A stretch of 64,000 nt of DNA. Origin: Arctopsyche grandis (taxonomy: Eukaryota; Arthropoda; Insecta; Trichoptera; Hydropsychidae). A model generated the notes under the pieces. It ran no database searches. It was not told where the DNA came from and worked only from the letters and a program-made list of their open reading frames with translations. Position numbers and translations under genes: made by a program. Every line of letters begins with the position of its first letter. Within the stretch, counting starts at the first letter, position 1. Of this stretch, positions 1 through 64,000 are shown piece by piece. Location of the stretch: NCBI RefSeq assembly GCF_051622035.1, contig NC_135358.1:18324501-18388500 (forward strand), given 5' to 3'.

Positions 1-1876
1 CGTATAAATGTAGCGCGATTTACGAATCTTTCGGCGTGGGCAGCCAAATAATGCGAGATTGATGTCGGCCATCAGTTACGTTTGTTCAATTTCTGAAAAC
101 CGTTTCACCGTGTCGCGTCCAACGCAAACAGAACATTTCCAAATTGGACGAGGATCATCCATTATTGATATAAAAGGAGTGTAATGGCCGTGTGACAACG
201 TCGTGAATGAATGTGTCACTCACTGTGAAAGGGATGCTCCTTAGGACGGAGCAGATTATATTCCTCAGCCATTTTTTATTTCAATAAATTTGTGTCGACA
301 GGACGACATCACGAGTAACACAATGCGTGACAAATTTATAAATAAATAATATTTATAATGAATGTTAAAAATATAACAGATTAATCACACATGTCATTTA
401 TTTTTACATAAATATATCTATTGTGTATGTGCTCAACAATTAAATGTCATATTAAAATCACGGCTAATTAGACAAATTTCTACTTTATTCTCTTAGTATA
501 AAAGAAAATATAGCATTATGTATTTACATATGAATGTATATATATAATTGTATTGAATCTTAAGGCTCCATAAAAGATATACATAATTTCACTAAAATTA
601 GTATTTCCTCTCAAATTATTTCTGCTTCAATCTATCCTCTATTTAATCATATACACCAGTTTAGTTAGCATCCACGAAGAAATTAATCTTTCTTCTTGCT
701 GCCGGAGAACATTCTTCAATCTCACCAACCTCGTATTCTTGAATTTGAAATCATTGAAACTTTTGCCCTGTAATCATTTATCGCTTAAAGTAATCATCAT
801 TTATTGAAAGCAAAGATTGATTCCTTTTGAAGATACTTCATTGATGGTATTGATGTTAGTTGAATCAAATACATTTTAAAGTATAAAAATCATTTATTGA
901 CTGGTTTCAAAAAATGCGTTTACATAATCAGTGATTTGCGTATTCTGAATAAATATGTAACATGTGTATATATTTGGAATTTTAATATTAAAGACAAAAT
1001 AAATAAATAAATCAGGTACACAACACAAATAAATTGGGCCTACTACATTTGTATAGTGATGATATTGAAACAGACAAAATTGGCACTTTTTCTTCATAAA
1101 CAAAGATTTAATTTTTTAATACATTTTTTTTTTAGGTCACCAAGTTTACAAAGAGAAAGAGTTAATATCGTCGTCATATACATATGTATGTATAGAAGTG
1201 TTAATACTAAAATTTAATATCATCAAAATTCGTGAATTAATTCATATTTTAAATTAAATTTTTGAAATAAATAATATCTATCATGAAAATAAATTGTGCA
1301 ATATCTGTAGATAGCACCCAAAAAATAAATAAGGCACATAATAAATTTCTAATAAATATTACAATAAATAAATAAATTTAAAAAGACATTTACAATAGCA
1401 TATTCAATGCAATATCATTTTTACATTTTTACTAAAATTCTTAAATTATTCCCATGATTGCTACCTCTGTGAAATACATACAAAAGTTAACTTTGAAATT
1501 TCAATAAATATAAGAAAAGAAAACTGTTGTATATTACAAAAAACTAAATTGTACAATAAAAAAAATAATTCAAAAAATTAAAATTGATTACAAAAACTCT
1601 TACACAAAAATTTAAATTCACACAACCCATCCATAGAATATAATTACATAATACTTTATGTAGTATATATGTTATACAAAACAGTGATTTAAAAATTCTC
1701 CACATGTAACAAATACAATTTAAATTTGAACTACCTAAAACTAAAGGAACATGATTATTATTTCAACAAGAGTAAAATAATATTAAACAAGAACACATAG
1801 CCACTTGGAGCGATTTAATAGTTAATTCAGATCGCAATATAAGCTAAAATTAAACCTATTCTGCTCAAAATCAATC
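1..1876. other. capu 3' flank, no supported gene
   Basis: Very AT-rich below about 300. At 1-300 base composition is more balanced; on the minus strand an ATG near 162 opens 28 codons (MDDPRPIWKCSVCVGRD and on) before a GTAACT donor-like site near 80. This could be the first exon of a gene lying to the left, but one short frame is not enough to call it. The rest is probably capu 3' UTR and spacer. Confidence 0.4.
893..898 (-). terminator. Possible poly(A) signal for capu
   Basis: AATAAA on the minus strand, the first I find downstream of the capu stop at 1877. It would give a 3' UTR of about 1 kb. A second AATAAA lies near 808. No transcript evidence is available, so the assignment is tentative. 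Confidence 0.3.
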
Positions 1877-4800
1877 TCATGATTTCTTTGAAGCTAGTTT
1901 TTGAAGTCTAGCTTTCAAACCACCTTCTCTTTTTGGTTCGTTTTGAATCTTTGAAATTCTGTCTTCTTGTTGTCTCTTTTTCTCTTTCAGTCTAATAATG
2001 AAAAAACATATTTTAATGCAGCACAAAAATAACTAAAAAATTCCAGTAGGAAGGTTTACTTACTTTTCTTTAATCAATCTCTGTTCCTCTTTTTTCCATA
2101 TATCCTTGAAATCTCTGCAAAATTGAGACCAAGGATCAAAAAACTCCTTGGGGGAACAATCTTCTAATGTTCCTGACCTGGGCGAAAATTGGTAAAATAC
2201 CATTGTGTTTATAAACTTTATTTGGCACTCAGAGAGATTATCTTTTTCAGTGATTAATTGTTTTTCAGCAGTTTCTAAGAAGGTCATCATTTTATCCTTG
2301 AATGGTTGTAAATTGTCTTCCGACGATGCTTCAATAACTTTATTTGTTTTAGTCTCACAACCTATAATTATGTAAAAAAAATGCATTTAAAATAAATTAC
2401 AGTTTAATGACCTCTGTATAGTTAATATTTTTATTACTTTTCCACTGTTTTTGTAAAGAATTCAGTTCACTTGTGACTTCTTCAAATAAAATGAAAGAAG
2501 CTCGTCCAATGTCTCCAGGCTCGGGTATCGGTAGCGGAGTGTCAATTCCTTCTTTTGATTGAGAAATATATGTTCGAACAATGAAATGTAATAAAGTTAC
2601 ACTAGAGTCTTTAGACTGAAAACGAAATAAAGTAAATTTGGTTTATAAATATCAAAAATGTATGTACATAGTTGTCATTCTAGCATCAAAAATCTCACCT
2701 TTACATCTCTCAATTTAGACAGTATTTCTAAACCGAATCCATCAGCTTGACCTCTTTGTCTATTTCCACCATTCATATAATTCCCAAGGGTTAAAATTAT
2801 AGCAAAAAGTTTTTTTAAACCCTCATTTGTTATTAAAAACTAAAAAAAAAAAAACTAAATTTTATTAAAAAATTAAAAAATATAATTAAATCAATAGTTT
2901 GGAAAAAATATACCTCGCATGTTCTTTTAATATTATCCAATTTACTCGATATAGCCATAATCGAATCATCAAATTCTGCTTGAAAAGTAAAACAAGATAT
3001 TCTTTCAGCAAAACATTGAATATCAGATAAATCTAATAAAAACGTTTCTGGTTTATCTAACGGAATATCTGGAGACGTTTTTAAATGGTCCTTAATTTTT
3101 TGTAGTTCTTCTTCCGTTGCCTTCTATAAATAAAATTTAAAAAATCAAAAACATACATAATATATGTAACTCAACATTTGAAAAAGGAAACATAATATAA
3201 TATATAAATACATATGTATATTTTTAAATGTATAAAAAAAACACAAACCGCTTCATATATTTGGTGCAATGCCTCTAAATTCACAACAGTAGTGTCAAGA
3301 TTGTAAATTGCATGTTCAATTTCCTGAAATTCCACATGTAAGCTTTGAGCTAAAATTCCTACATTTTGAAATCTTTTTCCATCCAAAATTTTGGCTGCCT
3401 GAATTTTGGAAGGTTTGTCATCTACTTTTTTCTTTGTTGGCTTTCGTGTAATTACTTGTCGTGAAAATAAATCGGCAAATTCGTTTATATTTTCCAATAC
3501 TGTTTCTTCTATTTCCTGTTGTCAATTTTTATCAATTTTATACATATGTAAATAGAAAATATATTGGTATAAGTTAAAATACTTAAAAATATCCACACTT
3601 ACCAGCCATAATGGCTTTTTAGGTGTAATAGGATCTGTTGTTGATACTGTTTTTATTTCACTTGGTGCTATAATTCTAGTCCAATATAAAGGCTTCATTG
3701 GTACAGACGGATTTACTGGTTCTTTTCTCAAAGCTATAAGTATTGATTTTTTTGTGATTTTTACATTGGATTGAACAATAAACTGTCATTTCTAACAATA
3801 TATGCAAATATCTCACCAGCTTTGTAAGGCTGCCATCCGCCTATCGGTGGGGCTGGAAATGGAACTGGAGCCATTCCCGGCATTGGTGGGGGAGGTATTC
3901 CTGATGGTGGTGGTGGAGGCATCCCTGGGACTGGTGGAGGACCTGACCCTGGTGGTAGTCCCATTCCGGGCATAGGAGGAGGTGGTGGTCCCATTCCGGG
4001 CATAGGAGGAGGTGGTGGTCCCATTCCGGGCATAGGAGGGGGTGGAGGTCCTACACCAGGAAAAGGTGGTGGTGGAGGTCCCATTCCAGGCATAGGAGGA
4101 GGTGGCGGTCCAGCTCCTGGCATTGGAGGTGGTGGGGGTCCAGCCCCTGGCATTGGAGGAGGTGGAGGTCCTGCATCTGATACAGAAGATGTAAATACTT
4201 CCATACCTGATATAGGGGGTGGGGGCGGTGGCTCTGATTTATTTTCAGAAGTTGTTGAAACAACATCATTTATTGATACCTCAATGGTAGAAACAGGAGA
4301 TGACGGTTCTGATTCAAGTAAGGTTGGAAGGGGGTCTCCAGAAGTTGATGTTGGCGGCGGCATTGAAACATAATTAGCTGGGGGAGGTGGTGGCAGTGAA
4401 TCATCTGTTATTGATGATGCTTTATCAGTCAACGGAGATGGCGGAGGAGGAGTTAAACTAGTAGGTCCAATATCTAAAGGTTCGACTTTCTTTAAAAGAG
4501 ATTTAAAAGGTGAAAATAAACCGTTCTTCAATGAAGATTCCGCATCTCCCATTAATGGAGGGGGCGGTGGAAAATCGGCATCTGATATTGGAGATAATGA
4601 TCTAAAATTATTGGTATTTATGTCAAGATCGGGTAAAGGAGGACTTATATTATCATTAAGAGGTAAAGAGATTTGTTCCTCAGAAAGTTTTTCATGCATA
4701 GATAGCGGCGAAATTTTATAACTATAAGTCTTGTCTCTGTCTTGAATTGAATTTGGAGACAAATCATCTACTTTTGGCTTCTCATTACTGGATATACATG

Positions 4801-7800
4801 AATCATAAGATTTGCTGAGATCGCTTTCACGAATTGATTCTTGATTTACAAGATCAAGTTCATCATTATTTACAGAAATATCATTATTAAAAAACGGAAC
4901 AGCTCTTTCAATTCTACCAAATTTATCGTTAAAATCTGTTGTATTATGCATATTAGAATCATTACATAGTAAATTTTTAGCTTCTACATCGGGCGAACCA
5001 AAATCTCTGAGTGCATTTTGTGTAAGACTTTGAATTTCAATTAGGGTTTTATATCGTTCAAGTTCCCGAGATAAATTATTGACAACATTTTCTAATTCTT
5101 TGATTCTTTGAGTGGCAACAGGATTTTCAACTGTGTTCTTGTTACTGCTTAAAATGTCTTGCTCGTTATTTTGAACCCTTAAATTGAAAATTTCGTTATC
5201 ATTCTTCGGACTTTCCGATTGAAGATCCAATTTGTTATCGCCAACGGGTAAATTTATCTTTTTCCTTCTAGAATTTGGTGTCAATAGGTCTGGAGACTTT
5301 GAATTACAATCTTGTGTGGGAGGCCAAGATACAGTATGTATTCGACCTGGAGTTGCTGGCGTAGCGATAGGGGCTTCAGTGTGAGCCCAATAATACATCA
5401 AGTCAGGCTGAAAACAATTTTCGAACATAATTTAAAATACAGTTAAAAGCGATTTTCGACAATTAATCAATATTGGTAATTGAATAAAATTATAAGTGCA
5501 CAATATTACATACAGTCAACTTCTCATTAACAACAACTCTATCGTTACTATGATATTAAAAAAAATTCCATGTGAAAATTATTACCCTAAATATGGACTC
5601 ATTAGGAGCATCTTTGTCAGTGATCTGTCGGAGCACTCCGGCAGCTAGCAAATGGGTGCAGTACTGAGTTCCAATAATACGCAAATCCTGCCCAGTGAGC
5701 ACCATTCGCAAATAATGATTTTCAGCAAAGGCAGAAACAAACCAATTCACCAACATTTGTCCTGCAAAATAACGACAGATTTAAATTAGTGAGAGGCATA
5801 AATAAGCGTTATACAGCATTTCGTCATACATCCTCGACCGCCTACCACCCACTTACAAATGTGCTTAATGTGTGGAACAAGATTGCTTTAATGCACACTA
5901 AATACAGGCTATTTCAAAGTTATAAATTATCAAAAAACAATATTTATATTTTTTTAACTCATATAAACTCTCTAGTGTTCAACTAATATAATTAATTATA
6001 TAAAAAAATATAACGTACATATCAAACATAATCACAAATATTTCTTAACACCAAATCGTTATTGTTAGATATTTATCACGGCCAAGTATTATGATAATTG
6101 ATTATCATTTTGATCAGCATATTTCGCAGTATTTTATGGCAGTGTGGTAATTAAATAATGCTATTATTGATCAGTGGTATGTAATATCTGTCACAAAACT
6201 GATATAATACATATATACATAAAGTAGATAAAAGATATTTTAATTTATACATTCATACATATGGTACATATGCATTACTATCTACTCACATACACGCAGA
6301 ACTTTTGGATAATATCTGCTGTACATTGAGAAGAGATAATATGGTACACTTCAAAACCGCAAAACGAGTTTGTGTTATATAAAGGCATATAATATATGCA
6401 CAAGGAGGTGGCGAATGACTCGTACAATTGAATACCATGCTGCAACAATAGAAACACTTAAAAGTGGGCGAATTTCGGCACGATTCGATCATTTTAAAGT
6501 ATTAATTAAACTAAAAATGATATAATAAAAGAATATAGTAAAATGAGTTGATTGTTAAATAACAAATTTCAAACTACTTCAGGAATAATATAATAGTATT
6601 TTGATGGTTATTGTAAGCTATTATAATACTTAAAATTTAAAATCATGAATCATATATTTTGAAACTCAGTTTTTTTTTATCAGAAACTATTATTTTTAAC
6701 TATTTAAAAATGTTTATGAGAAAATTTTTTGAAATAACCACGAAGTCATTGATCATTTCATTTAGGCGGGAAAAAAATCAACAGAAATTCAAACGCAGAG
6801 AATTGACAGTTTGCTTACGTAAATATTATATAAGTCGACATGCTTTGGGACACTTTAATTAAGTTTCCATTTAATTTTGCAGAAAAGTATTGGCGATATA
6901 CACATACGTACCAGTATTATCGTACGTAAATAAAACCAAACAACAAAATATAACAATCACAAACACTGACAAATCACAGCTGACGTGTTAACAGACGTGT
7001 ATGACAAACTGACCTATGCACACGGGTAGATTTTTCATAGACGAAGGTAAAACGTGTCTCGAGAACTTGACGACGCTTTTCTCTCTGGTGCTGACGATGA
7101 CCAGACCTCTCCTGAGATCGAACTTGATTCGAACGTCGCATCCTTTTCCATAGTAGACGAAGAGGGTGAGAGGACTGTCGCAGGAGAATTTCGCCTTGAT
7201 TCGAATACCGGCATCTCTCAACGTCGGAGGAGGCATCAGACGAGGAAGAGCCAGTCTAATGGCAGCGATGATTCGAGAAAAATCAATATTTCTCTTCAGA
7301 CCGTTGTTGAACGACGGAAACAAATTTGAGTAGTTGAGGCCGCGCGTGCCGAAGTGGGCTGATAGTCCTAAAGACGGTCTGCCGTAGAAGAACGACAAAT
7401 CCGACTGGAAATGCATGGTGGCTGGTGTGCCCACTTGCGACAATAAATATTTACAAGTTTCGCTGTTGTAGGTAGCACCAGGGACGTAGCGTGTGCTTGG
7501 TCTCACTGAAGTAAGCGAAAGTGCAAAGTCGATACTAATCTTATCTACGCGATCTAATTTTCTTATCTTAAACTCGGACAGTAAAATTCACTTCAGGGAT
7601 TGCCAAAAAATTAACCGAAATAAATTATTCGTTAGTAGAAGATAATTTAATGAATCTAATCCACTAGTCGTGAACTAGAAGCACGTATGTATGTACATAT
7701 GTACATACTATAAAAATATCATTAATACTTCTGAAACCAAGAACGAGAAAATTTATCAAAATGAAACCTCATACTGAAGTATAATAACACTGAGCAACAA

Positions 7801-10800
7801 AAAATCACGTTTTTGAGTTACCAGAGCGGAGACTAACCAATCTTTACTAAGTTTAACCCACTGAATTCGAATATGATATTGATTTTTGTTGGTGGGTGAT
7901 CGTTTACGAGATATGAGCGTTTAAAAAAATCCGCGATTTTTACAGTTACTCAAAATTTAGGATTGTTACGCTCAAAGTGAGTATTGGAATCAATAGTCAG
8001 ATATTTTTCCTATTAATTGTTATATTTCATTGCTTTAAAATACTTCTAATTAATTGTCTAGCGAATTTTAAAAGTCAAAAATATATTTTTTTTTTACGGA
8101 TTTTTTTTTCTGTGCTATTTTTCATTTATTTGGCAAATTTTTTATTTCACAACGTTTTTAAGGATTGGTTTTCTATCTCAATATTTTTTTTTTAATCTAA
8201 ACGTACTAACTAAAGCGGTAATTGCAATTTAAATGCTTTCGTTGTATATATGGTTGTATCGCGTAATATGTTAGGGCAAGCGAGATGGCATATAATCCAC
8301 CTCACAGAGTACAACTGTGTATCTCAAGTCCAATTATGATTTTTACACTTATAATTCAACTTCTTAAGTTGAAACAATCCAATTGAAACCCATTATTTTT
8401 TACACAGAACACCTGGTTCAAACTAGATATACATACGTATAATGACACGTTTGTTGTTGAATGTGATAAATCCTATCTAAAGCGTTGGTGATTCTACCCA
8501 CAAAACTGCTAAGCTCCCACACATTATTACAACCAATATTTTTCTAAAATGTTATTTCAAATCGATCAACATTTTCTTATGTATGTACATGTGTAAAAAG
8601 TCTATTACAGATTTCCAACATTAAATTACTACACCACTGAACTGAACGAATAGCGAAATTTATTCAAAACAAAACAATACGATATACCATAAATCGAATA
8701 ACCAAAATAGTTTTAACGTCATAAAATTATTTATTTTATCAATTAACAACTTACTACGGATATCTCTGAAGAAACAATAGTGTACATATGTACATATGTA
8801 TATAATATCAGTAGTAAGTAGCACTCGCTATCTGTCTCCTCCACACAATAGGCGTCTTTCATCGGGTAAATACAAAATGCTCCATATAAAACTTGAGTGT
8901 TGAATTTGAATAAAACTTAATGTTAAACACTCGCTGATATAACGACAAACAGTTGTCACATCTACATATACACCAATGTATATATTTTTAAGCTTTTATT
9001 GTGAATAAGCGAAAACAGGAACTGCCTCTCATTAAACCTTTTGACTGACATGCATCGCTAACCGCCGTGACGCAGTCAAGTCCGACCATCGTAATAAATG
9101 CAGTGGAAAAAAAAAGACGTATAATGCATGTCAAGAGCATTTTACATTCGTATACAAATTTGAAAAATGCGCTGAAACGTTAAAAAAAAACATTTATAAA
9201 TTTGTTTACCTTCGAATTTTTCATAAATTTGAAAGTCCAACTTTTCGGGCACAAATTTCGGCTTGGAGACTTTTGATTCCAAAGTTGCCCTATCCAATGT
9301 GAGTGATGCTACTTTTCTGAGAACATTAGAATCGCCGATGACGGGAGAATCGCTCATAGAAGAGTGACGTCTGTGATCTCGACCATCGTCTGAAACAACG
9401 AATCACAAAATCAACTTCAAATGTTACTACATACTACATAAATCAACTAGATCAAAGCTTTTTAACCCTTTGGCTGCTACGAGGTTTTTCAATGTCCAAG
9501 CGAAAAATGCTAACATTTGTAATTATTTTGAAAAAAAATAAATATAATATTTTTTTTTACATACTTACTTCGCCGAACAGTCGTAATTTTTATAATACTT
9601 TATATACATTTTTAAGAAGCAGTCGTGGACTCGTGCTCTCTTTTTCTGTCTTGCTTTTACATGCGTGCGTGCGAAAGAGATACCTACATATATACACTAA
9701 ATAAGTTTTGACGATTGTTTTCCGAGGCTTTATTCTTTTCAATAATCTATTTTTAGATATCGATGTATCCTTACAACATGCGATATATTCGAAACAGGTA
9801 GCGGTCTCTCTCTCTTTCTTTCTTGGTTTTAATTGTGTACGTGTGAGCGAGACACACAAGGATGCGAAGTTTCTAATAATCAAATAATTTTTCAACATGT
9901 ATCATAAACATTTTGTATGCATTTCAGTTGCATTTGATTGATTGCATGAATTCGTGACGTCTCGTGACCTATATAATTGAAAGCGGATTTCTATTGTTTT
10001 TTGCCGTTTATTTTAACTCTGCAAAATGATATCGGACAGTGAAAGTGATGAAAGCGAAATAATAGCTCCTCGCCGAGGAACTCGACAAATCAGCAGCTCT
10101 ACTGATTCTGAAAATGAATTTATCGACAATAATCAATTCCCAAGTAATAACTCCTTATATGACATTGACAACGAACCCGAAATTTACTTTGATGATGAAC
10201 CCGAAATTGAAGAGCTTTTATTTAAAAAATTGATAAATATTTATAAAGCTTGATTGAAAAATAAATATAAATACGTATATAAAAAAAATGTTTCGTGCCA
10301 CTGATGCGCTGGTGGCTCAAAGAAAGTATTGAAATACGACAATTAATGACGTCAACAACGATCGTCGTAGCAATCTTCGCCGATTTCAAAACAACGATTT
10401 ATCGTTGTTGTAGCAGTCAAAGGGTTAAGCAAAAGCTAACATTTACATAATACATTATATTACTACTGAATAAACTGAACCTTTCTTAAAAATAGTCACA
10501 ATATATCCAATAGATTCAATTTTAATATAAAATATCTTCACATTTTAATTTATAATTTAGAAATAAATTCAAATCAACCTATAATGGCGTTTTTATCCAT
10601 ATAAAAAATCATACATAAGAAACCACAGCGTCACTGTAACCAATTCTTCTGCGCGTCAATCTTTTCTGTGGTTACAAGTATGTACATATGTATGTATGTA
10701 CATAAGTAGTTATACACACACATATATGTATGTATTACAATTAAAAAAATAACCAGTGAAAATCTATTCAAGCATACTACATAGTATAATATCATCTATT

Positions 10801-13800
10801 CAGCAATCTTTTTATTGAATTTTACGGTCAATTAAAGCTCTATGAATGCAAATTCAATACACTTTCGAACTTATCTCTTCTTATGTACGTGTGCAAGTAT
10901 GTACATATGTATCTTTCCATAGATACTATGTTAAATTTAACAGACGATAACAAAAGTCGTCATGGACTCTTGGTTTTTGCCGAACGAAATCGTTGTACCA
11001 AATCGCTGGAAAAAAAATATATAAAAGCCTATAATACAACTGTTCGAAACGATTCGAACAGTTTATCTTGAATTATTATTGAGGAAATGTTCAACATTGT
11101 TACAATCTTGAAACAGACGGTCTTCAAGACGATTCATAAAATAGTGAATTCAAGTAAACACCGCCAAAATTACACGGTACCGTTGCGTCTGATTGTTGTT
11201 TTTTTTGTTGTTAATTTTCTTCACTTCTTAAATTTTCATTACAATTGAATTTTGGCGAAAATTACATTTAAAGAAAATATATGTTGCTTCTTTTCAGAGC
11301 ACATAAGTTTTACTAAGGAAAGCAATCACACGTGCATATAAATCGTAATCCTTTATACCGGGTTGACACGATACGAGTGCACGTTGCCACTTCACAATAG
11401 TAGCCAACGAGTAGTCCGAGTGACCAACTAAACGAACTTGGTACGAGTGCATTTGTATCGTGTCAACCCGGAACTAGAAACAACTGTGTATCATTGACTT
11501 TAATATAGGGAATTGGCAACAATTCACTAATTTTCTTAAATTATTTTTATTTTAAATCCACTAAAAATGACTTCAGACTGACTGACATACGTTTGATACT
11601 GGATCGCACAATGGGGTTAATTTAAAGTAAACATTCAGCCAATCGGATATAATTAAGATTGCAAAATACAATGCAACTGACAATAAAATCTGGAACGGAA
11701 GTATCAAAAAGAATTAACGAATAAGAATTTATTGTACAGGAATTATATTGAAATTTTCGTATTAATTAAAAGTTGGTACTCGAAATCCCACGCATTTCGC
11801 TATGCTTGGTGGCCTGTGAAGTAAACGCTTTAATTATTCATATATGCTAACAATAAAAGCCCAAATTCATCTAAACAATGCACACAAGCAGTATGATAAG
11901 ATTAGGTAAAAATTCATTATTAAAATGCGGAAAAAGGACGTACAAATCCGACCGCTCTTCATTCGTTATCACAGATAATATTATGCGTCCTATTTTTTTA
12001 TTATTTATTTACACCAGTCAATACAAATATTTCGATCAACTATTTAATTACATCACATGTCTCGTTATTTATATTTCATTAATCACTAGTACAATAGTCT
12101 GCTATTGATGAAAATTTTATTCACTTGTGTATAAAAAAAAAATTAAATAATGCCTGTATCTATTTAACGTTTAAATACATTAAATGTTTTTAAATAACAT
12201 AAAATTTTTTGTATACATATATATCAGTGGCGTGGTGCGGATATCTCACTGTTTTCGTCGCACAGCCTTACTTATGTACGTGTGCGCGAGCAGGATACAA
12301 GGGGACTCGCTATTACGTCACCTAGTCCCCTTGTATCCTGCTCGCACACATCTAAGTAAGGCTGTGCGACAAAAACAGGGAGAATTCCACAGCACGCCAC
12401 ATATAATATATACATATAATATATGTATGTACCAGTGGCGTGCGGTGGAAATTTATCTGTTTCTATCGCGCAGCTTTATTTACATTTGCGCGAGTAGGAT
12501 ACAAGAGGATGCTGTCACGTCATACCACACCCTCTTGTGTCCTGCTCGCACACATGTAAGTAAGGCTGTGCGACGAAAACAGGGAGAATTTGACCGCACG
12601 CCACTGGTATGTACATACATATATAATAAAAAAAAACTTTGGCTTAAAAATTGTTTTTGTTTACATATGTATGTATATGTATTTGTTAAAGTTTATTGTT
12701 TTTGTTTACATACATATATGTATTTGTTATTGTTTTTATAGTAAATATATGTATGTGTTAAAGTTTCGTTACCGTAACAACTGCTATGCGTTCTTAATTT
12801 AAGCATTTTAACATTTATATAAATATTATTTTGCATTACTGCAATATTATTTTGCATTTTTTTGCTCTCTAGAAAGCAAAAACAAGGTTAACAATAGAAA
12901 TTAACAATAGGATCCCGATTCAGTGCATTTTCGCGCCTATCTCTGATTATAACTAGAGAACGGACCCAAAGCGCGCCGCTCATTGTTCAATTGTTGTAAA
13001 TGCTTTGTAAAAAAGGTTCGACAAACCTTTAAGAGGGCTGGACAGCAGCGCATTGTCCATACAAACGTACTATACTTCTCCCTACCTCAATTATGGCACT
13101 AGAGAAATTATTTTTTAATATGCTATGGATATCCACCATTGGGGTGCATCTATCGTTTTTTTTTTTTTTTATTAATTATTTTTATATGAGCTAGGAGCCG
13201 CCAAACATCTATAAAATCGCCTCTTTTTTACACCCACGAAAAGAGTCTAGCGTGGTTATTTAACGGTCGATTTAAAAAAAAATACGCCGATAGATGCACA
13301 GAAAATATCTTTCTCATACCGATGATGAAATTTTTTTAAAAATTGGTCGAGTTTTGGAGGAGAAAATAGTAGAATACGAAACCTCGATTTTGTCAATTTA
13401 AAACACGTTTTATCTGGTCGAAGCGCAACTGTCGCATTCACTCAATATATATATTGATATATATTGTCGCATTCACTCAATATATATATCGAAGAAAGGA
13501 ACGGTAACAAAATTAAGGTTTCGGGTGTACAGCCCTCTTAACAATGCATTTACAACATTTGAACAATGAACGGCGCGCTCTGGGTCCGGGCTTTAATTAT
13601 AACATTCAAGTAATATATAAGAAAAAAATTCATCGAAGTCACTATGTATTACGTACGTAAAAATTGAAATTTATATTTATTTTAATTAAAATTATAATTT
13701 TCACATATGCATGCCTTAGACGAAAAAAAATTATATGTATATATGTATACATACATATATATAAATTGAGAAAAAAATGTTCCAAAATTGGGGTGACACC

Positions 13801-15042
13801 ACTGTCAGTATATGTATATGATATTTAAGATTCTTCAAGAATTATTTATAAATGATACTTGAATTGCAACTTTTATATATGTACATATTATATGCATTGC
13901 AAAAAAATCAATAATACGATAAGCCTTTTTACATGAAAAATCATTTGACAGTTATAATCACTGTAGTCAAATGAACAATACAACGTTGAAGCATATTTTT
14001 CACACATACCTGTGGCATCTGAGGGTTTCGAAGGTGGTATCTCCACTTTCCTGTGCCTGGACAACGTAAACGAAGTCACAGGAGTAGATCCTTTCAATTT
14101 GAAATCACACTCATTATCGTCGACACCACTGTCATCCTTGGTAGGACTACCTATGAAGAACTTCCCGCTCTCCATTAGTACACCGCTATCGTTAACTTCC
14201 TGCTGTTGTTGCTGCTGCTGCTGCTGTTGTTGTTGTTTGACACTTTCATCGCCGTTGAATATCTGCGTCGGCAACCGTGACCCAAGCCCCGAGTCCATCG
14301 AATGAGCACCGTTGTCGGCACAAGCGTCCGGCATCGTATCAGCCACGAGAAACACAGTGTTGAGGTCCTCACTGGAACGATCGTCCAGGCTCACCCGGCT
14401 TATCTTCGACACACTCAGCTTCTCCAGTCGAGACTCGTTCCTGCGTGATTTCGACTCGACATGCAAGACCACATCCGAGGACCTGACGTCGTCCGGCGTG
14501 GCTGTGACACTCTCCTCCGAATAATAAGCGGCGTTCAGCTCTGCAGCGAATCCTCCAGGTGTTAGGGGATCCGTGAATACCGATTCGGAACTGGACTCCT
14601 TGCTCGGCGGGCTGATCTCCTTCTTCTTGGCGACGGAGAGGAGACCATTCTCGGTGGTTAGCTGGGTCGGTTTGGCCGGCTGTTTGGTAACGTTTGCTTT
14701 GTTTTGTTGTCTGAGCGAGTTGTCGAGGTTCGACGACCTCGACCCGCTGCGGTTGGAGACCCTCTCTGGTTCCGCTACGGCAGACCTCTTCGTCGTCTGA
14801 TCCAAGTCGGTCGAGTCCTTCTCGGTTCCCGGTGTCTCCGTCACCAGATCGTCCATCGACTCCTGGAGACTCTTCGTGACGGTCGAGCATTGCGAGGGTG
14901 ATTTCTTCCGCAAGATAGATTTAGTCTGAACGTCTTTACCTGTCCCTTTTTTGTTGCCCAAATTCTTTATCAAATTCTTTCCCTTACCTGGACTCTTGCC
15001 GGTCTTCGGTTGTTTACCCTCACTTCCTTGTAGGTTACCCAT
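1877..15042 (-). CDS. capu: Cappuccino, FMN-family formin (actin nucleator), 11 coding exons
   Basis: Formin that nucleates and elongates actin filaments; in insects it works with Spire in oocyte polarity (family knowledge). Exons, 5' to 3': 15042-14010, 9389-9210, 5761-5586, 5407-3817, 3733-3603, 3515-3249, 3123-2914, 2839-2699, 2615-2438, 2361-2064, 1991-1877; total 4,320 nt, 1,439 aa, all GT-AG with matching phases. Residues 1-7 (MGNLQGS) fit an N-myristoylation start, so I chose the ATG at 15042. A 13-glutamine tract follows in exon 1. Exon 2 ends in YEKFEG and joins QMLVNW, the same junction as in Drosophila Capu. FH1 is about residues 853-993, with seven GPPPPPMPG-type decapeptides. FH2 begins near residue 1007 (MKPLYWTRI) and continues through [18 protein letters not shown]. 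The basic tail [17 protein letters not shown] resembles the formin-Spire interaction (FSI) motif. The first intron (4.6 kb) holds many transposons. Confidence 0.95.
7014..7505 (-). CDS. capu: Candidate symmetric cassette exon within capu
   Basis: A 492-nt open segment in the second capu intron, preceded on the minus strand by a pyrimidine-rich CAG acceptor and followed by G|GTCAGT. Both borders are phase 1, exactly like the flanking junction, so inclusion inserts 164 in-frame residues between YEKFE and GQMLVNW. Codon usage is GC3-rich (TTC, AAC, TAC, ATC), like capu exon 1 and unlike the surrounding intron. The peptide is basic, with stretches such as [19 protein letters not shown] and [17 protein letters not shown] do not recognise a domain. 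An internal ATG with a good context (GCCACCATG) at 7413 would also allow use as an alternative first exon. The opposite strand has an 91-codon open frame in exact codon register (ending 7329), but it has no ATG and no good splice sites, so I treat it as a mirror. Confidence 0.55.
9466..10424 (+). mobile_element. Decayed piggyBac-type transposon in capu intron 1
   Basis: Ends are CCCTTTGGCTGCTAC on the left and the inverted CCCTTTGACTGCTAC on the right (one mismatch in 15). Each is flanked by TTAA (9462-9465 and 10425-10428), the hallmark target duplication of piggyBac elements. At 959 bp it is much shorter than an autonomous element (2-3 kb). Inside is a 75-codon frame resembling only the acidic N-terminus of a piggyBac transposase. 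The catalytic core is absent, so this is an internally deleted, non-autonomous copy. Confidence 0.85.
10026..10253 (+). pseudogene. piggyBac transposase N-terminal remnant
   Basis: A 75-codon ATG-to-TGA frame with an acidic, serine-rich start ([12 protein letters not shown]) followed by [16 protein letters not shown]. This is typical of the disordered N-terminus of piggyBac/PGBD transposases. The DDD catalytic core and the C-terminal cysteine-rich domain are missing because the element is internally deleted. It sits between TTAA-flanked TIRs and is transcribed opposite to the host gene capu. It cannot encode a working transposase; whether the short frame is expressed is unknown. Confidence 0.7.
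11358..11471. mobile_element. 114-bp MITE with 17-bp perfect TIRs
   Basis: Begins CCGGGTTGACACGATAC and ends with its exact reverse complement. The interior has no coding potential, but a GTACGAGTGCA-like word occurs near each arm. Lies in capu intron 1. I could not read a clear target duplication, so the superfamily is unassigned. Confidence 0.75.
12225..12400. mobile_element. Foldback MITE, copy 1 of a tandem pair
   Basis: Starts CAGTGGCGTG and ends CACGCCAC. Nearly the whole length folds back: the arm containing CGCACAGCCTTACTTA and GCGAGCAGGATACAA has its complement 60-80 bases downstream. Only the middle (about ACTCGCTATTACGTCACCTAG) is unpaired. Together with the next element it creates an open frame across 12184-12741 that I regard as spurious. 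Confidence 0.8.
12433..12606. mobile_element. Foldback MITE, copy 2 of a tandem pair
   Basis: Same family as the element ending at 12400: CAGTGGCGTG at the left, CACGCCACTG at the right, and the same internal arms (GAGTAGGATACAAGAGG against CCTCTTGTGTCCTGCTC). It is separated from copy 1 by only about 30 bp of TA-rich microsatellite. The two copies differ at many positions, so this is not a recent duplication. Confidence 0.8.
12961..13588. mobile_element. Foldback element interrupted by a TTAA-specific insertion
   Basis: Left arm starts CGGACCCAAAGCGCGCCG; right arm ends CGGCGCGCTCTGGGTCCG. Arms of about 45 bp, including TTGTTGTAAATGC and GCATTTACAAC, pair imperfectly. The centre, which should read AAACCTTTAACAATGC, is split at TTAA by a 505-bp element (13033-13537). 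Without it the host element is only about 119 bp. Uninterrupted relatives are at 61.52-61.62 and 61.66-61.73 kb. Confidence 0.8.
13033..13537. mobile_element. TTAA-flanked non-autonomous element (piggyBac-like MITE), copy 1
   Basis: Starts GAGGGCTGGACAG and ends with the inverted form GTACAGCCCTC. It is flanked by TTAA at 13029-13032 and 13538-13541, giving a TIR of about 8-12 bp and the target preference of piggyBac-like elements. No ORF of transposase type is present. The interior includes a poly-T stretch and an imperfect TATATATCAATATA-type repeat near 13445-13490. A second copy lies at 58302-58829. Confidence 0.8.
13744..13900. repeat. ACATATGTATGTACATAC-type microsatellite patches
   Basis: Short self-complementary runs of the words TACATA, CATATG and TATGTA. 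This type recurs dozens of times through the window (for example 7688-7705, 10680-10705, 47740-47765, 60370-60435, 61795-61850). It appears to be a genome-wide low-complexity feature, not a discrete element. Confidence 0.6.
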
Positions 15043-16932
15043 GATTCTAAACAATCGAACGCCCACAATTCACTATTCAAATTCGAACGAATATTGTATA
15101 CAAGCATTGCGTGATTGTCACATGTTTACAGCAAACCCGCCCTCTTCGCCGATCCATCTTCCCACTCCTTCACATCCTCACTCCTGAAGGATTCCTTTCC
15201 GAATTTTCAGCTGCAGTGTCACTCTTGTTTGTTGGGAAAGGAGTTGGTCGGATCTGCTCATGCGTCGAGCCGACCCAATAGTCCCGGTAACCGCCTACCG
15301 CCCAATCGATAAACAGTGCTCTCAGCGATAACCTTTTTTTTTCTATTTGCAAATTTTGTTCGAAAACAATACAACAATTTGTAACGAGCACATGGATTGC
15401 GTCGATCGGAATTGTCACTCGTGGTTGCACACAACTGTAACCCATAACAATACGAAACGCACTAATTAAATGTTCGGCATTAATTTAAAAAATAACGACA
15501 ACTCAAACCATATATTTATGAATCACCAATTTAGCATCCTGCTTAATTTTATTAAATTTCCATTTTATTTTTACGAGGCGTTGGGTAAGTTTTAAATTAA
15601 TAGGGAACAAATAAAAAAACTGTATTAATAATAAAACGAATACATTGATGAAGACTTTTTTTAAACGGAAAAAATGTCGCCTTTTAATAGTACGAATCGT
15701 GACAAAAATACACTGCCTCATGAGATGAAAACACTGTTCAATTAATGACCTCTTCCATAATACAATAGTTAAGCATTGAAATTTTATAACTTAAAGTAAA
15801 GTCCTATGTTCCCATCGATTAGTAATAAATGAGAACATTATTGTAGACTCTGATTTCACTAATATTCTAATATGCTATTTTTAGCATTTAAATCTAAATA
15901 AAAAAATGCTGTATCAACCAATGAAGAAATAAATGAATATTACATATATACTTTTAAAGAATAATTAGAGAGGAAAAACACTATAATGACTGGCCATGCG
16001 ATAGCCGTTGGATTAACATCGATTGACGGCCAATTAATATTATTATTTAATGTTTTTGGACCATTGTGATTAAAGTAAGAACCTAATGCGCCACAATGGT
16101 CTACATAAGAAAACAAACAAAAGAAAAATAGAACACAAAAATTAATATAAGGAGAGAAAAAAATAATAAAATAAAATTTATAACATAATATATATGACAA
16201 AAAATCCCTGCGAGGCACAAATGAAAGAGAGAAGATTCCACTCATATTTAAATCACATTCAATTATGAAAATAATTATGAGCGCAGGCTACCAGACAAAT
16301 AGGTTAGAATAATATCCGATAATCTACGTTCACTGAGGTGGAAAATATGCATTCAGACTCAGCAGCAACGATTTCATTAAGAAGTCGAATAGCTCTTGGA
16401 ATAGGAGCCATTCGAAAAAGAGGTACAATCATCAAATGATGATGTCTACCACGTACATACATAATTATTAGGGATATAAAGTCCCAACTGTTCCAATATA
16501 TTGCTATCAGTTAATAGTGAATAAGAGCATTATTGAGGGCAGAATATTTGTCCCCAAAATATAAATAAAATTAACAATTTTTTTTTATATAAAAAGGTGC
16601 ATTTGTGATTATACGTAGGTTGTGATTATACAACACAATGGGGCCGTCGACACCAACAATAGTTTCCATATCCAGTTCCTAAATAGCAACCACAGGTTGC
16701 AATATGGGAACTGGATATGGAAAATATTGTTGGTGTCGACTGCCCAATCGATTATGACTATTGTCAATTTCAAGTATTATGGCCAAATCTTTTTTGACAT
16801 GTTGACGTTTGTAGGTTATGTGCACGTTGACTATTTGAAGTTAGTGTTTGGTATTTAAAGCCATGGAAGTTTATTTTTGGAATAATAGTAAGATATGTGC
16901 ACCACCAATAAATTCATACAAGGATACTGAAA
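15043..16932. other. Divergent intergenic region between capu and the NEPRO-like gene
   Basis: About 1.9 kb between two head-to-head genes. The first 280 bases next to capu are relatively GC-rich and probably hold its 5' UTR and promoter; no core motif is convincing. Farther right the sequence is AT-rich with one foldback element (16640-16745). No coding exon is supported. Confidence 0.5.
16640..16745. mobile_element. Foldback MITE about 105 bp
   Basis: The arm around CCGTCGACACCAACAATA and TCCATATCCAGTTCC is followed after a loop of about 25 bases by its reverse complement, ending TTGGTGTCGACTGCCC. The arms of about 40 bp have only a few mismatches. It lies upstream of the NEPRO-like gene. 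No target duplication could be identified. Confidence 0.75.
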
Positions 16933-18148
16933 ATGAATTTGGTTTGTAAATGGAATCGTAAAAAGTTTAAATAATTTTTGTTTTCTTGAATATATAAATA
17001 AAAATGTATTTGTTTCATTAGATCTTTCAAAAATTACCACGACCTTAGAAGATGCAGTATGCGTATTGGAAAATCAACAAGTTTTGCATAAGGAAGCAGC
17101 TGTGTTATCCAGATTGATTTACAAGCTTGGAACGAAATTCAGACACGACATTGGATTTTCATACCTCCGAAGGACTAACGTCGCACTTCTAAAATATCTA
17201 AATTTGCAACTATTAAAAGACATAAATACATTTTTAGAAGTTATAACAAATGTTATACAAAACTACTTTCCAACTCGACAAATGTTTGAATTCATTTTGG
17301 TTAGACTACAAACATTTTCAAAAATAATGAGCAGAATTCACGTATGTTCAAAAAAAGCAGCTTCCTTTTACTTTGACCGGATAAGAAGAGGAGATGCATG
17401 GTGGTTGTCGTTTATGCCATATTCGGTGCTTTGCCGTATTTGGTATTTATCAAACCACTTATTGAAAAATGCTTGCAAGTGGTATGATAATTTGATTCTG
17501 TACAGAAATAATTTTCAAATCCTAGGAGTTACTTTTGTGCCTGAAGGGTATGAATTCCCAGTAGATTTGTATAAATGGCTAGAAATTGATGAATTTGATG
17601 ATGACAATCCATTGTTGAAACTACCTGAAAGTGAAATACAGGAAATTATATCACCCAATGTGTTAAATAATGAAGAAGTAATCTGTAAAAAAGGAAATCA
17701 AATAAACAGTCACATGCCATCTGCAAAATATCAGTCCAAACAACAGTTGGTTAGTGTTGGTGAAGCAATCTCACGTGATCAATATTTAGAGGAACACAAA
17801 TGCAATTTATCGATCAGCAGTGATAATGATGGCAATGCTAAACCGGAAATTGCTCCTGTTATTAAACTGGCAAATGTTAACAAAGAAAATAAATTGAACC
17901 ATAGTGTTAGACATACAATTGAGGCAGTTCAAAACGCGAAATCGTTAAAGCAGTTTATATCTGTAGAAGAAAATTATAGAAAAAACAATAATATAAATTC
18001 ACTAACACTTCATTTAGGCTTCATGCAGTGGCATTCACTGAAAATAATTATGTCTGGACTGATATCTAAAATAAATGATAAGAATAATAAAAAAATAATA
18101 AGTAAAATTAAAAAGGCATGGGAAAATAAATGTATTAATTTAAAGTAA
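16933..18148 (+). CDS. Nepro: Nucleolus and neural progenitor protein (NEPRO)-like, 2 exons
   Basis: Exon 1 is 16933-16957 (MNLVCKWN plus one base), then a 64-bp GT-AG intron, then exon 2 at 17022-18148; 383 aa. The frame of exon 2 is open upstream without an ATG, which is why I placed the start in the small first exon. The conserved region is residues about 20-180: a helical start (VLSRLIYKLGTKFRHDIGF), PTRQMFEFILVRL, a hydrophobic SFMPYSVLCRIWYLSNHLL stretch and FVPEGYEFPVDLYKWLE. This order matches the NEPRO N-terminal domain known from vertebrates. The C-terminal half is polar and ends in a lysine-rich tail. NEPRO is nucleolar and implicated in rRNA processing and progenitor maintenance in vertebrates; its role in insects is inferred. 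Exon 1 is less certain than exon 2. Confidence 0.75.
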
Positions 18149-18165
18149 TACATACATGAAATGAG

Positions 18166-18171
18166 AATAAA
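18166..18171 (+). terminator. Poly(A) signal of the NEPRO-like gene
   Basis: AATAAA lies 18 bases after the TAA stop, followed by a T-rich stretch. The spacing is compatible with a very short 3' UTR. Confidence 0.55.
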
Positions 18172-18275
18172 TATTTTTGATATATGTATTTGATTGTATT
18201 ATTTATTTAAATTTCCATTCCAGTATTCCCAAATCAATTAATTTCAAAATATCATTCACATATTCCTACATACAG

Positions 18276-18610
18276 ACAGGGCCGCCAAAAGAAATCTCGG
18301 GCCCTGGGAAAAATTAATTCCGGAGCCTATGGCAAACTAAAATAAGATCTTTTTAATATGCGAAAAATTTATCAAAACTATTAGAAAAACACCTCTATAT
18401 TGGTTGATATTTTTTTAAATATTTGAATAAGAAAATATGTTACGATTTCACATGGACAAAAAGAATATGTGGATCGAAAAATAATAAATAGTTAGCATTA
18501 AATAAATACATGTAATTTTATGTAGAATAATATTAAATATCAATATCGGTCAGATGGATGTCCCGTTACGGGGCCCTTCGAGTAGTCCGGGCCCTGGAAC
18601 TTTACCCGCC
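18276..18610. mobile_element. hAT-like transposon remnant
   Basis: Starts ACAGGGCCGCCAAAAG and contains CGGGCCCTGGGAAAAATT. Near the right end, GGGGCCCTTCGAGTAGTC and CGGGCCCTGG occur in similar but not cleanly inverted form. A CAGGGCCGCC start is common in hAT elements. No transposase frame is visible, and the right TIR is lost or degraded. Confidence 0.4.
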
Positions 18611-18905
18611 CCCCCCACCTATCGTATGTCAAAAAGTTCTGACCAGTACGATGAAACTAGATTTTTGTAAGAATCATTAAATTTTAGCATAATAATTTAA
18701 TTAAATCGAACTTTCTATTGTCCTTATTTCAGTTTTGTTATTTAAAAAATAACTATACCTTGGTATTCATAATAATTACTACTAGATAAAAGTAAATACA
18801 TTACTGCATATTTATTTTTAAATCCAAATAGTCATCTAATGAACCATTCGACTGTAAATTAAAAACAAAAATCATGTAGCATTACATACTTTTGATGGTA
18901 CTCCT

Positions 18906-19130
18906 GGTTCGGTGATTACTAGTCAAATGTGAACCGGTCGCTCTAGAACGGCCACCCGTGATCACCCGTCACACTAAAACTGGTCACACCCTAAAATCGG
19001 TCAACCAGTTTTCTCGTGACCGATTTTAGGGTGTGACCAGTTTTAGTGTGACGGGTGATCACGTGTGACCGATCTAGAGCGACCGGTTGTCCTGTGACTG
19101 GTTCACATATGACTAGTAGTCCGTTTACCG
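18906..19130. mobile_element. Foldback element of the GGTTCGGTGATTA family
   Basis: Left part GGTTCGGTGATTACTAGTC, then arms built from words such as CCGGTCGCTCTAGA, GTGATCACCCGTCACAC and AAACTGGTCACACCCTA, each with its reverse complement in the second half. The right side ends TGACTAGTAGTCCG, so the terminal 10-15 bases differ from the left end. Closely related to the larger cluster at 25466-25845. Confidence 0.75.
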
Positions 19131-19503
19131 GTACTCCTATTCACTTTTATTTAATGGTAATATATTTATTTTAAATTAATCGGCACTAAAATATCATTTT
19201 AATCCAAATGCGTAATGACTGTAGTGTTTCCTCTATTGTAAACAAAGTTAATTCCTGTAAAATCTCTAGCTATAACGAAAGTCTCTGTATAACAATTTTA
19301 AATGAATTTTATAAAATTTATATATTTTAGAAATTTTTACGTACGTTCCTACATAAATGAATTAATAGTAATCGTTCTCAATTGTTGTAGACAATTTACT
19401 TGTATATCGGTAATTAAATGCGCATATGCACGACTTTATCAAGCTAGTGGCCAAATAAGGTCGAGTGAGATAGCGCGCCACCAAAGTTAACGGTTTCGTT
19501 AAA

Positions 19504-21129
19504 ATGTCAGCATGCGATGGGGGCTCTGGGGCTCCACCCCCCGTATCCCCTCGCGCTGTCCTGTATCTCCTAAACCAAATGGGTATCAGAGAGGTCACGG
19601 CCCCACAGCTTAAGAACTTCATGCACGGTATTTGACACTATATTCAAATATTGTTTATAATAACCTCAAATGTTTTTTCTATAATATGTATTACATACCT
19701 AGTCTTATTTGGTAACATAACAATATATTTGTTTTTAGATTTGAAAAAGTTGATGTACTCTGAAATGGGACATTCAGATGAATTCAAAGAAAATACACAT
19801 CAAAATGTGCGCAGAAGTGAAGGCCCAGAACGATTACATTCGTGTTCTACAATCAGCTCCAGATCGAAAACAGTGCCACAAAATGCAACGAAATCTGCTA
19901 CAACCCGTGTAAAAGGGAGCATAATACTTAATCCACAGCCTAAGTCCACTGTAACAGCTAAACAGATCAAAAAAGATGTGCCGTCTCCTGAAACTATCAC
20001 AAATGAAGCTCCCAAAGATAAGAATAAACCCACAACGCATAGAAAAATGAGAAGCTCAAAAAATTGTAAGTTTGTATTCATTGATGTCTATCAATGCTTA
20101 AAGTTCTAATTGGGTTCTATCATCTAACCTGGTACCAACTACCACTATAGTTGAATTGTATTTCCAGTTGTAATATGTTTTGACTACTTGGAATATATTC
20201 CGTCTAAGTTGATTCATATGGCGAATTACATTCCAACTGGTCAAAATATATTACAACTGAAAATACAGGAGAGGATAGGTTTTTGTAAAAACGTTACACG
20301 ACTAGTAAATTGGGTTAGAAAGTCATTTTTTGTTCTGAACACATTCTGGAGTTATCATAAAAGGTACTCATTACCTTTATTCGTAATATTAAGCAAATAA
20401 TAACACATTGAATTCTAAAGCATTCTTAAAAACATCAACTGTTATATTACAACTGGCGCACATTGTTGAAAGTGTATTTGCGCTTGTAGAGATACAATTT
20501 ACTAGTTGAATTGCATTCGAATATGAATGACCTAAAACGCCAGTTGGAATATATTATAACTGAAAATACACTTTGACTATAACACCAGTTTTTTTCGCGG
20601 GTAATAAATTAACAAATTGATGTTCAATTAAACGCTATTTACTTATTTTCATTAAAAAAGTAATTTTTTTCTCAAAAATATTCAATTCCTATCTATTCTA
20701 AAAGGTTTCCGAAATTTTTAAATCTTAAATGGATTCCTAGAAACTCCTTGCATGACAGTATTTTTTGTATTCATATTGCTTAACTTTTAATATGATTATA
20801 TACAAATGTTTTTTTAGTTATTAAAGTGCCTGTGTATGAAAATCGGAAAAAATCAGACCCCGTTTCACTATACCACCAATATTCAACATTATGGCAAAAA
20901 TATAAAACTAATTTACCTGGTGAAAATGATTGGGCAGATATTAGATGGTCTGTAAGGGAGAAACTTTTGGGTGATAAACAATCACAAGATGTGAGAAAGG
21001 TAAGAAAATACATTTTTTTTATGCTAGAAAAGCATTAATGTTAATTACACCAAATCGGTTTTCAATTTGCAGGTACCTAAATTATCCCAAGAACAACTGG
21101 CAAAAAGAAGAGACGGTTGGATTGAATAA
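19504..21129 (+). CDS. Hyls1: HYLS1, centriolar and ciliogenesis protein, 4 exons
   Basis: Exons 19504-19627, 19739-20065, 20818-20999 and 21073-21129 join in phase to give 229 aa. Residues 19-46 (VLYLLNQMG, then TAPQLKNFMHDLKKLM) form the HYLS-1 box; the aspartate at the exon 1/2 junction is created by splicing. Residues 164-201 (DPVSLYHQY, LPGENDWADIRWSVREKLL) match the conserved HYLS1 C-terminal motif with its PGE and RW-VRE signature. The middle is polar, lysine- and serine-rich and probably disordered. HYLS1 is a core centriole component needed for the centriole to act as a basal body (C. elegans and vertebrate work). The protein is shorter than human HYLS1 (about 300 aa). The start ATG is followed by a proline-rich segment. 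The second intron (752 bp) hosts foldback elements. Confidence 0.88.
20158..20266. mobile_element. Foldback MITE in HYLS1 intron 2
   Basis: The arm GTATTTCCAGTTGTAATATG is mirrored by TATTACAACTGAAAATAC at the right end; the inner parts TTGACTACTTGGAAT and ATTCCAACTGGTCAA also pair. A more diverged relative at about 20440-20575 repeats the CAGTTGGAATATATTATAAC and GAAAATACA words. Neither disturbs the splice sites. Confidence 0.7.
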
Positions 21130-21160
21130 CAGTTTATTGTAAAAAAGTAGCGTCTAAGAA

Positions 21161-21166
21161 AATAAA
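21161..21166 (+). terminator. Poly(A) signal of Hyls1
   Basis: AATAAA 32 bases after the TAA stop, which gives a compact 3' UTR. Confidence 0.55.
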
Positions 21167-21967
21167 ACGTAGCGTGTGCAAAATTCCTAGTGACAAACGT
21201 AATGTAAAACTCACTAGTGAATGTTTTACTGTTGTACGTTAATATTATATTTGACATTTATGCATATACAAGGGTTGTTCCATTTACAAAGGCCCATCCC
21301 CACTGCAAAAAAATGCGCAAAAGCAATAATTAGTATATAATCCTGACATGCGTGTCCTTTCTGTCCATTCTACAATACTGGCACGCTTTTAAGATTTTGT
21401 AATCAGAACATCCATTTGGGTCTTTTATATATTTTGATAGTTTACTCACTTGCCAATTTAAAAATCACACTTGATTTATTTACTAAATAAGCACACCTCA
21501 TACTGCTCCTTGTGTTGGGAATTGTTTTAAGATTATATTGGATATAAAAAGTATATGTATTTTTTTGTGTCTCATGTTTATGAAATATTATTAAGACGAT
21601 GATGTTAATTAATTGGTACAATTAGTATGTAAGTGTTCATTTTAGACATGTAAGAAAAGTGAAAAATTTATACTTACTGGTAATAATATTTTTATACAAG
21701 ATACTAATGTTTTATTTCTACTTTTATATATGTTCCAGTCTCAGTGTTCACTCCGGTTCATTCATGAACATACTATGTAATTTGTTTATACACGAACTAT
21801 AGGTTTTAGTTTAAGTGCTAAAAGTCAAGTTATCTTCAAAAAGATTCCCACCGAGTGTCAAATGAAACTTAACTGTCAAAAAAAGTTTTTTAAATAGGAA
21901 ATTGGATGTATTTAAATAGGAAGCCAAGATAGATTGCCCGTGAGCAACACTTATGGTATTTAACTTG

Positions 21968-21974
<7 letters not shown>
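21167..21974. other. Intergenic, AT-rich, no gene seen
   Basis: No supported coding frame. Around 21740-21800 there is a degraded copy of the TTCATGAACATACTA / ACACGAACT repeat that also appears at 22800-22915 and 46330-46700. Confidence 0.4.

Positions 21975-22034
<60 letters not shown>
21975..22034. repeat. (TA)n microsatellite
   Basis: About 30 uninterrupted AT units entered through ATACAT and left through ATGTAG. One of three long TA arrays in the window. Confidence 0.95.
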
Positions 22035-22037
<3 letters not shown>

Positions 22038-22044
22038 GATTATA

Positions 22045-22795
22045 AATTTTTGAAATCATATTCAAATAGTGGGTAGAATGGTTTTGCCAATTTTATGAGG
22101 AACCTATTCAACAATGAAATCAGATAAATTTACAAACTGATAGGATACGATCGACTTGGAGTCAAATATCCAAGTCTGACCAGCAGCACTACAGAAATAT
22201 TTAAACCTTTGCCTGCGGCAATAAATATAGCGAACAAGCCCTGTACGCACCTTTTTCGCGAATTTGGCAATCGAGTTTTCGACCTTAAATACAGATTTTA
22301 ATATTAACTCAAGTAACCAGATATGTTAATTAACACATAACGTATTATTTTAAACAATAAAATACATAATATGTCTTTGGCTTAATTGTCAAATAATCAT
22401 TCTTCATACAATTAAGACGTATCGTCGCCATTGTTCAACAGACGTGATGTCACATAAACGAGGTTTCAGTATGGTTCCACAAAATACTATTTTGACTGGT
22501 ATATATTCATTTTAAGCAAATTGAATAGATGACACTCAATTCTCAATAATATATTCAACCAATTTTGAACCTTAAAACAGTTGAAATAGGCGCATATAAG
22601 GCTCAAAATTCCGGAATTCTATGGAAGACAGCCGCGCTACAGACTTGTCGCGCAAAGCTTCCATAGAAGACGGCCGCGGGCGAACGGTTTAGAATAAATT
22701 ATTTTTCAATCAAGGTCAACCCAGGGCTTGAACCCGGGAATCTCTCGGTGGTTAGCATTACGCAACCACTGAGCTATACTGCTGGCTGATGGCAT
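22045..22795 (-). mobile_element. tRNA-derived SINE split by another insertion
   Basis: The right piece (about 22691-22795) read on the minus strand gives CAGCAGTATAGCTCAGTGGTT (A-box-like) and GGGTTCAAGCCCTGGG (B box), a tRNA head. The left piece (about 22045-22202) is the body/tail (GATCGTATCCTATCAG and TTGAATAGG equivalents). In a relative at 59.53-59.79 kb these two parts are contiguous. Here they are separated by about 485 bp. Confidence 0.75.
22203..22690. mobile_element. Unclassified insertion inside the SINE
   Basis: Starts AACCTTTGCCTGCGGC and ends GCCGCGGGCGAACGGTT, an imperfect inverted repeat, with TTTA/TTAA-like bases at the junctions. It has no coding potential. The inner words TTCTATGGAAGACAGCCGCG and CTTCCATAGAAGACGGCCGC are themselves arranged as a local repeat near 22615-22675. 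The CCTTTGCC end and the A/T target suggest a piggyBac-like MITE, but this is an inference. Confidence 0.5.
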
Positions 22796-23253
22796 GGTTG
22801 GCATGAACATACTAGAGTTCGTTTATCAATTTGTTCTTTTGTGTACAGTATAACTGGCAAGATTGGTTCGTGTATGAACAAACTAGTATGTTCATGAACG
22901 AACGAGTTGAACACTTTGGAGTAACATATATGTACATATACCTTACCTTTGTCCATAATAATCTATTTACTATTCTGATGAGAAAAATATATTAATTGTT
23001 TTTAAAAAATTATCATCACAAAACATTAGATCTTGTGCTGGATTCATATCGCTTCATATACTTTTTGATCAATGGGGATTACGTCAACATTTCGCTGTAA
23101 CTTCCCAATCCTATGCAGAAAATTAGATTACACATACATATGTAATATGTGGAAAGGAGTTCAACCGTTTAGTATTAAAAATTTCTAACTTCTCTTAATT
23201 GTTACAAACACTTTGCAAGATTTTAAACACAACTCATTTCTCATTGTAATGAG

Positions 23254-23376
23254 CAGATATCGGCGGCCAGAATTCTTTAATGCACACAAAATGGTTCACT
23301 ATTGTCAACCATTTTTTTGCTCTCTTGCTTTGTAGGACTATTTTATGTGCATTAAAGAATCCTGGCCGCCGATCTC
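23254..23376. mobile_element. Foldback MITE, about 120 bp
   Basis: ATCGGCGGCCAGAATTCTTT and TAATGCACACAAAAT on the left pair with ATTTTATGTGCATTA and AAGAATCCTGGCCGCCGAT on the right; the loop is about 45 bases. No target duplication was recognised. Lies downstream of mRpL4. Confidence 0.75.
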
Positions 23377-23818
23377 TGGTAACGAGACTTATAGAATTTC
23401 AATATGAAATTCATTTGTGATAAAAAAAAAGCTGCTGTGATTTATTTTGAGGTAAAACGAGTGTATATTTAAAATTAAATAATTTTTGTTAAAATAGCTA
23501 GACCGTATTTTGTTATAAATGATAGGAATTAATTAAAAAAAATTGTTTCATATTTATACTATCATATAATATAGGTTTAAAATATTTCGAAAATAAACAA
23601 AACAAACAACACTGGATAGCCAGTAAAGAAATAACCATAGTTCATAACACAAATTTCAAATCAGTACACACTTTTTAATCTTAAATGAATGTAGTGGCGA
23701 CGACATCTTCCGTTCCTCAAGTACGCTATTTTCGAAATGTATACACATTGCACAAGAATTTTGTGCGCGACTTCACTATTTCTGCACTACATATGTAAAC
23801 AGTACATAAATGCAAAAT

Positions 23819-25341
23819 TTAAACCTGATCTATTCTGTACTTTTCATTCATGTTTCGTTCCATATTCAAATTTAAGCTTTCTAATAGTTTTTTTTCTATT
23901 TTTTCTGCAGCAGCCACTGTAAGTACTAGTGTACTGTGTTTCAGCATTGAATACACGTTCAATCCATACACTGGCATTAAATTTACATGTCTGACATCAT
24001 CACACGCCAATGCAATATTCTCCGGCATAAAATCGGTACTGAAAAAGAAAACCATTAATTAATATCGTATTTAATAAACAAAAGATTTGCTAAGTCTCAA
24101 ACATTTAACTGTGGACAGAGCTGTACTAAAATTTCAGAAAACAAATATTATATAAGAAAATTTTCCAACTGGAATAAATTAGAGCCTAGCTTATCCAGAT
24201 TGTACACTATATAAAAATAAATTTGTTGTCTCATGTCTGAGGATAGCAGACCAGAGCGTATAATATACTTGTCTAGTAGTCAGGCTCGCGTTTCACGCTC
24301 AAAATCCAATTGTTACGCTTCAAGTAGGGCTGCCAGATTTATTAACATCCAAACCGGGACATTTCAATTTTATTCCTCCCCCCCCCATGGATGTGGATCT
24401 ACGTTGAGATTGATATTTATGCATTTTTTTTGCAGTCTCATTGCAGTATTTTTGAACAATGAAAGGTCAATAAGCAGCTATCGAAAACCGGGACATTTGG
24501 CTGTCCCTAAAGATCCTTTCAGGACGAGAGGCTTGAAACCGGAACAAACCCAGAATACCGGGACGCCTAGCTTCATAGCGATATCAGAAAGTGAAGCACG
24601 AGCCCAACTACTGAGCGAGTACCAATTTGTATTATGGAAAGGTGAAATTGCCGTTTGAACGCCTGAGAATAAGCAAATACAATATTATAATTAAATTAAA
24701 TTAAAGAGAAAAAAAAATTACTCGTCAATTATCAGTACAGATGGCCCCCAATTCCTGACTCTGATGAGATCTTCAATAAAACTTTTCTCAGCAGTAGGTA
24801 TATCGATATTATTGACTATGTGCAAATCATCTTGCGCCAGTTTGATGGACAAAGCGGAGGTGAGTCCCTTCACCCGCTTAAAATAGGGCAGCATGTAGAA
24901 GTGAGTGGTGAATGCTCGGGGTCCGTGAGCGACACCACCACCGACGAAGAGAGGCGACCTGATGGAGCCATGTCGAGCTCGGCCGGTACCCTTCTGAGGC
25001 CAGGGTTTGCGACCTCCGCCTCGTACTTCAGAGCGGACTTTGGTGTGGGCGTAAGACACCCATCGATACTTCTTCTGCCATATGATGTTGTCGTGGATGA
25101 TGTCCACCCTGGGAGAAGAGGCGTACACGTGCGGGTGCAGTTCCAGGATGCCCAGCTTCGCCTCCTCCACTGTGTCCATGTTTTCTATCCACACCTGACG
25201 CGGCTTCGTATACACCGGCTCGATGTCCCATTTCTTGTGTGTAATGCCAACCGTGGTCACATCCTTGTTCGAAACGGAACTGCAGAAACACCTGACAGCT
25301 ACAGGAGATATTCTCAACCGTTGAAATAAGTTCGCCAACAT
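23819..25341 (-). CDS. mRpL4: Mitochondrial ribosomal protein L4 (uL4m), 2 exons
   Basis: Exon 1 is 25341-24722 and exon 2 is 24038-23819; a phase-2 GT-AG junction (GA|GTAATT to TTTCAG|T) restores an aspartate. The product is 279 aa, near the usual 290-310. The N-terminus ([19 protein letters not shown]) is basic and lacks acids, as expected for mitochondrial import. The uL4 signature is clear: a basic loop, [26 protein letters not shown] in two parts (residues about 113-138), then [26 protein letters not shown], and after the junction the [20 protein letters not shown] block that closes the domain. uL4m is a structural component of the large mitoribosomal subunit. The TAA directly after exon 1 explains an apparently truncated single frame; with the second exon the gene is intact. 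Confidence 0.95.
24285..24650. repeat. Probable transposon fragment in the mRpL4 intron
   Basis: Contains two ACCGGGACATTT words (24353 and 24487) and a third, ACCGGGACGCC, and begins near AGTAGGGCTGCCAGATTT, which resembles a hAT terminus. It is more GC-rich than the intron around it and has a 142-codon open frame without recognisable motifs. The class is not determined. Confidence 0.35.
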
Positions 25342-25465
25342 TGCAAAGCTATGCGGTTATGAGGGATGAGATCCTAACCTGCTTTGGCAATGTGACGTTT
25401 GGACAATATTGCCATGGGTAAAAATTAATACTTTATTTATTTTACTAGTGGACTGTGTGTGTACA

Positions 25466-25845
25466 CGGTTCGGTGATTACTAGTCAAATGTGAACCGGTC
25501 ACAGGACAACCGGTTGCTCTAGATCTGTCACACGTGATAACCCGTCACACTAAAACTGGTCACACAATGGTAAACGGACTACTAGTCATATGTGAACCAG
25601 TCACAGGACAACTGGTCGCTCTAGATCGGTCACACGTGATCACCCGTCACATGAAAACTGGTCACACCCTAAAACTGGTCACGAGAAAACTGGTCACACC
25701 AAAAAATTCGACCAATTTTTAATTTTTGGGCGTGACCAGTTTTAGGGTGTGACCAGTTTTAATTTGCGGGTGATTACGTGTGACCGATCTAGAGCGACCG
25801 GTTGTCCTGTAATCGGTTCACATTTGACTAGTAATCACCGAACCG
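25466..25845. mobile_element. Large foldback element built of GGTCAC motifs
   Basis: Perfect TIR beginning CGGTTCGGTGATTACTAGTC and continuing for about 32 bases, flanked by TACA on both sides. The arms consist of iterated motifs: CCGGTCACAGGACAA, GATCGGTCACACGTGATCAC, CCCGTCACACTAAAA and CTGGTCACACC. A second internal start (ACTAGTCATATGTGAACCAG, near 25580) indicates a nested or duplicated left arm. No ORF is present. Related to 18906-19130. Confidence 0.8.
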
Positions 25846-26027
25846 TACACAATTGTGGGCAATTGGATTATGGGGGATGAACGAATGAGACGACTGGCAT
25901 GTTAATGCACGTGTTTTATTTATGACAGCTGAAGGCAGAGTGAGTAGCCGCTCTCCGAACCCAGCCGAGCTGGTCCCCACTCGCAGGAAGGTAACCAAAC
26001 TCGACCATGTCGTATAGCGAGCCACCA

Positions 26028-26430
26028 CAGGATTATTACGCACATTGCGATCGCCCAAAGGACAATTTTTGCCATGAAAATCGCGAATACGGAATATTTG
26101 GCACTCGAGTTCTCGGTTCGGTGATCATTGGTCACAAAGCGCTCCCCCAAAAGTCACTAAAATCTCTATAACGGAACATCTGGCAGCCGAAAAGTCCATC
26201 ATACTAACGAAAACTTGAGTGCCAAATTTACACACCGATACTCTAAAGGTTGCCGATCACTTCGGATGCGAAATCCCATTTTTTCGTTACATGCTGGACG
26301 AGTTGGAGTTCTCGTTAGTACAATGTTTTGCGTGGGTTACTTTCGATTAATGGAGTTTTTGGGTGCCAGATGTTCCGTGATAGAGATTTTAGTGACTTGC
26401 ACGAGATCAATTTTTGCAGAATAATCACCG
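26028..26430. mobile_element. Composite repeat related to 47149-47356
   Basis: Bases 26031-26115 match 47156-47240 almost exactly (GATTATTACGCACATTGCGATC, then GAAAATCGCGAATACGGAAT and TTGGCACTCGAGTTCTCG). From 26114 the sequence continues as the inverted other half (CGGTTCGGTGATCATTGGTC, then AAAGTCACTAAAATCTCTAT), and it ends with AATAATCACCGAACTG. It therefore looks like two copies joined head to head. A weaker relative is at 55680-55830. Confidence 0.65.
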
Positions 26431-26442
26431 AACTGTATGTAT

Positions 26443-27003
26443 AATCATCATCATCATCATTATTTACAGCCATTCGCCATCCACTGCTGGATGAAGGCCT
26501 CTCCAACACGCTGCCACTCGTCTCTGTTTTGCGCAACTCTCATCCATCTAATCTCATCCTAATTTCGTCCACCCATCTTCTCTGCGGTCTTCCTTTTATC
26601 CTTTTGCATTCTCTCGGGTACCATTCAAGCACTTTTTTTGTCCACCTTTCGTCCATTCTTCTAGCCACGTGACCCGCCCATTGCCATTTCAATCTATTTA
26701 CTCTATCCACTATGTCTACTACCCTTGTCATGCTTCTCACCCACGTCTTCCGCTTTGTCTTTCCCCATAAGGCCAAGCATACAGCGTTCCATACTTCTTT
26801 GAGTGCATTGGATTTTTTGTAGCATCTTGGCGTTCAGTGTCCAAGTTTCACATCCATACGTCATCATTGGCAAAAAGCATTGATTGAATATCTTTTTCTT
26901 CAGACAGAGTGGCATTTTTGATTTAAAAACAGCATTCATTCGTCCAAATGCACTCCATCCTAATTTCATACGTCTCTTTATCTCGTTTATATCGTTTCCC
27001 ATT
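26443..27003 (-). mobile_element. 5'-truncated RTE retrotransposon fragment
   Basis: Minus-strand copy of the last about 560 bp of the RTE element at 39.6-42.6 kb. It has the same C-terminal coding region (KRRMKLGWSAFGRMNAVFK, TYGCETWTLNAKM, RLKWQWAGHVARRMDERWTK), frameshifted near 26770 and missing segments present in the full copy. It ends in the same (ATG)n tail at 26443-26460. The abrupt loss of homology at about 27003 is the usual 5' truncation left by target-primed reverse transcription. Confidence 0.9.
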
Positions 27004-27755
27004 TTAAAGTTTTTAGAAGGTTTATATTAATTTCACTTTGCGATTGTTATTCTATACTGTGATACATGTTTCACAAAATAACTTATTTTGGAAAAAAAAA
27101 ACTGAGCAATTAGAGATATTTTTACATTATGATTTTACATATGGTGTGTTAATTCATAGTTTTTAGTTAAATATTTTGAGCAAATTTTACATAAATAATT
27201 AATACAATTATCATAGTGATTATTTTCGATAGTTTTAAGTGAAGTTTTTTGAATGAACAATTTTCATTCGTGTCATCTTACATAAATATTATATTTAAGC
27301 TTTCACATTTTGGGACAATTATGTATGTATATAGAAAATCCGCTTGAATTTCACGTTACTGCGTTAAACGAAATAAGTGCCGAGCATATTTAAGTGTACA
27401 TACTAATTAAAGTAGGGTGACCATATTGATTCTCACAGAGAAAACTGGATACTGGTATGAGCATGTTTTATTTTTGCCACTATAAAACGGCGTGCAGGTT
27501 GTTAAGCTGGTAAAATAATCATCCACAACAAGGCTGAAGTAATATAATTAATTCATACAATATTTTCCTGTTTATTTTTAGAATTGGAATACGTGGTCAC
27601 AGTATGAAATCCACCTAATATACCAATATAACAAGGTGTTTACTTTTCAAACTTATCTTATCATATTTTCGATCCAGCAACCAGTTCGATCGTATAGATT
27701 TATTTGTAAGCACTATTTTTCAAATAAATGTGATTGAGACTAGTGATTGTTGAAA

Positions 27756-30177
27756 ATGATTGGTTTTATAACAATTGTGTTAATTGTGACATTGCTTTTA
27801 TTTGGTTTTCTTTGGTCCGTGGCACAATTTAATGAATTTTCTAAAACGGGCATTAAATTTGTTAGACCGGTTCCATTTTTCGGAAATTTGTTCAAAGCAA
27901 CATTTGGTGTTGAGCATCTTGCCACAGCATTGAAACGGGTTTATGATTCATTTCCCAATGAAAGGTAACCTGATTTTTGTTTGTTTTTTTTATTTTTTAC
28001 CACTTTTTTATTGAATTGTATAGTAGAATGTTTATTTGTATGTTTATTATATGAATATGTCTGATATAAATTTTATAGGTATGTTGGAATATTTGAATTC
28101 TTTTCTCCAACAATCGTCATTAGAGACCCTGAGCTAATAAAAATGGTTACAATTAAAGATTTTGATCATTTCCATGATATCCCATTTCAAATTGACGAAG
28201 AGATTGATCCCGTATTTGGCAGGGTTTTACTTTCACTAAAAGGTAATTCAATCACCGTTATAAAACTTCTCTAGTTAAACATTTTATTTTTGCCAGTGTA
28301 GTTTACTATATGTAATTTATTATTATATGAAAAATGTAATTATTCATTTTAACTTAATTTTTTGATACTGATTATAGGAAATAAATGGAGGCAAATGCGA
28401 ACGACAATAAGCCCAGCCTTCACAAGCTCAAAGATGAAAAACATGTTTCACTTTATTACTGAATGCGCTGACAAGTTTACATCGCATTATGAATCCGAAT
28501 GCAGTCAATGTAAATAAAATAGCATTGCGTATCAGTTTAAATTAAGTTATGTTATAATTATTTATATATATATATATACGATTTTCAACCAAGTAATCTA
28601 ATTTCAGCAAACAGTGGAATTGATTTAGATGTTAGAGATTTAACAACACGTTTCACAAGTGATGTGATAGCATCTACGGCATTCAGCTTAGAAGTCGATT
28701 CTTTAAGAGATAGAGATAATTATTTTTACAAACAAGCGTCACTATTAACTGAACAAAGTTTATCAGTTATCTTGAAGTTCACTGGTTTCCGAGTGTTTCC
28801 TAAACTTATGAAAGTAATATATTATACTTTTTAATTGTATCTATTTTGTATTAAAAAGCATATTTTGAATGTTTATTTCTTTCTAATAGGCACTTGGAAT
28901 TCCCCTATTTCCAGAAAGTTCAACCAGTTATTTGAAGGGCTTGGTGAGTGATACAATGAATAAGCGAGAAATAAGTGGAGAGTATCGTCCAGATGTAGTA
29001 CATTTACTCAACGAGGCAAAGAAAGGTGCACAAAGCAGTCTTTATATATTTAAGCAATTAATGATATGAACAGTTTGATACAATTACTTAATCTTTTAGG
29101 CACATTAAAGCATGATGATTCTAAAGAATACCAAAACAAAGAATTTGCATCTACTGAAGAGTATTCAGTAGGAAAATCAAATATCAGTTAATATTGCAAA
29201 CTTCTATTTTATCCTATAATTATTTGTATTTGTATCGTTTATAATTTATATTGTTAATATCTTATTTAAGAATGGGCTGATGATGATCTCATTGCACAAG
29301 CTGTGGTATTTATATTAGCTGGTTTTGGAACGTCTTCAACACTATTATGTTTCTTATTGTACGAGCTGGCTATAAACACCCATGTGCAAGAAAAATTATG
29401 TACAGAAATAGATGAAATAAGTTCAAAAAATGGTGGTAAAGTTACTTATCACGATTTATTACATATGAATTACATGGATATGGTGATTTCAGGTATTTAT
29501 TTGTCCAATTTCAATAGAACTTTATCGTTTTAATCATTTCACTTTTGATTTATTTATTAATTCATAGAAGCATTAAGGAAGTGGCCACCTATTCCATTTG
29601 TAAATAGACTTTGCACTCAAGAATATGATTTGGGACCAGTAAGCAAAAATAGTACTAGTAGCTTCAAGGTATTATATAATATACATACATACATATGTAT
29701 ATTGTTTGATTTCGTAATTGGAATAAATATTAAGGTATTTGAAATTGCATGAAATTTGTTGTTTAGATTAAAAAAGATAGTGGAATTTGGATACCGATAA
29801 ATTCCATACATATGAATCCAGAATATTGGCCAAATCCTACCAAATTTGACCCAGAAAGATTTTCAGAAGAGAATAAACGAAATATAAAATCACAAACATT
29901 TTTGCCATTTGGATCAGGACCCAGAAATTGCATTGGTATGATATATAATGTAAATATTTTTTATAAAATTTATTAATGATATATTATTAATTTTCACTTT
30001 TTAGGTGCTCGATTTGCACTGATGGAAATAAAAGCGCTGATATTTCATTTTCTGGCAAAATTTGAATTCAACCCCTGTGTAAAAACACATATTCCAATTC
30101 GTATAAGTACGACTACTCTATTTTTGGAATCTAAAGATGGATATTGGCTTAATATGAAATTAAGGAACACAACTTAA
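27756..30177 (+). CDS. Cytochrome P450, CYP3 clan, CYP9-like, 10 exons
   Basis: Exons 27756-27964, 28079-28242, 28378-28509, 28608-28813, 28890-29025, 29100-29186, 29271-29492, 29568-29668, 29767-29935, 30005-30177; 532 aa. Membrane anchor at residues 3-21 (GFITIVLIVTLLLFGFLWS). WRQMR in helix C, SPAFTSSKM, helix K EALR, FDPERF and the haem loop FLPFGSGPRNCIG are all intact. The ten-exon layout and phrases such as KDFDHF, EAKKG and FDPERFSEENK match lepidopteran CYP9A genes. CYP9 enzymes are microsomal monooxygenases often linked to detoxification of plant compounds and insecticides. Odd points: the I-helix reads AGFGTSST, with glycine in place of the usual acidic residue, and exon 6 uses a weak donor (A|GTTAAT). 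Exon 8 has two in-phase donors (29638 and 29668); the longer restores the family's IKK linker and was chosen. Confidence 0.92.
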
Positions 30178-30341
30178 TTATTTGAATCTTTTATATAAAA
30201 ATGTAATTTACACTAGAGATTACAATAATTATAATTTGTCAAGTTGACACATTTGGTTTATTGATTATCTTCTGCATCGGTGTAATAAGTACAAATGCAA
30301 TTTACATTTTGTATCACATTGGCTAACGAATACTTCATAAA

Positions 30342-30347
30342 AATAAA
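30342..30347 (+). terminator. Possible poly(A) signal of the P450 gene
   Basis: AATAAA 165 bases after the stop, in the short tail-to-tail interval before the transporter gene's stop at 30846. A minus-strand AATAAA lies near 30257, so the two 3' UTRs may overlap. Confidence 0.4.
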
Positions 30348-30845
30348 TTATTTTAAAATTCATGTTTACAGCTTACAAAAAACATAAACATAATAACAAT
30401 GTACCTACATATATGTATATTAAATAATTATTTTACACACTATCAATGAAACATTTATAAAACAAATGATCTAATTAATACTGTAGCACTCACTAAAATT
30501 GACATTCTATAAATTTTATAGAGTTTCCGGAATCATTCAACTCCTTAAGAAGCCATAACAATTCTTGCAAAGCCTGAGCTCTCTCAGTTTTGTACAAATT
30601 ACCTAAATATCTAGAAGATAAAAGCACTTTCATATACTAAAAAACTTTTGATTTTATATATAAAATTAAAAAATAAAGGTACACTTAAGTAGTAATCTAC
30701 ATATATACATTTGCCTTACAATAATGTAACCAATCAGAAGACTCTCAACACACTGTGAATAGCATTCTACTGAATTCCTAACTGGAATTCATTGATGCAT
30801 TTTGGAAATCTTTGGACCGGGCCACACTACTGCTTTTCAAGGCTA

Positions 30846-33800
30846 TTAAACAATATTTATATCTTTCGGTTTATAGCAGGAACTTTCTTTGAGTAATCTG
30901 TCAATGTCCTCGAACTCGTAAAACACAATGAATTCAATCGGACTCAGACCTTCGAATATGCTGCATACACTTGGTTTCAAATTGTAGAAGAACAGAGATT
31001 GCTCACGAGTTTTAAAATCTGAAGTTAGAGACTGGATAACCCTAGCTGCTGTATAATCAGCTCCGTAAATGTGTGTACAGTCGATTACAACGGGTAAGGA
31101 TTGCTTGATTGAATGCTTTGTGACCAATTTTCTTACATAGTCTACAGATGGGAATATCAAACAGCGGTCAGGCGTCAACATTAGATATTGCTCACCGGCT
31201 CGACTCTATATTAAAAACATATGCAAGTAATTAAATGGCTGCTCCGTCATAATATCTTGAAATTAAATGTGTAAAATATCATATGCACTTACAGTTAAGG
31301 TTTCAACGGAGATTTTCGGACGAGCAGCATGGTATAAAATGAACACTACATTGACACCTATTCCAAGTAAAATTCCGATTTCAAGCGGCAACACTAAGCA
31401 GAATACAAATGTTCCTATACCAGGAATCAAATCAGACTCTGAAAATTAATTGTGTTTGTCAGTAACGTTCATATTTATTAGGTCCATTTAAATAATTTTT
31501 CTTTAAAAAAGATTTCACTTACTTTTCGATCTCCACATTGGTTTGACAACGTGGGCTTCTATCATAAATACAACAGCTGCTATTATAACGGCTGCCAATG
31601 CCGATTTCGGAATGAAAGCAAAGCATGGAGTAAAGAATAGCAGTGATAATATCACGAGCAGCCCTATATTAAAATATTACAACAATAAATTTATGTGGTT
31701 TTTAATTATGAAATGCATACACATATTTGAAAGTAAATCATACCAGTATACAATCCACCCAGTGGAGTCCGTACTCCAGACGAATGATTTACAGCAGCTC
31801 TAGCAACTGATCCTGTCACAGGATATGCTTGAACGAATGAATTCCCTATATTACTAGCACCCATCGCTAATAGTTCTTGTGTGGCATCAACAGTTTTTCC
31901 ATTAGCTGAAATTAATATTAATACAATTAATAACATTTTAATGCAGATATGCTTAAAATTCTAAATTATTGTATTTAAATTGCTCACCAAAAGCTTTACA
32001 GATCGCTATGTTCTCCAATAATCCGATGAGAGGAACTACAATTATACCAGAGCCCAAATCTGAACACATGTCAAAGAAACCAAACGTGGAATTGTCTTTA
32101 GTATAACTGAATGGTGGCAATTGAAAGCTTGGCATACCAGATGGAATATTTCCTAAAAATAAGATTTACACAACATAAAAATTAAATATGTACTATGACC
32201 ACAAATGAAAACTACGTAAGATACAGTTAATTCTTACCGATGAGTTTCATTGGTGCTTCACTACCATCATACGCAAATGAAAATCCGATAGCACCACAAA
32301 TTATAACTACAATAGCGTTTCTTGTCGCTCCGAAAATCCACAAAGCTTTGTTTATCACTTTGTGCTTGGTCGTTTTCAGTTCATCGTTTGCTGGACCTAT
32401 CTGAATCATGCCAATTACCTGAAATTAAATGCGTTTTGTTAGTTTCAATATCGTTATATTATGTATCTATGACAAAATTAAAATTGATATTAAAAAATAT
32501 AACAAACCCTCATGAGAAGTAAGATGATAATACAACATATGCCAAGAACTACATCCCAAGCTTTCGTATTGTGAATTTCGCTAAATATTGATACCCATTG
32601 CTGAAGGAAAGTGCTCCCTTTCACTGTTATACTCAAAATGTCTTTCATTTGTGATGTCAATATGATTAAAGCTACGGCTGATGTGAAACCCGATGAGACA
32701 GGTCCCGACACGAAGTCTATTAAAAATCCTGAAATGTAAAAAAAATATCTTATTATGGTAATATTTCAGAAAAGGATACACCAAATTATATGATGAATTT
32801 TTTTATCAGTTTTTTTAAGGTAGTAAAACAACAATATGTTTTATGGTGCTATTTTATACGTATGCATATTGTTTTTGACAAGGAATACAATACAATATTA
32901 TTGGATATGACAGGTTCAATTGAACGCCATCAGTTTATTTGAAATCAATATCTCCGTATATTGATTATAATAAATGCTAGAAGGTTAACGTTGTGAATTG
33001 ATCAAAGGTCTTTTTTCAAATTTATTTTTAATATGTATTTTTTTAAGAACTACGATGTTAAAAATATTATTACACTGACCTAATCCTAAAACACCCATTA
33101 GTAGTTCAATCACCCCAATCAGGAATGTGAGAAGAACGGCATGTTCGATACCGAATCCTTTACTTCCTACTGTCTGGTAGGTCATCAATGATGCAATTGC
33201 AGTAGGTCCCATTGGAACATCCTTACAACTACCAAGGAATATGTATATAAATGCACCAAGGAAAGACCCATACAAACCGTACTGCAAAAAACAAATACAA
33301 AAAACATAAATTATATATATACATTATATGGAATATGAAAACATTCTGATATATGTATGTATGTAATACATACTTGTGCAGGCAATCCGGCAATATTTGC
33401 ATAAGCTAATGATTGAGGAATAACCGTCAAACCAACAGTGAGCCCGGCAATCAAATCTCCCACTGCTTTGTCACCATTGTATCTGTTTAAAATAAACCGT
33501 TTAAATACAATATTTATTTATATAAAATATGTTAAATACGAAGATTAGAACTTACTGTGGTAACCATTCCAGTATAGGCAGTCTTTTATATAAGGTTTTC
33601 TTTGTGAACAATTTTGACGCCTTTGTCTTTGCCCACGGTATCACAGATTTTGCTGATTCCTTCCAGGAAACAGCTGGAGAGTCGTCAACGACTGTAAAGT
33701 AATAATACAAAATAATTTTATCTAGTCTGTTGCTTGTAATGATTCCGGGTGGGTCTATTGAATGTTTGCTGATAGGTTGTTCAGATTTGGTTTGCTTGTT

Positions 33801-34020
33801 GAAAGTTTACATTAAATTTTAAGTTTATATTAATTTTATTTATATAAATTTAATTGTAAAAATGCAACAGTCGAAAATGAACTATGTACGTACGAATGAG
33901 TTCGTTGCTGCCCTGAAGACCTCCATGAGGTTCTGAAGGAGAGTCGACCGATTGAGTGGAGCTGCTCAAGCCTCCGTTCACGTATCCTGCCAGTCCAGGA
34001 CCTTGACTTTTGGCAACCAT
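30846..34020 (-). CDS. SLC26-family sulfate/anion transporter, 11 coding exons
   Basis: Exons 34020-33894, 33691-33556, 33482-33374, 33281-33080, 32728-32508, 32418-32238, 32152-31988, 31905-31744, 31663-31523, 31438-31293, 31205-30846; 649 aa, all phases consistent. Closest in character to insect sodium-independent sulfate anion transporters (SLC26A11 type). A polar N-terminus (about 85 residues) is followed by the SLC26/SulP core: LIAGLTVGLTVIPQSLAYA, GLPAQYGLYGSF, GSCKDVPMGPTAIASL, then repeated membrane segments (IVVIICGAIGFSFAY, LAAVIIAAVVFMIEA, LEIGILLGIGVNVVFIL). The last exon carries the STAS domain (SLPVVIDCTHIYGADYTAARVI). The ATG is preceded by a TTTTTTTGCAG acceptor at about 34062, so a non-coding first exon lies further upstream. 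Substrate is inferred only from family. Confidence 0.93.
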
Positions 34021-34062
34021 CTTTAAGCTTGTAAAGATAATTTAATAAGAGAGATCTTTTCT

Positions 34063-37000
34063 GCAAAAAAAAAACAACACCTCAGTAAATAGTATTTATT
34101 AAATTGCATTAACTAATAAATGAAAGTAATAATATATGTATTAAACAATATAATAATAAGATTATAAAGCGATATTTACATAAAATGAAACTTTTTAGCA
34201 AATACTTTAATACATCATTATTATTATTTGCAACAATTATAAAATTATACTTAATTAGTTCCTTTGTAAATCTCATATGGATATGTATGTATATAATATA
34301 ATATAACAAATGTAGATACATACATATATGTATATGATATATTGAATATTGTATTTTATTATCAATCGTCATATTGCATTAAAAGGTCAAAATTTAATTA
34401 ATAAGTCGTAAGTTCATATGATTTTAATTGTTTTAGCTTACCGCTTAATAAAATAAAATGTTTATGATTGTTTAGTTGTGCATCAGGCGGCACTTGAATG
34501 TAATGTGTTATCGTCTATGTGCAACTTTTCTCTTTTATATGCGATTTTCGCAGAATTTTGAAAAAGTATTAGTTTTTTTGACCAACATTGTTAAAAGGAT
34601 TATTGATGGGGGAGTTATTAGTTGCAACAAAAGCTGTTTCTGAAATAAATCGATATATTTGCTTGCGGTTTCACACCGCTAAAAATGCAAAATTCACCAT
34701 GACACATTGCAAATCTATTGTGTTAATATGAGCTTACTTAAACGGAAAATGTCGTTGAAAATTTATTAGTGTTTTCAAAAATGATAATTATTGCATATAT
34801 TGACTATGGTGAGCTATTTTTTATCATTAGTGGTTTTGGCATCAATGGATACGTCATTTTAATATATATTTTTTGATTTCGATTAAATTATGTTTTATAA
34901 TTTTTACTCTAATTTAATTTATATGCAAACAATTCATATAAATTCAATTAATATCAGATAATAATAAGCAATTTTTATTACTGTTTCAGTAATACTATTG
35001 TATGCTTCAAATATGAGACGTCTAGTTCCAAAACCCGGTATCTGCATATTTGGTCAAAACTGAGATAAAAATGTATTCCGATTCTAGGGATATTTTCACA
35101 CAATACTGTATACTTGAATTATTTCTAAAACCAAGTTAAATGACTAAAAAAAATATTTAAAATCTTGTTTTGTTCCAAAGAACGGCAAAAATTCTCTCTG
35201 TTTATTCGAATTAACGGCAAAACTGCCGACAGCCAATCAGAACACTGCATATGGCAAGATGGCGGCCATTTCGGCCAGTTACCTGGGTGCAACTGTCATT
35301 CCGCATTTCTTTCGTAATTGCTGTTATCATGGACGATCTGTCTCGAAGTATTGAAAAAACCAAAGATGGAGATACAAGAAAGAAAACAATCCGAAAGAAA
35401 TCGTGAGCAAAGGAACGGAATCGCCGTGAAAGGACAACTCGGGAACAAACACCGGCAAAATCGTTTTTTCTGTCAAAAAGTCTTAATATTTCATTTAATC
35501 TCAAAAATTTTCCAAAAAACTGAATTGCAAAATAACTTTAAATAGTATATCTTCCATTAAAATAAAACTTTGTAAATGAAATCCACTAAATAAAGTTTTG
35601 GCAGAAAAACTGCGTTTACCAACAAATGAGTGAAATGCTTTTACCGGGTTTTTGAACTAGACGACTCATATATACATACATATATAATAGCGCCATTCTG
35701 TGTGTCTGTGTAAGATAACGATAATAGTCATTTCGATTCGACATACATATGTACGTCACAGTTAAAACACTGCCAACAAAACGTTCGAATGTAATACGAA
35801 CATGATAACAAATCAACAAAAAACTTATACATATACATATATATATACTGATTGCTACCAATGTTTCCTCTAGGGAAATAAATCTCTGAGCATTTAGCGC
35901 CATCTATTGAAAATTTATTTAATTAATTAATTTTTCTATAGGTTTTTTATATTGTTTATATGTAGGTAGGTAGGTATTTTTGCCATTTTTTTCATATTAT
36001 ACAATTAAATATAAATATTAAATGAAATATATTCAAAACGTATTTGAAAAAAATACAATTGCGTGCGGATCAAAAACAGGACCGACATATTTCTTTTATT
36101 TTTTTTTTATTTAATAACCTGATATGCCATAACCCATGCGATGATATTTCATCGGGCACAACACTAGCTAGTATAACATATTAATATATGAATATGTTAT
36201 ACATAATATATATTTCTGCATAATATAAAAATGTATCTATTTATATAAGTAGAAGGCTAAAAATCACATGAACTTAACAATATAGGAAATACCTACACAC
36301 TGAATTAAAAAAAAATTGTAACCATTAGACATAAATCAATACAAAGTATACCCGTAACATTAAATAACTAAGGATGTACAATGTTTTCATTGCAGCATTT
36401 TCTGAGACAATTTTATACAGATATGAGTTTCCAATGTTTAATTATAGAATAGCAATGAGCACATGGCTTGGTCAAATATTCATACTACTTTTGATGTTTA
36501 CAAACGAGAACTATGTATATGTACATACAAATGTACAATAAAAAGAGGTTATGATGAAATTCTCGCCGTAAAATCTAATCGTGCAATAGCAGTGTCAATG
36601 CAAGACAAAAAGATAATGCGGAAGCATGACATTTTCCACGCTATTTATTGTCAAAGGCGAAGATACGTAGGTGCTAAGAGCTGAATGAATTTCAGGGACA
36701 TTCACATCACAATACAACGATATTAGAACTGGCTTGTCGGAGAAGACGACATCGATTGTATTGTATGGAATGCATTCACGAACCATGTGCTCCAGAAATG
36801 CATTTAATTAAATTTTAACTGCTTCTATTAAAGTCGTGCAATGTTTCTAGTTTCCATTTATTATGACGATCGATTTCAATGTCATCAAAATGAAAAATTA
36901 ATTACATTCAATTTCATCATGTTAGTTGTGACATTGATTTATCTTTGCGAAAGCGATTCAGGTTAGTGTCAATAAATTATTTTCATTTACTTACTTAATT

Positions 37001-38788
37001 TATAATAAAAGTCTATTAATAATGTACAAAGTTTTCAGAATAGAATAATGCAGTTTTGAGCTTTCATTTAAATAATACAACTATGTAGCTGAATTGCCCG
37101 GCGTTGCTTAAGCAAGTAAAAGTTGAAAAAAAAATGAAAATTTTTTGGTCATATTTAGAGTACCACGAAATTGTATACTAAATTTATTGGTTCTAAATTG
37201 AAAACATACAAACATTCATTTTTATATACAAATGTAGTAGAAGAAAAATAATCAGAAATGCATTATTGCAAAATGCAATTGTATTATATAATATAAATGT
37301 AATTTGTATAATATAATATTTCGAAATTATGATTCTTAGGATTTAAATTTATTATATGTAGAATCAAAAACAATTTATTGACTAATTTTGAAACCATACA
37401 ATATAGTAAAACTAAATCGGAAATATTGTACTACAAGACAGCTACTTTATAGTATAGAATTGAAAAAATCAATACAAAATATTAAGCTTGGTTTTATTAT
37501 GTGTATTGTTTAATCTATGCCTGTTTGATATCCATAAATCACATGTATATACACAGACGAGTTCGAAAGTACGACCTATTCAACTGTTATATCTATGGTA
37601 GAGAAAAAACATTCACTTAATTACACATCTTTGTATTGAAAATAAAATTAAATTCATCAATAGAAAATTTTATCATAAATATGAAATAATTTTGATACAA
37701 ATTTAATATACATGTTTACAAGTTTCTTTTAAATTTATTTCCTTGACATTAAATCAAAAGATGCGGTCTTCAAATTAAGAATAAATTAATATTTATATAT
37801 TATATTTTAAGAAATTGCAATAGTAATTTCAAATATCATATACAAAATGTGTCAAACTCTTCAAAGCAACATTTCCTGTAATTAAATGTATGTAAAGCAG
37901 TAGACGACCTCAAACTTGTCAAATATAATTTCCTCTATGATAAATCAATAATGTGCGAACAAGAACGGAAAAATCGATAATGCATCACGCGGAATTGACA
38001 CTATTGTTCCTATATTTATAATTCTTTTCTTAATTACTTGTCAACGTTAACACACAACGACATAAGGTCGAATCGCACCGTTACAACCGTTGCACCCAAC
38101 GATCGGGGTAATTGACTTTAGAAAGTTCAAGAACAAAAAAAAAAAAAGTTGCATTCGCAAATAAATAAATAGCCGATAATTTCGTAATATTTTGTTCGAA
38201 TTGTATGCCAAATTGGTTTATAAATAATTCTGAAATAAAAAGCTTGTAAAAAGTCGCACCATTGAATTGGCAGGCCTCACGTGTTTTCCGATCAACAATA
38301 TTGCGCAACATAGAATTTCAATTAAGATCAAACGATTTAAATGAATCATAAACAATGTTTCATCATGAGTGAAAACAGATGCCGACAATAGCATAAAATA
38401 TATATTATATTGTATCTATTATACATACATTTATACTTCCACGCGTTATGATCATGTATGTATTTTGACACCACACTTACAAATCTACAATCACATATCT
38501 GTAATTTCTTTACTGCTATCAATTATTTAAATTTAATTCCAATTTTTTGAAACGAAACGATGGATTTATAACTTGGGTTTTTGTTCGAAAAACTAATGTA
38601 TAATATTTCAGTTGACCTAGCAATAAGAAGAAAAAAGTCATTCCTGTTGCTCAAACGACATAATAAAAATCGTATAGTAAGAGTTAAACTCGTCGATGAA
38701 TAGGAATCAACTTTGAAATAATACCAATTTTTTTTATTATTTTTAAAATTAGATTTTGATTTCAATTATAAACGAGGCTAGCTTATGT
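34063..38788. other. Long AT-rich intergenic region
   Basis: No gene can be supported apart from the 5' flank of the transporter (to about 34.6 kb) and the small GC-richer island at 35160-35600. Minor features: TATATACATACATATATA patches near 35670, CTAGCTAGTATAACATATTA near 36170 next to TTTCATCGGGCACAAC, which looks like the end of an old transposon, and plain AT-rich sequence from 36.2 to 38.7 kb. Confidence 0.4.
35160..35600 (+). promoter_or_regulatory. Promoter-like GC-richer island with a YY1/Pho-type site
   Basis: Contains CCAAT (35233) and AAGATGGCGGC (35256-35266), a strong match to the YY1/Pleiohomeotic core. Two overlapping ATG frames follow: one of about 31 codons from 35259, and one of 25 codons from 35331 (MDDLSRSIEKTKDG and a lysine-rich end). 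Two AATAAA-type signals occur near 35560-35595. It could be a short transcription unit or an old processed copy. No known protein is recognised. Confidence 0.3.
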
Positions 38789-39025
38789 ATGTATTATATA
38801 TACAACACGACTAACAGAGTGAATGTAATATTTTGTCATCATAATTTAACTTTTTTACAGCACTGATAATAACAATGCATTTTATGACACTTTCAATGCA
38901 GCTCGTAATTTTGATATTGGATTCCTCAAATACATATAAAAGCTATAATATATGTATTCATGCACGTGCCAGATCATTTACATCAACGTAGACATATGGT
39001 TAAGTACATTGCCTATGGAGGCATT
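38789..39025. repeat. Direct duplication, copy A
   Basis: From ATGTATTATATATACAACAC to GCCTATGGAGGCATT, about 237 bp nearly identical to copy B at 39340-39561. Copy A retains 21 bases (between AATGCA words near 38876-38905) that copy B lacks. Confidence 0.9.
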
Positions 39026-39068
39026 GGGGTCTACCTCACGGGCCCGAATGTGAAACGCCCGAAAACGC

Positions 39069-39310
39069 AAATATCGGAAGGCAAAGATCGAAAGATCAAA
39101 AAAAAAAGGCTGCATGGTAAACGGTACATACTCACTTAATTTGCGCGAGCAGGATACAACAGGAACAAGAGGAACAGGCTTTTCCTCTTGTTCCTGTTGT
39201 ATCCTGCTCGCGCAAATTAAGTGAGTATGTGTACCGTTTACCATGCACCCTTTTTTTTTGTTCTTTCGACTTAAGATCTTTCGATTTTCGATCTTTGCCT
39301 TCCGATATTT
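39069..39310. mobile_element. Foldback element between the direct duplicates
   Basis: Outer inverted repeat AAATATCGGAAGGCAAAGAT, with inner arms TGCATGGTAAACGGTACATA and ACTCACTTAATTTGCGCGAG, all mirrored exactly on the right half. The inner GCGAGCAGGATACAACAGG word is shared with the CAGTGGCGTG foldbacks at 12.2-12.6 kb although the ends differ. Confidence 0.85.
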
Positions 39311-39339
39311 GGTTTTTCGTGCATTTCTAATTAGATCCC

Positions 39340-39561
39340 ATGTATTATATATACAACACGACTAACAGAGTGAATGTAATATTTTGTCATCATAATTTAA
39401 CTTTTTTCCACAGCACTGATAATAACAATGCAGCTCGTAATTTTGATATTGGATTCCTCAAATACATATAAAAGCTATAATATACATATGTATTCATGCA
39501 CGTGCCAGATCATTTACATCAACGTAGACATATGGTTAAGTACATTGTCTATGGAGGCATT
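39340..39561. repeat. Direct duplication, copy B
   Basis: Second copy of the segment at 38789-39025. It directly abuts the 3' tail of the RTE element. It differs by a 21-base deletion between AATGCA microhomologies, a TTTTTTCCACAG/TTTTTTACAG indel and an added CATATG unit. Confidence 0.9.
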
Positions 39562-39581
39562 TATACATGTTATACATACAT

Positions 39582-42500
39582 ATCATCATCATCATCATTT
39601 ACAGCCATTCGCCATCCACTGCTGGATGAAGGCCTCTCCAACACGCTTCCACTCGTCTCTGTTTTGCGCAACACTCATCCATCTCATTCCGCACATTTTC
39701 CTAATTTCGTTCACCCATCTTCCTTGCGGTCTTCCTTTTACTCTTTTGCCTTCTCTCGGGTACCATTCAAGCACTTCTTTTGTCCACCTTTCGTCCATCC
39801 TCCTAGCTACGTGACCCGCCCATTGCCATTTCAATCTCTTCACTCTATCCACTATGTCCACTACCCTTGTCATATTTCTCACCCACGTGTTCCGCTTCCT
39901 GTCTTTCCTCGTTATGCCAAGCATACAGCGTTCCATACTTCTTTGAGTGCATTGGATTTTATTTTGCATCTTGGCGTTCAGTGTCCAAGTTTCACATCCA
40001 TACGTCATCACTGGCAAAACGCATTGATCAAAGATCCTTTTCTTCAGGCAGAGTGGCATTTTTGATTTAAAAACAGCATTCATCCGTCCAAATGCACTCC
40101 ACCCCAATTTCATACGTCTCTTTATCTCTTCATTTTTACTACCAGACATGTCAATTATTTGACCTAAATATAAATAATTATTTACTACTTCTACTGGTTT
40201 ATCATCTAAGGGGATGCTATCAGGCATGCAATAACTATTGAACATTAGTTTAGTCTTATCTACGTTAATTTTTAATCCTACTTTTCTACTTTCCCTGTCC
40301 AGCTGTGTTAGTCTGATAAGTAGGTCAGCTGAATCACGAGCTACTAAAACTATATCGTCTGCGAACCGAAGGTGACTCAAAAAGCGACCATTGATGCTTA
40401 CTCCGGCTGTATCCCAATCCAATTTCCTGAAAACTCCCTCAAGCACCGCATTGAATAACTTGGGCGAGATTGTATCTCCTTGTCTTACTCCTTTTCCTAT
40501 GCTAAATCTATCTGTACCTGAAAAAATTTTAACTGAAGCTGTGGCATTCTTATATATTGTAGCTAACAGTCCCACATAGGGTTCCGGCACTCCCTGTGTT
40601 TTTAGAGCGTTAAGTACTGCATTATGACTAACTGTATCGAAGGCTTTCTCATAATCGACGAAACCTAGGCACAGTGGCCGTTGATATTCGTTGGCGCGCT
40701 CGATTAGTTCGCCAACTACTTGGAGGTGGTCCATTGTGCTGAAATTTGCCCTAAACCCTGCCTGCTCTATAGGTTGGTTCTCGTCGAGGATATTCTTCAG
40801 CCTTTCTGTAATAACCTTCGTGAAGAGCTTGTAGACCGCTGAAAGTAGACTAATGGGTCGGTAGTTCTTGATATCGCTTTTGTCGCCTTTTTTGTGTATT
40901 AAAATGATAGTTGCGTTATTCCATCCTTCTGGTATAGCTTGGTTCTGGATGCATTTGCTGAAAAGCCTAGCTAAGATATTAATTAGGGGGGGGCCGCCAC
41001 ATTTTAGTAAGTCGATGGGAATATTATCTTCCCCTGGGGTTTTACCATTCTTTGCAGTTTTTAGCGCGGCCTCTACTTCGCTAGGCAATACTGCAGGAAC
41101 CCTTTGGCCGTGTGTCGATTCCAGAGTGGGGAATTGGCCGTTGTCGTTCTCGTATAGTTTTGCATAGAACGTGTAAACTCTGTCTATGATTTCTTCTCTA
41201 TTCCTAATTATTACTCCGCTCTCTGATCTGATTGCGATCATTTGGTTTTTGCCTAAGAAAAGATCCTGTTTGCACTTTTTCAGGCTACGGTTATTCTTAA
41301 TGGTATTTTCTATTAGCTTGCTGTTAAAATCCCTGACATCCCTGACTATTCTCTTCTTAATTTCCTTATTTACTAGATTGTATTCTTGCTTATTATTATC
41401 CCTATCTAAATTCCTTTTATGCTTAATTAGGTTTTTTGTTTCCGCTGAAATTTTGCTTAATTTAATCTGTTTCCTGAAACCACCTAATTTCTTACCTGTT
41501 GAGGTTAGAACCGAACTAATTACAGTGTTCAATTCCTCGATGTCTGCTTCTGGGTTTAATTTCCCGTATCGATTTCCAAGTTCGAGTTCGAATTCCTTTT
41601 TCCTAGACCTTAGTTGAGCGAAATCTGGAGAGTTACTGCATCCTTTTATTAATTTCCTACGTTCGCAATTTATATTAATGGCCATCTTGGCACGGACTAA
41701 TCTGTGATCGCTGCCTATATCTACTTTACTTAAAACACTAACGTCTTTAACGGAGTGCAGGGCATTTGTTAGGATGAAATCGATCTCGTTTCTGTCTCCT
41801 TTAGGACTCTCCCAAGTCCACTTATTGTTGGTGTTTTTCCTGAAAAATGAATTAGTGATGAAGAGCCTGTTGTGTTCTGCGAATTCTATGAGGCGATCGC
41901 CTCTGTCATTTCTTTGGCCGGTACCAAAATTGCCTACTGCTCTTTCTGTGTTTGCCTTTTGTCCTATTTTTGCGTTAAAGTCGCCCATGATTATTTTAAA
42001 GTGGTGGCGGCTATTATCGTATGCGCCCTGTAGTTTTTCGTAGAAGTCTTCTATTTCCTCGTCTGGGTGGCTAGATGTGGGGGCGTACACTTGGAAGATT
42101 TGACAAGTGTACCTGCTCGAGATTCTTAATACTACATAGCATATACGTTCCGATATGTCGTTTATTTCTATAATATTTCTTTCTATTCTCTTATTGATAA
42201 GAAACCCTACTCCTCCTATTCTACCATTTGGTAGCCCTCTCCAGTAGAGACAGTTACCACTTTTTAGGATTATTTGGTTTCCCTGTTTTCGTCTTACTTC
42301 GCTAAGTCCTACTAAATCCCATTTGATACTTTCTAGTTCATTCTCTAATGCAAGCACACTTCCTTCACTCGATAACGTTCTTACATTGTACGTGGCTAAA
42401 TACAGGTTTCTATTAGCTAAGCTATCATCCATCGTCACTCTTACCTTGTTGGAGGTTTGGATATTATTTTTCTCGCATTTATCCAAGATGTGTTGAGAAA

Positions 42501-42600
42501 AAGGCGGTACTTGAGAGAGATTTCCATTCAAGGAGTGAGTTCTTACCGCCATAAACTCTTCTCTGTGGTCAGCTTTGACATATAGTCATCCTAGGTATCA
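39582..42600 (-). mobile_element. RTE-clade non-LTR retrotransposon, apparently full coding length
   Basis: Minus-strand element with one long ORF and a 3' tail of (ATG)n at 39582-39598, the microsatellite tail typical of RTE elements. The 5' boundary is not sharp in the sequence; 42600 is approximate, a short distance above the ATG at 42552. A 5'-truncated relative is at 26443-27003. No obvious target duplication could be read because the 3' flank is low-complexity. Confidence 0.9.
39595..42552 (-). CDS. RTE retrotransposon endonuclease-reverse transcriptase ORF, intact
   Basis: 985 codons without stop or frameshift. Residues about 50-290 are an AP-type endonuclease: ATYNVRTL (53-60), VGLSEVRR, IMGDFNAKIG, WTWESPKGDRNEIDFIL and SDHRLVRAK. 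Residues about 520-800 are the reverse transcriptase: HKKGDKSDIKNYRPISLL, AGFRANFSTMDHL, FVDYEKAFD (about 634), GVRQGDTISPKLFN and the catalytic FADD (about 732). The C-terminal portion has TYGCETW and RLKWQWAGHVARRM, usual in RTE proteins. All visible catalytic residues are present, so the element may be young. The TGA stop lies in the (ATG)n tail. A second ATG at residue 41 could be the real start. Several plus-strand frames over this region are shadows. Confidence 0.95.
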   Translation of the reverse strand: MAVRTHSLNGNLSQVPPFSQHILDKCEKNNIQTSNKVRVTMDDSLANRNLYLATYNVRTLSSEGSVLALENELESIKWDLVGLSEVRRKQGNQIILKSGNCLYWRGLPNGRIGGVGFLINKRIERNIIEINDISERICYVVLRISSRYTCQIFQVYAPTSSHPDEEIEDFYEKLQGAYDNSRHHFKIIMGDFNAKIGQKANTERAVGNFGTGQRNDRGDRLIEFAEHNRLFITNSFFRKNTNNKWTWESPKGDRNEIDFILTNALHSVKDVSVLSKVDIGSDHRLVRAKMAININCERRKLIKGCSNSPDFAQLRSRKKEFELELGNRYGKLNPEADIEELNTVISSVLTSTGKKLGGFRKQIKLSKISAETKNLIKHKRNLDRDNNKQEYNLVNKEIKKRIVRDVRDFNSKLIENTIKNNRSLKKCKQDLFLGKNQMIAIRSESGVIIRNREEIIDRVYTFYAKLYENDNGQFPTLESTHGQRVPAVLPSEVEAALKTAKNGKTPGEDNIPIDLLKCGGPPLINILARLFSKCIQNQAIPEGWNNATIILIHKKGDKSDIKNYRPISLLSAVYKLFTKVITERLKNILDENQPIEQAGFRANFSTMDHLQVVGELIERANEYQRPLCLGFVDYEKAFDTVSHNAVLNALKTQGVPEPYVGLLATIYKNATASVKIFSGTDRFSIGKGVRQGDTISPKLFNAVLEGVFRKLDWDTAGVSINGRFLSHLRFADDIVLVARDSADLLIRLTQLDRESRKVGLKINVDKTKLMFNSYCMPDSIPLDDKPVEVVNNYLYLGQIIDMSGSKNEEIKRRMKLGWSAFGRMNAVFKSKMPLCLKKRIFDQCVLPVMTYGCETWTLNAKMQNKIQCTQRSMERCMLGITRKDRKRNTWVRNMTRVVDIVDRVKRLKWQWAGHVARRMDERWTKEVLEWYPREGKRVKGRPQGRWVNEIRKMCGMRWMSVAQNRDEWKRVGEAFIQQWMANGCK

Positions 42601-43439
42601 CTTGGATCACTTATGAGTTATTACATGCCATTTAACAGGGTTACTTTGTAAGTGAAAGTAGTTAGTTATGATAATAATAGATTAGCAATTGTTATACTAC
42701 TTTTTTACAGATCTTTATCGTGAGACGCCTCTTTGGAGACAACGGATTTATATATGTGAGTGCGGTTTGCAATTTAATATTTTAATAATAACTTTAGTAA
42801 AGTATATAAAATTACACGAATTACTTTAATATAATTTAAATATGAAAAAGAACTGATAGACAGTTGGGAAACACCGTTTCTGTTTGCTATTATTCTATTA
42901 AGTAAAGTTCGTTAAAGATTTTTGGCTGGAAGCAATTATGTGGAAGATTTATTGCTTCTGTGGGACCGACTTGGCTGGCGAAGGACCCTTTTTTTGTATT
43001 CAGGTAGGGAGATGTATCTCGTTTGACACCGATTTGACACAAAAATTAGCACAAAATTTTTCGAAATAACTGATATAAAACCGCTTTTTACGACCGATTT
43101 GCTGTTTATTTTTACACTTAAATTATACTAGGATGCAATTAGTAAAATAAGTGATTAGATGGTTAAGTTAAATTTCGTGCAATAGCCGGGTTTAAGCGAG
43201 TAATAGCGGGAGGAACGCAGAAGCACGTCCTCCTCACATGACACGAAAGACCGAACTCCATACATACATATATGAACATATAAATATGTCTGTTCACATT
43301 TGCCGTATAGATTCAATATGTTTTAGAAAAGATAAAACTCACTCGATAAAATCTTCGTCGTTTTATATGAAGTATGTATTTGAAGTCACCGGATTTGACA
43401 ATGTTGTGATGTTGTTTAATTTTGACAATAATAATAACA

Positions 43440-43800
43440 CGTGTCGCACTGAATAGTCTTCGAGCACTTCGAGCAAATTAGCGTCGGGTGTGATTGAGGT
43501 CGGGCCGTACGAACACGTCCATAACTGAGAGACCGAGAAACCGAGAAACCGAAACCGAGACGAGCGAGCTTTGGGCGCGAAGCGAGCTTTGAACGAGACC
43601 AGAACGCGTCCGCAAGTTGGCGACACTGACGCTACACTATGGTCGCCGCCCAAAGTCGCCGCTTTATATTGTAATTGAATCCCCACCCGCCCCACCCCCC
43701 CGCACCGACCCCTCCCGACACCCCCCCCAACCCCCCACGGATTTTCCGGAAGCTGTCGGAATTTTCACGACGACCGCGAATCAATTTCTATGACAACTTA
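43440..43800. promoter_or_regulatory. CpG-rich island, possible promoter
   Basis: Strikingly GC- and CpG-rich in an AT-rich setting, with a repeated ACCGAGAA/ACCGAGAC motif (43530-43560) and GCGAAGCGAGC. The minus strand has an insect initiator-like TCAGT near 43453 and a CACGTG E-box near 43440. No convincing coding exon is seen; the minus-strand 110-codon frame has no ATG or domain. It may be the start of a gene with a very long first intron. Confidence 0.35.
43680..43736 (-). other. G-rich tract, potential G-quadruplex
   Basis: The plus strand is almost pure C with runs of 4-8; the minus strand therefore has at least six runs of four or more G with short loops. It lies at the edge of the CpG island. 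Confidence 0.7.
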
Positions 43801-43866
43801 CATACATCCTGTTTGTGTTCCGATACAAATGCCAATCTAATATAAATACATTTATTTTTATTACAT

Positions 43867-43872
<6 letters not shown>

Positions 43873-43918
<46 letters not shown>
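43873..43918. repeat. Poly(A) tract of about 46
   Basis: Uninterrupted A run on the plus strand, followed by CTCGGATGTGCCCAACCCATG. The same words follow a shorter A run at 60680-60700, so this is probably the A-rich junction of a retroelement fragment. Confidence 0.85.
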
Positions 43919-43921
<3 letters not shown>

Positions 43922-43995
43922 GGATGTGCCCAACCCATGACTTTATATTTGAGGAATATAAAAAGATCCCAAAACAAAATTCGATAATTAAACAT
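43919..43995. repeat. Interspersed repeat, shared with 60689-60765
   Basis: CGGATGTGCCCAACCCATGA, then TTTGAGGAATATAA and CAAAACAAAATTCGAT, are all present in the same order near 60.7 kb. Short, diverged and non-coding; probably retroelement 3' debris. Confidence 0.65.
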
Positions 43996-44014
43996 ATGTT
44001 TATTATCGGATTTT

Positions 44015-44310
44015 GACCAGCAGCATAGCTCGGTCGTTAAGCTTCTGCTTAGCGTCGAAAGGCGCCGGGTTCGATCCCTGGGTTCGGGCCTCGAATGAAA
44101 ATGAATTTTTCAGAGTATGCTGTTGGTCAGACTTGGATTTGTGACTCCAGGTTGATCGTTTCCTATCAGAGTTTGCCAATTTTCTCTGATTTCATTGTTG
44201 AAACGGTTCCCGGAAAAAAAATTGGCTAAAATTCCTTCCTACCTACTATGTCACCACTATTTGAAGTATGATTGATGTACAATAAAATTTATGTACAATT
44301 CATAGATGTC
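44015..44310 (+). mobile_element. tRNA-derived SINE, plus-strand copy
   Basis: Head: GACCAGCAGCATAGCTCGGT (A-box region) and GGGTTCGATCCCTGGG (B box). Body: CAGACTTGGATTTGTGACTC and GATCGTTTCCTATCAGAGTT, then TGATTTCATTGTTGAAACGG. The tail includes CACCACTATTTGAA and AATAAA. The same body occurs in minus orientation at 22.0, 44.8, 51.8, 59.5 and 62.2 kb. Confidence 0.8.
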
Positions 44311-44360
44311 TCGTTAATTTGCGAGTTTTTCAGCGTCTCGTAATTCAACGACTTGTAATA

Positions 44361-44616
44361 AAAATGCTGCATTTGTAATTGGCCAGGAAGGCGCATTGGG
44401 ATTTACCTGTAAGGCCTTCCAGGTACATATATAATATATGTAAAAACAAAATAAATAAATAAATAATAAAATAAATTTAAAAAAAATACTGTTTCCGGTT
44501 TACGAATTCTGACCATAAACTTATTTTATTTTTACATAGATATATACCAGGAAGGCTTGACAGGAAGATCCCAATGCACCTTCCTGGACAATTAATTACA
44601 AACAATGCAGCATTTT
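44361..44616. mobile_element. Foldback element around AGGAAGGC arms
   Basis: Left AAAATGCTGCATTTGTAATT and GGCCAGGAAGGCGCATTGGG; right CCCAATGCACCTTCCTGG and AATTACAAACAATGCAGCATTTT. The centre carries CTGTTTCCGGTTTACGAATT, a word also at 58070-58105. Non-coding. Confidence 0.7.
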
Positions 44617-44821
44617 ATTATTACATATGTAAATCACTGTATTTCTAGAAGCTGAAGAACACAAAATAACAAATAATTAATTTATTAATTACAAAATGAA
44701 TCCACTGAGGCATCTATGGATTTAGATTTTGTACATAATTTTTACAAATTGTACACACAATAAATACAGAAGATTTGTGACAACAGGAAAGATGATTTTT
44801 TTTTTAATGAAGCGTTTTATT

Positions 44822-44985
44822 TTAAGGAAGCGTTTCAACGATGATCAGATAAAAATGGCAAACTCTGATAAGAAACGATCGATTTGGTGTCACAAATACC
44901 CCCAAATCTAAGTATGACGGATCGAACCCACTGATCACTTGGTGCTAAATATACAGGTTACCATTAAGCCATAATGCTGACAACC
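44822..44985 (-). mobile_element. tRNA-derived SINE, diverged minus-strand copy
   Basis: GTTTCAACGATGATCAGATA, then GGCAAACTCTGATAAGAAAC and GATCGATTTGGTGTCACAAA, then a degraded head with GGATCGAACCCA and TTAAGCCATAATGCTG. Family membership is clear from the body; the head is mutated. Confidence 0.7.
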
Positions 44986-45009
44986 AGCCTTAGTACATAA
45001 ATAATACGT

Positions 45010-45225
45010 TCAGGGGTGAGGAAACAATCGTGGTCTTTTGGTCATTTTTGACTTTTCTAAGAGGAAAAATCCCACTTCGGGTTTATTAAAAAATCCCCAA
45101 AATACATAGTCACACCCATTTTTTTCTAGATCATGAAAACGTGATCAGTGATCGATTCTATAAGTCAAAATCTCGAGTTGGAATTTTCGCATGATCACAA
45201 AACTTCCTCTATTGTTACTAGTAGA
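45010..45225. repeat. LINE-like 3' debris with relatives at 58.1 and 61.1 kb
   Basis: Bases 45010-45095 (GTTCAGGGGTGAGG and TTTTTGACTTTTCTAAGAGG) match 58155-58240. Bases 45116-45225 (TTTTTTTCTAGATCATGAAA, GTGATCAGTGATCGATTCT, TTTTCGCATGATCACAAAAC) match 61064-61172. These look like pieces of one retroelement 3' region scattered as fragments. No ORF. Confidence 0.55.
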
Positions 45226-46200
45226 TAAAGAAAAATTAAAAAAAAAATGTTTTTGAGCTATTTCTCATATTAAATATATTATATACATATTTTTCATGTA
45301 TCTCATATATTTTTCTAGAAAAAATACAAACAAGGTTAAAAATTGTCACAAATAAAAACGAGTACGGTATATACATATAAGAAGATATCACAAAAAACTA
45401 TTTTAGTAGAAAAAAATCAAACTTGGTTAAAGAAAATTAAAAAATAATTTTTATGAGTGTACAGTATTTTTTATGAAAGTGAATATAGTTAAAACCAAAG
45501 TTCAATTATTTAGCATCCTTTATTTATCACTCAATGGATTGAGCTGAATCTATTTCAAATATAATAAGCATAATGAATTTCAGATACTATTGTTTTTAAA
45601 TATTTTTTCTCAACTGGAAGTAGTATTTTTACTCCAATTTTTCAATGCACTTCACCATATCAAACATTTATGTTGTACTATTTGTTATGTATTGAAGTTA
45701 TAATTTCGAGTTGAATGAATGGACTGGGAATGGATTATTGATTTTATTGGAGAGGTTTGATTTTTGATAGTGCATATTTTGTATGGAATCGGCTCATAAA
45801 TTATTTTAAGGTAATACTACCAAAATCAGTCAAAATCAATCTGGAATTTATAATCTTGCAGAATTTGTTAACAACGATGGACATACTAATTCCCAATTTT
45901 GGGTGTCTCAACTAACAAATAATCACTTAATCATTGATCTACATACATGATACTAATATTATTTTATTAATGGCATGTTGATGCCATGACGAGTGTAATA
46001 ATGACGTACACATATGTACATATTATATTGTATGTATTTTTCGAAATTCATTATCGTACGTCAGTTTGATGAATCATACTATAACGGTTTATTTATTTTT
46101 GGAATGGAATTAAATAATTAATCAGTAGATAAACAAAATGAAGATTTTTCGAACTTTACAAGAGTGCAAATTTGATCTATCAAAATTATTTGCTGTGTAC

Positions 46201-46310
<110 letters not shown>

Positions 46311-46312
46311 GG

Positions 46313-46709
46313 TACAGTCCAAGTGCACATTTCGTTTGTTCATAAACATACTAGTTTGTTCATACACGAACCAATCTGACCAGTTTTACTGTACACAAAA
46401 GAAAAGATCGACAAACGAACTAGTTGATACATGCACAAACTATAATATAAGGTATTCTCAATCGTTTCTTCCATCCTCTATGTATGTATGTAGCCGAAAC
46501 GGAAATCATTTTAATTTGGTTTCTATAGGATTTCCCTTTTGAATACTCGGTGCTTTGACATTTGACAGCTAAAAGTGTCAAGCGGCACCTGGTGCGTATA
46601 TTTGAAGATAGCTTTTGACTGTTAGCATTCAAACTAAAATCAATAGTCTATGTATGAACAAACTATGAACGTGTGTTCATGAACGAACAAGAGTAAAACT
46701 TGGACTGTA
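46313..46709. mobile_element. Non-autonomous TIR element, TACAGTCCAAGT type
   Basis: Begins TACAGTCCAAGTG and ends ACTTGGACTGTA, flanked by TA-rich sequence, compatible with TA-target (Tc1/mariner-like) transposition. Inside, CATAAACATACTAGTTTGTT and TTCATGAACGAAC words recur, matching 21740-21800 and 22800-22915. No transposase frame. Confidence 0.65.
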
Positions 46710-47148
46710 ATATACATATATGTATGTACATACAGTATATTTGCTGTCAATGTTCGAAACAGTAAACTAAACTAAATTTTATTTTTATGTGGAACTTTGT
46801 AAATCGTACTTTGATGTGGAGATTCATATACATATGTCTATGTACATACATAATAGATACACAAATGACAACGCTTGTACTGGATATACAAATTTGTCAG
46901 TATGTTATTCATGGGTCCACCTTACGGCACAAATTCTGTATTGATAAAGTTCTGAGTTGAAAAATGATAAAATGACTGAGTGTGTACAATATTAGGAGTT
47001 GGGGTAGACGCGTTCGTCGGCTTTTCCTTTAAATCTCATGCACACACGCGTACTTTTTCTGTATTACCTTCCAGCCTGGGATGTTTTCCTGGTACGAGTT
47101 CATTTTTCGAGTCTTCATCAACTCAGAGTTTATACCGTAAGGGCCACC

Positions 47149-47356
47149 GGTAATTGGATTATTACGCACATTGCGATCACCCAAAAGACAATTTTTGCCA
47201 TGAAAATCGCGAATACGGAATATTTGGCACTCGAGTTCTCGTTAGTATGATAGTTATCGTTAGTTTGATGGACTTTTCGGCTGCCTGATGTTCCGTTATA
47301 GAGATTTTAGTGACTTTTGGGCGAGCGCTTTGTGAGCAATAATCACCGAACCGGTA
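47149..47356. mobile_element. Non-autonomous element, CCGGTAATT/GGTTCGGTGATTA family
   Basis: Left side ACCGGTAATTGGATTATTAC; right side AATAATCACCGAACCGGTAATT. ACCGGTAATT thus occurs at both ends, possibly as a target duplication, enclosing an inner region nearly identical to parts of 26.03-26.43 kb. Non-coding. Confidence 0.6.
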
Positions 47357-48544
47357 ATTCATTACATCAACTTATATGTACATATATACCCAATAAATCC
47401 ACTGGATGAAAACAATTTTTTTTTTATTATTCTTAATCCACTTCTGTGAAAAAATTTCAAAATCATGATAATTTAAAAAAAATTCAAATTATTATCCATG
47501 ATATTTATAAAAGAAAAATTTTCAGAATAAAAAAAAGTAACCACGAAACTTAAAAAAATGGGCCGTAGTCGATTTTTTTATAAAATTCTATCGCACAATT
47601 GATATCGGATTTACATATGTACATAATTTATTGTTGGATCGGTTTGAAATACGCAGTAGACTAAAATTCTACAATGACAAATCATTTTGAATTAATTACA
47701 TGCCTTTTAAATTCAATATAACAGTAACAGTGTCCTCAACATATGTACATATATATTTATGTATGTTCATATTAAGATAGAGTAAACGTAAAATTTGAAC
47801 GATTCTCGTGTATCATTTTTTTTGTATATCAACATATTTAAATGATCACATGATTTTCCATGCATAAAAATCAAATGCAAATTCATCGTAATATAAATTC
47901 GTATGGTACTCGTAAGTGCCAAAAATAAAACAAAAATAATTTATATGTATATTTTTTATAGAAGTCCGGTATGGTTCTAAGGATTCACTTTCACAAGTCG
48001 TCATTGTTTTTATTATATAATCCATAAATGCATTCGCATGCTAATGATTCTAAAATGAATTATACCCATTTAATATAAACATGTGCGTACATTTATTATA
48101 TAGAAAAATATAATTTATTAAACTTTCCAACATAAATATGGTAAACGGAATTCTCAAATGTGTAGGTAAGTATAAAAATTATATGGTAGTAATACAATAT
48201 GTATTATTTAATAATTAATCTAACTGGAATATACCTACACACATTTGCATACAATATTTATCCTCATACATTCATTATACCGTGTACGAGTATATACCAC
48301 AATTTTAAACTACGTAAAATATCTAACATATAAATAAATTTATATATGTACATATGTATGTATTTTAATTATGATTGTGATAATTATGTATTATTATATT
48401 TACTCTGATTGTGTAAATAAGTGTGCTATTTACATGAAAATACATATGTATGTATGTACATGTTTTATATTAAGTACTGCGATTTTATAAAGAATAATCT
48501 TACTTTAAATCCATTGAATATTAAATAAATATTTACAACAGGCT
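47357..48544. other. AT-rich intergenic, no gene seen
   Basis: Only low-complexity sequence and ACATATGTA microsatellite patches. Confidence 0.4.
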
Positions 48545-49074
48545 TACTAGGGATTCCAATATCGGTATACCGGTAAATGGTAAAATTTACCGGTATTTAC
48601 CGTAAACTAGTTAATCGCGAATTAACTACATACATATGTATATAGGCATATTATTGCATAATATTATATTAAAAATCGATGCAAATGGCTTATTGTGGAT
48701 TAGGTTTTATAGAATTTGTTTATTTTCAGTGTTAAATGTAGAAATTTGAAATTAATAAATTCACTGGCAACACAGACCAACCAAATCGCAATAAACTCGA
48801 TCAGACAGTTGTTTCAATTATGATTGAAACTTTCAAATAGTCCAAAATTTAAATAAATAAACATGATTGGTTGAAAATAAAAATAAATTAAATTGATTTA
48901 TTATTACGAATTTACTTTAATGTATTTATATGACATTGTTCATACGTGATTTATTTTTAATTATTTACGATTCAATCTACATATGTAGGTCAACGTTTTT
49001 AGGAAAATTAATCACTAATTATCTAATCCACTCATTTTTTTCATTTACCGGTAAATACCGATATACCAATAGTA
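48545..49074. mobile_element. hAT-like MITE with CCGGTAAAT arms
   Basis: Left TACTAGGGATTCCAATATCG and TATACCGGTAAATG; right CATTTACCGGTAAATACC and GATATACCAATAGTA. The last 28 bases (GATATACCAATAGTAGGAAA) are duplicated just downstream at 49091. The interior is AT-rich and non-coding. The end sequence and mirror CCGGTA words are typical of hAT-type MITEs, but the 8-bp target duplication could not be read. Confidence 0.5.
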
Positions 49075-49109
49075 GGAAAAATTATTAAGATATACCAATA
49101 GTAGGAAAA

Positions 49110-51771
49110 ATAATTTACCTTATAACGGTTTATGAAATTTGACGGTAAATTGCAATACCTAATGCTTACATATGTATAATGTTATGTTGATAAGAGAGGC
49201 AATAGAATAACACATTTTGTCAATTAAGTCATGTACATAATTGAACAAAATTTTACTTGTAAATATTTTAAGCTATGAGTCAATGTAATTAATCACCTTT
49301 AAATGTCGTTAAGTGAAAGCTTTAATGCATTTCTGACATACATATTATACAAATGTACAATTTAATTGCACTGTTATTGCATTCAAGCTCATAGCTACTT
49401 ACGATTTCGTATTTTGTTCATGGGAAATGGTATTTTTGGTTTCGTGGGTATGTACAGCTTGAACTGTATGCCTTATCATGACCACCTATGTAATATATTC
49501 TACAAATTCGTCAACAAAACAGTGAACTAGTTCCAGGTGAATCTATAAAGTAGGGAAACCTATATTTCGAAACAGTTTAAAGTTTTCTTGGATTATTTTT
49601 GTTTTAAAAAAATATCCACTTACAGAATGCTGAATTCAAATTTGGAATACGATCCAAAATTATCATTAGTATAATTATTAAATTGAAAAAATATTACAAT
49701 CGTCCATTTTTGTTCGCAACGGTACAAAGTTTATGTTGTTATCTTTATTTAAAATGTGAGATTTACCCCCCACAAAAAAAACAGCTTGTTTGCAAAGAAA
49801 CATACTCGTCATTTGTGTGTCCAGCTTGATTTGACGACAATAAAAAAATGACAGTTTCGGCGACATCAGATTAATCAGTATGTGTAGTGCAATTAAAGCA
49901 ATTTCTTACAATGACGTCATTGATGATAAGAAATTTAAGTGATTAAATTTTATTAAAATAATCTCTGTGAGAAAATATCGTCGGAAATAGTTCTCAATCC
50001 CATCTTTATTTACATATGTATATGTAGATTAACATAAACGAAAAGGAAATTTCCTCCACCCAATATGAAATGAGGAAAAATAATTTTCTAGGCGACTTTG
50101 GGTATTTTTCTAAAGCAGTACTTCTCGGAAATTATGTGGGTAGATGATATTTTCCTCATAATCGGAAACAAATTGAACCGATTTTGGTACATACAAATGA
50201 TATTTATTAGATAAACATCATCATTTAATACATTTTTTATTATTATTACGTCTCGTGATCACTTAAGGTGATCACGGGACTCAAACCTCATTAAAGCAAG
50301 GTCGATGTTCTCAAAAGTATATGCAACCACATGAAAGCTATAAATTAGTTTATAACATTTTATCCTGTTCGCCATTTGTTCGTTTTGCCTGTGCGAAAAT
50401 TTCACGTTGAGTTCGAAGTTTTTTAAAAGGTCACGCGGTCGCTTTAGTGACATTGAGATGTCAAAAAGGACGACGGGGAAAGTCTTATTGTGTTTTTGAC
50501 AACATTCTTGGGTAATTAAATAATAAAACATTGACCTATTGAATACGTAATGAAAAAAATTCGAGAACGGTGCGATTTTCCGACAATGAAATGCTTGATC
50601 TATTCGAGTAGGTGGTTCCAAAAATATTATGACGAAGAATTCTATGAAACTAAAACAACATAAATAACAATGAAATATGGCATACTATTAAATGAGATAG
50701 AAGCGTGCACATGCACATTGACATACATTCATATGTATGTAGAATTAGTCAGTCTGTTTACTGTCAATTGTAGTAAAGTGTTGTTTATTCCGTGTTAAAA
50801 TTACTATCAATAAATATTCAGTATATCTTAAAGGTTTTAATATACATATGTACGTAGTATATTTTATATTATAATTAGAAAAGAAATGTATAAACGTGCA
50901 TATATTGAATGTTAGATGATTCTTTGTATGCATGTCAGTTTTTAAGAAATGTATAAAAAAATGTTATTGCTAAAAAATTTTTTCTGAATCGGCCATAATT
51001 CTTTCCTGTTTTTCTATGACACTCGTGATAAAAACCCTCCCGGTTGTAAATAAACGGCTAACTCTTGTTATCATTTAATTAAACTTCTCGCGTGTACAAG
51101 GTTATGTGTTTCAGTTAAAAATATCTGAAATTCGAGGTGTACCATTTTTAATTACATAAAAATTAAAACAATAATAAAAAACGATGACGACATCGCGTAA
51201 ATAGGAGTGCCTTTCCTTTCACAATGCATATGAATCATTTTCAATTTATATAATATATAAAAAATATTATGTAGATGTATCAAAATCTATAAATTATATT
51301 CGAAAGATATTTCAGTCTCAAGATTTTGACTAATTTGCATTCAGTATCGATCCTTGATCACATTCATTTTTATTAATTTTTACCAAGCTTTCATTACGGT
51401 AGTCCCTCAAAACGACATATATGACCAACTTTGTACATACATATGTACAATATATAAATTTGTAATATTATTATAAATTTGAAATTAAATTAAAATAATG
51501 AGGAAATTTTATTTTATTTTGTTATTTATTTATTGTTTATTACATTTACACTCGCCTTTACAGATCGCTCCAAAGTAACGAGTGTACTAATACAGATACG
51601 ATACAATTAATACGAGCATTTTATACAATGCGAATTCATACAAAATGCATCCACAGTGACATCTTTGGAGAAATTTTTGCAGCATTTTATTATAGAAATT
51701 GGCGAACTTCGAGCGGCTGAATAACTTGAGATTTGCAAGAGAGATTGGAAAGGAGATGTGAATTAACAGGA
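49110..51771. other. AT-rich intergenic, no gene seen
   Basis: No supported exon. A short perfect palindrome, CGTGATCACTTAAGGTGATCACG in two halves of nine around TTAAG, lies at about 50254-50276. Confidence 0.4.
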
Positions 51772-51935
51772 CCCGTTTCAATGAAAATCAGAAAAATTGG
51801 CAAACTTTGATAGGAAACGATCGACCTGGAGTCACATATATCCAAGATCTGGCTAGTAACATCGGGTCAGAGCTTGAACCCGAGATCCCATAGTTGTTAG
51901 CATTATACACTAACCACTGAGCTGTGTGGCTGGCA
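51772..51935 (-). mobile_element. tRNA-derived SINE, minus-strand copy
   Basis: Body GGCAAACTTTGATAGGAAAC and GATCGACCTGGAGTCACATA, then a head that reads on the minus strand GCCAGCCACACAGCTCAGTG (A-box region) and CTCGGGTTCAAGCTCTGAC (B-box-like). 5' end near 51935. The 3' tail is truncated relative to other copies. Confidence 0.75.
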
Positions 51936-52835
51936 TTAACTCTGGTAATTATTACCATTGCAATCAATTAATACAACTTAACCATTGTCAAATATAAAAA
52001 TGTGTATAAATCTATTTACTGTTTATTCGATCAAGTTGATTACGATATTTGTTAGTACCATGAACGCCCTTCCGTGGAATTAATTAAAAATAATAATGAA
52101 ATAGTATTACATTCTATGTTGTATATTTTACAATATCGTTGAAATATAATATGATTAATGGCATATCCAAGCTTATCAGTAACGGTCCGTTTATATTATT
52201 TAGCACTGTACGGAAAAGACCAGTTCTATTCATGTTATACAGCACTGCCCGTTTTCGGCACGTTCATACTTACTTTTGACAAGTGCAAGGCAAAATCGAC
52301 TTACATACACATACAATACAGAGCGTGACGATACCGCGCAATATTTTTTGCGTCGTATCCTCGAGTCAATATTGCAAGATGCATGGCAAATTTTCGTTAG
52401 TGTACGGGTGCACTCGCCACTATGACGAAACATCATGCGTGAATACTTCCCTAATGGCCAAAGAAAACCGGATTCTGCTTGATACGTTGTTGTTGCCGCT
52501 GTTTCGATACGTCAGATATGTCCACATTACGGAAGATATGAATGTGTCTATATAAAAGTATACTTAAGAATATTTTTCGTTCTGCTGTTTACGTGCAGAT
52601 GCCGGCTTTAGCTGTGCTTGTATAAATGAACTTTAATATGTCAATTTATAATAAAATATCTACGACATAAACAATATTACAATAACGTGTTTGTTTATTT
52701 TTGATATTTTGTACCAGGCAGTTCACTTCATGAAATAGACATAAAACATATGATATAATTTGAAGACTGAGAGATGAAAACCAAATCAGAACTCACCCTC
52801 CAAATTTTAATGCTAAATACTAAAAAGTTCATATA

Positions 52836-53315
52836 CACTACCGTCCATATGTTTAAGACCAAGTGTTTTTGGAGAATATTTTTCACAATTTTGGACCAAT
52901 TTAAAAAATATAAACTCAGTTATGTTCAAAAATTATGCATTTATTAAAATAAATAAAGATATTACAACAATTAATAAACATAAAATTATAAAAAAATAAA
53001 AACGTCAAACTGAACTTTCGTCAAAAAACCCACCCTTACTTTTAATCACTGCTGCACATAGTCTCGGCATTCTATTTATTAAATTTTGCAACTTGTGTCG
53101 ATTCGTCACGCGGTGTCTTTGAGCCCATTTTGAACAATTATATATAAAAAAACAACAAACCAATGGGATAATCCCTGCTTTTTTTGCTCAAATTAAATCC
53201 AAGGGTGTAGGGAAACAAATGATACCCATTTCTTTGAACTATTTTACGCTAAATTATTTTAATGGACATTAGAAATCGAGTTATAGGTTTGGTCTTAAAC
53301 ATATGGACGGTAGTG
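52836..53315 (-). mobile_element. Internally deleted Tc1-like transposon
   Basis: Perfect TIRs of 27 bp starting CACTACCGTCCATATGTTTA, with TA immediately outside both ends. The TIR style is typical of Tc1-like elements. On the minus strand at about 53140-53005 the sequence reads as the last about 45 codons of a Tc1 transposase (NLINRMPRLCAAVIKSKGG and a short end, then stop). The rest of the transposase, including the DDE catalytic triad, has been deleted. Confidence 0.85.
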
Positions 53316-53397
53316 TACATACATTATATACTATACATATTTCACAAGTAAATGAAATTATTGCAATATAAAAATTTCTTAATATCATTTGACATGG

Positions 53398-53503
53398 ATG
53401 GTGGTGCCATGGAATGAGTCAAGACCTAGTCAACATTACAGTTACTCAAGTTTACAACGAACAGGTTCAAGAACTCGTCAATCGAATCGGAACACGAATG
53501 CGG
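53398..53503 (+). CDS. Low-confidence candidate first coding exon
   Basis: From an ATG, 35 codons rich in Ser, Arg, Asn and Gln (MVVPWNESRPSQHYSYSS and LQRTGSRTRQSNRNTNA) end at G|GTAAAT, a plausible donor. Base composition is higher in GC than the flanks. I recognise no protein and see no downstream exon within the window, so it could equally be chance. Confidence 0.2.
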
Positions 53504-55839
53504 GTAAATTAATAATAAAGCTCTCAAATGAAAATTTCAATGTTAAATTTTCACGATCACGACACTCGGATAACTGATAAGAGTGAACAAATAATGACAC
53601 ATTCGCCATTTAGTAATATAAATTAAAATCACATGCCTTTAACAATGAAATTCGGTTTGATCTTGTTTTACGTTAGAATGAACACGTGACAATTTGCATC
53701 GCTTGCTCTTTAGATAACGTCTGATAGGTATTTATTACACATATGATGAATAAATAATAAGATAAATATTAATAAGACAATAAGCACGTGTACCAGTGAG
53801 TCATAATCGTGGTCATTTAGTGATGTGGTGGTCAGGGAACCACCGTTTAAGTGCAAGGTGAGCTGCTGCAGCAGTCATTAAACTCATCGGTCAGAGTTAC
53901 TATTGCATATATTAAGAATACTAGAGACAGTCAGTTTAAACTGGAACATTTACTATAGCATGATTTTATTTTTATATTCATTAGTTTTTATAAATATCAC
54001 ATAAACAATATTTAATTCATGTATATAGGTTTTCAATTATGTATTATATGTGAGAAATTGTATATTGATTACATCATACATATGGTCGTACATACATATG
54101 TATATATTTTCTAAGGAAATTTTTCTCAGAATTGCATTATACTGGATGCTACCTGAAAGACTATTCATGAATTTTAAACATTTTTGCGGTTGAAAATAAT
54201 TTAACAACACTCCACGTCGATTAATAAATTGTCAATTCATGTGTAATTTTCATCTCATTTTCCTCGTTTAACCCACACAATCGATTAAACCGAATTGAAC
54301 GCATTTTTTAACTCGTAGTCAGTTATGTACATACATATGTATGCTGTGCAGGTAAATTAAAATTGAATTACATCATACGAGTCGTAAAAATGTACAAAGT
54401 TCAAATCGGAAAAACTGGCTATTAATCATCATGATTGAGAATTACACTTATCCGCTCTAAATTCGCGGAAAATTTATATACAAAACAAATTAATTACGTT
54501 GTTGACCTTCATTTTTATTACAATTAAACAAATTCAACGGTTCCAATTATTACACATTTAGGATGATATCAAGCAAGCGTTTTAAATGCAATGATTGGTA
54601 AGTATTCGTTCGACGTAAACACGCATACGTGTAATTAGCCGATTGAAAACAATAAATTGGGTCCTTGTGTGTCAATATTGATACGGGAAAAATGTTTCTT
54701 GGTCAGTGACCAGCGAGATAAACAGAATAATTGCATTGTTGACATAGAATTTTGACAAATAATACAGTTTGTGCATTGTTTGTGTCACGTAAGCACATAC
54801 CCGCCTTATTTCAACCGTAGGGTTTTCCCCTATCGCAACGATAGAGTTTCCCGGAAGACAAACAAACATGATTTTGAGTTCGAATATATGTATGTATGTA
54901 TGTATGTATACGCCGATTAACTTTTGAGGAATTGAAATTAGAAACTTACGATGCTATTGCGTAGTTGGCTATGCTTACAATTAGCGCATAAACAATTTTG
55001 ATATAAATACCACTCAATACCAATTAGATGTAAGTGATTATGTAGATTTCCGGTAGGATTTTTTTTCATTAATTATATATGTAACAGTCAAGGTGTATTT
55101 ACCAGTTGTAAGTAAAAATATGTCCCATATATCACACGTATGTACATAGTTATTTCATACACAATAGATTTACAATCTAACTGGCCAGAATCAATCGAAA
55201 TGTATTCTGTTCTTCGTTCTATTCCGTTTCTTTCTTCCATTTTTTAATATGATTTACAGAATCTAGGTTTTCAAAGAGATCTAATTTTGACGTATTTTTC
55301 CCCAGTACTGCTTTTCGTGTAAAAGTCACGTGACTAGTAATTTGAATCGGCGTCACAATTTCGTTTTGAATAACATTTTTCCATAATTCGTAATAAGTAT
55401 TAACGCAGTGTTGAATCCTAAAGCATTCTGTAAAAAAATCTGAACTGCCAAAGCTAATATATGTATAACGATCGACTGGCGAGCGCCGGTTAGACTGTAT
55501 TTTCGTATAGAAATATAAAAATCTACTAGTTAATTTGTATTTAAAACGAATACAAATAATATTATTATGTATATATGTATAGCCACAGCGTAGTACATAC
55601 AGGTCATTCATTTGACGGAGTCTCATTGTGTAAAAACACTTCCAATCGTGTAAGAGCGATCGTGTATATTATGGAAATGCGCCAGCGGGAAATGAACTAT
55701 TTCGCACATGGCGATCTCGCACACGTCACTAAAATCTCGATCACGGAATCTCTGGCACTCGAAAATATCAAACTTACGAGTCTAGATATTCCGTATTTTG
55801 TGGTAACGATTGTCTTGTGCGAGATCGCTTAAGATCTTC
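53504..55839. other. AT-rich intergenic, no gene seen
   Basis: A weak minus-strand candidate (ATG near 54869, MFVCLPGNSIVAIGENPTVE, donor-like GGCGG|GTATGT) was noted but lacks partners. Bases 55680-55830 are a diverged copy of the repeat at 26.1 and 47.2 kb (TCACTAAAATCTCGATCACG and TTCCGTATTT words). Confidence 0.35.
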
Positions 55840-55849
55840 GTTAACTAAA

Positions 55850-56045
55850 AGATCTGTATATTGGTAGAGCTATTGCATACTAGTGCATAGGTCGTGGGTT
55901 AGAGTCCCAGCCGAATACGCTACTGGCAAGGTCTTGTGACTATTAAAAAAACACAGATCGACCGTCTCCTGTTAAAATTTTCCGATTTTTACAAAGTTTT
56001 TATCAGTTTCAATTGTACAACGTGAAGTATTATCTAGTACCCTTC
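55850..56045 (+). mobile_element. tRNA-derived SINE, plus-strand diverged copy
   Basis: Head TATATTGGTAGAGCTATTGC and GTGGGTTAGAGTCCCAGCC (B-box-like), followed by TGGCAAGGTCTTGTGACT and GATCGACCGTCTCCTGTTAA, a degraded form of the shared body. The SINE family is recognisable by order of parts more than by identity. Confidence 0.55.
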
Positions 56046-56297
56046 CTTAAACTCTTCCGATCGCTTTAACACTTTGCCATGTTGCGAGGTTTGACCCCCG
56101 ATAGAGATTTCTATTGTATGCGCTTATTATAGCTAAATTATAGTCAAGAATCCAATAAATTGGTATCCTCCCCCTCAGTTTCTCGCAAATTCGAATTATT
56201 ATTATTACCAGAATTTGTTGAATCTACATAATGCATTTCTCACAAATTTTCTGTTTATCAATTTTTTTTTATTGTTCATATGTGTTTCTATGGATGC

Positions 56298-56622
56298 GGT
56301 GCATCCGCTCTAAAATCGCCAGACAAATTGAACGACAGATTAACGGACGGCTGCTTTAAATGCAATTCTCGTCTTCTCGAATGATAGATTGCACATCAGA
56401 TGACGGGTAACCTTTCGATGTGCACAGATGCAATTATTAAAATGGTAATTATTAAAATTGAGTTGGATCTTTCAGGCGAGTTTAATAAGGCAAGATTCGA
56501 TAAGTTCCGAATCTTGCCTTATTAAACTCGCCAGATCATTCGAGAAAACGAGAATTACGTTTAAAGCTGCCATTCTGTTAATCTGTCGTTCGTTTGTCTG
56601 GCGATTTTAGAGCGGATGCACC
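56298..56622. mobile_element. Nested foldback element
   Basis: TIR begins GGTGCATCCGCTCTAAAATC and is perfect for about 29 bases. Second-level arms (AACGACAGATTAACGGACGG and TGCAATTCTCGT) also pair. Inside is a third palindrome, GAGTTTAATAAGGCAAGATT around a short loop at about 56475-56530. Non-coding. Confidence 0.8.
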
Positions 56623-57459
56623 AAACCCGTTTCTATTTGTATTCTATTTTATTTTATGTATTGTTATTAATGTACAAAAAATTATTTAACCACAGTATTT
56701 GCCCTCTTGGGGTAATTCTGTCATAGCACATACATATGATGTCTGTATGTAAATATAGAATAAAATATTGCAACTGGTACATTTGATATCTGAAAAATGT
56801 AAATCAATTTTCTTCGATCTTGAGGAAATTGGCACTGATGCCATATGTAACAAAAGACGAACGAAATTTGAATCACACATTGATTTATTGCTATCCAATT
56901 TATTACCAATACGCATGGCGTGTTGATATCAATTGACATATAGGTACATACATATGTACATACATGTATAAATATATATTTTTTGTTTTATCAAAACAAA
57001 CCCAACCATCGAAATGACGAAGATTAAAATTAATGACGACACAAATAGTAACATCGATGGGGAGGTATTTAAGATATTTTGTTTAGCGTAGCACGTGATG
57101 CGTGTCAAACACATTTTATTAATCAGTGTTGATCACACATTTTTTTATTACCTTATTTTTGATCGACGAGCGTCCATCACGATTTGAATTGTCATTTTCT
57201 AATTGACACCGTTGACACTTGTTGAAATTTCACCAAAAGGAGGCGTGTCGAACCGTCATACGTGACGTCATCGAATCTAAATCATAACATAATCGCAGTG
57301 TTGTTTTCCGGCATTAGATACCTCGTGTATATGTATGTATGTACCTTCATACCAATTTTCTAATACCAAATTTAGTGAAGAAACCTAATTGAAATTTTGC
57401 GTCAGCTTCGACTTGTATATACATATATTCTAGGCGAAAACAACTTTGACCCTGATTTC

Positions 57460-57800
57460 GAACCGAATTAAATCGAAATCGTTTAGCGCGCGTTTGAAGG
57501 GTGATTTTTGCGTGCTACAAATAATGATCTCTTGTTTGGCGAATCTAAATTGGAGCGTTCGCCGCGCAGAAGAGATTCGCTTAACGAGATGAGGCGCGCG
57601 CCACATGGTCTGATTGGTTTCATGTGACTTCAATTAAACCAGGGAGACGGACAGACGGACAGACCAGACCAGACACAACAGCGACTACGAAAAAACGACC
57701 CTCGAATTGTCAATTCGATCGCCTTAGTCACACATTCGACTTAACTGTTCCGGACATTTGACGTACTCGTAATAATTGATTTAATACCGAACCTAATACT
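57460..57800. promoter_or_regulatory. CpG-rich, promoter-like island
   Basis: GC-rich patch with AGCGCGCG, GCGCGCGCC, a CCAAT box on the minus strand (ATTGG near 57613) and a tandem GACGGACAGACGGACAGACC repeat (57645-57668). No coding exon is recognised. Confidence 0.3.
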
Positions 57801-58301
57801 CCAAGTGCAATAAAATAATATGAAATGTGTAGATAGAATCAAGGCAAAATATATTACGCATTGAATGAATGTTAAAATCAATCAGTATTTATTTATTACT
57901 ACTACGTTTCTACATACAAACAACAGTGGCGTAGTTAGAATTTTCGGCCTTCATGCAAACAATATGCAAAATTGAGAAATCTGACATGAAATTATTCTTA
58001 TCATTTGTAAATATACACAGGGCAGCTGAGAGGATTCCCGGAACCTGTGAAAAATAATTTTTAAAAAGAATTACTACTTCCGGCTTATGAATTCTGACCA
58101 AAACCTTATCAACTATAAGTTGGTACATAAATAATACAAATATAAATTTTCAGCTTGATGCGTTCAGGGGTGTGGAAGAAATTGTGGTCACAACATTTTT
58201 GACTTTTCCAAGAAGAAAAATTCCCACTTTCGGTTTATTAAATGTAATGGTTTTTTTTTAATTTATGCTTGAATTTTTTCGTGAAGAACACACATGTTTA
58301 A

Positions 58302-58829
58302 GAGGGCTGGACAGCAGCGCCTTGTCCATACAAACGTACTATACTTCTCCCTTCCTCAATTATGGCACTAGCGAAATTATTTTTTTAATATACTATGGAT
58401 ATCCACCATTGAGGTGCATCTATCGTTTTATTTTTTTGATTAATTATTTTTTATATGAGCTAGGAGCCGCCAAACATCTATAAAATCGCCTCTTTTTTTA
58501 CACCCACGAAACGAGTCCAGCGTGCTTATTTAACGGTCGATTTAAAAAAAAAATACGCCAATAGATGCACAAAAAGTATCTTTCTTATGCCGATGGTGAA
58601 ATTTTTTTAAAAATTGGTCCAGTTTTGGAGAAGAAAATAGTAAAATACGAAACCTCGATTTTGTCAATTTAAAATACGTTTTATCTGGTCGAAGCGCAAC
58701 TGTCGCATTTACTCAATATATATATATATTGATATATATTGTCGCATTCACTCAATATATACGTACACTCAATAAATATATCGAAGAAAGGAACGGCAAC
58801 AAAATTAGGGTTTCAGGTGTACAGCCCTC
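58302..58829. mobile_element. TTAA-flanked non-autonomous element (piggyBac-like MITE), copy 2
   Basis: GAGGGCTGGACAGCAGCGC start and GTACAGCCCTC end, flanked by TTAA at 58298-58301 and 58830-58833. Same interior as the copy at 13033-13537 but longer (528 against 505 bp), mainly from an expanded TATATATA segment and an extra CGTACACTCAATAAATATA stretch near the right end. Confidence 0.8.
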
Positions 58830-59534
58830 TTAAGGGGTTGAAAAAAATAGTGGAAGAAAAATTTGGTATTAAACTTAAATGTCTAGATATAAAATTTCAG
58901 TTCAATAAACCAACGGTTTCCGAGAAAAATATACTACAACACTTCATCTATTGTACATAGATAAAGTAAAAATTCAAAATAAATGAGAGAATATACAAAA
59001 GATAAACTTAAAAAACTACAAAAACCCATTTTTTTTAAGAATTCATCAAGGTTATTTTTAATAAAAAGGCTACTAGAAGTTACCTACTTATTCATTGGAC
59101 AATTCCAAACTTAAACCACTCTATTTGAAATGAAGGATTCTCTTATTATTTTGTAGTATATAGTTTTTTGAGTCTTTTATAATTTTTAATATAGGATATA
59201 AAAGTCATAGAGACTATATACTAGTCTCTTGATTTCCATATTGACAAGTTCCAAGTGATTGGCTACATTTACGACGTTCATAATTAAAGCTGACCGGAAA
59301 AATATTAGTCATTAGCTATGTATTATGAAAGGAAAAGTCGTCAAGAGGCACTCCATTCTGTTTTGATAGCTTCTCAGATCAACGTACGATCTATTGAAAA
59401 ACACACATACGAGCATATATTTAAATTATATGTATGTTTCTCATGATACCATTACGTGTGACACATATGGTATTAAACTTGTACATATGTACATATGTAA
59501 GTTTATAGATTATAAATTTTGAAAATCAAATTCA

Positions 59535-59785
59535 AATTGTGGTGTTATAGTGGGTAGGATAGCTTTCCTAATTGATGAGGAGCCGTTTCAACAATGAAAT
59601 CAGTTAAATTGGCAAACTCTGATAGGAAACGATCGACTAGGATTGACATATATTCAAGTCTGCCAGCAGTACTACATAAATACTTCAGAATAAATTATTT
59701 TAATCGAGATCAATCCAGGGCTTAAACACATGAAACTCTCGGTGGTTAGCATGAATGCAACCACCCAGCTATACTTCTGGCTATA
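59535..59785 (-). mobile_element. tRNA-derived SINE, contiguous minus-strand copy
   Basis: Tail and body (AATTCAAATTGTGG, GTTTCAACAATGAAATCAGT, GATAGGAAACGATCGACTAG, CAAGTCTGCCAGCAG) run directly into a head (AATCCAGGGCTTAAACACAT, GAAACTCTCGGTGGTTAGCA, ACCCAGCTATACTTCTGGC). This copy shows the family's uninterrupted order and was used to interpret the split copy at 22.0-22.8 kb. Confidence 0.75.
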
Positions 59786-59807
59786 GATACGTAAATATAT
59801 ATGGAAG

Positions 59808-59973
59808 TGTTAGGTTTTCTGCAGCGGTCTTGACCGATGGTTAGGTTTTCTGCAGTGTGCATCAAACAATACACACCGAGTTCTGTAAATATACCCTATA
59901 AAATCAGGATCAATCACGTTCTGTGAGAATTAAACTGTTTTAAATTTAAACAAACATTCTGTGGGCTTTAACA
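59808..59973 (+). repeat. Possible solo LTR
   Basis: Starts TGTTAGG and ends TTTAACA, with a TATAAAATC box at about 59896. Length 166 bp. The region after it (GCGTCCCTCGGAGTGCTCG) could be a primer-binding site but lacks the usual TGG start. A short GGTTAGGTTTTCTGCAG word is repeated inside. No internal retrotransposon coding was found. Confidence 0.3.
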
Positions 59974-60199
59974 GCGTCCCTCGGAGTGCTCGCAGTACGT
60001 GATTTTTGAGGGAAATCGAAATGGTATTAATTTTATTTGCACTCGGCTAAAGCTCTGTCCAATACGTGCGTTTAATGGCAAACCTGGGATTTGCGAACGC
60101 ACTCCAATGACGTATCTACATATGTACAAATGTATGTACACTGTCAGCTTAATCGATGAAAACTAAAAAATTGGGTGCGGTATGCCACATTTCGTCTCG

Positions 60200-60610
60200 T
60201 AGTACAATTTTTATATGAAAAAATACTGCAGCCATATTCACAATTCACAGCCTACTTTCTCGATTTTTTTTAACATCAGTAATAAGTTATTTAAGCTCCA
60301 TTTGCGATGCGTGTTTGTGTTCAATAGTCAACAAATAACAATGTGAGATTATTTAGTCTGGATTATTCGGTATTTACATACATACATACATACGTATAAT
60401 ACTACGTATGTATGTATGTATGTACATACATATTATATATACCGAATAATCCAGACCAAATAATTTCACATTGTTATTTGTTGGCTATTGAACACAAAGA
60501 CGCATCGAAAATGGAGCTTAACGAACTTATTAGTGATACAAAAAATCGAAAAAGTAGGCTGTGAATTGTGAATATGGCTGCAGCATGTTTTCATATAATA
60601 ATTGTAGTAA
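60200..60610. mobile_element. 411-bp near-perfect palindrome
   Basis: Left arm from AGTACAATTTTTATATG through CTGCAGCCATATTCACAATT, GATTATTTAGTCTGGATTAT and CGGTATTTACATAC; right arm is its reverse complement through ATATACCGAATAATCCAGAC and GTGAATATGGCTGCAGCATG. Arms are about 190 bp. The centre is an (ATAC)n/(GTAT)n microsatellite. No ORF. Confidence 0.85.
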
Positions 60611-60688
60611 CCTTCTTAGCAACCCTATTTTGTATTGAGTAGCGATAATTAAAGAGGGCAAACTACAAAGCTAGAGAGCAAAAAAAAA

Positions 60689-61172
60689 TTCGGATGTGAC
60701 CAACCCATGACTTAATTTATGTATTTGAGGAATATAAGAAGGTCACAAAACAAAATTCGATATTGAACCGTACAGACACATTCACACATACCGGCAGCAT
60801 TATGAAATACTAATAGCTATGACAGCATTTTCGATACAAATTGAGCGCAAATGTATGGAAACTTGCACAAGACAAAAGTTCTACTTCCAGTTGTCAGATT
60901 TTATTAAAAATAAATTTATTTCTTAAAATTACTATAAGTTTTATACATATGTACATACATACATATTAAATACCAAGAAAATAAAAATAATTTGAAAGAA
61001 CAAAATAAAATAATGAAAATAAATACACAGACACACAGACATACAGACACAAACACACATATTTTTTTCTAGATCATGAAAAAATGATCAGTGATCGATT
61101 CTGAGTTCAAATCAGTCGAAATCTCGAGGTCGAATTTTCGCATGATCACAAAACTTCATCTATTGTTACTAC
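60689..61172. repeat. Retroelement debris related to 43.9 and 45.1 kb
   Basis: CGGATGTGACCAACCCATGA at 60692 and TTTTTTTCTAGATCATGAAA at 61066 match the plus-strand order found in 43919-45225. Between them is a CACAGACACACAGACATACA microsatellite. Suggests two copies of one longer element, both decayed. Confidence 0.5.
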
Positions 61173-61479
61173 GTACATACAGAGAGTACAAAGTAAAAAG
61201 GTTCACCATAGAAATGGACAATGGGGCGCAGGGTCGCACTGGGCTATAGTAGTGAGTCTTATGGACAGATTTTCTTTTACAAGCTTTTTTTTTTTAATAA
61301 TGACGTTTAGTAAATAAATTGTTTACTAAACCGTTCTAAGAAAACCGTTAAAAACAATTGAAGGTGAAAGAGTAATTTATATTACTTTAGATACTTTTAG
61401 GTTGGACAATGGTAAATAGTGAATATAAATTTAGGCGCCCTGTCAAGTTGGGCCCTCATAGTACTTTGTTATGAGGTAG

Positions 61480-61740
61480 CTACGGTAATGACTAGAGGTA
61501 GGATAGTAACAGTGCTATCCATTGTTCCATTGTTGTAAATCCTTTGTAAAAAAGGTTCGGCAAACCTTTAACAATGCATTTACAACCTTTGAACAATACG
61601 TGGCACCTTCTGGGTCCGGTGACTAGTAATGACTAGAGGTAGGATAGTCACAGTGCTATCCATTGTTCGGCAAACCTTTAACAATGCATTTACAACCTTT
61701 GAACAATACACGGCCCCCTCAGCCTCCGGTGACTAGTAAT
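61480..61740. repeat. Tandem duplication of a foldback element
   Basis: The unit GACTAGAGGTAGGATAGT, then GTGCTATCCATTGTT, CGGCAAACCTTTAACAATGC, ATTTACAACCTTTGAACAAT and CTCCGGTGACTAGTAATGA occurs twice. The second unit lacks the CATTGTTGTAAATCCTTTG arm. It holds the empty TTAA site corresponding to the occupied one at 13029. Confidence 0.8.
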
Positions 61741-62154
61741 GATATATAAACCAGTCAAATTTCAATATATGTACTACATAGCCTGCACTAGGGCTGTATG
61801 TACATACATACATATGTATTATGTACATACATACATACATATGTACATAGTTTTTCTGTAAAACGGTTGTAGGTGACGCCACACATGATATATGTGAAAC
61901 ATCAGAGTTAGGAGATGGGGAGAAGGGGATTGATCGTTAATAAAACACTCATTCTCACTAAACAAATGTATTCCTTGACGGATGAATCTTTGAATTTTTA
62001 GTTCAGTTTAATTATTATTTGGAGTATTTACAACCAAAGATTAAATAGATCGGAAGTTCAAAAATCTTTTTTTTGCCATGATGTCATTACGGGTCTTATC
62101 CCCGAGAAACACATGTGGTATTAAATTTGTACATATATAAATTGTATAGTTTAT

Positions 62155-62370
62155 AAATTTGAAATCATATTCAAATAGTGGTGACAAATAGTAGGTAAGA
62201 TGGTTTTGCCAATTTGATGGAGGAACCGTTTCAACAATGAAATCAGATAAATTAGCAAACTCTGATAGGAAACGATCGACTAGGAATCTCAAATATCCAA
62301 GTCTGACCAGCAGCATTAAAAATTAACACGGGATCGATGCTCTTGGTGTTTAGCATAAAGCTCTCGGTGC
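62155..62370 (-). mobile_element. tRNA-derived SINE, minus-strand copy
   Basis: GAAATCATATTCAAATAGTG, GTTTCAACAATGAAATCAGA, GATAGGAAACGATCGACTAG and CAAGTCTGACCAGCAGCATT are all present in order. The head is poorly preserved (GGGATCGATGCTCTTGGTG). Confidence 0.7.
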
Positions 62371-62497
62371 TTAAAATATCCTATAAAATTTCTCTTATTC
62401 ATCATCCCTTTTTACTTTTATTATGTTTTTTTTTGTAGAACGAATCTAGCACATAACATATTGAAGATTTGACTGTACATATTCATAGAGCTTTTTG

Positions 62498-62500
<3 letters not shown>

Positions 62501-62577
<77 letters not shown>
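62501..62577. repeat. (TA)n microsatellite
   Basis: About 38 AT units, then a CCTATATATATGTATGTATG transition. Open frames across it are spurious. Confidence 0.95.
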
Positions 62578-62580
<3 letters not shown>

Positions 62581-64000
62581 ATATATATGTATGTATGTAT
62601 AAACATGGGTATATTGTATGTACATACATCGTGATATACACATTACAAAAAATGATTTGGTGAGTGGATTCAGTAAAGTTTTTTTTAAATTACATTATAA
62701 TTACTTATATTATATCGTTGCGTAAGATAAATTGACAGTAGCTAGGGCAAGGTAAGGTTATGTCATCGAAAAACCAAGGGTAAGGCTATCGATACCGCCG
62801 CACGCAGGTGTCAGCAAAAACTGCATATCAACAATCGCATTACAAAATTCTCTATAATATTCAAGGATTTACCACGAAACTTTGAGAACGCCCGCTGCTA
62901 CTAGTGGTAATCGATTTATATAAGTTAGATACGTCAAATAAATTCAACACTACATTTGCTCATGGCAATAACCTTTGACAACTTTCTCATCATTGTCGTC
63001 ATCATTTGACTCGTTTATGATTTCCGTTGAAGCATGTAAATATTATGACGTAAATATACGTACATATACACCAAAAGCATACAATGTTATATTTCACCCT
63101 CCCCTCTTTTTTTTTATAGAAATTTAAATATTTTACTAGTCCATATGCGCAATGCGAAAATAAAGTCACGTGAATAATTTGCGTCATGCGAAATAAACAA
63201 ACCGTAAATTTTCATATTTGTCGAGAAGAGGGTTTCAATTCTGATAAGCTTGTGTGCATGTATATAAAAATTTTAATTAAAAGCTTTTATATACATATTA
63301 TACTATACTATTTTATTTAACTTTATTGCTTTACTTACGACAATAAGATCTAGATTATTTTATTCAATTTAATATCTATTATACTATACTGTTATATGTA
63401 ACTCAATACTTGTTCATTCGAATTATATTCGCTATTCAGATCATCAGTTATTACTTTGCAAATAATAATTTTATTGGCGTTTCTTCAATTAGATAATAAA
63501 ATAATTTAATTGGTAGTTATCTTTTGTAAATACAATCGTTTTATGAATATATTGATGGTATTAAAAAATGAAGCAGGAAACTTGTTTAGGTGCATTGTTT
63601 CTCCGGAGCTGACCTAGTATGCTCATGAAAATTCATGTCAAGAAGAAAACAAACCTTGGATAACGTCCGAAGCCAATCTCGTTTGAAAACCATTTGAATT
63701 TATCATAACAATATGTTCGTACATTGCGTTCGAAAACAATGAGTATTCTTTTCAAAAATAAAATAATATGAAAACGTGACGTACGACACTGAAAGGATTG
63801 TAAAAATAGTGATCTGAAATAGTGATCAATGGATTTCCGAAAATCGGAAAACAAGCTTTGAGACCAAGCTCGTGGAAATAATACGCAACCGGCTGCTTTG
63901 TGTCAATTCCTAGACCAGATGATGTAAATAAATAAAAGTGATATCGAAAGTGCGAAATAGTATTCTTAGAAGTGTGACGTTATTACGTTCATTCAATCTG
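62578..64000. other. Right-end intergenic sequence, no gene seen
   Basis: Mostly AT-rich. A somewhat GC-richer stretch at 62760-62905 (ATCGATACCGCCGCACGCAG) contains no convincing frame. Confidence 0.35.

Follow-up and report, generated by a model that had tools for sequence, protein, structure and literature searches.

A candidate optional coding exon in an intron of a putative cappuccino gene of Arctopsyche grandis

A 492-nt open segment on the minus strand of a 64,000-nt stretch of Arctopsyche grandis DNA (the window) is very probably coding. It lies in an intron of a formin gene that we read as cappuccino (capu), and with a probability of about one half it is a genuine host coding exon of that gene, used in some transcripts only. 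An optional capu exon is the most likely use of the segment, and a small gene nested in the same intron is the main rival to it.

The host gene was rebuilt as 11 coding exons and ten introns with one open frame of 1,439 aa, whose C-terminal end reads KLASKKS (Table 1). An FH2 domain is recognized on one exon (PF02181, E=1.6e-9), and the proline-rich repeats of exon 4 (FH1) precede it. The spliced C-terminal 449 aa match 17 distinct PDB sequences, all named formins, the best being diaphanous homolog 1 (E=7.1e-29). DIAPH1 and DAAM1 stand above Formin 1 (ninth) in this ranking, which is no phylogeny. When the host tail was searched against PDB, no formin tail was found and the sole match was HEXIM1 (E=2.5). 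The reading of the gene as cappuccino is based on the motif YEKFEGQML of Drosophila Capu. One donor of the model, AAA/GTAATA of intron 9 (2437), was picked over another GT for frame, and the modelled intron 6 has an unusual donor, GCG/GTTTGT at 3248 on the minus strand. The protein encoded by exon 1 starts with MGN, like vertebrate FMN2, and may be N-myristoylated. The base composition of capu is a mosaic, with a GC3 of 0.59 in the 5′ open frame (frame 13891-15069, partly non-coding) versus 0.23 in the FH1 frame.

Table 1. Positions, in the window, of the putative capu exons, the candidate optional exon and associated features
Feature	Position	Strand	Evidence or remark
Candidate optional capu exon, 492 nt, phase 1-1, would add 164 residues	7014..7505	-	frame, codon score, single genomic place found
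Stop-to-stop open frame enclosing the candidate exon, 199 codons plus stop	6988..7587	-	
Candidate acceptor TGCACTTTCGCTTACTTCAG; the tract ahead of its AG has 10 pyrimidines in 12	7506..7525	-	
Candidate donor TAG/GTCAGT, C at +3	7008..7013	-	
Internal in-frame ATG within GCCACCATGC, from which an alternative 5′ exon may start	7414..7416	-	
GC island, maximum-likelihood segment	6975..7531	-	48.7% GC vs 29.0% in the rest of the intron
Interspersed repeat in the capu intron, about 280 nt upstream of the candidate exon	7783..8313	.	matches found stop short of the exon
capu coding exon 1, phase-1 donor	14010..15042	-	
capu coding exon 2, phase 1-1, ends YEKFE/G	9210..9389	-	
capu coding exon 3, begins GQMLVNW	5586..5761	-	
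capu coding exon 4, proline-rich FH1	3817..5407	-	
capu coding exons 5-11, which carry FH2 and the tail and end in the stop TGA (1879-1877)	1877..3733	-	

The intron that contains the segment spans 9209-5762 (3,448 nt) and has phase 1. A first-pass annotation of this DNA, made from the letters alone, had described a 492-nt open segment inside it, and when positions 5400-9600 were re-read on the minus strand, the segment was recovered with exactly the same coordinates, from 7505 to 7014. AG and GT stand at its borders as had been described, its length is divisible by three and each end has phase 1. The annotation had also named 9210/5761 as the capu junction around the segment, which is correct given the limits of the rebuilt intron. 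Since the phase is that of the interrupted junction YEKFE/G-QMLVNW, insertion keeps the frame and introduces no stop. At the upstream border, CGCTTACTTCAG is followed by TGAGACC, and at the downstream border, GTGTGCATAG is followed by GTCAGT. The spliced product with the segment would read YEKFE-V-RPSTRY...LPVCI-GQMLVNW, with 164 residues added between YEKFE and GQMLVNW. The insert is basic, with a pI of 10.3 over 163 aa, which bears out a further part of the original description.

Of the reading in the first-pass annotation, the coding-like, in-frame, phase 1-1 and basic character and the want of a recognized homologue are supported, while splicing into capu mRNA, optional use and restriction to one lineage are predictions. 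The splice signals are mixed. In a comparison that was picked after the segment had been seen, the pyrimidine tract of the candidate acceptor was matched or exceeded by four of the 150 AGs of the intron, itself counted, and among ten capu acceptors, one is higher in pyrimidines, two are equal and seven are lower. By a ten-site capu matrix, the same acceptor ranks 88th of 150 with a score of -5.4, and the left-out scores of the ten capu acceptors, -4.4 to 11.8, all lie above it. The sites of this matrix come from capu alone, with junctions placed by eye for frame and formin sequence. The candidate donor ranks 19th of 229 by the corresponding ten-site matrix and falls within the range of real capu donors; its C at +3 is seen in none of ten capu donors. 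The segment coincides with a GC island, and the limits of this island within 2 log units (6951-7018 and 7500-7558), likewise a test picked with the segment in view, enclose both proposed splice sites.

Open-frame length by itself is only moderate evidence. When the 492 nt are dinucleotide-shuffled, at least one of the six frames is open in 112 of 20,000 cases. With any AG accepted, the longest phase-compatible AG...GT cassette of the 3,448-nt intron measures 540 nt, and it is exactly 7505-7014 when the acceptor needs eight pyrimidines in 12. With any AG, a cassette of at least 492 nt appears in 16 of 2000 shuffles that keep the GC island and in none of 1000 shuffles of the whole intron, while the other long intron of capu has a longest cassette of 183 nt. 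In DNA of the same genome (20 stretches, 200 kb), seven of 120 window-strands of 3,448 nt reach 492 nt; labelled by eye from their translations, six of these are gene or transposon and one is unrecognized.

Codon choice is stronger evidence than length. Codon use had initially been described as coding-like, and this holds under a model trained on 20 kinase exons of the same genome when the segment is set against shuffles and GC-matched windows. Models built on just two or three genes of the window could not split sense from antisense; under the kinase model, each of the 20 kinases, when left out, scores highest in its sense frame among the six. For the sense frame of the segment, the total is 0.025 bits per codon and the synonymous part 0.111. 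For comparison, the total is 0.048 in the ribosomal L4 exon of the window and -0.001 in capu exon 1. Their synonymous scores (0.035 and 0.047, respectively) are below that of the segment, as are those listed for eight of the 20 kinases, which are at most 0.047. When the best of six frames is taken, none of 3000 dinucleotide shuffles of the segment reaches its synonymous score and 15 reach its total; in the same single frame, neither score is reached in 3000. Among overlapping genomic windows with a GC content of at least 0.42, drawn from 17 of the 20 sampled stretches, the synonymous score is reached in 0 of 113 and the total in one, which sits in a long open frame of sampled stretch L006. At a GC content of at least 0.45, neither score is reached in 36 windows. 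Both scores are also unmatched in 400 random 489-nt windows read in six frames; these are mostly AT-rich (23 have a GC content of at least 0.42 and eight of at least 0.45), so that the shuffles and the GC-matched windows are the fairer test. As positive controls, the L4 exon and capu exon 1 were shuffled, and their own total and synonymous scores were reached in 0 of 500. Two kinases were shuffled likewise; one of them (L027) does not pass when the synonymous part is taken by itself, as 41 of 500 shuffles reach it. The amino-acid composition of the segment is not kinase-like, as 226 of the 400 random windows score as high.

In a scan for coding segments, the stretch 7054-7491 scores 48.8 bits. 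Antisense echoes of the segment itself (up to 19.2) aside, the remainder of the two long capu introns scores 11.1 bits at best. In the 200 kb of sampled DNA, two segments exceed 48.8 bits (53.2 in the GC-rich stretch L018 and 51.3 in the long L006 frame), and the raw scan score alone is therefore not decisive. The same scan overlooks capu exon 2 and scores exon 3 at just 13.0 bits, which indicates that AT-rich exons would escape it. The codon model is itself blind to AT-rich genes, with true frames scoring -0.353 in the FH1 exon and -0.332 in a NEPRO stretch.

The 164 residues had been recorded as having no recognized homologue, and they remain so in Pfam, PDB, PHROGs, NCBIfam and viral, phage, plasmid and prokaryote collections, all non-insect. 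Protein and DNA searches of the 475.7-Mb assembly of the same genome, which skip common words and score only the best candidates, yielded no second copy, and a local tblastn search of the sampled 200 kb and the remaining window had no match below E=0.36. We therefore use "orphan" to mean that no relative was found in the collections searched, among which the own genome is the sole insect. A Pfam match to PF16450 (E=0.19, 12.1 bits against a cut-off of 23) was taken as chance. A viral, phage, plasmid or bacterial origin was rejected as no relative was found, the best phage matches having E=8; some of these searches used six peptide patterns each and detect close relatives only, and an insect virus could be the source. 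A transposon or retrocopy was rejected in turn, with no second genomic place among the candidates scored by protein or DNA search. The N-terminal domain of MGRN1/RNF157 was also considered as a homologue, on a first hint of 33% identity over 48 residues (E=0.007) from one comparison with an insect-like sequence. Against a human sequence, shuffles scored as high in 18 of 500 local and 16 of 500 global alignments, and the candidate was dropped as near chance with inconsistent aligned parts. The repeat upstream of the segment is 84% identical to L012:1823-2247 over 7783-8187 and 78% identical to L012:2484-2256 (inverted) over 8062-8313.

If the segment is coding and is not spliced into capu, it could belong to an independent small gene that sits in the intron in the same orientation. 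Translation would run from 7416 (ATG) as far as the stop at 6988, either free of capu splicing or with further exons that are AT-rich. The match in phase would then be a one-in-three accident at the donor. The Kozak-like context of the ATG, the host-like codons and the continuation of the open frame beyond the proposed donor to its stop all suit such a gene, as do ATTAAA at 6875 and 6859 and an initiator-like TCATTT upstream of the segment at 7764. However, the coding signal and the rise in GC begin near 7491-7531, well ahead of the ATG, which fits an internal exon better than a gene beginning at this ATG. The stretch 7900-6701 has no AATAAA, and no TATA box occurs within it upstream of the segment, which is mild evidence against a self-contained gene. 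Apart from antisense echoes, no other segment of the long introns exceeds 11.1 bits, in a scan that would overlook AT-rich exons. We consider a nested gene unlikely. Less likely again is a relic, that is, a sequence once coding or a captured fragment (e.g., viral or transposon) that has fallen out of use and stayed open by luck. The empty homologue searches would fit a relic, as would the interspersed repeat about 280 nt away and a GC3 of 0.56 against 0.23 in the downstream FH1 exon. Against it, 199 codons run without a stop, synonymous choice is that of kinases in the same genome, and the GC3 is close to that of the capu 5′ open frame and the L4 exon (0.60). Furthermore, a single place was found in the own genome, by a tool that scores best candidates, and the repeat matches found stop short of the segment.

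There is a small probability that the segment is part of a non-coding, GC-rich island (an enhancer, for instance) in which the frame is open by chance and the splice-like borders were picked from among many AG and GT dinucleotides. Chance accounts for the unremarkable length seen in the shuffles, for the one window-strand in 120 with an unrecognized cassette as long or longer, and for an acceptor that is weak by the small matrix; an antisense frame that contains stops scores well too. It does not account for a synonymous score that no shuffle reached, even at best of six frames, and no GC-rich genomic window equalled, and the proposed splice sites lie inside the limits of the GC island. Highly improbable is a coding plus strand with the minus-strand frame as its shadow. 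In the complementary register, the plus strand has an open frame of 92 codons at 7051-7326, and another antisense frame ties with the sense frame on the total codon score (0.028 vs 0.025), with a synonymous score of 0.046 that one of the 400 random windows reached. Yet the antisense frames carry seven, six and 13 stops across the segment, six of them in the frame that ties, and their synonymous scores are at most 0.046 vs 0.111 for the sense frame. A long shadow frame likewise lies opposite the ribosomal L4 exon, and Pfam is blank on the 92-aa plus-strand frame and on four plus-strand pieces.

The closest known systems are other formins. Drosophila Cappuccino shares with the host gene the FH1-FH2 plan and the junction YEKFEGQML, and differs in that EKFE is joined there directly to GQML. 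We know of no inserted domain at this junction in Drosophila Capu, and none was reported among the titles and abstract openings listed, which included few subscription papers. For mouse formin-1 (FMN1), PMC2423616, which cites Zhou, Leder and Martin 2006, describes the isoform-specific exon 2 as a microtubule-binding peptide. This exon resembles the predicted capu segment in that it is found in a subset of isoforms, lies in the N-terminal half of a formin of the FMN type and adds a peptide with FH1-FH2 kept. The mouse exon has been tested experimentally, whereas the capu segment is predicted and is likened to it without sequence comparison. Drosophila Fhod, according to PMC10797183, has isoforms with variable N termini and tails. 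Here too, splicing alters a formin outside FH1-FH2 and hence its activity or localization; Fhod differs in belonging to another formin subtype, and the activity switch demonstrated for it sits in the tail (PMC10797183).

We infer the transcription and splicing of the segment, its protein fold and its effect on Capu activity. An optional capu exon could take two forms. It could be a cassette that lies between coding exons 2 and 3 of capu, or it could open the coding region of a shorter isoform, with translation beginning at the internal ATG; both had been proposed at the outset, and both are compatible with the segment. Inclusion would add a basic domain of 164 residues (134 if from the ATG) just before GQMLVNW. 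The EKFE/GQML junction falls near residue 240 of Drosophila Capu, within the Rho-binding stretch, and Bor et al. in 2012 reportedly mapped an inhibitory domain at about 222-321. By homology, the insert would be located in the Capu N-terminal region reported to bind RhoA and restrain activity. A cassette would split this regulatory segment, and a start at the inner ATG would replace its first part. Inclusion may then yield a formin with changed autoinhibition or localization and the same FH1, FH2 and tail.

In Drosophila, residues 125-250 of Capu bind RhoA (PMC2034408), and the N and C termini are described as forming an autoinhibitory interaction although DID and DAD are absent (PMC5047451). 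GFP-CapuDeltaN, which lacks residues 1-270, rescues spire mutants with a higher penetrance than GFP-Capu, suggesting more activity (PMC2034408). The same source reports that capu oocytes are rescued without the N-terminal 270 residues, which are dispensable in this respect; a change in this region need not matter, which argues against a vital role. Capu governs oocyte actin and axis formation. If the segment is spliced in, a natural exon that splits or replaces the N-terminal segment would let the autoinhibition model be tested directly, and it would be a case of a domain without known relatives entering a conserved regulator. If capu transcripts do not carry it, it is, all the same, a good candidate for a nested gene of small size. 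A fuller account, which we regard as doubtful, is that a globular, basic orphan domain either originated in a capu intron of one insect lineage or was taken up by it. The domain would then have taken on host codon use and be switched into the region of Rho binding and autoinhibition, which would give a splice-regulated, de-repressed or re-targeted Capu. For such a domain, modelling suggests, at very low confidence, helices followed by a five-strand meander; the single-sequence AlphaFold prediction of the insert has a mean pLDDT of 36 and is too poor for use.

Other features of the window were noted along the way. A NEPRO_N domain gene (16937-18145, plus strand, E=2.8e-41) adjoins capu on the opposite strand. 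The ribosomal L4 family exon used above for comparison (PF00573; 24721-25356, minus strand) is mitochondrial L4 by its look and has a 209-codon frame opposite. A STAS domain exon (30849-31205, minus strand, PF01740, E=6.5e-9) probably belongs to an SLC26-type sulfate transporter. By its domains, the 996-codon open frame at 39598-42585 on the minus strand is a non-LTR retrotransposon copy, carrying PF03372, PF14529 and PF00078 (endonuclease and reverse transcriptase) with no stop. An acidic stretch that the plus strand seems to encode at 10050-10420 is, by eye, like the N terminus of a piggyBac-like transposase. Two related repeat copies around CACAGCCTTACTTA...GTGTGCGAGCAGGA occur at 12200-12620 and, also by eye, perhaps represent a short interspersed or foldback element.
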